37,954 nt of DNA from a virus, in IMG/VR virus record IMGVR_UViG_3300047481_001559, positions 1 to 37,954 of that record; one strand, given 5' to 3'. The translations under genes and the position numbers were made by a program. The notes under the pieces were generated by a model. It had not been told where the DNA came from. It saw only the letters and a list, made by a program, of their open reading frames with translations, and ran no database searches. Below, one piece after another: positions 1 through 37,954 of the stretch (the stretch's first letter is position 1; every line of letters begins with the position of its first letter).

Positions 1-828
1 AGGCGAACTAGTCCCTATGCCTACGAGGCCAGCGGAGGTGATGCGCAGGTGTTCTTGATTGTTTGTCTGAATCTTGAATGGATGATTAGTTGCAACCTGA
101 ATCGCAGCCTCATTTGAAACAGTGCGCAAATACATCTGTACAGTATTGGCTCCGTCTTCATTGACATAGATAAAGCCATTCCTTACTTGCAATCCTCCGT
201 AGCCAGATTGAGCTGCGCCGCCAGTAGCTACGCCATCAGCGCTGATAAACAACCTCCCAGTCCCATTAGTTGCTACCGCTACTTGGTCAGCGCCGGGGGA
301 ATAAATTCCGGTGTTCGGATCAGTCGCAAAACTAAAGCTAGGAGCTCCAGCCGTACCAAGAGAAACAGCTTCAATTTGACCAGCAGAATCAATACGTAAC
401 CTTTCAGTTCCAGCCGTTGTAATAGAAACCTGATTAGCAGCTGAATTGTAAATGCCAGTATCTAAATCCGAATCAAACGTAATACTTGGAACTGCAGCTG
501 AACCACTTGGAAAATTAGCGCCGACATTAACGTAATCAGCGCCAGCTAGAATGACACCGAAAAAGTCCGCCCCTGTATTCGGAGCTGAGCTGAAGATAAT
601 ATTTCCCCCACTGATCCGAAATCCTTCGGTACCGCTGTCATCGGGCCGTTGAACGACACCAGCAACAGAAATTAAACATTGGTTAGAATTGATTGGAAAT
701 GGAACTGGAGCGCTACCACTTACCAATAAAGGAAAAGATGTCGTTGAACTATTAAAAGAACCGCTGATATCATCAATGTTGCGATACGAAGGCTGCGCAA
801 CCTGTAGATCGTTTCCTAAATACGGCAC
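1..828 (-). CDS. Tail fibre protein, C-terminus cut by window edge
   Basis: 276 codons are open from a GTG at 828 to base 1 with no stop, so the C-terminus is missing. The product begins MPYLGNDLQVAQPSY, then a fibre head with 'NIDDISGSFNSSTTSF', then repeated shaft motifs (DTGIYNSAANQV, then NTGIYSPGADQV), ending in ITSAGLVGIGTSSP. That last motif is typical of cyanophage fibres just before a distal or chaperone domain. The start is inferred: no ATG lies upstream in frame before a TAG, and no strong Shine-Dalgarno is visible. Its N-terminus is paralogous to the fibre starting at 37548. Probable host-recognition fibre; last gene of the virion block. Confidence 0.85.
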   Translation of the reverse strand, partial: MPYLGNDLQVAQPSYRNIDDISGSFNSSTTSFPLLVSGSAPVPFPINSNQCLISVAGVVQRPDDSGTEGFRISGGNIIFSSAPNTGADFFGVILAGADYVNVGANFPSGSAAVPSITFDSDLDTGIYNSAANQVSITTAGTERLRIDSAGQIEAVSLGTAGAPSFSFATDPNTGIYSPGADQVAVATNGTGRLFISADGVATGGAAQSGYGGLQVRNGFIYVNEDGANTVQMYLRTVSNEAAIQVATNHPFKIQTNNQEHLRITSAGLVGIGTSSP

Positions 829-854
829 CGTTTTAGCTTGTAATCTCTATTGAA

Positions 855-1223
855 TTATTCTAACTGACTTGTGTTTGGCCCATCAAGAGCTGGTTTTAGC
901 GGCCATACGATCTCGGAAGGTTCAATTCCCTCGTACCTTTGCGGTAAGTCTCTTAAGAACTGACGATATTCTGCCCACGCTGCTGGGTTGATTGTTGATC
1001 CAGGGGTCATTACCCAGTCTGTCGATTTTAACAAATAGTTTCTTTTTAAACGAATTGACTCCCAATCATTATCTTGTAAATTTAAAACAGCTTCTTCAAA
1101 AATTCGACATTCCAAAATTTCAAGTTTATTGTTAATTTTTTCAAGTTTTTGCGCAACTTCTGCTTTAAATGAATTTAAAGCAGACAAAAATTCAGTTGCA
1201 GTTTGATTGCCGGTTAGGCCCAT
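855..1223 (-). CDS. Tail assembly chaperone-like protein with N-terminal coiled coil
   Basis: 122 aa. The C-terminal half (about residues 55-110) contains 'IRLKRNYLLKSTDW', 'AAWAEYRQFLRDLPQRY' and 'EIVWPLKP', the pattern of the Phage_tail_APC family that accompanies tail-fibre genes. The N-terminal 45 residues are a Leu/Lys/Glu coiled coil ('VAQKLEKINNKLEILE'). It sits directly before the distal fibre gene, with a 26-nt gap to that gene's start. Inferred role: fibre folding or attachment. The family match is from memory of its motif. Confidence 0.75.
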   Translation of the reverse strand: MGLTGNQTATEFLSALNSFKAEVAQKLEKINNKLEILECRIFEEAVLNLQDNDWESIRLKRNYLLKSTDWVMTPGSTINPAAWAEYRQFLRDLPQRYEGIEPSEIVWPLKPALDGPNTSQLE

Positions 1224-1225
1224 AA

Positions 1226-1570
1226 TTAGGGGGTCTGCTCAAGGTAGCTGACGGCAACATCTAATGCAGTAGAAGTATCACTACGTGCCCGTAAAACATC
1301 ACTGGACTCCATAATGACCTTGTTACCGCTGATAAGTTCAAGAGAAGATCCAGCAGGGACTGGAGCATTCCGAATCAAATAAACATCATCACCGGTATTA
1401 GTGACTAAATATACATCAACATTAGCACTTGTACCGGTCTTATTCGAAACAAGAACACTTAAGACAATAATTGTTGCAGTCGCACCTGCACTTAAAACAT
1501 TAGTTGTTGTGTTGCTGACTGCATCGGTAACCAAGCTAGATTTGGTTTCGATTTTAAAAGTATTGGCCAT
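1226..1570 (-). CDS. Small beta-rich fibre-associated virion protein
   Basis: 114 aa, rich in Val/Thr/Ser with alternating beta-strand pattern; contains 'LVSNKTGTSANVDVYLV' and 'LIRNAPVPAGSSLELISG'. Proteins of this pattern are common in cyanophage tail-fibre clusters and are thought to form a beta-sandwich, but their function is not established. It lies in a tight run of fibre genes (1-nt gap to the upstream gene, 2 nt to the downstream one). No signal peptide or membrane segment. Confidence 0.75.
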   Translation of the reverse strand: MANTFKIETKSSLVTDAVSNTTTNVLSAGATATIIVLSVLVSNKTGTSANVDVYLVTNTGDDVYLIRNAPVPAGSSLELISGNKVIMESSDVLRARSDTSTALDVAVSYLEQTP

Positions 1571-1571
1571 A

Positions 1572-1976
1572 TCAGCTTAGGGCAACAATAAGTGCAAGGT
1601 TTTCAGTGGAATTAAAGGCCCCTGTCACAGTTAAACCACCAGTGATGGAAACGTTGCCAGGGATGGTAACCGATCCAGATGAATCTATTGTAAGCCTAGC
1701 AACACCTCCTGTCACAAGTGCAATTTGATCGGCGCCAGGGCTAATGATACCTGTGTTTGGATCTCCGGCAAATTTTAAAGCACAGCTACTTAAAGATCCT
1801 AATGAAAATGCGCTATTTGTTCCATTTTCAAGAAGAAGGGGATATCCACCAACTTGCAAAGCATCATGAACAACACAAGTATGCTTTGTAAGATCAACAG
1901 TAACTTCTCCTACAGCACCTGTAAAAGTCGCTGTTTCCGCTGAAGTTCCGCGCCGGAATTGTACTTGCGTTGCCAT
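1572..1976 (-). CDS. Short fibre protein with Mtd-N-like trimerisation head
   Basis: 134 aa. The N-terminus 'MATQVQFRRGTSAETATFTG' followed by 'GEVTVDLTKHTCVVHD' matches the N-terminal beta-prism of the major tropism determinant family (Mtd_N), which trimerises fibre proteins. Residues about 72-85 hold 'DPNTGIISPGADQIALV', the same shaft motif as the fibre genes at both window ends. The C-terminus is short, so the protein may be an adaptor and not a full receptor-binding fibre. No reverse transcriptase or repeat of a diversity-generating element is nearby. Confidence 0.8.
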   Translation of the reverse strand: MATQVQFRRGTSAETATFTGAVGEVTVDLTKHTCVVHDALQVGGYPLLLENGTNSAFSLGSLSSCALKFAGDPNTGIISPGADQIALVTGGVARLTIDSSGSVTIPGNVSITGGLTVTGAFNSTENLALIVALS

Positions 1977-1980
1977 AATT

Positions 1981-3144
1981 CTATCCTAATGCAATTGCAA
2001 TTGCCGTTGCAAAATCTTGAGTGGAAATTGTACCATTTTCATCTGGTACCGTCATTGTACGAGTTGTTGAGGTTGAGATACCAGAGCATTCAAATGCCAA
2101 CTGTTTTGTTGCGTCTGAATTGTCTCGAACTCGAAACCCATTATCATCCGTGATAAGAGCAGAAGAAGTAAGAGATAAAAGCCCAGCAATTGTGGTAACA
2201 GTACTGCCCAGTGCAACTGCAGTTGAGCCGATGGTTACTGAACTATTTTGAAGTTGGCTATTTGGAATGTTACTTGTACCGAACTCGCCGGTAGTACTGT
2301 TGTACGTAAGACCAGAACCTGCAGCTACGGATAGACTGGTCAGTAGCGCAACCGTACCAGCTGCATCTGGGAACACAATTGCTCGATCAGCAGTTGGATT
2401 TACAACAGAAAGTGTTGTTTCAAAAGTATCAACACCGCTCCCCTCAAACGTGATGCCAGAGCTGTCAAGAATGATGGAGTTTGCAGTCCCAACAGTACCG
2501 ACGTTAATTGCAGAACTTGTTACCGCAGTTAAGCCATCAAGTGTTGTTGCTGTGGCACCTAATGAAATAGAAGTACTGCCAACGGTGACGCTGCTATTTG
2601 CTAATTGAGCGTTTGGAATGGCGCTAGTTCCAAACTCGCCGGTAGTACTGTTGTACGTAAGACCAGAGCCAGTTGCAACACTGAAGTGAGCTCGTACATC
2701 AGCAGCACTAGGACCAGTATAAGTAATTACTCCAGTACTATTGTCGTACGATAATGATCCATCGCCCCCAGTATCTGTAACTGAGATTTGTTGCCGAATA
2801 TTAGAAGCAGTTACAACACTAAATGTAAATACACCTGTGCTGTTGTCGTACGACAGACTACCAAAACCAGAACCGCTGTTCCCTGCACTAAAGTGTGCCC
2901 GAACTTCTGTGGCAGATGGGCCGGTATACGTAATTACGCCGTTCGAATTATTGTAACTTAACGATCCGTCACCGCCAGAATCAGTGACAGAGATAGACTG
3001 TCGTGCTCTGGTGTCTGTGTAATATAGATTTGCGCCTTCAGCAAGATCAGTTGTCGTGTTTCCAGCAAAATCTAGTTTGTCTGTAGGGGTATTTAACTCT
3101 TGAAAGAGTCCACCAACCAGTACAATTGCTTTTTTCGTAGCCAT
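1981..3144 (-). CDS. Tail fibre shaft protein with internal repeats
   Basis: 387 aa. Built from duplicated modules: 'SVTDSGGDGSLSYNNSNGVI' near residue 50, a near copy ('SVTDTGGDGSLSYDNSTGVI') near residue 120, and two copies of 'GSGLTYNSTTGEFGTS' followed by 'IPN(A/S)QL(A/Q)NSSVT(V/I)GST'. The remainder resembles cyanophage structural proteins ('ADRAIVFPDAAGTVALLTS'). Such repeats form beta-helical or collagen-like shafts. It is packed between fibre genes with gaps of 1 and 4 nt. Inferred to be a trimeric fibre component. Confidence 0.8.
   Translation of the reverse strand: MATKKAIVLVGGLFQELNTPTDKLDFAGNTTTDLAEGANLYYTDTRARQSISVTDSGGDGSLSYNNSNGVITYTGPSATEVRAHFSAGNSGSGFGSLSYDNSTGVFTFSVVTASNIRQQISVTDTGGDGSLSYDNSTGVITYTGPSAADVRAHFSVATGSGLTYNSTTGEFGTSAIPNAQLANSSVTVGSTSISLGATATTLDGLTAVTSSAINVGTVGTANSIILDSSGITFEGSGVDTFETTLSVVNPTADRAIVFPDAAGTVALLTSLSVAAGSGLTYNSTTGEFGTSNIPNSQLQNSSVTIGSTAVALGSTVTTIAGLLSLTSSALITDDNGFRVRDNSDATKQLAFECSGISTSTTRTMTVPDENGTISTQDFATAIAIALG
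2282..2316. repeat. 35-bp direct repeat, copy 1 (fibre gene)
   Basis: Exact 35-nt match to 2633-2667. It encodes the duplicated 'SGLTYNSTTGEF' segment of the fibre at 1981-3144. Nucleotide identity indicates a recent duplication or gene conversion within the gene. Confidence 0.85.
2633..2667. repeat. 35-bp direct repeat, copy 2 (fibre gene)
   Basis: Exact 35-nt match to 2282-2316, in the same reading frame 351 nt (117 codons) away. The in-frame spacing would allow module loss or gain by recombination without breaking the fibre gene. Confidence 0.85.
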
Positions 3145-3145
3145 A

Positions 3146-3673
3146 TTAACTAAGAAGTACGGGTGGTTCTAATTGGATGGAAAATTCACTGGTTGATACA
3201 GCTTCCCCAACTCTAACGACATACTGACCTGGAGTATTTGGAACAGTAGTAGTGATGGCGCCAGCAGACGCGGCAGATAAAAAGTAATGATCGCCAGCAT
3301 CTAAACCAGAAATTGCCTCAACGCCTGTAACTAAAATTTTTACAATTTGGCCAGTGCTTTTCGTTGTGTCAGCAAATCCTACGACGTAAGCCTGATCTAA
3401 TGTACCGCTCGCAATGGCTCTACCAGCAAGACCATCGGTCGCCCTTAGGTATAAAGCTTCCCCCTGAGAGACATTTTCAAAAACTTCTGCGTCAAATCCA
3501 ATACGAAATGGAACAAAAGTAGGAAACCCGTCTTTTAAATCAATCAGGGCATCTACTAATCCACGATAATTAGGGGCATACGGTTCTCGTGCCATTGTGA
3601 ATCCATTTCCTTGCATCAAATCAACAAGAACTGCAATAGCACCTTCAATATTTGGTTCGTAACCGGTACTCAT
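3146..3673 (-). CDS. Putative fibre/baseplate-associated structural protein
   Basis: 175 aa. N-terminus 'MSTGYEPNIEGAIAVLVDLMQG' is helical; residues about 65-175 form a beta-rich domain with 'QGEALYLRATDGLAGRA', 'YVVGFADTTKSTGQIVKILV' and the end 'EFSIQLEPPVLLS'. I recognise this pattern from cyanophage fibre clusters, where it is annotated only as structural or hypothetical. First gene of the distal fibre group; its start faces the plus-strand gene at 3741 across a 67-nt AT-rich gap. Confidence 0.75.
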   Translation of the reverse strand: MSTGYEPNIEGAIAVLVDLMQGNGFTMAREPYAPNYRGLVDALIDLKDGFPTFVPFRIGFDAEVFENVSQGEALYLRATDGLAGRAIASGTLDQAYVVGFADTTKSTGQIVKILVTGVEAISGLDAGDHYFLSAASAGAITTTVPNTPGQYVVRVGEAVSTSEFSIQLEPPVLLS

Positions 3674-3740
3674 TTTCGTTCTTATCTTAATTGTATTCTA
3701 AATCGTTAAACCCATTAGACTAGTAAAAAAGACTGGTGGG

Positions 3741-3995
3741 ATGACACCCGAATTAATTTTAGCCATCCTTTCGGGTGCAGCAGGTGCATTTGCTGGCCTT
3801 ACCAAGGCACTATCTAATTTTAATAAAAAAATTGAACGCAGGTTTGAAGCACTTGAGCAAGACCTAGACAATTTTCAAGACCGTGTCATACACGATTACG
3901 TTTTAAAAGAAGACTTTCTTCGTGAAATTCAAGCAGTTCATAACAAACTTGATCGGATTTTAGACCACATCTTAAATACAAATAGCCGTAGTTAA
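3741..3995 (+). CDS. Small membrane/coiled-coil protein, holin-accessory-like
   Basis: 84 aa on the strand opposite to all its neighbours. Residues 4-24 are a hydrophobic helix ('LILAILSGAAGAFAGLTKAL'), followed by a long charged coiled coil ('KKIERRFEALEQDLDNFQ', 'FLREIQAVHNKLDRILDHIL'). This arrangement is like XhlA-type lysis accessory proteins and a small cyanophage family of unknown role. It starts after 'GGTGGG' and its last 4 nt overlap the 3' end of the minus-strand gene at 3992. It must have its own promoter, probably in 3674-3740. Real gene by its amphipathic structure; function inferred. Confidence 0.75.
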   Translation: MTPELILAILSGAAGAFAGLTKALSNFNKKIERRFEALEQDLDNFQDRVIHDYVLKEDFLREIQAVHNKLDRILDHILNTNSRS

Positions 3996-4417
3996 ATCGC
4001 AATCCAGCTTGTAGTGGCTGATTTGTAAATAAAAAGCCCTGGAATAAGTTCATCATAGTGCAACTGTCCATTTGTCGGATTTACGGGTTTACCGTTACCA
4101 ATTGATGCCACAGCATTAGGAGTTTGCCATGAGCTGCCATCAAAGATCTTATGGATATATGTACTGGATGTATCAAGCCAAGTCTCTCCCCTGCTTAAGG
4201 AGATGTGTCCAACAGCGGGGGTGTTAGGAGGCGTAGAACCAATGAACGTGGGACCAACCTTTATAAGCCCTGTAGATGGACTGGCTGTGTTGTCAGCGAA
4301 ATAAAGACCGGGGTCGCCAGGATTGTTGTTTAAGGTAAGTTCTGCAATTCCCAATCGAATAGGAAAAGGGCGATCGTGCAGAATACTGGATCGCCTAGAT
4401 AATACCTGTCCTGCCAT
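3992..4417 (-). CDS. Cyanophage-type tail fibre adaptor-like protein
   Basis: 141 aa. Starts 'MAGQVLSRRSSILHDRPFPI', then 'LGIAELTLNNNPGDPGLYFAD', 'LIKVGPTFIG', 'GETWLDTSSTYIHKIFDGSSW'. This order (RRSS, AEL.LN, GLYF, VGPT, GE.WLD, K.(W/F)DG..W) is one I know from cyanophage structural modules. The second half resembles a small Trp-containing beta domain used in virion decoration. Function unproved; position after the large tail protein fits an adaptor or minor fibre. Confidence 0.75.
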   Translation of the reverse strand: MAGQVLSRRSSILHDRPFPIRLGIAELTLNNNPGDPGLYFADNTASPSTGLIKVGPTFIGSTPPNTPAVGHISLSRGETWLDTSSTYIHKIFDGSSWQTPNAVASIGNGKPVNPTNGQLHYDELIPGLFIYKSATTSWIAI

Positions 4418-4420
4418 GAT

Positions 4421-6721
4421 TTAAATGTTGATGTAAAAGCCACAATCTACTTCCGTATCCTGGGCTGTTCTGGGACTATAAGTTTCACAATCAATTGTAG
4501 TCAATGTTTGGCTTGATTCAACTGGTTCTCCGTTTGCGTAGGTACCCCCATCGATTAAAATAAAATTAAACCCCTGGCTGTAGTTAAATAACGGTTGATC
4601 AAGAAGACCAATTTTTGTATCTGATATTTGAGTTGGTTCGAGATTAAATAACTTACTGATAACAGAGATTAGTCTGTTTGTGTTGTTTACCAGAATCCCA
4701 TCTCGATCCAAGCTACCATCAATTCCTCTGCGAATCGAATCCGTGATCAACATTGTAATCAATTCTGGATTGTAGTTTGCTACCTCTTCTGGCAAGTTAA
4801 AAGATCCAACAACTTGCCCGCTACCAACCCACTTTGAACCCTGTCTGATCAAGACTAATCGTTCTGCGGCTAACTGAATCTTTTTGATTTCTTTATCAAA
4901 ATTGCGATAAAAAGTATCAAGATCATCCCCCACCGGACGATCGTTTGGCTCTAATAACCATTCGTTAACGTAGGAATGTTCTTTTAAATTACTGACTGTG
5001 CAATAACCACTGGTTGTTTCACTAAAAGGATAAACAACCACAAAGCTATCTGGATTTGGGACACTTGTAACTGTATATTGACCAGAAATAGCGTTGCCAC
5101 TGGTAAAAGTAAGTTCAATTTTTGTATTTATAGTTAGATTGTGATTAGGAAAATCTACTGTAATGTTTGGTCCGGACTGAGAATACTTCGCAAGCAGTGC
5201 CAAAGGCTCATTACCTTCATCATGAACCAATGCAAACAATGCAGCATAAATATGCTTGCACCAACGGAGTTGATAATACTCAAGATTAGTATACGACGTG
5301 GAAGAGGTGTCTTCATAATTAGGCAATTGATAAAAGTTGTTAACCGCTGTATACCCTAAATCACTAAAGTTGCCGGGCAAATCTCTCTCATTACTAAGGC
5401 TATTATCTTTTTCTAATACCTGTCCAGGCTTTGTAGAAGTAATAGCTGTAACCGGGAATCTTTTGTTCGTTGCTTGACTATAAAAATCATATCCAGAACG
5501 CCGCGTAAAATCTTGACAAGAACACTGCCACCGTAATTCGGTAGTTAAAAACCGATTACTTAAAAATCCCCTATGAGCTGGTACAGTTGTAATCAACTTA
5601 TCGTTAAATGTAGAACCACCATAACTGTCTTTTCGTTGAAAAATTAATTCATTAGTTGCTGTGTCAATATCAATCATTGTGTAACCAACGTAGTCGTCAT
5701 ATCTATACCCAGGAATCAACCTACTCACCACCAAGCTACCGGTAGCAGCACCACTGGCTACCGTGATGACTGTAAATTGAGTGGAGTTAGTAACGTTAAT
5801 AATGTAACGCCCTGGCGCAATACCACCGCTGCTGATTGTCAAATTAACAGCATTTCCAGTTGAAAGGCCGTGTGCTGTAGAGCAGGTGACTGAAACTGTC
5901 ACACCAATTCTTGTGTAAGTACCAACAACTCCTGGATCTTGTTCAATAATTCGATCTACAAGACGCTCACCAACCAAAAAGGATGCGGATGTTGGTAAAT
6001 TTTGCAATTTTGTTCGTATTGTAATCCAACGAGAATCATCAAAAGTGGTAGACAAATAAAATGTTACGTTTCCATTTGTTGTCATCGGGCTGGTGGCTGT
6101 AAGCGTAAATGTATTATTCGTGACACTAGTAATAACCAGAGTTTCATCAACACCAGCACCGGTTGAAAAAACTAAAGAAACACTCTCATTTATAAGAAAT
6201 CCATGGTCTTGTTTGGTTACCGTAATCGTCGTACCCGACTGAGAGTACGTGCCGGAAGAAGGGGATCCTAAATAACGAACACTGAGAATGGGTATTCCAT
6301 AGTTATAAAAGTTAAATGCATTTGTATCACGCATTGCAACTAATTGTGTACCTATTTCTTGATTGGCAGACGGGAATGTAAATAAACGCGCAGAAGCAAA
6401 TACTCCTGGAAATTGTTGAACTGCGCAGTAAAGCCGATAATCCCCTCTATAAAATCTTTCGTTTGCAAAAGATCCTAAAGTGTTCTGAGTAATTGTGTAA
6501 AGTTCATATCCACGTCGCCAACGAATCCAAGAAGAGTCATGGTCGTAAAACCTGATTCGACTTTTTAAACTGTTGTCTTTAGGAGTAAATTTAAACGCAT
6601 TCGTGTCTAACTCCCAATCTGGAACTTTATTAAAATTTGTATCCCCGGTAAACCCTTTAGATAAATCTTTGCCGAAGCTATTTTTCGATGGTAAATTAAA
6701 TTTACCAACTCCAAAAGACAT
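4421..6721 (-). CDS. Large tail protein with three inserted beta-sandwich modules
   Basis: 766 aa, the longest product here. N-terminal about 150 residues include 'WIRWRRGYELYTITQ' and 'YRLYCAVQQFPGVF'. Three copies of one module follow, beginning near residue 155 ('GTYSQSGTTITVT'), 264 ('GTYTRIGVTVSVT') and 513 ('AKYSQSGPNITVD'); each continues with 'HG' or 'HN', a 'V.LTFTSG'-like strand and 'VTSVTNNTFT'-like strand. Cys residues cluster near 'WQCSCQDF' and 'WCKHIYAAL', resembling a SWIM-type CxC...CxH metal site. C-terminal 120 residues are mixed alpha/beta. Probable tail hub, nozzle or spike; not assigned to a named family. Confidence 0.75.
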   Translation of the reverse strand: MSFGVGKFNLPSKNSFGKDLSKGFTGDTNFNKVPDWELDTNAFKFTPKDNSLKSRIRFYDHDSSWIRWRRGYELYTITQNTLGSFANERFYRGDYRLYCAVQQFPGVFASARLFTFPSANQEIGTQLVAMRDTNAFNFYNYGIPILSVRYLGSPSSGTYSQSGTTITVTKQDHGFLINESVSLVFSTGAGVDETLVITSVTNNTFTLTATSPMTTNGNVTFYLSTTFDDSRWITIRTKLQNLPTSASFLVGERLVDRIIEQDPGVVGTYTRIGVTVSVTCSTAHGLSTGNAVNLTISSGGIAPGRYIINVTNSTQFTVITVASGAATGSLVVSRLIPGYRYDDYVGYTMIDIDTATNELIFQRKDSYGGSTFNDKLITTVPAHRGFLSNRFLTTELRWQCSCQDFTRRSGYDFYSQATNKRFPVTAITSTKPGQVLEKDNSLSNERDLPGNFSDLGYTAVNNFYQLPNYEDTSSTSYTNLEYYQLRWCKHIYAALFALVHDEGNEPLALLAKYSQSGPNITVDFPNHNLTINTKIELTFTSGNAISGQYTVTSVPNPDSFVVVYPFSETTSGYCTVSNLKEHSYVNEWLLEPNDRPVGDDLDTFYRNFDKEIKKIQLAAERLVLIRQGSKWVGSGQVVGSFNLPEEVANYNPELITMLITDSIRRGIDGSLDRDGILVNNTNRLISVISKLFNLEPTQISDTKIGLLDQPLFNYSQGFNFILIDGGTYANGEPVESSQTLTTIDCETYSPRTAQDTEVDCGFYINI

Positions 6722-6723
6722 GA

Positions 6724-6879
6724 TTAAGGTCGTATACGCAGTCCTGTACTAGGATCCCCTGGATATGGGTAATTAACAGTAGGTACTTTTAGCATTTTGC
6801 GCCAGGTGTTGGCTAGATCAACGGCGAGGCGCCAGTTTTGTATTCCTTGGCTTAATTCTTTTTTTGTTTCAGTATCCAT
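6724..6879 (-). CDS. Small 51-aa protein between tail genes
   Basis: ATG at 6879, stop at 6724; the product begins 'MDTETKKELSQGIQNWRL' and ends 'YPYPGDPSTGLRIRP'. It fills the only gap between two large tail genes, with 3 nt to the upstream stop and 2 nt to the next start, which is the spacing seen throughout this block. No family recognised. The N-terminal half is an amphipathic helix and the C-terminus is Pro-rich. Called from its perfect fit in the operon. Confidence 0.7.
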   Translation of the reverse strand: MDTETKKELSQGIQNWRLAVDLANTWRKMLKVPTVNYPYPGDPSTGLRIRP

Positions 6880-6882
6880 GTA

Positions 6883-7671
6883 TCAATAATATCCACCCTG
6901 TACAGCCACATAAAACCCGTTGGTTAACGCTGTGCTGCCACTTGCGGCTGCATACAGGGCTTGACCTCTTTGTAACATAAGGCCACGATTTTTTGGCGCT
7001 ACAAGGCCAGTCGTAAAACTAGTATCAGCTCCTCCTTGTACCACAGGATGGTTAATTAACGGAATATTAGCAGCAAGAGTGAGGCTGTAATTTTGATTTT
7101 CATAAGTAGCTGGAATACTTGCTACAAAGAGTGGAAAAAATTGGTTGATATTAGTGACTGTTCCAGTGTTTACCAAGTAAAAACAAAAGTCAATCGGTAA
7201 ATAACAATCTACGTTACCTGTAATTGGTCCAGCAACGGAAGGAATTGTTCCTGTAAACGTAGTTGAAGTTACAGCAGTTATTGTTACTGCTTGGTCAATC
7301 GGAGTTGTACCAGAGCTATAAGATGTAAAATCTAGTGCAACTTTTTGCCCAATCTGTGCATTATGGCCCCCAGAGATAGTAACAACAACACTTGTGCCGT
7401 TAGCCGAATACGTTCCAGGTGTCGGCGAAACAGCATCAATAACTTGATTGGTTTTTTTACTATATTGAAGCCAAATTTCATCAATATAAGCGCCGCTAAT
7501 CGATGTATCCGTTAACGTGGAATCGACATCGAAAACTTTTGTTGCATTACCAACAGCTGTTGGTATCAAGCTGGTTGAGAATACTTGACCAGATGTAACA
7601 GTCACCAGGGTAGCCGTCGTTGCCGGACGGTCTACCATAGCTGGCATTTTATTTGAGCTTGACGAGGACAA
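6883..7671 (-). CDS. Tail structural protein with one beta-sandwich insert
   Basis: 262 aa. Starts after a Ser-run ('MSSSSSNKM'). Residues about 85-160 hold the same module found three times in the 766-aa tail protein ('GTYSANGTSVVVTISGGHNA', 'VALDFTS', 'TITAVTSTTFTGTIPS'). The flanking parts ('FYLVNTGTVTNINQFFPLF', 'RGLMLQRGQALYAAASG') form the host beta fold, common in phage virion proteins. Inferred minor tail or capsid surface protein. The sharing of a module with its neighbour suggests a common surface function such as glycan contact. Confidence 0.75.
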   Translation of the reverse strand: MSSSSSNKMPAMVDRPATTATLVTVTSGQVFSTSLIPTAVGNATKVFDVDSTLTDTSISGAYIDEIWLQYSKKTNQVIDAVSPTPGTYSANGTSVVVTISGGHNAQIGQKVALDFTSYSSGTTPIDQAVTITAVTSTTFTGTIPSVAGPITGNVDCYLPIDFCFYLVNTGTVTNINQFFPLFVASIPATYENQNYSLTLAANIPLINHPVVQGGADTSFTTGLVAPKNRGLMLQRGQALYAAASGSTALTNGFYVAVQGGYY

Positions 7672-7686
7672 GGTTCTACTTCAACT

Positions 7687-7833
7687 CTATTTAGCTATTG
7701 TAGCGCAGTTGTTTTTTTTAGCTTTTTGTTCTTTCTTATGCGCTAACCACCGCTCAAAAAATTTAAGATCGGCTGCGGCGTAAAGTTCTGGGTGCTTAAG
7801 AGCGTCCTTTACCAGCTTTTTCTTTTTGGTCAT
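7687..7833 (-). CDS. Small basic protein (48 aa) overlapping its upstream gene
   Basis: ATG at 7833, TAG at 7687. Product 'MTKKKKLVKDALKHPELYAA' then 'DLKFFERWLAHKKEQKAKK'. It overlaps the end of the gene at 7796-8002 by 38 nt in another frame. The 'ALKHPELYAAADLKFFERWL' pattern looks like small cyanophage proteins that carry an 'ALxxPELY(S/T)xxEL' motif. It fills an otherwise empty 120-nt space. Function unknown; the high Lys content suggests nucleic-acid contact. Confidence 0.65.
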   Translation of the reverse strand: MTKKKKLVKDALKHPELYAAADLKFFERWLAHKKEQKAKKNNCATIAK

Positions 7834-8002
7834 CGCGTTTCTGCTTGCTTCGTTCTTCCATTCTAATACGAGCTTTCTTAACCGCGTCTTTGCGACGATC
7901 TTTGTCTCCCGTCTTGCGTTTGTCTTCTTTGCCTTCCTGAGCTTCTTGTTTTTTCTTAAAGTGCTCCAGCAGCTGCGGAGGCATTGATTTTTTGCTAGTC
8001 AT
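7796..8002 (-). CDS. Small Lys/Arg-rich protein with KKQ-type N-terminus
   Basis: 68 aa: 'MTSKKSMPPQLLEHFKKKQE' followed by an almost uninterrupted Lys/Arg/Glu/Asp stretch. It starts inside the end of the upstream gene (ATGA overlap at 7999-8002). Proteins beginning 'MPPQLLEHFKKK' occur in T7-like and cyanophage virion blocks; the role is unknown. Strong charge suggests a disordered or DNA-contacting virion component. Confidence 0.65.
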   Translation of the reverse strand: MTSKKSMPPQLLEHFKKKQEAQEGKEDKRKTGDKDRRKDAVKKARIRMEERSKQKRDDQKEKAGKGRS

Positions 8003-8232
8003 TGCTCAAATTCGTCTTTTGCTAATGAGAAAGAAACAGGGGCAGAAATACCCTGCGAAAAATAACGAGATCTTGCATCACGCGCCGCTTTTGAAGGAGA
8101 TTCCGGGGAATACGAAGCGTACGTGCTTAGTTCCGCATCACTTTGAGAGTTTGGCGACATGTTTGACAACTGATCTCCCATCATCCGAAGCTTTTCTGCG
8201 TTGAATACAGAATCGTATTTTGATGCACCCAT
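7999..8232 (-). CDS. Hypothetical small virion-block protein (77 aa)
   Basis: 77 aa, hydrophilic, Ser-rich ('MSPNSQSDAELSTYASYSPE'), no membrane segment or recognisable domain. Placed between two small genes with a 2-nt gap upstream and an ATGA overlap downstream, so translational coupling is likely. Real gene by packing; function unknown. Confidence 0.65.
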   Translation of the reverse strand: MGASKYDSVFNAEKLRMMGDQLSNMSPNSQSDAELSTYASYSPESPSKAARDARSRYFSQGISAPVSFSLAKDEFEQ

Positions 8233-8234
8233 GG

Positions 8235-8519
8235 TTATTCAGGAAGTTCAGGGGTCCTAAGTTCGGCTCTGCCAACGGAGGGTAAAGGAACGTATTTAGG
8301 GGTTCCCAAAGATCGCCTTAAATCTAAGTTTAACGCATCCCCTGCTTTACGCTTGTCAGGATAATTACGCCCAGGTAATCGACCGTAAGCGTAGTAGGCT
8401 CCTTCTTCTGAAACAACTGATTGAAATTTTTCTGCATTAGTGGGAAGCGTCCTTTCATAAGGGTCTTTTTCTACCCCTAACCCATACATGTAGCCGAGTC
8501 TACTTTTAGGTTGAACCAT
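8235..8519 (-). CDS. Hypothetical small virion-block protein (94 aa)
   Basis: 94 aa: 'MVQPKSRLGYMYGLGVEKDP' then 'YERTLPTNAEKFQSVV'. Rich in Arg, Tyr and Pro. The 'DPYERTL' motif recalls 'SPYEKTLGPN' in the 152-aa protein at 25053, hinting at a common short element. No known domain. Gaps of 1 and 2 nt to neighbours support expression in the operon. Confidence 0.65.
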   Translation of the reverse strand: MVQPKSRLGYMYGLGVEKDPYERTLPTNAEKFQSVVSEEGAYYAYGRLPGRNYPDKRKAGDALNLDLRRSLGTPKYVPLPSVGRAELRTPELPE

Positions 8520-8520
8520 T

Positions 8521-8733
8521 TTATTTCTTTCTCCTGCTTGCCAATTCTACGGCCCGCCGAGCTTTTCGGGCCCGATCCGTATTTGCAACAAATTGTTTCC
8601 CCTCTCTTGATTCACGCTTTTTCTTTTCGTCTGTTTCTTTTCGTTCTTCAGGCGAAAGCTTAGCCCAGGCAGATTCTGGTAAGTACCTTTCGGTACTCTT
8701 TTTTCCCGGTTCAATGGCTTTATCTGCTGCCAT
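8521..8733 (-). CDS. Small basic protein (70 aa), cyanophage-like
   Basis: 70 aa, predicted helical and very basic: 'STERYLPESAWAKLSPEERK', then 'GKQFVANTDRARKARR'. The 'LPESAWAKLSPEER' and 'KQFVANT' pieces match a small phage family I recognise by eye (cyanophages and pelagiphages) with unknown function. The start overlaps the upstream stop by one base (TAATG). Confidence 0.7.
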   Translation of the reverse strand: MAADKAIEPGKKSTERYLPESAWAKLSPEERKETDEKKKRESREGKQFVANTDRARKARRAVELASRRKK

Positions 8734-9152
8734 TAGTCTTGAATTGCTCCACCGTGCAACCAGGCGTCACAAGTACGCTCACCTGCACATTTAAACTTAA
8801 ACAGCTGGCAATAGCCTAAATTTGCACGGCATTGGACTTCCCAAGGATCTGCAGCTTCCTTTTCGTTGATTCCTTCAATAATGCAATCAATAAGCTTAGA
8901 AGATTGATCAAATGCTGCACAGTTACAGCAACGAGCTGTCATTACAGTATCCACATCACTGTTCCACATCTCAGCTTTTTTCTGCCAAAACCCTGGATCA
9001 GGTACATCTGGATTTAATGGCCCGTAAGCAAAATTTTTAATTGTCCAATTACGATTTTTAATGTTTTCTTCTATATCTGTCGTTGCACGGGGGCACGCCC
9101 CACCAACCTCGGATACAGTTTTATTTAAAAGAATGTTAAGCTTCGGATTCAT
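8733..9152 (-). CDS. Cysteine-rich phage protein, putative metal binding
   Basis: 139 aa with at least nine Cys: a lone 'GGACPRA' near residue 20, then 'TARCCNCAAF', 'LIDCII', 'QCRANLGYCQLFKFKCAG' and 'RTCDAWLHGG' in the C-terminal half. The pattern C(x)2-C...GYC...F(K)C...CDAW is one I recognise from small marine phage proteins in T7-like structural blocks; it suggests a bound metal or Fe-S cluster, but this is inferred. Overlaps the gene upstream by 4 nt (ATGA). Confidence 0.7.
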   Translation of the reverse strand: MNPKLNILLNKTVSEVGGACPRATTDIEENIKNRNWTIKNFAYGPLNPDVPDPGFWQKKAEMWNSDVDTVMTARCCNCAAFDQSSKLIDCIIEGINEKEAADPWEVQCRANLGYCQLFKFKCAGERTCDAWLHGGAIQD

Positions 9153-9382
9153 TTGTTTTTACCTTCGTATTCTTCTTTGGTCATCCATTTTTGTTCACCC
9201 CAACGCTTAAGAGATTTTTGTCCCTCAGTTTTACCACCTTTGTATCCTCCGCCTTTTTCTTTATAAGCACGCGCAAGAAGCTGGGCCTTTCTCGCTGACC
9301 ATTCGCCTGGTTTTCCACCTTTAGAGCCAGCTTTTATTCGATTTTTTAATCGCTCACGCAGCTCAGGTTTTGTATACGCCAT
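9149..9382 (-). CDS. DUF5872-like small basic protein
   Basis: 77 aa. 'KPGEWSARKAQLLARAYKEK', 'GGGYKGGKTEGQKSL' and 'WGEQKWMTKEEYEG' follow the pattern I associate with DUF5872 (found in phages and large DNA viruses; function unknown). It overlaps the upstream gene by 20 nt and the downstream one by 4 nt. Gly/Lys richness suggests a flexible nucleic-acid-binding protein. Confidence 0.7.
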   Translation of the reverse strand: MAYTKPELRERLKNRIKAGSKGGKPGEWSARKAQLLARAYKEKGGGYKGGKTEGQKSLKRWGEQKWMTKEEYEGKNK

Positions 9383-9662
9383 AAAAATCGCTCTGTACGG
9401 GATTGCGGCTCAACTCCACAGGTGGGACAGGGTCCGCGTGGGAGCGAATAACTTCGCGGTAATACGCTGGATTGTTGAGCTGAAAACGAGGCTCTTCAAT
9501 ACCATTGTAAGCCACTACGTGCGGACAAGTTTGATGTTTCTCGGCCCGTTGCATATTAAACGGATCCGAAAAACCTGCAGTTGTCATGCTTCCGTCGCCA
9601 TACAGATTTCCATATGTAACGGGAAAGGAAGGATAATAACCAGGGACAGCAGCAAACCTCAT
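9363..9662 (-). CDS. Hypothetical virion-block protein (99 aa)
   Basis: 99 aa, Tyr/Pro/Asn-rich ('MRFAAVPGYYPSFPVTYGNL', 'RFQLNNPAYYREVIRS'). No family recognised. Start overlaps the preceding stop (TAATG). The aromatic and Pro content is typical of an extended virion-surface protein, but that is a guess from composition. Confidence 0.65.
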   Translation of the reverse strand: MRFAAVPGYYPSFPVTYGNLYGDGSMTTAGFSDPFNMQRAEKHQTCPHVVAYNGIEEPRFQLNNPAYYREVIRSHADPVPPVELSRNPVQSDFYGVYKT

Positions 9663-10327
9663 TAGGACATATAATTAGGGGTTTGTGCAAACACAGATTG
9701 CAACATAGCAGTTGGATTAAATGTAGATTTAATCTCTGGTGTACCTTGAAAAAGCGAATCCTTGATGTAAGAAGAAAGAAAATCTTCTGGAGAATCTTCT
9801 TTCTTGGAGCGACCACCAACATAAATATACGTATTTCCTCCTGCTTGTTGTGTAGGTGGAAGTTGTGGAGGTGATGGCGCTGCGCCTAAAATATTTGCCG
9901 CTTTTCCTGGTTTTGTATGAAGTAACCGAACTTCGTAAGGTTGACCTTGAGCATCGACTGTTTTAATCGTGCTATAACCACGACCTGGAATGTACTCCCC
10001 CGGTCCTTCCCATGAAAGCGGTGTTCCAGCTCCTATCCCATAATCCTGCCCAAGATGAAATGTGGACGCGCCCTTTGTAGGAGCATCCCGTTTTCCATAC
10101 CCAGATGTAATAGTGTAGCTGGGTTTCCACTCTTGTCCAACTTGTTGCCACAGTGGTTTTTGTTCTTTACCAACTTTTAAGCGAGTTAGCAAAGAACGGA
10201 TCGTACCAGGATCGATGTATTTTCCGTCTTTTAAGACTCGTACATCAAGGTGTGCTCCAGTAGTCGGATAAATATCTTCCGACGGAGAGATTACTTGACC
10301 GACGCTAGTTGTTGTTGTGGCTGCCAT
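9662..10327 (-). CDS. M23-like endopeptidase domain with shared C-terminal module
   Basis: 221 aa. Residues about 72-105 read 'SGYGKRDAPTKGASTFHLGQ' then 'DYGIGAGTPLSW', the N-terminal half of an M23/LytM site (H...D zinc ligands as HLGQD). The second half expected to carry HxH has only 'RLLHTKPG', so one ligand may be missing. Residues about 160-221 ('GNTYIYVGG', 'EDSPEDFLSSYI', 'FAQTPNYMS') match the end of the neighbouring transglycosylase. Starts immediately after that gene's stop. Predicted virion-associated peptidoglycan endopeptidase, possibly degenerate. Confidence 0.65.
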   Translation of the reverse strand: MAATTTTSVGQVISPSEDIYPTTGAHLDVRVLKDGKYIDPGTIRSLLTRLKVGKEQKPLWQQVGQEWKPSYTITSGYGKRDAPTKGASTFHLGQDYGIGAGTPLSWEGPGEYIPGRGYSTIKTVDAQGQPYEVRLLHTKPGKAANILGAAPSPPQLPPTQQAGGNTYIYVGGRSKKEDSPEDFLSSYIKDSLFQGTPEIKSTFNPTAMLQSVFAQTPNYMS

Positions 10328-10909
10328 TTATGCTTGATCACCTAAATAATTCGGTGTTTGAGAAAAAGCTTTCGTTAACAGCGCCACGGGATCAATTCCT
10401 TGGAACTGTGGTTGAACTTTATCTTTGTAACCACGTAAAAAATTTAATGCTGAATCTTCGGTTTCCCCGTCACCGTAAATAATGTACGTGTTTCCTTGTG
10501 GTGCGGCAGAGATTTGTTGTGGTTTCTGTTCGGGAGACGGCTGACCCAACCCTTGAGCAGCTTGTTGAGCCTGCGGCAAAAACTCTTTATATTTACCACT
10601 TTTATAAACAGACCAAGCACCTAATCCTTGGCTACCTAAAATCTGTTTTGCTGCTTTAACATTTGTTGTTGGATCAAATAACTCTTTTTCATTTTTTAAT
10701 CCAAACTGTTTCATGCGGGCAGGACCTAAGCCCCCGTACATGTTTACCTGAAATAATCCATAAGATTTGTCTAAACCTTGTGGATTAAAAGCCTGGGGGC
10801 GTCCGCTAGATTCTGCCAAAGCAATGGCAGTCATCGTAGGAATTTTTTCTTTAGCAACACCTTGTTGCTGAAGCAATGAAGCAATTTGTTGGGGGCTTAA
10901 CTGACTCAT
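10328..10909 (-). CDS. Lytic transglycosylase (SLT fold), virion associated
   Basis: 193 aa from the ATG at 10909, which follows the preceding stop (10914) by 4 nt; longer starts would overlap the preceding gene. 'TAIALAESSGRPQAFNPQG' holds the catalytic Glu of SLT-type transglycosylases; 'SYGLFQVNMYGGLGPARM' is the second motif, and 'NVKAAKQILGSQGLGAWSVY' the third. The C-terminal 60 residues ('GNTYIIYGDG', 'EDSALNFLRGY', 'FSQTPNYLG') are shared with the M23-like protein next door and probably anchor both enzymes in the virion. Cleaves glycan strands during genome entry or lysis. Confidence 0.85.
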   Translation of the reverse strand: MSQLSPQQIASLLQQQGVAKEKIPTMTAIALAESSGRPQAFNPQGLDKSYGLFQVNMYGGLGPARMKQFGLKNEKELFDPTTNVKAAKQILGSQGLGAWSVYKSGKYKEFLPQAQQAAQGLGQPSPEQKPQQISAAPQGNTYIIYGDGETEDSALNFLRGYKDKVQPQFQGIDPVALLTKAFSQTPNYLGDQA

Positions 10910-10913
10910 GGCT

Positions 10914-11393
10914 TCAACGGAAGTTGGTAGCAAACATGATCCTAGTCCCCACAGCAGTGTCGGCAGGACCAGGAAGCGCTTGAATAAATTCAGCACCTTC
11001 CCGGTTGAATCGGTATCGAGCTTGCTCGGGGTTTCGGTAATTCGGAACATAGAGATGGAGAGCGAGTCGATCCGTCTCGTATAAATAGATTGCCGTCCAG
11101 GTTTTCAGCGTGTCTCTAAAATCAGAGGTTGCAATCGTTCGATCAACATCACCTGCGATACTCTCAATACGATTACGGGGGACGGTATTATTGTTCACGC
11201 TGCCAGTCATGTCAGTGCGTTTTTCAGCTTCATCGCACCGACTGATCTGTTCGACAATCTTGCTATACCAGAACGAATCTTGGATATTGTTGACAGCTTC
11301 CTCAAGTCGTGCTTGATCGCCAGCAGGGACCGATGTCAGGTTATATCCCAGGTGCCAGCGAACTTTAGATTTGAGAAAAGTGTCGAGTTGCAT
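10914..11393 (-). CDS. Head-tail connector-like protein
   Basis: 159 aa from ATG 11393 (MQLDTFLKSKVRWHLGYN); a GTG at 11420 would add nine residues, but its only upstream SD-like AAGGA is too close. Residues about 1-60 are helical ('LEEAVNNIQDSFWYSKIVEQ', 'ISRCDEAEKRTDM'), the rest mixed, ending 'VGTRIMFATNFR'. Short mostly helical proteins of this length after the capsid genes are often head-completion adaptors, and a similar N-terminus occurs in cyanophages. Function inferred from position and length. Confidence 0.6.
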   Translation of the reverse strand: MQLDTFLKSKVRWHLGYNLTSVPAGDQARLEEAVNNIQDSFWYSKIVEQISRCDEAEKRTDMTGSVNNNTVPRNRIESIAGDVDRTIATSDFRDTLKTWTAIYLYETDRLALHLYVPNYRNPEQARYRFNREGAEFIQALPGPADTAVGTRIMFATNFR

Positions 11394-11463
11394 TACACGA
11401 AAGAAATGCGTAATGGGCACATCCTTTAGATATACCCATTAACACACTAGCACGCGCTAATTA

Positions 11464-11904
11464 TCACTCAACCCGAACTAAATTTTCTTTAAAAATTTCA
11501 TCCCAGTCAACTCTCTTAATTGACTTTAATTGGTCAAGACGTAAAAATTTTTCACCTGGCATTGAAGTCTGCAAATCTTTAATGTCACGTGCTGTTTTTA
11601 GGCCAACACCGGGTAACGAGTCCGCAATTTGACGAGCACTTGCGGTATTAATGTTGATTCGCGTATCCAGTGGGAACGTTTCCTTAGTCGTTGGCTTTGC
11701 CGGTTTAACTCCTTCCGACTCCAAAACAGCAGTCAACCTCTCTTCTGTTCGAATTTTTTCGTTAGTTGCTTCCAGGTGTGGCGAAAGCAATTCTTCTTCG
11801 ACATACAGAACTTCATCTTGAGAATCGATGCACATGAGAATGCCGTCTCCATGTTTGGAGATGACTTCCACAAGGCCACCTGTCAATTTGTATTGGTACA
11901 GCAT
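11464..11904 (-). CDS. Helix-hairpin-helix protein
   Basis: 146 aa. Residues about 83-110 read 'RININTASARQIADSLPGVG' followed by 'LKTARDIKDL', a ComEA-type HhH DNA-binding motif. The N-terminal 70 residues form a small beta domain ('YKLTGGLVEVISKHGDGILM'). It starts its own transcription unit after a strong terminator (11964-11990) and may use the promoter at 11928-11956. Role unknown: sequence-independent DNA contact during packaging or ejection is a reasonable guess. Confidence 0.75.
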   Translation of the reverse strand: MLYQYKLTGGLVEVISKHGDGILMCIDSQDEVLYVEEELLSPHLEATNEKIRTEERLTAVLESEGVKPAKPTTKETFPLDTRININTASARQIADSLPGVGLKTARDIKDLQTSMPGEKFLRLDQLKSIKRVDWDEIFKENLVRVE

Positions 11905-11927
11905 AAATGCAGTTTTAGTCTCTGCCT

Positions 11928-11956
11928 AGCTTAACAAGGTTAACTTTTATTTTCAA
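11928..11956 (-). promoter_or_regulatory. Possible sigma-70 promoter for the HhH gene
   Basis: TTGAAA at 11956-11951, a 17-nt spacer, then TAAGCT at 11933-11928. The -35 matches consensus at 5 of 6 positions and the -10 at 3 of 6. It lies directly after the capsid-gene terminator and 24 nt before the HhH gene start, where a promoter is needed. Confidence 0.35.
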
Positions 11957-11963
11957 TAGGCAC

Positions 11964-11990
11964 AAAAAAAGCGGGCTCCGAAGAACCCGC
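11964..11990 (-). terminator. Rho-independent terminator after the capsid operon
   Basis: On the minus strand GCGGGTTC-TTCG-GAGCCCGC is followed by seven T. It lies 20 nt after the stop of the 272-aa capsid-associated gene and separates it from the HhH gene. Confidence 0.92.
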
Positions 11991-12010
11991 TAATTTTAGT
12001 AGCTGAAAGA

Positions 12011-12829
12011 TCAGCTGTCGGTACCGCCGACTTGCGAAGCAAAGTCAATGAAACCTTGAATGTCGTTCCAAGACACGCCCAGAGCAGGGCGCAGGTAGTT
12101 GACACGGCACAAGATGTAACCAGCCTTACCAGCATCTTTGTCAGTCTGGCTGATGAACACGCCATCACCGTCAACGGTGGTCGAAGTCACAGCGTTAACG
12201 TTGAACACTTTAAAGGTGGTGTCAGCGGTAACGCGATAGAACATCGAGTTAGCAAAGTCAGCAGCCACAATACCGGCAGTGGTAACACTGGTAGTAAAGG
12301 GCAGGTCAGCCACAGTGGTATCAGTCAGGCCCTGAGCAAACAGGGAGCTGGTAGCACTGATGATGGAGCTAGCAGCAGCCAGGCCGTTGGCTTGGGTAGC
12401 AGGCACGCCAAAAGGAGCACCAGCGTTGTTAGGACCAAGCAGCAGACCTTCAGTTGAGGTACCACCGATATCAGCGGTCACGGGCGAGGCAGGGAAGCCA
12501 GCCAGACCACCAGCGGGGATGTCCTGAGCGATAGCAATCGAAGCGCCGTAGATATAGGCGGGACGAGCAGAGCTAGCTTGCACCACGAGGGCGGTGCGGT
12601 TGTCACGAACGCGGTCGTCAGGGCGACGATCAGGCGAAGGGACGATGATATCAAAGCTCTTGTAGGAAGCCTTATCAGCAGCCAGGTTATCAACCTTGGC
12701 ATAACCGATCAGTTCAAAAGCTTCGACGCCAGGCCAGCCATAAACACCTTCGGTGTTGTAAGAGGAAAGGCGATTGATTTGATTACCGGGCTGGAGAATA
12801 GCACCGGCTTCTTCTTTGTAAGCAGCCAT
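12011..12829 (-). CDS. Capsid-associated protein, putative decoration or head protein
   Basis: 272 aa: starts 'MAAYKEEAGAILQPGNQINR', Ala/Thr/Ser/Gly-rich, beta-type throughout, ending 'WNDIQGFIDFASQVGGTDS'. No named family recognised. It follows the major capsid gene by 19 nt, has a strong Shine-Dalgarno (AGGAGG, 9-nt spacer) and is closed by a strong terminator, so it should be made in large amounts with the capsid protein. A decoration protein or second head protein is the natural inference. Confidence 0.7.
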   Translation of the reverse strand: MAAYKEEAGAILQPGNQINRLSSYNTEGVYGWPGVEAFELIGYAKVDNLAADKASYKSFDIIVPSPDRRPDDRVRDNRTALVVQASSARPAYIYGASIAIAQDIPAGGLAGFPASPVTADIGGTSTEGLLLGPNNAGAPFGVPATQANGLAAASSIISATSSLFAQGLTDTTVADLPFTTSVTTAGIVAADFANSMFYRVTADTTFKVFNVNAVTSTTVDGDGVFISQTDKDAGKAGYILCRVNYLRPALGVSWNDIQGFIDFASQVGGTDS

Positions 12830-12838
12830 TGTTAGTTA

Positions 12839-12844
12839 CCTCCT
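12839..12844 (-). promoter_or_regulatory. Strong Shine-Dalgarno of the capsid-associated gene
   Basis: AGGAGG, 9 nt before the ATG at 12829. It stands out because most genes in this genome lack an evident Shine-Dalgarno; it confirms the start and predicts high expression. Confidence 0.85.
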
Positions 12845-12848
12845 ATCC

Positions 12849-13982
12849 TCAAACGATGGTGAAGGCGGCAGTCACGAAGTCCTTGTTCAGGTTCGCGAAA
12901 CCGGCGTACAGCTGCCAAATCAGGATGATGAAGCGGCTGAAGTCGTCGTTATTGTTGATCAGAACCTGAGCGTTCGGACCACCGATACCCACGCCGACGG
13001 CTTGAGGGCCAAAGAACAGAGCGGGAGGAGTGGTGTGAGAAATAGCACCACTACCGTCGCCAATGTCAACAGTGATTGACTTGTCAGCAAAGTTGGTCGA
13101 TTCGAAGAACCGGACACCTTCAAACACAAAGCCGGAAGGCATGACGGGTTCGCCAGCAACGAACTGAGCTTGACCGAACTGGCCACCGCCATAGATGGCG
13201 GAGTTAGGCGCCATAGCACCCATCAGGGGGTTAGGCTGACCCATGCCAGGGTAACGAGCCACTTCACGGAAGCCTTGGTCAGCACGCAGATCCTTCATGA
13301 AGGAGGGATCAGCGATACAACGGTAGTAACCGTCAGCAAACACAGGGGTGTTCCGCTTACGAAGTTGCTTGACAACTTCCAGCAGGTCGGTCTTAACGTT
13401 GAACTTGTAACGCTCCGAAGCGTACTCAGTTGCACTATAGGCAGTCAGAGTAGTCGCGCCAGTCTTGACTTTACCGTTGGGGTAGTAATAACCACCTTGG
13501 GTATCAGATGCAGCGCCACGAGCTTCAGATTTCGAGAACTCGTCAAGGAAGACGCGATCGCGCCAACGACGATAGTCATCGAGCAGGGTCAGCGAACCGA
13601 TGGACTGGTGGAACATGTTAAGGTTCCCGGTGTCCAGCAGCAGGCGCTGTGCGGTCATCAGAGTCTCACGAGCGATCTTGAAGGTGCTCGGGAGGTTGGA
13701 GTTATTCGGGTCAGCAGGGCCGGTGTACTCACGCAGAGACACAAGCACCTTGTCCTTAACGATGGAGCGGCTGTTGGCCGTACCGATCGTTTGGTCTTGG
13801 GTGCGCTCACGCTGAGTCTTGGTCCCAGGGTTGCCCCAGAAACGATACCGGTCTAACTGAACAGTTTGACCAGGCTGTTTAGTGAAATCGTGGACAACAA
13901 CAGGCTCAGCTGCCATTTCCACAATGTAAGCCGGATGGGGGCGGTACAGCTCCGCACCCAACAGCTTGGGAAAGTCGTTCTC
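12849..13982 (-). CDS. Major capsid protein, exon 2 (gene split by group I intron)
   Basis: About 377 codons running from the intron's 3' end to 12849. In frame upstream of a TTG at 13961 the codons read ENDFPKL before 'LGAELYRPHPAYIVEMAAEP', so the TTG is internal and not a start. 'VVVHDFTKQPGQTVQLDRY' and 'FWGNPGTKTQRERTQDQTIG' fit the N-arm of HK97-fold capsid proteins of the N4-gp56-like group. The position after portal and scaffold fits. The upstream frame is closed by intron stops, so splicing to a short exon 1 (about 14826-14852) is required. The exact exon start is uncertain by a few codons. Confidence 0.85.
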   Translation of the reverse strand, partial: ENDFPKLLGAELYRPHPAYIVEMAAEPVVVHDFTKQPGQTVQLDRYRFWGNPGTKTQRERTQDQTIGTANSRSIVKDKVLVSLREYTGPADPNNSNLPSTFKIARETLMTAQRLLLDTGNLNMFHQSIGSLTLLDDYRRWRDRVFLDEFSKSEARGAASDTQGGYYYPNGKVKTGATTLTAYSATEYASERYKFNVKTDLLEVVKQLRKRNTPVFADGYYRCIADPSFMKDLRADQGFREVARYPGMGQPNPLMGAMAPNSAIYGGGQFGQAQFVAGEPVMPSGFVFEGVRFFESTNFADKSITVDIGDGSGAISHTTPPALFFGPQAVGVGIGGPNAQVLINNNDDFSRFIILIWQLYAGFANLNKDFVTAAFTIV

Positions 13983-14203
13983 CTGATCTTCAATTTCTTG
14001 AAGGGGTGGACTATCTCTTCACCCTTGGTAGGGTGCCGGGCGCTAACGACGTATTACGGATGAAGCGTCATCCACCGCCTAGTCTCTGCACCTTCCAACT
14101 ACGGACTTAGTTGGCTTGGCTCAGGATTACCCTCGTCTTTACGTTAGGGCTTCCCTGAATTCACCCGGTGTTCACTAATCAGTTACCTGATTAGGCGACA
14201 ACA

Positions 14204-14232
14204 TTGACTACTCAGCTAAGGCATGCTAATTT
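14204..14232 (+). promoter_or_regulatory. Possible promoter for the antisense HNH gene
   Basis: TTGACT at 14204-14209, 17-nt spacer, then TAATTT at 14227-14232 preceded by TGC (extended -10 form). It ends 24 nt before the HNH start and lies within intron sequence on the opposite strand. The -35 matches consensus at 5 of 6 positions; the -10 is weak apart from its TG extension. Confidence 0.45.
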
Positions 14233-14256
14233 GGAATCAAGTTGTTTTTATACAAC

Positions 14257-14787
14257 ATGGAACCAAGACTAGTCCCTGGATTCGAAAACCTTTACTTAGA
14301 TGAAACCGGAACGCCGTATCAAAAAACCGATAATGGTTTTGTTGAATTGAGCATTAGTTCTACGAGCACGTACAACAGAATTTCTATTTCCCAAGAGGGG
14401 GAAAGGAAACGCTATCACATACATGTTCTTATGGCAATAACTTTTTTAAATTTAGATCTAACTCGTCACGGAGTTCGAAGCAATTCTCTTCAGGTTGATC
14501 ACAAAGATGGCAACAAAAGAAACAATTTTCTTGAAAATCTTGAGGTCGTTACAAAAAGAGAAAACTACAACAGGGCGTTAAAAGCTGGATGTTACTCTAA
14601 AAATGGTTATGCCAGTAAAGGGAAGGCTAAAAAAACTTTAAGAAAATTTTCAGAAAGTGATGTGAATCAAATGAAGCAGATGAGGGCCGAAGGTTTTTCT
14701 TATCGAAAAATTGCGGATCACTTCAATTGTAATCACTTAGCCGTTTATCAAATCTTAAAAGGAAAAACCTATCAGGATCTGAGTTAG
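14257..14787 (+). CDS. HNH homing endonuclease, antisense to the host intron
   Basis: 176 aa from the ATG at 14257 (a TTG 15 nt upstream is less likely). N-terminus 'LVPGFENLYLDETG' resembles NUMOD4. The HNH site reads 'LQVDHKDGNKRNNFLENLEV' (His, Asn, Asn pattern) near residues 75-95. The C-terminal 'ESDVNQMKQMRAEGFSYRKI' then 'ADHFNCNHLAVYQILKGK' is a DNA-binding helix-turn-helix typical of these enzymes. It lies between P2 and the 5' exon of the capsid intron but on the opposite strand, so it is not made from the capsid transcript. Expected to cut intronless capsid genes and spread the intron. Confidence 0.9.
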   Translation: MEPRLVPGFENLYLDETGTPYQKTDNGFVELSISSTSTYNRISISQEGERKRYHIHVLMAITFLNLDLTRHGVRSNSLQVDHKDGNKRNNFLENLEVVTKRENYNRALKAGCYSKNGYASKGKAKKTLRKFSESDVNQMKQMRAEGFSYRKIADHFNCNHLAVYQILKGKTYQDLS

Positions 14788-14825
14788 CTATCGATAAACA
14801 TGTTGGTATTACAGCGTAGTTTTTA

Positions 14826-14852
14826 GCTGATACCAGGATCTAGAAGACCCAT
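14826..14852 (-). CDS. Major capsid protein, putative exon 1
   Basis: ATG at 14852 opens 'MGLLDPGIS', then an in-frame TAA at 14825-14823, which would abort translation of unspliced RNA. 'xxLLDPGIS' is a common beginning for phage capsid proteins. It is the only ATG between the promoter at 14941 and the intron core that gives a plausible peptide without an immediate conflict. No Shine-Dalgarno is evident. The true 5' splice site may fall a few bases on either side of the end given. Confidence 0.5.
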
Positions 14853-14940
14853 GGTAGTAATGGACCAAAAATCTGGAAAATTTATTCAATTTTCAAGGTT
14901 CGCGCCATTACTGGCCTGGAACTTCCGTCCCATTACAAAA

Positions 14941-14949
14941 ATTATAGCA
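14941..14949 (-). promoter_or_regulatory. Extended -10 promoter for the capsid operon
   Basis: Minus-strand TG-C-TATAAT (14949-14941), a perfect consensus -10 with the TG extension; no good -35 at 17 nt. It lies between the stop of the 87-aa gene (14984) and the capsid ATG (14852), giving a leader of about 80 nt. Consistent with a dedicated strong promoter for major capsid expression. Confidence 0.6.
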
Positions 14950-14983
14950 ACAATTTATCAATCCGGATTAATAACTATTGGAA

Positions 14984-15247
14984 TCAGGTTTCCGGATTTA
15001 CCATTACGGGGAAGTTGTAGCCAGGCAGCATGTTACCTGGAGCATACATCATTGGAGCCATCGAACCCATTGCGTGATACGGATTGACGGTCGGAGTCTG
15101 CATATCAATCTGTGAGGATTGAATTTCAGGATCGATGCCAGCCCCGGCTTCAGTTGCTTGCATAATTGCCATCATGTTGGCAGCTTCTGCCATTTGTTTC
15201 CTGGACTCCGATTTTTTAACAGCCTTTTTAGCTTTAGATTTGTCCAT
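14984..15247 (-). CDS. Small Met/Pro-rich protein upstream of capsid
   Basis: 87 aa. Lys/Ser-rich start ('MDKSKAKKAVKKSESRKQMA') then Met/Pro/Tyr-rich tail ('PYHAMGSMAPMMYAPGNMLP'). No family recognised. Start overlaps the previous stop by one base (TAATG). Position between scaffold and capsid suggests a head-assembly or capsid accessory role. Confidence 0.65.
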   Translation of the reverse strand: MDKSKAKKAVKKSESRKQMAEAANMMAIMQATEAGAGIDPEIQSSQIDMQTPTVNPYHAMGSMAPMMYAPGNMLPGYNFPVMVNPET

Positions 15248-15684
15248 TAGCGGCGACCTTTTTTCTGAGGCATCGGAGGTTGAATGCCCATCGGCAGCTG
15301 TCCGGTCATGGGCATAAATTTAGAAAAGATCCGCTGTTCATTAGCAATGATCGCGTCTTGTGTATATTCAGCCGAATCAATAAATTGCGCCGCCATAAGC
15401 CCGTTTCTAGGCAATGGGGACCCAGGAAGATTTAATTTTAAATAAGCCGCATCCAGATCACTGGGCATCCGTGGTTCAACAGCGTTTGGACTTCCGACTT
15501 TAGGTGCGGCGTCACGAGTCCTGATGGGTGCGTACTCATCAACCAAACCAGCTTGCAATTGATCCATTAAATTACCGGCACCAAAACTAAAAAGGAATGG
15601 AGAACCAATTGCGCCACCAGCAGTGCCGATTCTCTCCAGAAATTTTTCAGCTCTTTTACCAGCGCTCTCCTTTTTAGGGTCCAT
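15247..15684 (-). CDS. Hypothetical head-region protein (145 aa)
   Basis: 145 aa: 'ESAGKRAEKFLERIGTAGGA', a short hydrophobic segment 'IGSPFLFSFGAGNL', then Pro-rich tail ending 'QPPMPQKKGRR'. No family recognised. It follows a terminator-like hairpin (15693-15724) after the scaffold gene and precedes the 87-aa gene with overlap. The basic C-terminus is similar in composition to the next gene's start. Confidence 0.65.
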   Translation of the reverse strand: MDPKKESAGKRAEKFLERIGTAGGAIGSPFLFSFGAGNLMDQLQAGLVDEYAPIRTRDAAPKVGSPNAVEPRMPSDLDAAYLKLNLPGSPLPRNGLMAAQFIDSAEYTQDAIIANEQRIFSKFMPMTGQLPMGIQPPMPQKKGRR

Positions 15685-15692
15685 AAATATTA

Positions 15693-15724
15693 CAAATAAA
15701 AGGGGGGCAGCCGTTACTACCCCC
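15693..15724 (-). terminator. Terminator after the scaffold gene
   Basis: Minus strand GGGGG, 12-nt loop, CCCCC(C), then CTTTTATTTG-type tract. It lies 57 nt after the scaffold stop (15781). The long loop and interrupted T-tract make it a moderate terminator, possibly allowing read-through to the next genes. Confidence 0.6.
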
Positions 15725-15780
15725 TTATTTTACATTTACTTATTTTTCCGATAAATGACGTTTATTCGGAATACTGATAA

Positions 15781-16794
15781 TCACTCCATCACCAGAAGCT
15801 TTTGACGGAAGACTTCTGGATTGGACTGAGCAGCATTCAGATAACGCCAAGCATTTGAAGGATCCCGATCAGCCAGAGAGCCGAAGCTATTCCAGAAATC
15901 CATGGGATTACCTTGCGCTTGAGGTTGAGGAGGAACAGGCATTTCAGGACGCTGAGGAGCGACCGGACGCTGGTACTGTTGACCAACCGCTTGACCTTGC
16001 TGCGCAGGCGCATAACCAATCTCCGAATCAGGGATCGGATAAGGACCGTTCTCACCAAAGAACTCACAGGTGTAGTCAGCGAGGACATCTGGATCAGTCA
16101 GGATGGTCTCATAAGCACGATGCTCATTCGAAAGTTCCTGAAGGAGGTTTACGGATTCGATAAGTTGCTGATTGGTTTGAATCAGCGCATCTTCAAGCTG
16201 GCAGGAATAAGTGTTGAGGATGGCGGGAACGTCCGCGCCAAAATAATTAATAACCTCAAGACTTTGCGGGCTTACTCCGTTTGCCAGAAGCTGTTCCTGG
16301 CTGATTTCCTGTGAAGGTTGGGAATAACCGTTGGAGTAGGCCTGGTTGTTGCTGGTCCCAGGCATAGAGGTCGGCATCCCCGCGTTGTTGTACTGGGGAG
16401 CCTGTTGGGAAGCGTAACTGGCCGGGTTTACCGGTTGAGTCACTGCCGACTGTTGACCCTGGAAGGGGAATTGGACGGGCGAACTCAGGAGCCCCACCAC
16501 CCGATTGAACGCCTCCTTGTAAGGATTCTCCGCCTGAGGTGCCGCTTGTGGGACTGCCTGGGGTGCTTGGGGGTAAAACGCTGTAGGGGCTGATGGGTAG
16601 CTGGGGACCCCCATCTGGGCCTGGGTTTGCGGGGCGGGGGCCACCATCTGCTGGTAAGGCGCCACCCATTGAGAGTTGGTCGCCACCGCCGGAGCTTGGG
16701 CCGCCGTTTGCGTCATTGGAGCCGCGTAGCTGGTCGGCTGGGTCGGGGATACTTGGGGTGCCGATTGGGTCGGCATTGCGGTATCGGCCTGCAT
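15781..16794 (-). CDS. Capsid scaffold protein, 5' part overprinted on portal gene
   Basis: 337 aa, Gln/Ala/Pro-rich N-terminal half ('VPQAAPQAENPYKEAFNRVV' near residues 80-100), acidic helical C-terminal half ('ALIQTNQQLIESVNLLQELS'). Composition, helix-rich C-terminus and position between portal and capsid fit a scaffold. The ATG at 16794 has a GAGGT Shine-Dalgarno with 5-nt spacer inside the portal gene. The first 179 codons overlap the portal frame. The C-terminal end 'PEVFRQKLLVME' is likely the capsid-binding helix. Confidence 0.75.
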   Translation of the reverse strand: MQADTAMPTQSAPQVSPTQPTSYAAPMTQTAAQAPAVATNSQWVAPYQQMVAPAPQTQAQMGVPSYPSAPTAFYPQAPQAVPQAAPQAENPYKEAFNRVVGLLSSPVQFPFQGQQSAVTQPVNPASYASQQAPQYNNAGMPTSMPGTSNNQAYSNGYSQPSQEISQEQLLANGVSPQSLEVINYFGADVPAILNTYSCQLEDALIQTNQQLIESVNLLQELSNEHRAYETILTDPDVLADYTCEFFGENGPYPIPDSEIGYAPAQQGQAVGQQYQRPVAPQRPEMPVPPQPQAQGNPMDFWNSFGSLADRDPSNAWRYLNAAQSNPEVFRQKLLVME

Positions 16795-18529
16795 AGGTTA
16801 CCTCTTTTTGTAGGCTTTCGAGAGTTCGGTAAAGGAAGGGGGTAAGATCAAGTCTTGGATCCGCAGCCATCGGTAAATTCGGTTGCTGCGGATGTGGTGT
16901 CCGCATTTCTAAATTGACAAGGTCAATAAATGCGGAGTAGGCCCTCTGTACTTCCCCCACCATCCGGAATGGGAACCCCGAGAGCATGCCCGCGATTTCG
17001 TCATCCGTTTTTGAAGGGAACAAATACTTCAGTGCTTCAATGCTATCAACCCCTAACTCTTGTAAGTTCCTGGTAAAGATAGACTGGTTTAATTTATCGG
17101 ACGGAGTATCTTCGTAAACAGGTCCCATCCAGCGCCAAGCTACCGTTCGATCACCATCTGGAGCTAAACCAAGAACTCCATCTGGGATTTCTTTTGTTTC
17201 TAACGCTGTATCAATAGCTTTTTGAAGTTTCTTTTCGTAAGTTGATTTTTGTTTTTCATATTTTAAAACAGCGGCCTCATCATCCGGATTTTCTGGGGGA
17301 GCGGGATATTTAATTCCAGAGGCATAAGCCAATGATTTTCGGAAGATTTGTTCTTCCTGAAAAATCATTAATTCGAAGCATTTGCAAATCCCGTACGTAT
17401 AAAGTTGTAAGCACTTTTTCTTTGCAGTGGCGCTGACACGACCGTAAGCCGATTTAACTTCGGTAGCGGTAACGTTTGTAATACTCAAGTCATCAATACC
17501 ACCTAATGCCAACCGAATCTCGCTCCGCAGCTGCTCTGCATAACGTGCCTGATCAGTGCTAACAGCGTTCGGCGTGATAAAACCGACACGATCAGTTGGC
17601 TCCAGGTTGGCAATAACTCGAGGAACCCTCATGCCGCTTCCAGGTTTACCGATGTAACCAGGAGGTTGGCGATTTACGTTATCTTGCTTGTATGTTGAAC
17701 TGGATAAGAAAAATTCAGATTGGAATCCAGATTGACTGGAAATGCTGGGTCGTTGGGCAACATCTGTATCCCCACTTTCAACGATGTCTTGCTTGGGCCT
17801 TGACGAAAGAAGAGTGGGATTACCAAAGAAAGACAGGTTTGCGCGAATATTCTTAACCATCTCATCGTGTGCGATGATTTGGTTTGACATCCAATCGAAC
17901 TCACCGGCACCATCGGTGCCAAAAGCATCTGGGTTGTTAAATACCTCAACACAAGGGATAAATTCCATTGTGTTGACAACAGTTTTCTTGTCAAATACGC
18001 CAAACTCCATGGTTGGCATATCAAATGTAATTTCTTGCTCGCTGTGAAACTCCTCAATCTCGGTAGCGGTAATACGAAGCCGCATGTAGCGCTTATCCGT
18101 ATTTAAACCAACACCCTGGAAACCACGAGTGGAGCGAACTTTGTATGGGTAGATGATGATAACTTCTTCCAGTTCCCCATCCGGCGAATAATAAGTGCGA
18201 TACGAATCTTTATCGAACCAGTACAGGCGATATGTTTTCTTGGTTGGACGAATATAAAACAGGCCCTTCCCGTAACACAGGAAACGATCCCAAATCGAAT
18301 CCAGCCGAGCATCTAATTTATTAAATTTGATTACTTGCTGAACAAAATCAAACCGTTGAGTCCCGAGGTTGTCCTGTTCTGGGTAAAATTCAACGCCTTG
18401 TCGTATGCCAAACATACGCATCTGCCCAAGATGCGCGTTGACTAGCATCGTGTCTGCGGGACCGCTACCATCGCGAGTTATGACTGCCTTAAGAATGTCG
18501 TCAAGGGCAGTTTTATTTCCGTCGCTCAT
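16256..18529 (-). CDS. Portal protein with Gly/Pro-rich C-terminal extension
   Basis: 757 aa. The folded part covers about residues 1-580: 'LDSIWDRFLCYGKGLFYIRP', 'YRLYWFDKDSYRTYYSPDG', a central 'WMSNQIIAHDEMVKNIRANL' and helical wing/stem with 'EQLRSEIRLALGGIDDLSIT'. This fits portals of podovirus-like cyanophages. Residues 579-757 are low-complexity Gly/Pro/Ser ('GGPSSGGGDQLSMGGALPAD'), encoded where the scaffold gene is read in another frame. Stop at 16256. Forms the dodecameric DNA channel. The extension could be a natural read of the overprinted frame or a barrel-like tail. Confidence 0.85.
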   Translation of the reverse strand: MSDGNKTALDDILKAVITRDGSGPADTMLVNAHLGQMRMFGIRQGVEFYPEQDNLGTQRFDFVQQVIKFNKLDARLDSIWDRFLCYGKGLFYIRPTKKTYRLYWFDKDSYRTYYSPDGELEEVIIIYPYKVRSTRGFQGVGLNTDKRYMRLRITATEIEEFHSEQEITFDMPTMEFGVFDKKTVVNTMEFIPCVEVFNNPDAFGTDGAGEFDWMSNQIIAHDEMVKNIRANLSFFGNPTLLSSRPKQDIVESGDTDVAQRPSISSQSGFQSEFFLSSSTYKQDNVNRQPPGYIGKPGSGMRVPRVIANLEPTDRVGFITPNAVSTDQARYAEQLRSEIRLALGGIDDLSITNVTATEVKSAYGRVSATAKKKCLQLYTYGICKCFELMIFQEEQIFRKSLAYASGIKYPAPPENPDDEAAVLKYEKQKSTYEKKLQKAIDTALETKEIPDGVLGLAPDGDRTVAWRWMGPVYEDTPSDKLNQSIFTRNLQELGVDSIEALKYLFPSKTDDEIAGMLSGFPFRMVGEVQRAYSAFIDLVNLEMRTPHPQQPNLPMAADPRLDLTPFLYRTLESLQKEVTYAGRYRNADPIGTPSIPDPADQLRGSNDANGGPSSGGGDQLSMGGALPADGGPRPANPGPDGGPQLPISPYSVLPPSTPGSPTSGTSGGESLQGGVQSGGGAPEFARPIPLPGSTVGSDSTGKPGQLRFPTGSPVQQRGDADLYAWDQQQPGLLQRLFPTFTGNQPGTASGKRSKPAKS

Positions 18530-18542
18530 GGGTTGTTAGGAA

Positions 18543-18725
18543 TTACTCGTCAATATCGTAGCCAACAGCAATGCGTTTTAGTGTAATCACGTCATCCTCA
18601 ACCTCGAGTTCAAATCGCTCATTAGGTTGAAGCGCCATATCGTGACAAAGCTCATCAGGAAGGGGGATGACGGCAGAACCGTAAACATCCTGTTCAAGCT
18701 CAACGTTGTAGTAGCTGGTGGACAT
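18543..18725 (-). CDS. AbrB/SpoVT-like small protein
   Basis: 60 aa. 'GSAVIPLPDELCHDMALQPN' then 'ERFELEVEDDVITLKRI' follows the swapped-hairpin AbrB/MazE DNA-binding fold. It stands alone between terminase and portal genes (13-nt gap to portal). Such proteins occur as antitoxins or small regulators; no partner toxin is seen. It could regulate late genes or bind DNA ends at packaging. Confidence 0.65.
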   Translation of the reverse strand: MSTSYYNVELEQDVYGSAVIPLPDELCHDMALQPNERFELEVEDDVITLKRIAVGYDIDE

Positions 18726-18777
18726 TGGGTGATTTTATAAGTCTAGGTCCAAAATACTTTATACCACGTAATCTGAC

Positions 18778-20301
18778 TTAGAACTCCAGTTGAAGCTTTC
18801 CTCTGGTCATTAAACCGTTGCAAAGCCAAACCAAAGAGTCAACGCAGTCATCGTGAGAGCTCACACCAAAATTCACGATTTCATCTTGCAGGTAACCAAA
18901 ACGCCTGTATTTATTGAAGATGATCTTCCGTTGCTCAAATAAGCCCATGATGCCACGGAATCTAGCCACCTTGTCACCACGGAATCCCTTGATTGCATGC
19001 CAATTCATGTTGTAAAGTCCGTGCTCCCCAAGGCAGATTCGTTTGAAGTCTGCCTCAAGCGAGGCCTGATACGCAACCGCTTCGGACCAGATGTCAATAT
19101 TACTACCAGTGGGGAAGTAACGATTGTTGTCTTTATGGACAACACCCCATTCCTCCATCATCTCCATTAATGCTTCAAGTTTTTCCAAGTTACCCATCAT
19201 TCGAATTCGTTTGCAATCGATGATGTGAATTCTGTCGCCAACACGACCACCCATCGTAAACACGGTATAGTCATTCTGCTCTCGAATACCTGCCGACAAG
19301 TCAACGCCAACACCCAAAGAATCAAATTGAGTAGCAATCGTACCTTTAACGATTAAATCGGGAGATAGTGATAGCTCGCTGGTTTGTACAATTTGATTCT
19401 GATACTGAAAACTAAATGCGATCGGCGCTTGCCTACGGCGATCCCTCAAATAATCTAAAGACCAAAGTGCAGGCCAATAGGATAGTTCTTCTCCCTGCTC
19501 GTCAATTGTGATGGCTGACTGAACAATTTGAATCCAATCATTTGACGGAATGAAAGTGGTGTTATGGATATCATCATGTCTAAATCTAGTACCAAGGCAA
19601 ATTGCTCGGCCACCTTCAAACATCGTAGGGACAATAACTGAATTCCAGTTATCTTCCATCGCGGCGCGAATGTCTCTGTTCTTGATGTCATCAGCAGATT
19701 TAATCGCGTCATCAATAATGCAAAGATGTGAACGCTTTGAGGTCACAGCGCCTTTCAAGCCTGCGCAACATACAGTAAATTCTTCCTCACCGGTAGATTT
19801 AATTCCTGCAAACTTCCAATCAATGCTCCAGTATTCGTTGGAGTTGATCCCCTTTGCAATTTTTACGGTTGGGAATACTTCTCCGTAAATTTTACTTTCT
19901 TCAATGATTCGCTTAATGGCTGCACTCTTTGGACGAGCAACGTCAACAGTGTAAGAGATGTACAGAATTTTAAGTGGTTTTTTGTGTAAAGCATGTATCC
20001 CAATTGCCCAGGCAGTGAATAAACCTAAAACCGTTGATTTGGCACTACCCCTCGGCGCCAAAATATCTACATTGGGCCCAGCGATGCCAATTAAACATTC
20101 GCTGTTTTCGTCAGTACAGAGATATTTATGCCACTCTTTGTGATGAGCTGCTGGGGGTTTATCGCCAACAACTTCACAGAAGTAACCAAAATCTGTTCTG
20201 GCCCTTTCAATATCTACTGTACTTGTCTGTTTTACGACACGCTTTTGCGCCGCAGCACGCGCCGTCCGCCGATATACAGAATAGATGCTAGTTGCTACCA
20301 T
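18778..20301 (-). CDS. terL: Terminase large subunit
   Basis: 507 aa. Walker A-like 'APRGSAKSTVLG' at residues 82-93, Walker B 'LCIIDDA' at 193-199 followed by the catalytic acid, and the 'GTRFRHDDIH' coupling motif near 237. The RNase H-like nuclease begins at 'VGVDLSAG' (about 331), continues with 'DRIHIIDCKRI', and ends with 'SHDDCVDSLVW' near the C-terminus. All motifs for DNA translocation and cutting are present. Usual length. Together with the upstream gene it forms the packaging motor. Confidence 0.95.
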   Translation of the reverse strand: MVATSIYSVYRRTARAAAQKRVVKQTSTVDIERARTDFGYFCEVVGDKPPAAHHKEWHKYLCTDENSECLIGIAGPNVDILAPRGSAKSTVLGLFTAWAIGIHALHKKPLKILYISYTVDVARPKSAAIKRIIEESKIYGEVFPTVKIAKGINSNEYWSIDWKFAGIKSTGEEEFTVCCAGLKGAVTSKRSHLCIIDDAIKSADDIKNRDIRAAMEDNWNSVIVPTMFEGGRAICLGTRFRHDDIHNTTFIPSNDWIQIVQSAITIDEQGEELSYWPALWSLDYLRDRRRQAPIAFSFQYQNQIVQTSELSLSPDLIVKGTIATQFDSLGVGVDLSAGIREQNDYTVFTMGGRVGDRIHIIDCKRIRMMGNLEKLEALMEMMEEWGVVHKDNNRYFPTGSNIDIWSEAVAYQASLEADFKRICLGEHGLYNMNWHAIKGFRGDKVARFRGIMGLFEQRKIIFNKYRRFGYLQDEIVNFGVSSHDDCVDSLVWLCNGLMTRGKLQLEF

Positions 20302-20325
20302 GCCCGTAGCTTAGCGCAATTAGCC

Positions 20326-20811
20326 TTACGATTCTTCTGATAGGATTTTGGTCCAAACTCCCATGGAGGCTTCCTGGAGCGGGCCCTCAATGGGATCATC
20401 ACGGAAGATAGAAATCATTTCACGTAAAGCTCGGTCAGCACCAGCAAGAATTAAACCCTGCTTATCTAATAAAACTTTTTCGTCATTAAGCTGTTTAATT
20501 GAGCCACGCAGTTCTTTTTGAAGCATGGCGATTCTAGACGTTCCCATATCTTGTTTCACCATGCCCATATCAATTGCATCTCGCAATTTAGCAATATCCT
20601 GCTGCATGGAATCAATTTCATCCTCCAGTAAAGCATTAAAATTACGCTTTTTAAACTCTTTCTTGGACCATTCATCGCACTGTACAATGCTACCTGTAAA
20701 CCCGAGAAACCGGGCATACAGGTACATTTGTATTGGAGAGCTGGTGCGTTTACAGAAGGCAAGAAAGGATTCGCGGTCTTTATCGGTTAAAACCTGAATC
20801 CATTCCGTCAT
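20326..20811 (-). CDS. terS: Putative terminase small subunit
   Basis: 161 aa, almost entirely helical. N-terminus 'LAFCKRTSSPIQMYLYARFL', then long coiled coil with 'DEIDSMQQDIAKLRDAIDMG' and 'MLQKELRGSIKQLNDEKVLL', ending acidic ('MGVWTKILSEES'). Lies 24 nt before terL and is the right size for a DNA maturase A/small terminase. No clear helix-turn-helix, so the family is inferred from context. It overlaps the end of the repetitive 610-aa gene by 4 nt (ATGA). Confidence 0.65.
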   Translation of the reverse strand: MTEWIQVLTDKDRESFLAFCKRTSSPIQMYLYARFLGFTGSIVQCDEWSKKEFKKRNFNALLEDEIDSMQQDIAKLRDAIDMGMVKQDMGTSRIAMLQKELRGSIKQLNDEKVLLDKQGLILAGADRALREMISIFRDDPIEGPLQEASMGVWTKILSEES

Positions 20812-22640
20812 ACTCGATACTGCCGTTGAGCTTGTTCGAAATCTCGATTCTCTTTATAGCGCCTAAACATCTCTTGTTGCAAGTCCGTAAGACGAGTCTC
20901 TTCACCGGATTTAGCAAGAGTCGCTCTCTGCTCTTGACCAGTCAGCCCAATTTGGCGTTCTTGACCAGCAAGAAGCTGAGCCTGTGTTGCTCTGGTTTGC
21001 TCACCAGTAGCTGCAATGCCTAGTCGTTCTTGTTCACCAGTAGTTGCAATTCCTAAACGTTGTTGTTCACCTGTTAACCCGATTTGGCGTTCTTGTCCAG
21101 CAAGTAACTGAGCCTGCGTTGCCCTGGCTTGCTCACCAGTAGTTGCGATTCCTAAACGCTCTTCAGACCCTCGAGTTTGGATTAACCCTGTTTCACCCGC
21201 GAACCGTTGTGCTTGTGTAAGCCTCTCTTGTTCACCAGTAGTTGCAATTCCTAAACGTTGTTGTTCACCTGTTAACCCGATTTGGCGTTCTTGTCCAGCA
21301 AGAAGCTGAGCTTGCGTTGCTCTGGCTTGTTCGCCGGTTGCCAAAATTCCTAAACGCTCTTCAGACCCTCGAGTTTGGATTAACCCTGTTTCACCCGCAA
21401 ACCGCTGTGCTTGTGTGAGCCTCTCTTGTTCACCAGTTGCAGCAATTCCTAACCTCTGTTGATAACCTGCTGTCTCAGTTGTTAAACGCTCTTCAGCCCC
21501 TCGAGTTTGGATTAACCCTGTTTCACCCGCGAATCTCTGTGCTTGCGTGAGCCGCTCTTGTTCCCCAGTTAATCCAATTTGACGCTCTTGACCAGCAAGG
21601 AGCTGAGCTTGCGTTGCTCTGGCTTGCTCACCAGTAGTTACGATTCCTAAACGTTGTTGTTCACCGGTTAATCCAATTTGACGCTCTTGGCCAGCAAGTA
21701 ACTGAGCCTGCGTTGCTCTGGCTTGCTCACCAGTTAATCCAATCTGTCGTTCCTGTCCGGAAAGTAACTGAGCCTGTGTTGCTCTGGCTTGTTCACCAGT
21801 AGTTGCGATTCCTAAACGCTCTTCAGCCCCTCGAGTTTGGATTAACCCTGTTTCACCCGCGAATCGTTGTGTTTGCGTGAGCCGCTCTTGTTCACCGGTT
21901 AATCCGATTTGGCGTTCTTGTCCGGAAAGTAACTGAGCTTGCGTTGCTCTGGCTTGTTCACCAGTTAATCCAATCTGTCGTTCTTGCCCAGAAAGCAACT
22001 GAGCCTGTGTTGCTCTGGCTTGTGTTCCAGTGGCGGCAATCCCTAGGCGCTCTTGCTCCCCTCTAGTTGCTGCCGTGAGCCGTTCTTGTGTACCAGTCAG
22101 GCCAATTTGACGTTCTTGGCCAGAAAGTAACTGAGCCTGCGTTGCTCTGGCTTGTTCACCAGTTAATCCAATCTGTCGTTCTTGCCCAGAAAGTAACTGA
22201 GCTTGAGTCGCCCGAGCTTGTGCTCCAGTTGCCGCAATTCCTAGGCGCTCTTGCTCCCCTCTAGCTGCTGCAGTAAGTCGTTCTTGTGTACCAGTTGTAG
22301 CAATACCTAAGCGCTGTTGATATCCAGTTACTTCTGCAGTTTTCCGTTCTTGATCTCCTTTAGCTGCTGCAACTGCACGCTCTTGCGTACCAACTGCAGC
22401 TGCAGTTAATCTCTGTTCAGCACCCTGCGCTTGATATCTTCGTACATCTTGACCCGCAAAAAACTCAGCGTTAGTACGATCAAGCTGTGCCCCAAGCTCC
22501 ATGTTGAGCCTTTGTTGAGCAGAACTAGTCTCGTTTAACGCAGCTTGCGATTGCAACGACTGAGTCGGTACAGGGGTTGGCGGCGCTGGAGGCGGCGGCG
22601 GCGGCGAATAAACAATAGTAGGTGGTGGTGGTGATCCCAT
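20808..22640 (-). CDS. Long undecad-repeat virion protein
   Basis: 610 aa. After a Pro-rich head ('SPPPPPPAPPTPVPTQSL') almost the whole protein is tandem 10-12-residue units such as 'GEQARATQAQLL', 'SGQERQIGLT', 'GEQERLTQAQRF', 'AGETGLIQTR' and 'GAEERLGIATT', giving a long right-handed (11-residue period) coiled coil. The C-terminus 'MFRRYKENRDFEQAQRQYRV' is non-repetitive. Gln/Glu/Arg/Thr-rich, no Cys. Similar Pro-head plus Gln-repeat proteins occur in some cyanophages. It sits between the terminase genes and likely internal proteins, so a rod-shaped virion component is inferred. Confidence 0.75.
   Translation of the reverse strand: MGSPPPPTIVYSPPPPPPAPPTPVPTQSLQSQAALNETSSAQQRLNMELGAQLDRTNAEFFAGQDVRRYQAQGAEQRLTAAAVGTQERAVAAAKGDQERKTAEVTGYQQRLGIATTGTQERLTAAARGEQERLGIAATGAQARATQAQLLSGQERQIGLTGEQARATQAQLLSGQERQIGLTGTQERLTAATRGEQERLGIAATGTQARATQAQLLSGQERQIGLTGEQARATQAQLLSGQERQIGLTGEQERLTQTQRFAGETGLIQTRGAEERLGIATTGEQARATQAQLLSGQERQIGLTGEQARATQAQLLAGQERQIGLTGEQQRLGIVTTGEQARATQAQLLAGQERQIGLTGEQERLTQAQRFAGETGLIQTRGAEERLTTETAGYQQRLGIAATGEQERLTQAQRFAGETGLIQTRGSEERLGILATGEQARATQAQLLAGQERQIGLTGEQQRLGIATTGEQERLTQAQRFAGETGLIQTRGSEERLGIATTGEQARATQAQLLAGQERQIGLTGEQQRLGIATTGEQERLGIAATGEQTRATQAQLLAGQERQIGLTGQEQRATLAKSGEETRLTDLQQEMFRRYKENRDFEQAQRQYRV
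20960..22320. repeat. Tandem coding repeats of the undecad-repeat gene
   Basis: About 1.3 kb in which 30-36-nt units are repeated with slight change; composite blocks such as those encoding 'QAQRFAGETGLIQTRG' recur five times and 'TQAQLLxGQERQIGLTG' about eleven times. Near-identical nucleotide copies point to ongoing unequal recombination, so copy number likely varies between relatives and may be collapsed in assembly. Boundaries are approximate. Confidence 0.85.
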
Positions 22641-22671
22641 GGGTCAACAATCTTTCTTAATTAAGCTTAAC

Positions 22672-23220
22672 TCAGCCGACCTGAATGAACTGCCCGGCAA
22701 AACGTCCACCATAGCGGTTGGCTGCATCTTGTTGGGCTGCAACTGCACGAGCACGGTCTGCTTCTCCAGCAGCAGCTGAAGTTGCCTGTGCTTGTTTAGA
22801 GGCCATGATGTTTTGAACGTTTGATGGCAGACCTTCCGCAAATGCCCTATATGCTTTACTCGCTGCCAAATTACGTTCCATCGTTTCCCGGCCTGCTTGG
22901 CTTAACAGAGGGTAAAGCTGATAAGCCTGCTTCAATTGCTGCTGTGCAGCAATATCACTCATTTGCTGGTATTTGTTTATTTCAAATGGATACCGGGCTT
23001 CTTCAAAAGCTTGAATTGCCCGTGCGGTGTTTAAGATATTTCCAATTGGATTATTGCTATCATACGTTGACGCCTGCACAGAAGGTTGCGTTAAATAACC
23101 ATTAAAATCTGGGGCTCCCGTTTTAAAGGCGGCTTTAAATAAGTCAATGTTTCGTTTACCGGTAGACGTATCCGTTCCGGTAAAAACACCAGTGTAATCC
23201 GGAAAGCTACCAAATGCCAT
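22672..23220 (-). CDS. Hypothetical virion/internal protein (182 aa)
   Basis: 182 aa. N-terminal 60 residues are aromatic and extended ('MAFGSFPDYTGVFTGTD'), the rest is helical and Ala/Gln-rich ('MSDIAAQQQLKQAYQLYPLL', 'MASKQAQATSAAAGEADRAR'), like internal virion proteins ejected with DNA. No family recognised. Lies 31 nt before the repeat protein gene and 1 nt after the 255-aa gene. Confidence 0.65.
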   Translation of the reverse strand: MAFGSFPDYTGVFTGTDTSTGKRNIDLFKAAFKTGAPDFNGYLTQPSVQASTYDSNNPIGNILNTARAIQAFEEARYPFEINKYQQMSDIAAQQQLKQAYQLYPLLSQAGRETMERNLAASKAYRAFAEGLPSNVQNIMASKQAQATSAAAGEADRARAVAAQQDAANRYGGRFAGQFIQVG

Positions 23221-23221
23221 A

Positions 23222-23989
23222 TTATTGATATTGATATTGAGAGGTTAGAGCAGCACCTGCTTGGGATGCTGCATTGATTCCCATTTGTTGAGCAGCTTGT
23301 TGACTGCGCTCCAGCATATTTGCAGCAGTAAGAATGTTTTGACGAACACCTGCAGCAGCTAATTGACGCTGCATTTCAGTCTTAGAGCGAGCTTCAGACG
23401 CCTCAAAAAGATAAGGCATCAATTTTTTCATATTGGCAAGTTGAATATCTCCCTCTAACAGACCGGCGGTGCGTGCAGCAGCAAATCGTCCAGAGGGATC
23501 AGCAACATCGAGAGTGCCAGCAGGAGATGCACCAACAGGAAGCCCACTAGGAACAGCCACACCCGCGTTGAATTGGCCGGAAGGCTGCATTGAGGGAACA
23601 GCCAATCCAGTTGCGCCACCTGCAACTTTTTGAGCGGGAGGTGCTGCCGCAGCTGCAATACTCCCTGCCAATTGAGGAGCAAATAGGGTACCAACACCAG
23701 CAGCAGTAGCACCTAAACCGGCTGCCGTTAAAGGAGCAACGGGACCAGGAATCTTAGCAAATTGAGCTCCTTTAGCAAGAAGCTGACTACCCCTTCCAAG
23801 GGCAGCGGCACCCATAGGTGTAGCTCCAAGGGCGGTACCTGCCATGCGAAGTCCACCAGGTAATGCAGCTCCTAAACCAGCAGCTAAAGCAGCAGCACCT
23901 AAATCGCCACCACTACGACGATATCCTTCATATCCACCAAGAACAGCACCCCCAATTGGTACAAGTGCGGAAAGGGCTGGTAAAACCAT
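23222..23989 (-). CDS. Ala/Gly-rich putative internal or membrane-active virion protein
   Basis: 255 aa. The first 120 residues are strongly hydrophobic, Ala/Gly-rich helices ('AALAAGLGAALPGGLRMAGT', 'PLTAAGLGATAAGVGTLFAP'), followed by a Pro-rich linker and a Gln/Ala helical C-terminus ('MLERSQQAAQQMGINAASQ'). Podovirus ejection proteins that form a channel across the envelope have this composition. No family recognised; function inferred. Confidence 0.65.
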   Translation of the reverse strand: MVLPALSALVPIGGAVLGGYEGYRRSGGDLGAAALAAGLGAALPGGLRMAGTALGATPMGAAALGRGSQLLAKGAQFAKIPGPVAPLTAAGLGATAAGVGTLFAPQLAGSIAAAAAPPAQKVAGGATGLAVPSMQPSGQFNAGVAVPSGLPVGASPAGTLDVADPSGRFAAARTAGLLEGDIQLANMKKLMPYLFEASEARSKTEMQRQLAAAGVRQNILTAANMLERSQQAAQQMGINAASQAGAALTSQYQYQ

Positions 23990-24037
23990 AATTTTTAATT
24001 CTCTTGATTTTTATTTTAAAGGAAGTAATTTTATTAA

Positions 24038-24538
24038 TTAAAATTGATCTGCAATCCCGCCAATTGCTGCGCCAATCGGCATTCCAAGTGGACCAAAAAT
24101 TCCAAATGCCGTCCCCAGTCCACCTGCCAGGCCTCCAATGTCCCCAAATATGCCCTTTTTTCGTGGCGCATGTATGACAACCGGAGACAGTTTTCCGGAT
24201 TCATACACTCCAAAACCAGGAAGAACTTCGCCACTGTGCGCAGCTACACCACCTCCTCCGCCTTGACTCGAACCGCCAAATTGACTTTCGTAATCGCGAT
24301 TGTTTCGATTTTGGAACGCCTTATCAAATAATTTACTTTTTGTAAGGTTTAAATAGCTTTCAGCTGGATTGTTGTATCGCCCAAATGATTTATCCCATAA
24401 ACCACTTTTGTCCACATTAAAACCGCCTTTCCAGTCTATTCTTCTTTCAGAGCCATTCCAATCAGAACTAGAGCCCCAGGTCGGTGTTTTATCTCCTAAG
24501 GGATTTTTATATCCTGGTAAATTATCGTAAAAGCTCAT
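24038..24538 (-). CDS. Hypothetical virion protein with Gly-rich hydrophobic end
   Basis: 166 aa. N-terminal half is Asn/Lys/Trp/Asp-rich ('MSFYDNLPGYKNPLGDKT', 'DKSGLWDKSFGRYNNP'), then Gly-run 'SSQGGGGGVAAHSG', and a hydrophobic C-terminus 'DIGGLAGGLGTAFGIFGPLG' 'MPIGAAIGGI' that could insert in membrane. Not recognised. Part of a five-gene run of likely internal or structural proteins. Confidence 0.65.
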   Translation of the reverse strand: MSFYDNLPGYKNPLGDKTPTWGSSSDWNGSERRIDWKGGFNVDKSGLWDKSFGRYNNPAESYLNLTKSKLFDKAFQNRNNRDYESQFGGSSQGGGGGVAAHSGEVLPGFGVYESGKLSPVVIHAPRKKGIFGDIGGLAGGLGTAFGIFGPLGMPIGAAIGGIADQF

Positions 24539-24543
24539 ATTAA

Positions 24544-25056
24544 TTACCCGTAAATTTTTTGAGCTAATCCAATAATATCACTCATGTTACCACTAGCATG
24601 AAGTGTTCCGGCTCCTGCAGAAGCTTGATGACGAGCTTGAATCAACTCAAGTTGATGTTGATATCGTTGTTGATCAAGCAACGATTCTCCCATTTGCTCA
24701 TTTGTCAAAGGTGATATACCAGGGATATATTGTTGTGTTGCAAAAGCAGGAGGGCGCATCATACCAGCGTTAGATTGTACTGGTAACGAATGTTTACTTT
24801 GCTGTAAATAATTAACGAGCGCACCAACCCCAGCAGCTGCGCCCCCAATCGTCAGTGGTCCTGATACAGACCCAATTAATTTTGCCGTTGTCTCTGGGTA
24901 TTTAGCGGCTACTCCTAGAAGGCCACTTGGGTTCTCTAAATTGCTTAAATTTTTAGCAACTGCTCCGGTAACTGCTCCAGTCATTGCCGAACTAGCAGTT
25001 TTTAAGAAATCAGCTAAAGCTTTTCCGGCGAACCTACCCGCAACAGAAGTAGTCAT
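24544..25056 (-). CDS. Hypothetical virion protein (170 aa)
   Basis: 170 aa. N-terminal 95 residues contain hydrophobic Ala/Gly helices ('SSAMTGAVTGAVAKNLS', 'SGPLTIGGAAAGVGALVNYL'), C-terminal part is Gln/His-rich helix ('MGESLLDQQRYQHQLELIQA'). The composition matches its neighbours, so these genes may have duplicated or share a role in membrane passage. Start overlaps the upstream stop by 4 nt (ATGA). Confidence 0.65.
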   Translation of the reverse strand: MTTSVAGRFAGKALADFLKTASSAMTGAVTGAVAKNLSNLENPSGLLGVAAKYPETTAKLIGSVSGPLTIGGAAAGVGALVNYLQQSKHSLPVQSNAGMMRPPAFATQQYIPGISPLTNEQMGESLLDQQRYQHQLELIQARHQASAGAGTLHASGNMSDIIGLAQKIYG

Positions 25057-25511
25057 CCTACTTGCACTCCTTGATTTGGGAATTTACCGACAGTTGATTG
25101 ACTTTTTTCATTTGAACCGGCTGGAGCAGGCTCTGAGACCAAGTAATCTAAATTTTTAGGATCAACAGCATCCTCTTCTGCAATTATCCCACGAATAACA
25201 CTTTGCGAATATTTCGCTAGAAAGTCATCGGCGAATTTATTATCTTCTGGATTTTTAAAATTAGCCCAAACACTTCTAGACGCTTGGTTAATTTTTTTTT
25301 GTGAACGGTCAGCTGCGTCAATCGGGAATGTACCCTCACTGTAAAAACTGTTAAACCTAGGGCTATCTTTTAATGCTGCAACAAAGCCACTCCTGAATGA
25401 GGCTGGGTCACTCGTTGATTCTCGGTTTGGCCCCAGGGTTTTTTCATATGGGCTCTTACCTGCCCGCCATTCACGATCTTGTGGGTTAGTGTAATCTCTG
25501 CTAAATGCCAT
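25053..25511 (-). CDS. Hypothetical virion-block protein (152 aa)
   Basis: 152 aa, hydrophilic: 'MAFSRDYTNPQDREWRAGKS', 'PYEKTLGPNRESTSDPASF', 'KFADDFLAKYSQSVIRGII'. No membrane segment or known domain. The 'PYEKTLG' piece resembles 'PYERTLPTN' in the 94-aa protein at 8235. Ends with 'VGKFPNQGVQVG'. Confidence 0.65.
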   Translation of the reverse strand: MAFSRDYTNPQDREWRAGKSPYEKTLGPNRESTSDPASFRSGFVAALKDSPRFNSFYSEGTFPIDAADRSQKKINQASRSVWANFKNPEDNKFADDFLAKYSQSVIRGIIAEEDAVDPKNLDYLVSEPAPAGSNEKSQSTVGKFPNQGVQVG

Positions 25512-25519
25512 TCAATTAC

Positions 25520-25723
25520 TCACTTACCTTTCTTTTTGCGTAATTTAGTTAACGTTTTAGCTAAATTTGCCTGTTTGACGGTGCGTTTATCGTACTCAGC
25601 TGGATTAGCAGTAACCTTGGCTGCGTATTCCTTTGTACTCATCCCAGCTTCTTTAGCTTTTTTAGAAAAAGCACCGGGATGCTCACTGGTCGCTTCCTGA
25701 ATCCACTTGCCGTCTTTAGCCAT
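25520..25723 (-). CDS. Small basic cyanophage-type protein (KWIQ/PGAF motif)
   Basis: 67 aa: 'KDGKWIQEATSEHPGAFSKK' then 'AKEAGMSTKEYAAKV', ending 'TLTKLRKKKGK'. The opening 'KWIQxA...PGAxxKxA' is shared by many small phage proteins of unknown function that I know from cyanophages and other marine phages. Basic and helical; probably nucleic-acid contacting. Confidence 0.7.
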   Translation of the reverse strand: MAKDGKWIQEATSEHPGAFSKKAKEAGMSTKEYAAKVTANPAEYDKRTVKQANLAKTLTKLRKKKGK

Positions 25724-25747
25724 GATTAACTAATAAGTACTATTTTA

Positions 25748-26143
25748 TCAAGCAACAGCGTTATTGACTTTTATTGCAATTTCAGAAGCTTTAATCAGCT
25801 CAGGAGCAGGGCTAGACATGGCTTCTAATTTCCGAACTTTATCAGCTGCTTTCTGAGGTAGCCATGCTTGCGCCATGTAGAAGGCAAGCTTTTTAATTTC
25901 TTCCGAGCTTAATGCTCCATCAGCAACGGACGAGATGGCTAACTCAAAAGCCATGTCAACCTGTGAGCCTTTCCAGTTGTGTAAATTTTGATCTAGGACC
26001 GGGTCGATAATGTCGTAAGCTCTTTTTACAATTCCGCCGTACTTTAAGAATGCTTGAGCTTGCCCGCTATTGCGGAGGAGCATTGCAAGAGCAGCGGCTG
26101 CAGCACCAACGACAGCGGCGATAATTGGTTCCAAGAAAGTCAT
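25748..26143 (-). CDS. Holin candidate (superfamily 6-like)
   Basis: 131 aa. One N-terminal membrane helix at residues 5-22 ('EPIIAAVVGAAAAALAMLL'), then an amphipathic soluble part ('YGGIVKRAYDIIDPVLDQNL', 'MAFELAISSVADGALSSEEI'). This order, one membrane helix plus 'KYA..V.AAE'-like helix and a short helical tail, resembles holins of the LLH/superfamily 6 type. Alternative: a minor virion protein. No endolysin gene is adjacent; the cell-wall enzymes are 15 kb away. Confidence 0.5.
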   Translation of the reverse strand: MTFLEPIIAAVVGAAAAALAMLLRNSGQAQAFLKYGGIVKRAYDIIDPVLDQNLHNWKGSQVDMAFELAISSVADGALSSEEIKKLAFYMAQAWLPQKAADKVRKLEAMSSPAPELIKASEIAIKVNNAVA

Positions 26144-26179
26144 GACTAATCCCCGATAAGAAAAGTCTACAACGATTAA

Positions 26180-27775
26180 TTACACAACACCTGCTCTTTT
26201 ACGAGCAGCCCTTTCTTCAAGTGCTTGCATAATTTGTTTTGTTTCAAAGTGGCGCTCTGCTTGCTCCATTGCTTTTGCACGGCTGCTTCCCGATTTACCC
26301 ATTCCTGCAGATGTGATGTCTGCATCACTCATTAAACCGGCGTAAACAGGTTGACGCTTTTCACGAATAGTTCCACCACGCTCAACAGATTTTTGTAATC
26401 CCATTTGATGCGCAAGGGCTTTATCCGCAACAATGCCGCCAATGTTACCCATTCCTGCAGGAAAACCTTCTTCTGCGTAATCAAACAAAGTTAACCGATA
26501 AGGATCGGAAGTAGCGTAGGCATATTCAGTTGGGTCACCTTTACGTTTGCCCATTTGAACGCCGATTTCACCGCCAGGGTAGAAGGCCAGTCCACGGACA
26601 GCTTTACTCCGTTCAGCAGGAATATCGTAAGTAGCTACAGGACCAACTTGCTGGCTCATGGCGCTTAAGAATTCATTTGGGCTGATTCTAGCTGCAGGAG
26701 CGGAAACTGCAGAAGCAACGCGAACAGGCTGCGGTTGACTGGTTGTGATAATCGGAGAAGCTGTTGCTTGTGCGGGTGCTTCAGCAATAGTTTCACCACC
26801 ACCATATTTTTTAGCTAAAAGCTGATTCCGTAAATCGATTCGTTGCTCTGGAGTGTGACGCGCATGGGACCGCGCCAGGAGTTGATCCAGTTCTCTAATT
26901 TCAGACGAGGAGGCGCCTCCAACTGGAGCGTCGATTCTTTGCTGAGGGGATGGGCTTGTGACAGTTACAGGAGTGGCTACTGTTGCCATTTCTGCAATTG
27001 GGCTTTCTTCTGTAACAACAGCAACCCGAGTCTGAGGGGTCATCCTTACAGGGCCAGAGATGACGGCAGGTTGCGGAGACGGATCGACATAAGGAGTGGT
27101 ATCCCCGATCAACTCTTCCGTACCTGCAGATTTCACAGCCGCAGCATAAGAAGGCGATTGACGGAATTTTGCGACTTGGCTTGCAGATACGCGCCCAATC
27201 AATTCTTCAGCTTGATCACGAACTGAAGGAGATGGTTGAGCTGCACTTGCAAGCTGTTGTTCTTCTGTACCAGGAGTGAAATGCTGCTGAGAACCTATTA
27301 CTTCACTTTGTGTCGCAGGTTTTTGTTCAATTGAACCAAGAGTTGGCTTTTGAGCCGTAGTGCCCCTTAATGCTTGAACTGTAGAAGTTTGATGGGGTAC
27401 AACATCTTGATTGTAATAATCAGATGTTGTAGGTGGAGTTACGTCTGCAGACGCCCTAGCTGCTTGGGAGTTAACATTTGGGATTTCTTCAACAACGGTT
27501 GGAACAATATCGGGCTCATTATCAAGATTAAGTTTTTCATATCCTTTTGTTGCCAGGTAACTCGCCCCTGCCAGTAAGCCCGCACCAAGCGCAACCTTAC
27601 CTGCAACATCAACGGCTCGTCTAATTGGTCCCATAGTGGGACCACCTTGACGACCAATATTGCGCGTATAGCTATAAACTTCTGGCGCCAGTGCCATCCG
27701 CTCTGCAGGGGACTGAGGATACGGGTTTCCGGTCATGCGGGACCAGAGTGCAAAATCCTGCGGAGAGACAGGCAT
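26180..27775 (-). CDS. Large putative internal virion protein
   Basis: 531 aa. N-terminal 45 residues 'MPVSPQDFALWSRMTGNPYP' are conserved-looking, residues about 58-80 form a hydrophobic helix ('AGKVALGAGLLAGASYLATK'), the middle 270 residues are Pro/Thr/Gln/Ala-rich and probably disordered, and the C-terminal 150 residues form a folded domain ('GLAFYPGGEIGVQMGKRKGD', 'YAYATSDPYRLTLFDYAEEG') followed by a helical basic end. First gene of the virion block. No family recognised; a KTSC-like 'GLAFYPGGEIGVQM' fold is possible. Confidence 0.7.
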   Translation of the reverse strand: MPVSPQDFALWSRMTGNPYPQSPAERMALAPEVYSYTRNIGRQGGPTMGPIRRAVDVAGKVALGAGLLAGASYLATKGYEKLNLDNEPDIVPTVVEEIPNVNSQAARASADVTPPTTSDYYNQDVVPHQTSTVQALRGTTAQKPTLGSIEQKPATQSEVIGSQQHFTPGTEEQQLASAAQPSPSVRDQAEELIGRVSASQVAKFRQSPSYAAAVKSAGTEELIGDTTPYVDPSPQPAVISGPVRMTPQTRVAVVTEESPIAEMATVATPVTVTSPSPQQRIDAPVGGASSSEIRELDQLLARSHARHTPEQRIDLRNQLLAKKYGGGETIAEAPAQATASPIITTSQPQPVRVASAVSAPAARISPNEFLSAMSQQVGPVATYDIPAERSKAVRGLAFYPGGEIGVQMGKRKGDPTEYAYATSDPYRLTLFDYAEEGFPAGMGNIGGIVADKALAHQMGLQKSVERGGTIREKRQPVYAGLMSDADITSAGMGKSGSSRAKAMEQAERHFETKQIMQALEERAARKRAGVV

Positions 27776-28039
27776 CTTATTTGTACTTTTGACGTTATAA
27801 ATGATTTTAGGGCGTATAAATACGAGGATTTGTTACACCCTACCGGCCCATTAAAAAGGTCGATTTTGGGAAAATTTTGCGGCAGGCATCAGGCCCGCCG
27901 TTTACAAAAGTTTACGCTGTAGGAAAAAAAGAAAGGTTGTGTGAAGGATTGTGACGGGGGTGGGGGTGGTGGTCGGTGGGGTGGTAGAGTGAGGGGACCG
28001 AGCCGAGAGGTTCGGGATCAAACCACCTAGAGAGGTTTT
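27776..28039. promoter_or_regulatory. Divergent control region between virion and early blocks
   Basis: 264 nt without a gene between divergent genes. On the plus strand it has an imperfect hairpin near 27878-27900 (CGGCAGGC-ATCA-GGCCCGCCG, not exact), then a G-rich tract 27956-27996, a -10-like TAGAGT at 27985-27990, and the leader 'AACCACCTAGAGAGG' before the ATG at 28040. On the minus strand the 90 nt before 27775 are AT-rich (TTTATAC, TTATAAC) and should hold the virion-block promoter, but no clear -35/-10 pair was found. Confidence 0.5.
27956..27996 (+). promoter_or_regulatory. G-rich tract with G-quadruplex potential
   Basis: Runs of GGGGG, GGGGG, GGGG and GGGG separated by 2, 11 and 10 nt, directly overlapping the -10-like TAGAGT of the first early gene. 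Could fold as a long-loop quadruplex in the plus strand; could equally be an unusual promoter spacer. Confidence 0.4.
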
Positions 28040-28231
28040 ATGAATTACGCGATTGCTTTTTACTCTCACGACGAGGCTGGCTTTGTTGGTCTCGAGACGT
28101 TTGAGACTTACGAGGCTGCTGATCTTGTGTTCGAAGATTGGTGTGAGCAACGTCCACATGCGCCAATGATGGACATTCTTCCGATCAGCGAGTGCGTCAA
28201 GATCAAACGGCCACAGTGGGTTGTAAACTGA
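28040..28231 (+). CDS. Small early protein (63 aa)
   Basis: 63 aa: 'MNYAIAFYSHDEAGFVGLET' then 'FETYEAADLVFEDWCEQRPH', ending 'SECVKIKRPQWVVN'. Beta-alpha pattern, acidic. No family recognised. First gene of the plus-strand block; the leader 'ACCACCTAGAGAGG' sits upstream. A stem-loop lacking a T-tract follows the stop. Confidence 0.7.
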   Translation: MNYAIAFYSHDEAGFVGLETFETYEAADLVFEDWCEQRPHAPMMDILPISECVKIKRPQWVVN

Positions 28232-28237
28232 TCACAC

Positions 28238-28253
28238 GGGGGCTCCGGCCCCC
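28238..28253 (+). other. Intercistronic GC hairpin
   Basis: GGGGGC-TCC-GGCCCCC after the stop at 28231 and before the 28282 gene. It has the form of a terminator stem but no T-tract, and is followed by 'CCAACCACCTAG', a leader string repeated before other genes. Likely an RNA-stability or attenuation element. Confidence 0.6.
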
Positions 28254-28281
28254 ATCCAACCACCTAGCAAGGACTGACACC

Positions 28282-28434
28282 ATGACACCAGATGAAATCC
28301 GCGCACAGTTTGCTGAACTATGGGAGGACTGGGGGCCTCTGCGCAAAGAGTACATTCTCCGGGCGCTGTCAAGCTATGTTCCGACCAGTGTTTTGGAAGA
28401 GTTTATGGATGACCTGAAACACGAGCGCATCTGA
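28282..28434 (+). CDS. Small early protein (50 aa)
   Basis: 50 aa: 'MTPDEIRAQFAELWEDWGPL' then 'RKEYILRALSSYVPTSVLEE'. Helical and acidic. The ATG at 28282 follows 'TAGCAAGGACTGACACC', the same leader form as other genes here; upstream starts lack it. A terminator follows. Unknown function. Confidence 0.65.
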   Translation: MTPDEIRAQFAELWEDWGPLRKEYILRALSSYVPTSVLEEFMDDLKHERI

Positions 28435-28439
28435 CAAGC

Positions 28440-28462
28440 TGGGGCCTCCGGGCCCCTTTTTA
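28440..28462 (+). terminator. Rho-independent terminator
   Basis: GGGGCC-TCCG-GGCCCC followed by five T (28441-28461), 7 nt after the stop of the 50-aa gene. Closes the first early unit. Confidence 0.9.
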
Positions 28463-28470
28463 AGTTTTGT

Positions 28471-28538
28471 GTTGATAGTGATTAACAGTATGAATAAGTG
28501 TGAAGTGGCCGTGGTGGGGCTGGCCGGTGCGCTACAGT
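28471..28538 (+). promoter_or_regulatory. Control cassette 1: GTTGATAGTGATTAAC box plus -10 TACAGT
   Basis: Box at 28471-28486, an imperfect palindrome (GTTGAT-AGTG-ATTAAC). A -10-like TACAGT lies at 28533-28538 with no -35 at the usual distance. Then 'GAGGGGGTAGTTCGCCCTAGATGCG' leads (25 nt) to the ATG at 28564. The same parts with identical spacing recur at 28872-28939. A promoter that depends on an activator bound at the box is the simplest reading. Confidence 0.6.
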
Positions 28539-28563
28539 GAGGGGGTAGTTCGCCCTAGATGCG

Positions 28564-28833
28564 ATGACAACTCAAAGCGCCAGCCTCCGGTTGGCTGATC
28601 AGCTCAGCGCCAGCCCATACGCTTGGCCTGGTGGTTACCCTCTGTTCGGCGTGTTCCATGACGGCGGCGCCTGCTGCCATCGTTGCGCAAAGTCTGAACG
28701 CTCCAATATTGGGACCACTACGGGAACTGATGGCTGGCGGCTGGTGGCGATCGACGCAAATTGGGAGGACCCAGACCTGTACTGTGACCATTGCGGCGAC
28801 CGGATCAAGTCAGCTTACGCTGAGCCAGAATAA
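28564..28833 (+). CDS. Zinc-ribbon-like protein
   Basis: 89 aa. Two CxxC knuckles, 'ACCHRCAKSE' near residue 37 and 'YCDHCGDRI' near residue 75, separated by 'GWRLVAIDANWEDPDL'. This arrangement is a small zinc-ribbon family seen in phages, plasmids and bacteria ('GYPLF...DGACC..C...E'). Function unknown. It has its own promoter cassette and terminator. Confidence 0.75.
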   Translation: MTTQSASLRLADQLSASPYAWPGGYPLFGVFHDGGACCHRCAKSERSNIGTTTGTDGWRLVAIDANWEDPDLYCDHCGDRIKSAYAEPE

Positions 28834-28839
28834 TGAAAC

Positions 28840-28862
28840 CGGGGGCTTCGGCCCCTTTTTTT
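28840..28862 (+). terminator. Rho-independent terminator
   Basis: GGGGGC-TTC-GGCCCC followed by seven T, 7 nt after the stop of the zinc-ribbon gene. Confidence 0.9.
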
Positions 28863-28871
28863 AACTTTTGT

Positions 28872-28939
28872 GTTGATAGTGATTAACGTGATGAAGAAAT
28901 ATTTCATGGTAGTGGCGGCGGTTGCCGATGCGCTACAGT
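28872..28939 (+). promoter_or_regulatory. Control cassette 2: GTTGATAGTGATTAAC box plus -10 TACAGT
   Basis: Box at 28872-28887 is identical to that at 28471. TACAGT at 28934-28939 is again exactly 62 nt from box start and 25 nt before the ATG (28965), with the related leader 'GAGGAGGTCGTTCGCCATAGAAGCG'. The 46 nt between box and -10 are only partly conserved, so the spacing itself is under selection or the units duplicated long ago. Confidence 0.6.
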
Positions 28940-28964
28940 GAGGAGGTCGTTCGCCATAGAAGCG

Positions 28965-29273
28965 ATGAATGGTCTCAAGACCTATTGGGGCAAGTGGTTT
29001 CAGGGGCGCTCTGCCATTAGCAGGCTTCCTGAGGACTGCATTGCAGACTGCTCGGCTCAGGGTTCTGTCGATGAGGCAGTGGCTTACTGGGTCGACCGTT
29101 TGCAGATCGAAGCCCCAGCGTGGTTGTTGCGGGAACACCTGCGAGACTACGGCGCGTGGGATCGGCGTGAACTCTGCGATCATCAGGCCAATTTAGGGCG
29201 TCTGCTCTGGATCTGGGCCTGCGACTGCAGGGAGAACGACGATCCAGATTATCTGCCATACCTAGGCTGTTGA
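28965..29273 (+). CDS. Small early protein (102 aa), Trp/Asp-rich
   Basis: 102 aa from the ATG at 28965, chosen because it sits at the same distance from the -10 as in cassette 1. 'APAWLLREHLRDYGAWDRRE' then 'LCDHQANLGRLLWIWACD' is a motif I recall from small proteins of phages and cyanobacteria, function unknown. N-terminal part 'KTYWGKWFQGRSAISRLPED'. Two Cys near each end; no metal site evident. Confidence 0.7.
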   Translation: MNGLKTYWGKWFQGRSAISRLPEDCIADCSAQGSVDEAVAYWVDRLQIEAPAWLLREHLRDYGAWDRRELCDHQANLGRLLWIWACDCRENDDPDYLPYLGC

Positions 29274-29277
29274 TTTT

Positions 29278-29301
29278 GGGGGCTCCGGCCCCTATTTTTT
29301 T
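29278..29301 (+). terminator. Rho-independent terminator
   Basis: GGGGGC-TCC-GGCCCC then TATTTTTTT, 4 nt after the stop of the 102-aa gene; directly abuts the next GTTGATAG box. Confidence 0.9.
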
Positions 29302-29422
29302 GTTGATAGTTGATAGTGATTAATGAAGTTTTGTGTTGATAGTGAGCAACAGAGGGTAACAATGTCAACGATTGTTAAGTTTGGCGCCAGTGGGCTGGCA
29401 GGGTCGGCCGATGGCCTATGAT
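29302..29422 (+). promoter_or_regulatory. Control cassette 3: three GTTGATAG boxes and -10 TATGAT
   Basis: Box starts at 29302 (partial), 29309 (GTTGATAGTGATTAAT) and 29335 (GTTGATAGTGAGCAAC, followed by 'GTAACAATGT' shared with 30412). TATGAT at 29417-29422 is 82 nt from the last box, 20 nt (about two helical turns) more than in cassettes 1 and 2. A 49-nt leader precedes the ATG at 29472. Boxes appear doubled, suggesting cooperative binding. Confidence 0.55.
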
Positions 29423-29471
29423 TAGGGGGTCAGGCAATCAGCCTGGCTTGTTCACTCGCACATAGAGAGCG

Positions 29472-30155
29472 ATGAATTCAGCTCTGACTCGCTACAGCAG
29501 CAATGACAAGACTGGCCGCATCGCGGTCAGCACCACGGCTCGGCCCAGTTGCTCACCGACCTGCCCGCTTGCGGGTGACGGTGGTTGCTACGCTGAGGCT
29601 GGATACTACACTCGGCTTCATTGGGACGCCATCACGGCAGGTCTGCGCGGTGTTGCCGCTCTGGACTTTATTGCTGCCGTGGCCAAACTCAAGCCCGGTT
29701 CTAAGTTTCGCCACAATGTGGCGGGCGATCTGTGGCATGAGGCTGGCCTGATCCGTGGTGACCTGCTGCGCAAGCTGGCAGACGCTACGGCTCACCTACA
29801 GGCAGCATGGACCTATACCCACCACCTGCGCTCTGCTGCCAACGTGGCAGCGATCCGTTCGGCGATCCGTCGCGGTTTTACAGTTAACCTCTCCACCGAG
29901 GTTCGCTCTGAGGCTGCGCGGCTCTTTAAGCGCGGTTTGCCCGTTGTTTGCGTCGTTCCCGAGGGTTCGCCTGCCAAGTTTGAGCACGATGGGGTCATGT
30001 TCAGGCAGTGCCCGGCCACCTTTGACGGCTCACCAACCCAGTGTGCCAGTTGCGGAGGTGGCACACCCCTGTGTGCTCGGGCTGATCGCAAATTTGTGGT
30101 CACGTTCCCGACCCATGGGGGTCGCGCCGGAGCTGCCACGGTAGCTTGCGGCTGA
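29472..30155 (+). CDS. DUF7227-like Cys-rich phage protein
   Basis: 227 aa. 'SNDKTGRIAVSTTARPSCSP' then 'TCPLAGDGGCYAEAGYYTRL' and 'KFRHNVAGDLW' are hallmarks of a phage and plasmid family (DUF7227-like, loosely related in motif to Gp37/Gp68 proteins) of unknown function. Cys cluster CxxxCx7C near the N-terminus and a second 'QCASCGGGTPLCAR' near residue 190 suggest a metal or Fe-S site. Largest product of the early block; own control cassette. Higher GC than later early genes. Confidence 0.8.
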   Translation: MNSALTRYSSNDKTGRIAVSTTARPSCSPTCPLAGDGGCYAEAGYYTRLHWDAITAGLRGVAALDFIAAVAKLKPGSKFRHNVAGDLWHEAGLIRGDLLRKLADATAHLQAAWTYTHHLRSAANVAAIRSAIRRGFTVNLSTEVRSEAARLFKRGLPVVCVVPEGSPAKFEHDGVMFRQCPATFDGSPTQCASCGGGTPLCARADRKFVVTFPTHGGRAGAATVACG

Positions 30156-30160
30156 AAATC

Positions 30161-30176
30161 GGGGCCCACGGGCCCC
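30161..30176 (+). other. Intercistronic GC hairpin
   Basis: GGGGCCC-AC-GGGCCCC, no T-tract, followed by 'AACCCACCTAG' and the ATG at 30199. Same arrangement as 28238-28253. Confidence 0.6.
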
Positions 30177-30198
30177 ACCAACCCACCTAGAACGGATC

Positions 30199-30333
30199 AT
30201 GACCTACGATTCTCCCTATTTTGGCTGGATTGTCCCGCTTGAATGGCAAGAACCAGCCGATGGCTTGCCTGAGGACGATGAAATCGGCTACGAGCCCGAC
30301 GAATCACCCGACGACGGACTCTATTTTGGCTGA
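30199..30333 (+). CDS. Very small acidic protein (44 aa)
   Basis: ATG at 30199, TGA at 30331-30333: 'MTYDSPYFGWIVPLEWQEPA' followed by an Asp/Glu-rich tail ending 'SPDDGLYFG'. It has the standard leader (CACCTAGAACGGATC) and a terminator 13 nt after its stop, so it is probably a real gene despite its length. Strongly acidic; could mimic DNA, but that is a guess. Confidence 0.65.
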   Translation: MTYDSPYFGWIVPLEWQEPADGLPEDDEIGYEPDESPDDGLYFG

Positions 30334-30346
30334 AATTAACGATTTT

Positions 30347-30366
30347 GCCCCGCAAGGGGCATTTTT
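30347..30366 (+). terminator. Rho-independent terminator
   Basis: GCCCC-GCAA-GGGGC followed by ATTTTT, 13 nt after the 44-aa gene. Confidence 0.88.
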
Positions 30367-30407
30367 GTTGATAGTTGATAGTGATTTACATGTTGATAGT
30401 GCGCAAC
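30367..30407 (+). promoter_or_regulatory. Three GTTGATAG boxes (cassette 4)
   Basis: GTTGATA at 30367, GTTGATAGTGATTTAC at 30374 and GTTGATAGTGCGCAAC at 30392, the last followed by 'GTAACAATGTG' as in cassette 3. Candidate -10 elements lie downstream (TAAAAT 30455-30460, TATGCT 30465-30470). No gene follows for 450 nt, so the boxes may serve another purpose here, such as an untranslated RNA or replication control. Confidence 0.5.
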
Positions 30408-30501
30408 AACCTGTAACAATGTGCCAATTTACAAATCGTCACACAATTTTGACGTAAAATCACCTATGCTAAGCTCGGAACCGCCCAAAATCACCCTAAT
30501 T

Positions 30502-30537
30502 AAGTACGTAATACATGTACTTGTGACACTTTTCACA
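30502..30537. promoter_or_regulatory. Inverted repeat and CRP-like site
   Basis: AAGTAC-N9-GTACTT at 30502-30522 runs into TGTGA-N6-TCACA at 30522-30537, which is the consensus form bound by CRP-family regulators including cyanobacterial SyCRP1. A second TCACA lies at 30541. Binding is inferred from the match only. Confidence 0.5.
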
Positions 30538-30653
30538 CTGTCACATCCCTCTGAGATCCCTTGCGCCGCAACCGATGTCGAGACAGGGGCCTGAAGATTA
30601 GTCCGGTTTTTTGGGTAATTCGGCAGGACCTGTGGAATAATTTATTAATGCAA

Positions 30654-30740
30654 GTACATGGATTTGCACTGTTAAGTGCATGACTGTGTACTACACGGTG
30701 CATGACTGTGTACTTTTGCATCGGTACATGGGTCATGCAT
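30654..30740. repeat. Cluster of four RTGCATGAC...TGTAC repeats
   Basis: Two exact direct copies of GTGCATGACTGTGTAC at 30676-30691 and 30698-30713 (22-nt period, two helical turns), flanked by inverted relatives: GTACATGGATTTGCAC (30654-30669) and GTACATGGGTCATGCAT (30724-30740). Looks like an iteron or operator cluster with dyad symmetry around 30695. Confidence 0.65.
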
Positions 30741-30864
30741 TTAATCGGGAATTGTGTGAATCTGTTAACACAATGACGATTTATTTCAAACCCAGGGAGT
30801 CCATCCCTTGATGCTCTACAGTCAGATCACGGCGGACATAGAAACCGCCACCGCACCTAGAACC

Positions 30865-31017
30865 ATGAACATCAACGAGCGCAGCTCCAAGGCCGACATC
30901 ATCGATGCGGCTGTAGAGTTAACCTCAACGCAGGCTGAGAAGATCAGCGAGCTGCAGCAGCAACAGACCATCCTGTTGATCCTGCTGGGGGTCCTGGTCA
31001 TCTGCCAGCTGCTATGA
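30865..31017 (+). CDS. Small tail-anchored membrane protein (50 aa)
   Basis: 50 aa from the ATG at 30865, chosen for its 'CACCTAGAACC' leader over an ATG-like start 57 nt upstream. Acidic helix with coiled coil ('VELTSTQAEKISELQQQQ') and one C-terminal membrane helix ('TILLILLGVLVICQLL'). No family recognised. Likely in the host membrane facing the cytoplasm; candidates are holin-like or exclusion functions. Confidence 0.6.
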   Translation: MNINERSSKADIIDAAVELTSTQAEKISELQQQQTILLILLGVLVICQLL

Positions 31018-31085
31018 TTCTCTCCCAGGGGGCTTCGGCTCCCTCTGAGGGATTCTCCCTCTCTCCACTTAGCACGGACAGACTA
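31018..31085 (+). repeat. Intergenic repeat unit, copy 1
   Basis: 'ATTCTCTCCCAGGGGGCTTCG' hairpin region, then 'GAGGGATTCTCCCTCTCTCC' and 'ACTTAGCACGGA' before the ATG at 31086. The same order of parts recurs at 31500-31571 with changed stem sequence but kept stem, so the RNA structure seems to matter. Confidence 0.65.
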
Positions 31086-31271
31086 ATGACCACCATTCAC
31101 CGGGCTCCGTCTGAGTCCTTCCCTGAAACCGTCACTTGGCTCTGCGATCTGCTGCAGGTCGACCGCCGCACGGCCACGTTCCTTGTTTGGGATGTGTGCT
31201 TCCGTATCGGCACTGATCGTCACCAGTGGATCGATACCGCTCACGCCCAACGTTTCATTGCTGGATTGTGA
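31086..31271 (+). CDS. Small early protein (61 aa)
   Basis: 61 aa: 'MTTIHRAPSESFPETVTWLC' 'DLLQVDRRTATFLVWDVCFR'. Helical; two Cys. No family recognised. Start at 31086 follows the repeated leader; 3 nt separate its stop from the next ATG, so the two genes are co-translated. Confidence 0.6.
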   Translation: MTTIHRAPSESFPETVTWLCDLLQVDRRTATFLVWDVCFRIGTDRHQWIDTAHAQRFIAGL

Positions 31272-31274
31272 ACC

Positions 31275-31499
31275 ATGGATCACGTCATCAACATCACCAT
31301 CTGTGTCGACAACGATGCCTTTGGTGTCACCTATGATGATCAAGCTGCAGAGCTCGGTCGCATCCTGAGGCACGCTGCCGATCGGATCGAAGCCAACACC
31401 GCCTACATCGACCCCTACAGTGGTGTCGGGCTCTGCCTGAACGACATCAACGGCAACCGGGTGGGCGTCGTCACCCCGAACGTGTTGCCTCTCTCTTGA
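31275..31499 (+). CDS. Small early protein (74 aa)
   Basis: 74 aa: 'MDHVINITICVDNDAFGVTY' then 'QAAELGRILRHAADRIEANT' and 'GVGLCLNDINGNRVGVV'. Beta-alpha-beta pattern like small regulators or inhibitor proteins; not recognised. Directly follows the 61-aa gene. Confidence 0.65.
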   Translation: MDHVINITICVDNDAFGVTYDDQAAELGRILRHAADRIEANTAYIDPYSGVGLCLNDINGNRVGVVTPNVLPLS

Positions 31500-31571
31500 T
31501 TCTCTCCCGGAGGGGCTGTAGCCTCTCCCTGAGGGATTCTCTCCCTCTCTCCACTTAGCAAGGAACACACC
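31500..31571 (+). repeat. Intergenic repeat unit, copy 2
   Basis: Near copy of 31018-31085: 'TTCTCTCCCGGAGGGGCT', stem GGAGGGGCT-GT-AGCCTCTCC, then 'GAGGGATTCTCTCCCTCTCT', 'CCACTTAGCAAGGAACACACC' less one base and the ATG at 31572. Stem changes are compensated. Confidence 0.65.
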
Positions 31572-31931
31572 ATGACCACTGGAATCGACATCGCTGCTGC
31601 TGCTTTTGGCTACCAGCCGATCGACAGCCAAGATGACTACGATGCACAGCCTGACCTGGCAGTCACCTGGGACACCAGCATGAAGCCGGGCCAGCTCAAG
31701 GCTGGGGACATCACCAAAGACAAGCGCACGGGCTTGCTCAGGATTTACTGGGAGCCTGTCGGTGGTAACTACACCGCAGAAGAGAAGGAAACTCTGGCAG
31801 GGTTTTATGAAATCCCCTGCATGGGTGAGCTCGAGGAGATGTCGTTCGACAGTCTGGCGCTGACACCAGCAGATGACTCTGTCGAACCTGATCATCCCGA
31901 CAGCTGGCTGTCCCTCCTTGGCATGATCTGA
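31572..31931 (+). CDS. Early protein (119 aa)
   Basis: 119 aa, acidic: 'MTTGIDIAAAAFGYQPIDSQ', 'LKAGDITKDKRTGLLRIYWE', 'CMGELEEMSFDSLALTPADD'. Mixed fold, no family recognised. It has the best leader of the block (TAGCAAGGAACACACC). Confidence 0.65.
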   Translation: MTTGIDIAAAAFGYQPIDSQDDYDAQPDLAVTWDTSMKPGQLKAGDITKDKRTGLLRIYWEPVGGNYTAEEKETLAGFYEIPCMGELEEMSFDSLALTPADDSVEPDHPDSWLSLLGMI

Positions 31932-31957
31932 CCTTAATCAAACCTTAACCTCCGACC

Positions 31958-32161
31958 ATGTCTGACGCACGCCGCGACCGCAACCCCAACAAGATCAGGA
32001 TCTCTGTCTCTGGCGGGATTGATGATGTTCGCGACATCGAAACGCTGATCAAAGAAGATCGCCTGGCCAATGGCTGGGATCTCAACTGGTATCAGCTCAA
32101 GCCACGGGGGGACTTCGGTCCCCTCCATGATCTCCAACTCGGTTTCATTGAATCTATCTGA
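31958..32161 (+). CDS. Small early protein (67 aa)
   Basis: 67 aa: 'MSDARRDRNPNKIRISVSGG' 'IDDVRDIETLIKEDRLANGW'. Basic start, beta-alpha pattern, ends 'LHDLQLGFIESI'. Unknown. Preceded by 'CCGACC', followed after 8 nt by the next gene. Confidence 0.6.
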   Translation: MSDARRDRNPNKIRISVSGGIDDVRDIETLIKEDRLANGWDLNWYQLKPRGDFGPLHDLQLGFIESI

Positions 32162-32169
32162 TCATCACC

Positions 32170-32445
32170 ATGGACAAATCAACAATCACTACGTACAGCA
32201 TCGTTTCTTGCAGCATGCACATCTGCAACGCTGATGAAGAAATCATGTTCAATGATCACAGTGCAAACGAAATCCTCAGCATTGAAGGTGTTCCACCAAA
32301 TGTACTTCGAGGTGCAATCCTGTGTTATGTCCACAACATGGCACTTAGAACAGATGGGAAAGACCAGCGCATTGCATGGCTCAAGGACATGCACGCCGAG
32401 GTTTCATCTTCTCTCGCAATGTTAGAAGGCGCAACAAACGATTGA
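32170..32445 (+). CDS. Small early protein (91 aa)
   Basis: 91 aa with four Cys in the first half ('YSIVSCSMHICNADEEIMF', 'RGAILCYVHNM'), helical C-terminus ('IAWLKDMHAEVSSSLAMLEG'). Unknown family. Starts after 'CATCACC', 8 nt from the previous stop. Confidence 0.6.
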   Translation: MDKSTITTYSIVSCSMHICNADEEIMFNDHSANEILSIEGVPPNVLRGAILCYVHNMALRTDGKDQRIAWLKDMHAEVSSSLAMLEGATND

Positions 32446-32497
32446 GCCTGACAAAAACCCTGTAGACTTCCACTGCACACACCACTGCATCATCACC

Positions 32498-32695
32498 ATG
32501 ACTCCCAACGAATTTCACGTCACACTGCTCTGCATGGAGCGCTTTGGTGGGACCTTTGTCTCCAGCTTAGCTACTGCTCTGCGTTATGCGGATCCCAGCA
32601 ACCGTCAACGTATCTGGGATGCGTTCCCTGAGTTGGCCGAGAAGTACGGCCCCAACAGCGCGTTCCAGAGGCCCAGAGAGGTTATTCCTCACTGA
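32498..32695 (+). CDS. Small early protein (65 aa)
   Basis: 65 aa: 'MTPNEFHVTLLCMERFGGTF' 'VSSLATALRYADPSNRQRIW' 'DAFPELAEKYGPNSAF'. The 'FPELAEKYGPxSxF' ending is one I have seen in many small phage proteins; function unknown. Helical. Confidence 0.65.
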   Translation: MTPNEFHVTLLCMERFGGTFVSSLATALRYADPSNRQRIWDAFPELAEKYGPNSAFQRPREVIPH

Positions 32696-32730
32696 GCATA
32701 AACACATAGCCCACACACACCACAAACACC

Positions 32731-32988
32731 ATGGATTACGCCATCAGCATCAAACTCTCAGAGCATCAGTATTATCTGCTCAAAGAAATGGCTCACCAAC
32801 AGTATCGAACTCTCGGTAACTGTTTCACCATGCTTGCAGCAGAAGGCTTGCGTTATTACTTCGTTGATAACGAAACTGTCTACATCAAGAAGAAGCCGGA
32901 GCATTGTGATACTGCAAATCCTGAATACGAAAATTACACAGAGCAACAGCTCATCGAGGAGTTTGCAAAGATCCCACTGCAACAGTGA
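32731..32988 (+). CDS. Small early protein (85 aa)
   Basis: 85 aa: 'MDYAISIKLSEHQYYLLKEM' 'AHQQYRTLGNCFTMLAAEGL'. The beta strand followed by two helices in the first 45 residues resembles a ribbon-helix-helix DNA-binding protein. Acidic C-terminus ('YTEQQLIEEFAKIPLQQ'). Possible small repressor; similar in outline to the 80-aa protein at 33898. Confidence 0.55.
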   Translation: MDYAISIKLSEHQYYLLKEMAHQQYRTLGNCFTMLAAEGLRYYFVDNETVYIKKKPEHCDTANPEYENYTEQQLIEEFAKIPLQQ

Positions 32989-33021
32989 TCACAGTTATCC
33001 AATCCACCCACACACCACACC

Positions 33022-33297
33022 ATGAACCGCATTCACGAATCTGATCACGTCCAGAGAATCGTTAACGAGCTCAAAGAGGTTCTCTTGCGTGAATCGAAGA
33101 AGCCCGAAGGATATGAAGATCTTTCTTTTACCCTTCGCGATCTAATTGAATACGAAATTATTCCTGCCCTCGAAGAAGAGCTCAACTACGATCCAACCCC
33201 TCAGCATCTGTACGACAACAGCGGCGGTGAGCCTCCTGTCACCATGGCTGAGATCTGGAAGCAGGCTCATTATGAAACCCAACTCCTTCACAGCTGA
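33022..33297 (+). CDS. Small acidic helical protein (91 aa)
   Basis: 91 aa: 'DHVQRIVNELKEVLLRESKK', 'FTLRDLIEYEIIPALEEELN'. Acidic and helical, ends 'IWKQAHYETQLLHS'. Not recognised. The leader is an A/C-rich string ('CACACACCACACC') with no Shine-Dalgarno. Confidence 0.6.
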   Translation: MNRIHESDHVQRIVNELKEVLLRESKKPEGYEDLSFTLRDLIEYEIIPALEEELNYDPTPQHLYDNSGGEPPVTMAEIWKQAHYETQLLHS

Positions 33298-33301
33298 CAC
33301 C

Positions 33302-33559
33302 ATGTACACGCTGCCAACCATCCATCTCAACGGCACCGGTGCTGATACCCTCTCCAGGGAATACACCGACGCCTGGCACTCACTCAAGAGTGCAAGGGAA
33401 GCATTGCTTTCCTCCACTTGCAACGCCCGCGATTTCTATCCCCAGGGTGATCATGCTTATCAAGATGCTCGCTTTGAAAGAAGCGAAGCTATTGCAAAGC
33501 TGGACGATGTGATCGACTACATCGAACACTGGGTTGCACACATTACTGAACATCGGTGA
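33302..33559 (+). CDS. Small helical protein (85 aa)
   Basis: 85 aa from the ATG at 33302, 4 nt after the previous stop; upstream starts would overlap that gene. 'LSREYTDAWHSLKSAREALL' and 'ERSEAIAKLDDVIDYIEHWV' form a probable helical hairpin. Unknown function. Confidence 0.6.
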   Translation: MYTLPTIHLNGTGADTLSREYTDAWHSLKSAREALLSSTCNARDFYPQGDHAYQDARFERSEAIAKLDDVIDYIEHWVAHITEHR

Positions 33560-33563
33560 CATC

Positions 33564-33842
33564 ATGATCTCCAAACGACGGAAACTAACAGCTGCTCAAC
33601 ATCTTGCCCTCGCAGCGATTGATGCGGCTGAGAATTTAGCGAAGCTCACACCAGCGATTCTTTCTCTTGGTGTTGTTGCTCTGGTCGCTATGTTCATCCA
33701 GAAAGAAATCAACAAGAAGGTAGAGATTGATTGCCCTAAATCTGTCTCTGTCATTGTTGAACACCCGACGGCTGTTGGGCCCTCTCTCCAATGCGTATCC
33801 CGCGCACAGTTGAAGGGTCCTGCGCCAGCTCTCAAGCCATGA
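33564..33842 (+). CDS. Small single-pass membrane protein (92 aa)
   Basis: 92 aa from the ATG at 33564, 4 nt after the previous stop. Basic start 'MISKRRKLTAAQHLALAAID', one membrane helix at about residues 30-50 ('PAILSLGVVALVAMFIQK'), then a soluble tail with two Cys. It has an ATGA overlap with a 19-codon hydrophobic ORF, an arrangement reminiscent of small lysis gene pairs, but no spanin signature is present. Confidence 0.6.
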   Translation: MISKRRKLTAAQHLALAAIDAAENLAKLTPAILSLGVVALVAMFIQKEINKKVEIDCPKSVSVIVEHPTAVGPSLQCVSRAQLKGPAPALKP

Positions 33843-33898
33843 AAACCACCCGCAACACGATCATCGCTGTTGCCTTGATGCTACTTCTGTGCCTCTGA
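33839..33898 (+). CDS. Possible 19-aa hydrophobic peptide
   Basis: 'MKTTRNTIIAVALMLLLCL': a basic start and a hydrophobic run ending in Cys. It is linked by ATGA to the gene before and by TGATG to the gene after, which is how coupled genes look. It resembles a bare signal anchor. It may be a true micropeptide or only a coupling device. Confidence 0.4.
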   Translation: MKTTRNTIIAVALMLLLCL

Positions 33899-34140
33899 TG
33901 ATGTCTTCAACCTACGTCAAGTCTCTCGTCTGTATCACATTAACAACTGAAGATTGGAACACACTCCATGAGATTGCTGAGGATTCTGGTGACAGTGTCG
34001 CCGGTACAATTTCAGCAATGATTGAAACGGTGTTAGAACGATTGCAAGAAGAAACTGAATACATCGACAGCATCGGTGGTAAAGCTGAAGGGGATGAATC
34101 ATCTCCTAAGCAGTACGACATCCCTTCACTATTTCTTTAG
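33898..34140 (+). CDS. Small protein (80 aa), possibly ribbon-helix-helix
   Basis: 80 aa: 'SSTYVKSLVCITLTTEDWNT' 'LHEIAEDSGDSVAGTISAMI' 'ETVLERLQEETEY'. A beta strand then two helices in the first 50 residues fits a ribbon-helix-helix regulator. Start at 33898 (TGATG overlap) or 33901. Acidic C-terminal tail. Confidence 0.6.
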   Translation: MMSSTYVKSLVCITLTTEDWNTLHEIAEDSGDSVAGTISAMIETVLERLQEETEYIDSIGGKAEGDESSPKQYDIPSLFL

Positions 34141-34150
34141 ATTTCAACGC

Positions 34151-34348
34151 ATGCTTCTACCTGAAAACGTATTCTTCCTCGACGAACCTGCAGACTATCC
34201 AACTGAAGAACAAGCAGATGAATACGGAACAGTTCTGTATTTCTCTCCGCTCCATGGCTGGATGACAGAGAGTTACCTCTCCGCCAGCGAAATGCATTTT
34301 GATTTTCGTTGCACACACTGGACCTTCACACCAACCAAACCATCATGA
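34151..34348 (+). CDS. Small acidic protein (65 aa)
   Basis: 65 aa from the ATG at 34151, 10 nt after the previous stop. 'MLLPENVFFLDEPADYPTEE' 'QADEYGTVLYFSPLHGWMTE'. Acidic N-terminal half, aromatic C-terminus. Unknown. Overlaps next start by 4 nt (ATGA). Confidence 0.6.
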   Translation: MLLPENVFFLDEPADYPTEEQADEYGTVLYFSPLHGWMTESYLSASEMHFDFRCTHWTFTPTKPS

Positions 34349-34683
34349 GCTACCACTACGACATCGCTCTCATTGAAGATTTTGATGTTGATAGAGACGG
34401 CAATCTGGTCGTCACGGCCATCATCGAAAACATGGGCAAATGCACCGTCCCCCTGTCTTTTTATGATGCACCAGAGTTTGCACCAGCGAGATGTGAGACT
34501 GTAATCTATCCGGAAGCTTTACCCGATCACTTAGAATTTAAAGGTAAGACTACTTCAGAGTTGGAAGAATATGTGAACCGGTACCAATTATTGGTTAATG
34601 CAGAATGGAAACCGATAATAAACGATTGTTCTGATTACGATGATGATGACTATTGCCCTGGAGGCAGTAGGATCTACTTCTGA
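34345..34683 (+). CDS. Small early protein (112 aa)
   Basis: 112 aa from the ATG at 34345 (ATGA overlap). 'YDIALIEDFDVDRDGNLVVT' 'AIIENMGKCTVPLSFYDAPE', then 'KGKTTSELEEYVNRYQLLVN' and an Asp-rich segment 'SDYDDDDYCPGG'. Two-layer alpha/beta likely. Unknown function. Confidence 0.65.
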   Translation: MSYHYDIALIEDFDVDRDGNLVVTAIIENMGKCTVPLSFYDAPEFAPARCETVIYPEALPDHLEFKGKTTSELEEYVNRYQLLVNAEWKPIINDCSDYDDDDYCPGGSRIYF

Positions 34684-34698
34684 TCTGAAAATGTAACA

Positions 34699-34800
34699 AT
34701 GGATACAATCCCCTGGGATGTGATTGGGTTGCTCGGTTTCTGCTTAGCGGCTGTTACGTACATCATCATTGCTCTCTTGATTTACGCCAGCAACGAGTAA
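34699..34800 (+). CDS. 33-aa single-pass membrane peptide
   Basis: 'MDTIPWDVIGLLGFCLAAVT' 'YIIIALLIYASNE': nearly all membrane helix with an acidic start and end. It follows the 112-aa gene by 15 nt and is the last gene before a hairpin-rich spacer. Small phage membrane peptides of this size are often holin-like or superinfection factors; function unknown. Confidence 0.55.
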   Translation: MDTIPWDVIGLLGFCLAAVTYIIIALLIYASNE

Positions 34801-35018
34801 CTCCTAACGAACTCCTAATTTCCTCCTAATTAGGAGTTCACTTCATTCCGGTAGAACTGATAAATCATCCCAGCGCAGAAGCAAAAGAATAGCCACGAAC
34901 CAAGATCAAATTGTGGGTAAAACATAGTAAGCATTTATGCTCACCCACATTTTGATTGAGCTACAATGACCACGCTGTGCTCCAAAGCACAACATTATCA
35001 AACGCACACACCACCACC
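34801..35018 (+). promoter_or_regulatory. Spacer with CTCCTAA repeats, hairpins and a -10 element
   Basis: 218 nt without a gene. CTCCTAA occurs three times (34801, 34812, 34824), the second forming a 10-bp inverted repeat with 34829-34838 (AACTCCTAAT/ATTAGGAGTT). A second dyad, GTGGGT (34913-34918) with ACCCAC (34943-34948), encloses AGCATTTATGCT. TACAAT at 34962-34967 in 'GAGCTACAATGA' resembles the cassette form GCGCTACAGTGA and is 51 nt before the ATG at 35019. Probably a terminator or operator followed by a promoter. Confidence 0.5.
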
Positions 35019-35471
35019 ATGACTCACCGCTCCACCAAAGAAGAACTCCTAGACAGGAATGAACAGGCTGCTAACCTCCTGGCAGAAGGATGGCCTGGTC
35101 ATGCTGTCGTCGATCAACTTTCCAAACGCTTTGACGTGACACCACAACAAGCCCGCAGCTACGTTCGCGCAGGACGCCAACTCTTGATCGAATCCATCGG
35201 TGTTGAGAACCGCGCCGCCCTCTTCGCCCAGGTCTTCACTGGTCTTCAGGTTGATCGTATGGAAGCCAGGAAGGATGGCAACAGAACTGCTGCTGTCAGC
35301 GCCAGCAAAGCAATGGTTCAGATGTTGAATCAGTTGCCTAAAATCGATCCGATGCGGGATTTTGAAAATGCGTTCATGGCAGCCGTGGCACCACACCTGG
35401 ACAATGGTAAAGGTTCGATCCCTCGGGAGAAGATTGATCTTAATCAACCGACGAACGAAATTCCGTTCTAA
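35019..35471 (+). CDS. HTH protein resembling small terminase or phage regulator
   Basis: 150 aa. Residues about 10-55 ('EQAANLLAEGWPGHAVVDQL' 'SKRFDVTPQQARSYVRAGRQ') form a helix-turn-helix; the next 60 residues are helical ('RAALFAQVFTGLQVDRMEAR' 'KDGNRTAAVSASKAMVQMLN'). This plan, an N-terminal HTH and helical oligomerisation part, is that of small terminase subunits, yet terL has its own small-subunit candidate 15 kb away. Could be a regulator or a second DNA-recognition subunit. Own promoter region. Confidence 0.65.
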   Translation: MTHRSTKEELLDRNEQAANLLAEGWPGHAVVDQLSKRFDVTPQQARSYVRAGRQLLIESIGVENRAALFAQVFTGLQVDRMEARKDGNRTAAVSASKAMVQMLNQLPKIDPMRDFENAFMAAVAPHLDNGKGSIPREKIDLNQPTNEIPF

Positions 35472-35497
35472 TTTACACCTATTAGTGAAAGCGACTA

Positions 35498-35668
35498 ATG
35501 CGTGACCTCTTTATCCGAATTGACGACACGGGCGGCTTTATTGGTCGCATCGCTTGGACTAACAAGGACTTTGTTCCACAACAGAAGTGGGGTGAAGTAA
35601 CTTGGCTGGGCAAGTGTTGGTGGGGCGAACTGCCCGTGATCCGTCAAATCTTTTGCCGACCTACTTAG
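35498..35668 (+). CDS. Small Trp-rich basic protein (56 aa)
   Basis: ATG at 35498, TAG at 35668: 'MRDLFIRIDDTGGFIGRIAW' 'TNKDFVPQQKWGEVTWLGKC' 'WWGELPVIRQIF'. Seven Trp or Phe clusters in a beta-rich chain. It fills the gap between two solid genes with 26 nt and 18 nt spacers. Unknown. Confidence 0.6.
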   Translation: MRDLFIRIDDTGGFIGRIAWTNKDFVPQQKWGEVTWLGKCWWGELPVIRQIFCRPT

Positions 35669-35686
35669 TGGAAAGGACTAATTATC

Positions 35687-36058
35687 ATGACTGAAAACAA
35701 TCACCCGATCACCCCACCGCCTGAACTGGTGCAGCAGTGGCGCAACTTGCCTGAATATGTCAGCCAGTTGCGAATTATGTCCACAGTGACAATCACGACT
35801 GAAAAGCTACAACACATCGCCACTCAAGCCGCACGCTGGGGAGCAGACCAGGAGCTGGAGGCGTGCTGTGAATACATGCAGCATGAAGACTTCCATGGTT
35901 TTGCCAAGGAACTCCGCGCCGCCCGCCGCCCCAAGCCACCGAGCTTGAAGGAGTTAGCGCTTGAGGCTATGAGTAGATGTGACAGTGAGATGTGGTGCGA
36001 AAAGATGGAATCTGATTTAGCCATCATTCGAACTGCTCTTGAATCCCTGCCCTCGTAG
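35687..36058 (+). CDS. Cyanophage-type 'ITPPPELVQQW' protein
   Basis: 123 aa: 'NHPITPPPELVQQWRNLPEY', 'IATQAARWGADQELEACCEY', 'FAKELRAARRPKPPSLKELA' 'LEAMSRC'. This exact motif order is familiar from many marine Synechococcus phages and some Synechococcus genomes, with unknown function; it is the best single clue to the host group. A shorter paralogue lies at 37109. Confidence 0.8.
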   Translation: MTENNHPITPPPELVQQWRNLPEYVSQLRIMSTVTITTEKLQHIATQAARWGADQELEACCEYMQHEDFHGFAKELRAARRPKPPSLKELALEAMSRCDSEMWCEKMESDLAIIRTALESLPS

Positions 36059-36075
36059 TCAACATCACTACCACC

Positions 36076-36471
36076 ATGACTTACGACTACAAGCGATTGT
36101 GTAATGAGCTTCTGAGCTACTTATATCAATGCAACTGGCCAGACGCTAAAAGGTTTTACGCTCTTGTTGAACGAGCAAGGACTGCATTGGCTGAGCCAGA
36201 GCCGGAGGAACCGACCCAAACAAATTGGGTACAACGTGCCGGGCAGGCAAAGCTTGAAGCAAAAGTTCAAGCAATCTTTGACGCCTATTGCACTCTTGCT
36301 GACCAGCGCGACCGTTCAGTCAGTGACGGTGAAATGTTGGCCGCAGCATTGCGCGAGGTGATTAACCAGTGCCAAAACGGGCATGGCATGATCTTTGCGC
36401 CTGAGCTTTTACGTATAGCAACTCAACTGGATGTTGCCGAGGATGACATCGACTTGTTTCAAGCCCAGTAG
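36076..36471 (+). CDS. Hypothetical protein (131 aa)
   Basis: 131 aa, helical: 'DYKRLCNELLSYLYQCNWPD', 'RFYALVERARTALAEPEPEE', 'MLAAALREVINQCQNGHGMI'. The middle 'ALAEPEPEEPT' linker resembles cyanophage small proteins with 'ALAQPEPEGPT'. Not further recognised. Starts after 'CACTACCACC'. Confidence 0.65.
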   Translation: MTYDYKRLCNELLSYLYQCNWPDAKRFYALVERARTALAEPEPEEPTQTNWVQRAGQAKLEAKVQAIFDAYCTLADQRDRSVSDGEMLAAALREVINQCQNGHGMIFAPELLRIATQLDVAEDDIDLFQAQ

Positions 36472-36485
36472 TCCGATCAACTACC

Positions 36486-36686
36486 ATGATTGAAGAATTT
36501 GATTACAGGAAGTATTACAACGAAATTGCTTCCATCGTCGCTCCAAGGTTTCCTTATCCCTGTGAGATTTGCACAGCGGACATGGTTCGGATGCTTGTTT
36601 ACGAAAATGACACCCTGAGGATAGCATTAAATTTGCCCCTCCCAAGCAAAGTTCGCAGTGCTACCGAGCACGAGTCAGGCGACTGA
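36486..36686 (+). CDS. Hypothetical protein (66 aa)
   Basis: 66 aa: 'MIEEFDYRKYYNEIASIVAP' 'RFPYPCEICTADMVRMLVYE' 'NDTLRIALNLP'. One 'CEIC' CxxC pair; mostly helical. Last gene before a strong terminator. Unknown. Confidence 0.6.
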   Translation: MIEEFDYRKYYNEIASIVAPRFPYPCEICTADMVRMLVYENDTLRIALNLPLPSKVRSATEHESGD

Positions 36687-36720
36687 AGATTTTACTTTCT
36701 TTACTTTCGCTGAACTCAGG

Positions 36721-36747
36721 CCTCCCCAACCAAAGGGGAGGTTTTTT
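36721..36747 (+). terminator. Rho-independent terminator
   Basis: CCTCCCC, 6-nt loop, GGGGAGG followed by six T (36741-36747), 34 nt after the stop of the 66-aa gene. Ends the cyanophage-type gene group. Confidence 0.92.
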
Positions 36748-37108
36748 CGTTCGGGAGCCGATCAGGGGGAGGGGTATTCGCTATTTGCGAATAGCAAACG
36801 TCAGCGGCTGTTCACCAGGGCAGACTGGTTGAGCTCCTTTCCTTCTTTCATTGTTTGCAGAACCGCAAAATTATATTTATTCAGTTCACGATTGGACTTC
36901 TTTTGATTAGCTTGGATATAGGTGATGAATGCAGAATTCATTGCTTTGATTTGGTATCTATTTATACAATACCCTCTTTCTTGATTTACCGGAGTTCGCT
37001 TCGATACACTCAAAATAGTTTGTTTGTACTAGCCCGCCCGTAGTATTGCCACTTCCGCCAATACCTGTCAAGTATTGGCACTTTCTCAAACCCAACCAAT
37101 ACTTCAAA
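36748..37108. other. Intergenic region with dyad sites and a doubtful minus-strand ORF
   Basis: 361 nt without a plus-strand gene. A minus-strand ORF at 36801-37013 (or from an inner ATG at 36941, 'MNSAFITYIQANQKKSNREL') has protein-like helical character, but no leader or terminator supports it. The right part holds the GTATTG/CAATAC dyads described separately. AT-rich and unlike its GC-richer neighbours. Confidence 0.4.
37043..37102. promoter_or_regulatory. CCAATAC/GTATTGG operator-like sites
   Basis: GCCAATAC-CTGTCAA-GTATTGGC (37057-37079) is a perfect 8-bp dyad. Single half-sites flank it: GTATTGCC at 37043-37050 and CCAATAC at 37096-37102. All lie in the 65 nt before the ATG at 37109, so a dimeric repressor or RNA hairpin controlling that gene is likely. 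Confidence 0.55.
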
Positions 37109-37390
37109 ATGATCGATCCTGTCTTCATGCCACCACCAGAATGGGTGCGTGAATGGACCAAAGAGCTCCTAAATAAAGAAACCAGTAAGGGTGAAGCCTG
37201 CCGTTCAATCGTACGTAAAGGTGCATCTTATGGTTTCAACAAAGGATTAACCACCGGTCACGCCATGGGCGCTGCATCAGAGCTAGAGTGGTGCTGCGCT
37301 CAAATCAGCCAATGTCATCTCATCCCGCCCGAACTTCGGCTCCAGGTGGCGGAGTATCTTCATGAGATTCGATCTAAACCAACTGACTGA
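37109..37390 (+). CDS. Paralogue of the 'PPPEWV' cyanophage protein (93 aa)
   Basis: 93 aa from the ATG at 37109. 'DPVFMPPPEWVREWTKELLN' then 'GAASELEWCCAQISQCHLIP' 'PELRLQVAEYLHEI' parallels 'ITPPPELVQQW ... GADQELEACCEY ... ELRAARR' in the protein at 35687. Function unknown. The start is fixed by the operator-like sites just upstream. Confidence 0.7.
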   Translation: MIDPVFMPPPEWVREWTKELLNKETSKGEACRSIVRKGASYGFNKGLTTGHAMGAASELEWCCAQISQCHLIPPELRLQVAEYLHEIRSKPTD

Positions 37391-37478
37391 CAGAGAAGCA
37401 GTCACTCTGTTCTGCGCCGCTATTGCAATTATCTTCATGGTTTCTGCGATTGCAATTTTATTCTTTTTTAGTTGTTGA
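37362..37478 (+). CDS. 38-aa membrane peptide overlapping the 93-aa gene
   Basis: ATG at 37362, TGA at 37476-37478: 'MRFDLNQLTDREAVTLFCAA' 'IAIIFMVSAIAILFFFSC'. Acidic short N-terminus and one strong membrane helix. It begins 29 nt inside the previous gene in another frame. Its hydrophobic pattern is unlikely by chance; similar in plan to the 50-aa and 33-aa peptides. Confidence 0.55.
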   Translation: MRFDLNQLTDREAVTLFCAAIAIIFMVSAIAILFFFSC

Positions 37479-37491
37479 TAGTAAAAGCAAC
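37474..37491 (+). promoter_or_regulatory. Diverged GTTGATAG box before the fibre gene
   Basis: GTTGATAGTAAAAGCAAC, related to GTTGATAGTGCGCAAC at 30392 with two extra bases. It overlaps the stop of the 38-aa peptide and lies 57 nt before the GTG of the fibre gene. A TAGAAT (37519-37524 region) may be the -10. Confidence 0.4.
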
Positions 37492-37547
37492 GGTTTAAGG
37501 GGTGTGAGTAAGTTGAATTAGAATAAGCGAATCAAGAATGAAAACCT

Positions 37548-37954
37548 GTGGCATACATCGGAACGCAGCCTCTGGCTGGTCAATACCGAAAGTTAGATGA
37601 TATTTCGAGCGGATTTAACGGCGCGACTACTAGTTTCACTACTAGCGTTGGTGGCACCAACGTAACAGCCGGAAGTCCTCAGCAGTTATTGGTTTCTTTA
37701 GGTGGTGTTATTCAGCAACCGACGACTGATTACACGGTTAATACCAATACCATTACATTTACAACGGCACCAGGATCTGGGTTAAGCTTTTTTGCCGTTT
37801 TAATGGGTGATGCATTAAATACGAGTGTACCGGCTGATGGTTCTATTACGTCTGCAAAGTTAGCAGGTAGTTTGAATGTTGGGTTGGCTGCAGGGTCGGC
37901 GTCGACTCCGTCTTTGTTTTTCAGCGGGGATGCTAATACCGGCATCTACAGCCC
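37548..37954 (+). CDS. Tail fibre protein, C-terminus cut by window edge
   Basis: 135 codons open from a GTG at 37548 to the window end. 'MAYIGTQPLAGQYRKLDDIS' 'SGFNGATTSFTTSVGG' is the N-terminal head seen in many cyanophage fibres and parallels the first 60 residues of the gene at 1-828. Then 'LVSLGGVIQQPTTDY', 'FFAVLMGDALNTSVPADGSI' and the shaft motif 'GDANTGIYSP' at the edge. It is the only recognised virion gene on the plus strand besides that at 3741. Confidence 0.85.
   Translation, partial: MAYIGTQPLAGQYRKLDDISSGFNGATTSFTTSVGGTNVTAGSPQQLLVSLGGVIQQPTTDYTVNTNTITFTTAPGSGLSFFAVLMGDALNTSVPADGSITSAKLAGSLNVGLAAGSASTPSLFFSGDANTGIYS

Follow-up and report, generated by a model that had tools for sequence, protein, structure and literature searches.

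A group IA intron with an antisense HNH endonuclease gene in its P1 loop, a probable mobile element in the major capsid gene of an S-EIV1-like cyanophage

An intron four codons into the major capsid gene

The window, by which we mean the whole 37,954-nucleotide stretch of viral DNA analysed, carries on its minus strand a major capsid gene that is interrupted by a group I intron four codons past its start (Table 1). The exon 2 product is a major head protein (PHROGs phrog_1357, E 2.3e-15) and the capsid DNA is 72% identical to that of cyanophage S-EIV1; a relative of the capsid protein is encoded in 599 candidate stretches of the viral contigs searched. Intron-less capsid relatives start with MFIDNDFPK (DNA MFIDNDFPKLLGAELY), and in 70 of them ATG-NNN-AT[ACT]-GA[CT] is joined directly to NDFPK at the site, while in the window ATGTTTATCGAT at 14801-14790 is separated by 810 nt from AACGACTTTCCC, which begins at 13979. 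Removal of the intron restores the MFID|NDFPK reading of the homologues, with U as the last base of exon 1 and G as the last base of the intron. Without splicing the capsid message would yield MFIDS followed by a stop codon, and the exon 2 frame extended back into the intron soon reaches a stop as well. By this comparison exon 1 has only four codons.

An initial sequence-only reading had taken the interval 13983-14852 as the intron and placed exon 1 near 14852 (MGLLDPGIS). The alignment with uninterrupted capsid homologues that this reading called for fixes the exon borders, retains the MFIDNDFPK start with exon 1 included and corrects the intron to 14789-13980. The MGLLDPGIS candidate was rejected; it belongs to the 5' leader, and the conserved MFID start lies downstream of it.

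A first exon of four codons is a warning for annotation, as gene callers miss the capsid start. In S-EIV1 (L001, KJ410740) the GenBank plus-strand ORF AHV82227 covers the capsid gene at 4955-6181, and the true capsid frame, open for 385 codons, is on the opposite strand. The reference genome of the group thus has a wrong-strand call over its capsid gene.

Table 1. Features of the interrupted capsid gene, the intron and the antisense ORF in the window
Feature	Position	Strand	Remarks
Likely capsid promoter TATAAT, part of TGCTATAAT	14946-14941	-	from comparison of capsid loci
Capsid mRNA leader	14940-14802	-	several predicted hairpins (RNAalifold); exchanged along with the intron
Exon 1 of the major capsid gene	14801-14790	-	ATGTTTATCGAT = MFID; 12 nt, four codons
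P1, exon strand CGAU	14793-14790	-	covariation with the internal guide
Group I intron, 810 nt	14789-13980	-	starts AGC, ends ...CAGGAG (terminal G)
P1 extension, 5' strand ACUCAG	14784-14779	-	complement encodes the end of the HNH gene
HNH endonuclease ORF, 176 aa	14257-14787	+	start ATG, stop TAG; antisense to both the intron and the capsid gene
Candidate HNH promoter	14204-14232	+	TTGACT, 17 nt, TGC-TAATTT
P1 extension, 3' strand CUGAGU	14215-14210	-	pairs with ACUCAG
P10, intron strand UGUU	14203-14200	-	pairs with AACG at the start of exon 2, 13979-13976
Internal guide sequence GUCG (P1, intron strand)	14199-14196	-	its G is the partner of the U that ends exon 1
Catalytic core P2-P9 including P7.1/P7.2	14194-13988	-	99.6% of cells paired
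Exon 2 of the major capsid gene	13979-12849	-	376 codons and stop

The intron core and its pairing with the exons

A search of the window with Rfam placed one group I intron, an RF00028 match at 14228-13987 of the minus strand (99.4 bits and E 9.8e-25, against a gathering cut-off of 50). The model search proposed by the sequence-only reading therefore bears out the minus-strand intron that it had claimed. In an alignment of 21 distinct cores, 23 of the 66 pairs are changed on both sides compared to 9.0 in shuffles and at most 4 in slid versions. This covariation supports P2, P3, P6, P7, P7.2 and P9, among them all the helices claimed earlier (P2, P3, P6, P7 and P9). P4, P5, P8 and P10 are paired and invariant or nearly so, with P4 and P8 never varying. 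P7.1 and P7.2 (alignment columns 141-172) are likewise paired, and six P7.2 pairs have changed on both sides. Since P7.1 and P7.2 lie between P7 and P3, the intron classifies by its predicted structure as group IA, an assignment that does not separate IA1 from IA2.

Thirty distinct introns occupy the identical site, and all 30 combine an exon CGAU or UGAU with a guide GUCG or GUCA. Exon position -4 and its guide base form C-G in 24 introns and U-A in 6, with no exception among the 30. Compact introns of 227-231 nt show P1 directly, as CGAU-AGC[UAAC]GUU-GUCG with UAAC as the loop. The nuclease-bearing introns have about 580 nt inserted in this P1 loop, closed by an extended P1 helix that covaries among relatives (ACUCAG/CUGAGU, GCUCAG/CUGAGC, GCUUAG/CUAAGC and GCUC/GAGC). 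P10 pairs UGUU or CGUU with AACG, with 96.4% of cells paired across the 21 distinct cores and one-sided changes only. We infer from these sequences that the intron is self-splicing and that splicing takes place in this phage.

Two other guide candidates, GUUGUAUAAA beside the ORF start and GAUAGG near the 5' splice site, looked by eye as if they could pair with exon 1 and were rejected because the compact introns lack them. The word CAGATCCTG, which is common to the leader and the 5' end of the intron, had suggested an operator; this idea was dropped as the word is not kept in L147.

An intact HNH gene on the opposite strand

The ORF within the intron contains an HNH_3 domain (PF13392, E 3.7e-10, 39.7 bits vs a cut-off of 24.8) and matches phrog_59 in PHROGs (E 2.9e-25), confirming the earlier description of a plus-strand HNH ORF between P2 and exon 1. 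The closest solved structure is PDB 1U3E (E 8e-8), an HNH homing endonuclease that we take to be I-HmuI. A VDH.D.NK.NN...NLEVVTK stretch is present in all 19 distinct HNH copies, and a C-terminal HTH-like stretch scores just under the cut-off for HTH_7 (23.3 vs 23.8). The ORF thus combines the HNH motif and the DNA-binding C-terminus of an I-HmuI-like homing endonuclease. None of the 19 distinct copies has an internal stop, and pairwise dN/dS is about 0.07-0.21 for pairs of distinct copies in which dS is not saturated. As far as sequence can say, this comparison shows the ORF to be a working gene under purifying selection.

The HNH gene ends inside the 5' strand of the P1 extension, with its stop codon two bases from the 5' splice site. 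The ORF is antisense in every copy, including that of L105, which has 55% protein identity and an exon 1 that reads MWID, and the arrangement is common to about 20 distinct relatives. Its conservation across copies 55% identical in protein shows, on the comparative evidence, that an antisense nuclease can be a stable, selected arrangement in phage introns. A sense gene in the P1 loop would directly follow the capsid start codon, which may be the reason why the antisense orientation is tolerated or favoured. The earlier suggestion that the HNH gene entered the intron separately is plausible given the compact introns without the gene and a G+C content of 36% in the gene vs 50% in the intron core.

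The sequence-only reading started from the premise that phage introns usually carry their nuclease in the sense direction, and this holds in our sample. At five loci with HNH relatives (L106, L107, L155, L157 and L158) the group I match is on the nuclease's own strand, the matches at L155, L157 and L158 being under the Rfam cut-off, and a sixth (L159) is annotated as a sense-strand nuclease in an intron. In bacterial genomes the HNH relatives amount to a single weak partial match.

Candidate promoters and the capsid leader

The pattern TTGA[CG]T-N15/17-TG[CT]TAnnnT is found 16-26 nt before the HNH start in 10 of 11 distinct copies and is absent in L105. Shuffling puts its chance occurrence at 0.1-0.4% per sequence, for a pattern that was noticed first and tested afterwards on related copies. 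A strict sigma-70 consensus scan of 13900-15000 found no promoter, the same interval contains no plus-strand terminator that we could find, and we recognised no ribosome-binding site ahead of the HNH start. The promoter suggested earlier therefore fails the strict scan but gains from the -35/extended -10 pattern conserved in relatives. The HNH gene probably has a plus-strand promoter of its own, and the pattern is good evidence for it without being conclusive. GTTGTTTTTATACAAC at 14241-14256 (plus strand), which abuts the HNH start codon, forms an imperfect palindrome that has a similar form in most copies.

Upstream of the capsid gene, TATAAT is present in 132 of 134 loci, the exceptions being a truncated contig and L105; by eye, capsid TGCTATAAT has no -35-like element at the usual distance. 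Hairpins between TATAAT and ATG were predicted for the window (14802-14946, minus strand) and for the leaders of L003-L150. They comprise a 5' hairpin of the GGAAC/GUUCC type, a variable middle and a conserved CAGC...GCTG just before the ATG. Pairs changed on both sides number 11 of 29 in the intron-bearing set, while short leaders show weak covariation (2 of 13 pairs). The modelled folding suggests that the capsid leader possibly stabilises the mRNA.

Empty, occupied and remnant sites among relatives

We classified the state of the site at 134 capsid loci and found 70 empty, 51 with the ORF form, 9 compact and 4 remnant. These numbers count some contigs more than once, as duplicate loci, and the searches behind them partly targeted the intron, so they should not be read as frequencies. 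On a tree built from capsid exon 2 (89 distinct rows), intron presence and absence require 12 changes, of which at least 10 are forced by supported branches, and occupied, ORF-deleted, compact and empty sites alternate. The empty L003 and the occupied L083 differ by 0.8% in exon 2. Occupied and empty alleles are thus present in close relatives and incongruent with the host gene tree, the pattern by which a mobile intron is recognised.

The DNA flanking the intron carries the trace of co-conversion. For pairs with at least 95% identity in exon 2, the median identity of the 130-nt leader is 66% when one member is occupied vs 95% when both are empty, at about equal exon 2 identity. Occupied/empty sibling pairs are about 97% identical in exon 2 and about 66% in the leader, and the DNA farther upstream is 86% identical in occupied/empty pairs vs 80% in pairs where both are empty. 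Exon 1 changes with the intron as well, being ATCGAT in the occupied gene and mostly ATTGAT in its nearest empty relatives. On the downstream side, the L083/L003 pair shows clear differences that cease after about 12 nt. The comparison thus indicates that the leader moves together with the intron, which is what gene conversion in the course of homing would produce. Alternatively, selection may favour leaders that suit intron-bearing genes, and the independent occupied/empty events are few.

In the remnant introns (268-271 nt) only the final HNH codons, GKTYQDLS-stop, survive; judged from this scar they represent loss of the nuclease after invasion. Between the window and L083, dS is 0.07 for HNH vs 0.33 for capsid exon 2, a difference that points to recent exchange. 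The relatives provide, at one site, a natural series of homing states (empty, compact, with nuclease, and nuclease-deleted remnant), in a common group of aquatic phages and with both exon/guide covariation and a visible co-conversion footprint.

Further introns in related phages

A single capsid gene at 2862-4900 (plus strand) of L147 has three Rfam group I introns and a probable fourth with a sense LAGLIDADG-like ORF. The capsid gene of L105 has a second group I intron by Rfam (2377-2648, minus strand), and that of L144 has a second one by sequence reading (1400-2600, plus strand), with a sense ORF that looks LAGLIDADG-like. The capsid gene of S-EIV1-like phages looks like an intron hot spot. 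In the freshwater cyanophage S-SRM01 (L163), three group I matches at 224-1608, one of them below cut-off, surround the psbA gene and a homing endonuclease gene.

Interpretation

Comparison with relatives establishes the intron with its splice sites and P1/P10, the intact and selected antisense ORF, the patchy distribution and the replacement of the leader. The best explanation in our view, with a probability of roughly 0.87, is that the capsid gene harbours a group IA intron that is mobile and whose P1 loop holds an antisense gene for an HNH homing endonuclease. In an S-EIV1-like cyanophage, a self-splicing intron would have entered the major capsid gene behind codon 4, splicing would join MFID to NDFPK in the capsid mRNA, and the loop of the extended P1 helix would carry the antisense endonuclease gene. 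We further infer that this gene probably uses its own plus-strand promoter and, with the patchy distribution and the leader replacement as indirect signs, that the enzyme it encodes acts on capsid genes without the intron, nicking or cutting them close to the MFID|ND junction. Repair of the cut copies would then bring in the intron together with upstream flanking DNA.

It is conceivable that there is no intron and that the capsid protein starts within exon 2 (the TTG at 13961, in frame and listed as an ORF start, is one candidate), with the remainder serving as leader. This is scarcely credible given that homologues, including those of the 70 intron-less loci, keep the MFIDNDFPK start and that a full group I core has P1/P10 pairing to exactly the MFID and NDFPK exons. 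Another explanation is an old, vertically inherited intron that was lost many times and whose HNH protein was kept for another role, such as that of a regulator. The loss of the ORF in the remnant forms would fit, but the states alternate between near-identical capsid genes, leader replacement is limited to occupied/empty pairs and the window/L083 pair has the lower dS in HNH (0.07 vs 0.33), making long vertical descent very improbable.

The two other explanations concern the opposed transcripts. In the first, an idea of the sequence-only reading, the antisense HNH RNA would base-pair with unspliced capsid message and keep it from being spliced until late infection, acting as a timing switch for the capsid. 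The HNH gene does overlap the 5' strand of the P1 extension (14784-14779), and with no plus-strand terminator found in 13900-15000 its transcript could run into exon 1 and the leader. However, most relatives are intron-free and the compact and ORF-deleted introns have no HNH gene; because most relatives lack the intron or the gene, capsid timing in the group does not need the HNH gene. Capsid mRNA would also probably be in excess over a weak antisense transcript. Regulation of splicing through antisense RNA is thus unsupported, and we regard such a switch as improbable. The converse, that abundant capsid transcripts silence the HNH gene late through antisense RNA or transcriptional interference and so confine the nuclease to the early phase, is conceivable although we do not favour it. 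The two transcription units are opposed and fully overlapping, and a -35-like element belongs to the HNH promoter pattern while none is seen by eye at the capsid TGCTATAAT, but such silencing may be a by-product of the orientation and not a selected control. Late silencing can coexist with the mobile-intron explanation. Somewhat more doubtful is the idea that the P1 region has three uses, namely splice-site recognition over the first capsid codons, the last codons of the antisense nuclease and the -35-like element of its promoter, so that capsid transcription and nuclease expression would exclude each other.

Comparison with known systems

In phages SPO1 and Pf-WMP3, the intron endonucleases I-HmuI and I-PfoP3I are in sense orientation, and the T4 td, nrdB and nrdD introns are of the group IA type with P7.1/7.2. 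Like the intron described here, those of SPO1 and Pf-WMP3 are phage introns with endonucleases of the HNH class, but their host gene is the DNA polymerase gene. I-PfoP3I of cyanophage Pf-WMP3 is a nicking HNH enzyme in a group IA2 intron (PMC3428280). The T4 td, nrdB and nrdD endonucleases have their own promoter, RNA hairpin control and autorepression (PMC2988022); their introns share with ours the group IA type and, as is probable for ours, an endonuclease with its own promoter, and differ in that the endonucleases are sense-oriented.

Antisense homing endonucleases occur in nuclear rDNA group I introns, such as I-DirII of Didymium and I-DsqI of Diderma, with sense and antisense insertions in P1, P2, P6, P8 and P9 (PMC3679873, PMC9548176, PMC3073962). 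In these introns, too, an antisense endonuclease gene occupies a peripheral loop and has, as is probable for ours, a promoter of its own, but they lie in eukaryotic rDNA, with enzymes of the His-Cys family, spliceosomal introns, polyadenylation and transcription by RNA polymerase II.

A close likeness is to the major capsid gene of mycobacteriophage LittleE (JF937101), where an 819 bp group I-like intron has a nuclease ORF on the opposite strand and splicing was shown by RT-PCR and peptide sequencing (PMC3706429). Both are introns of a phage major capsid gene with an antisense nuclease ORF. In LittleE, however, the core is at the 5' end of the intron with the ORF after it, whereas here the ORF is in the P1 loop; the Rfam score is weak (30.7), and exon 1 is long compared to 12 nt here. 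We found no protein similarity between the LittleE nuclease and the HNH protein of the window. Antisense nucleases in introns were thus already known from nuclear rDNA (PMC3679873, PMC9548176) and, decisively, from the LittleE capsid intron (PMC3706429). Relative to the open-access literature searched, the features new here are the placing of the nuclease gene inside the P1 loop, a first exon of 12 nt, a gene whose end overlaps P1, and one site at which the states form a natural series.
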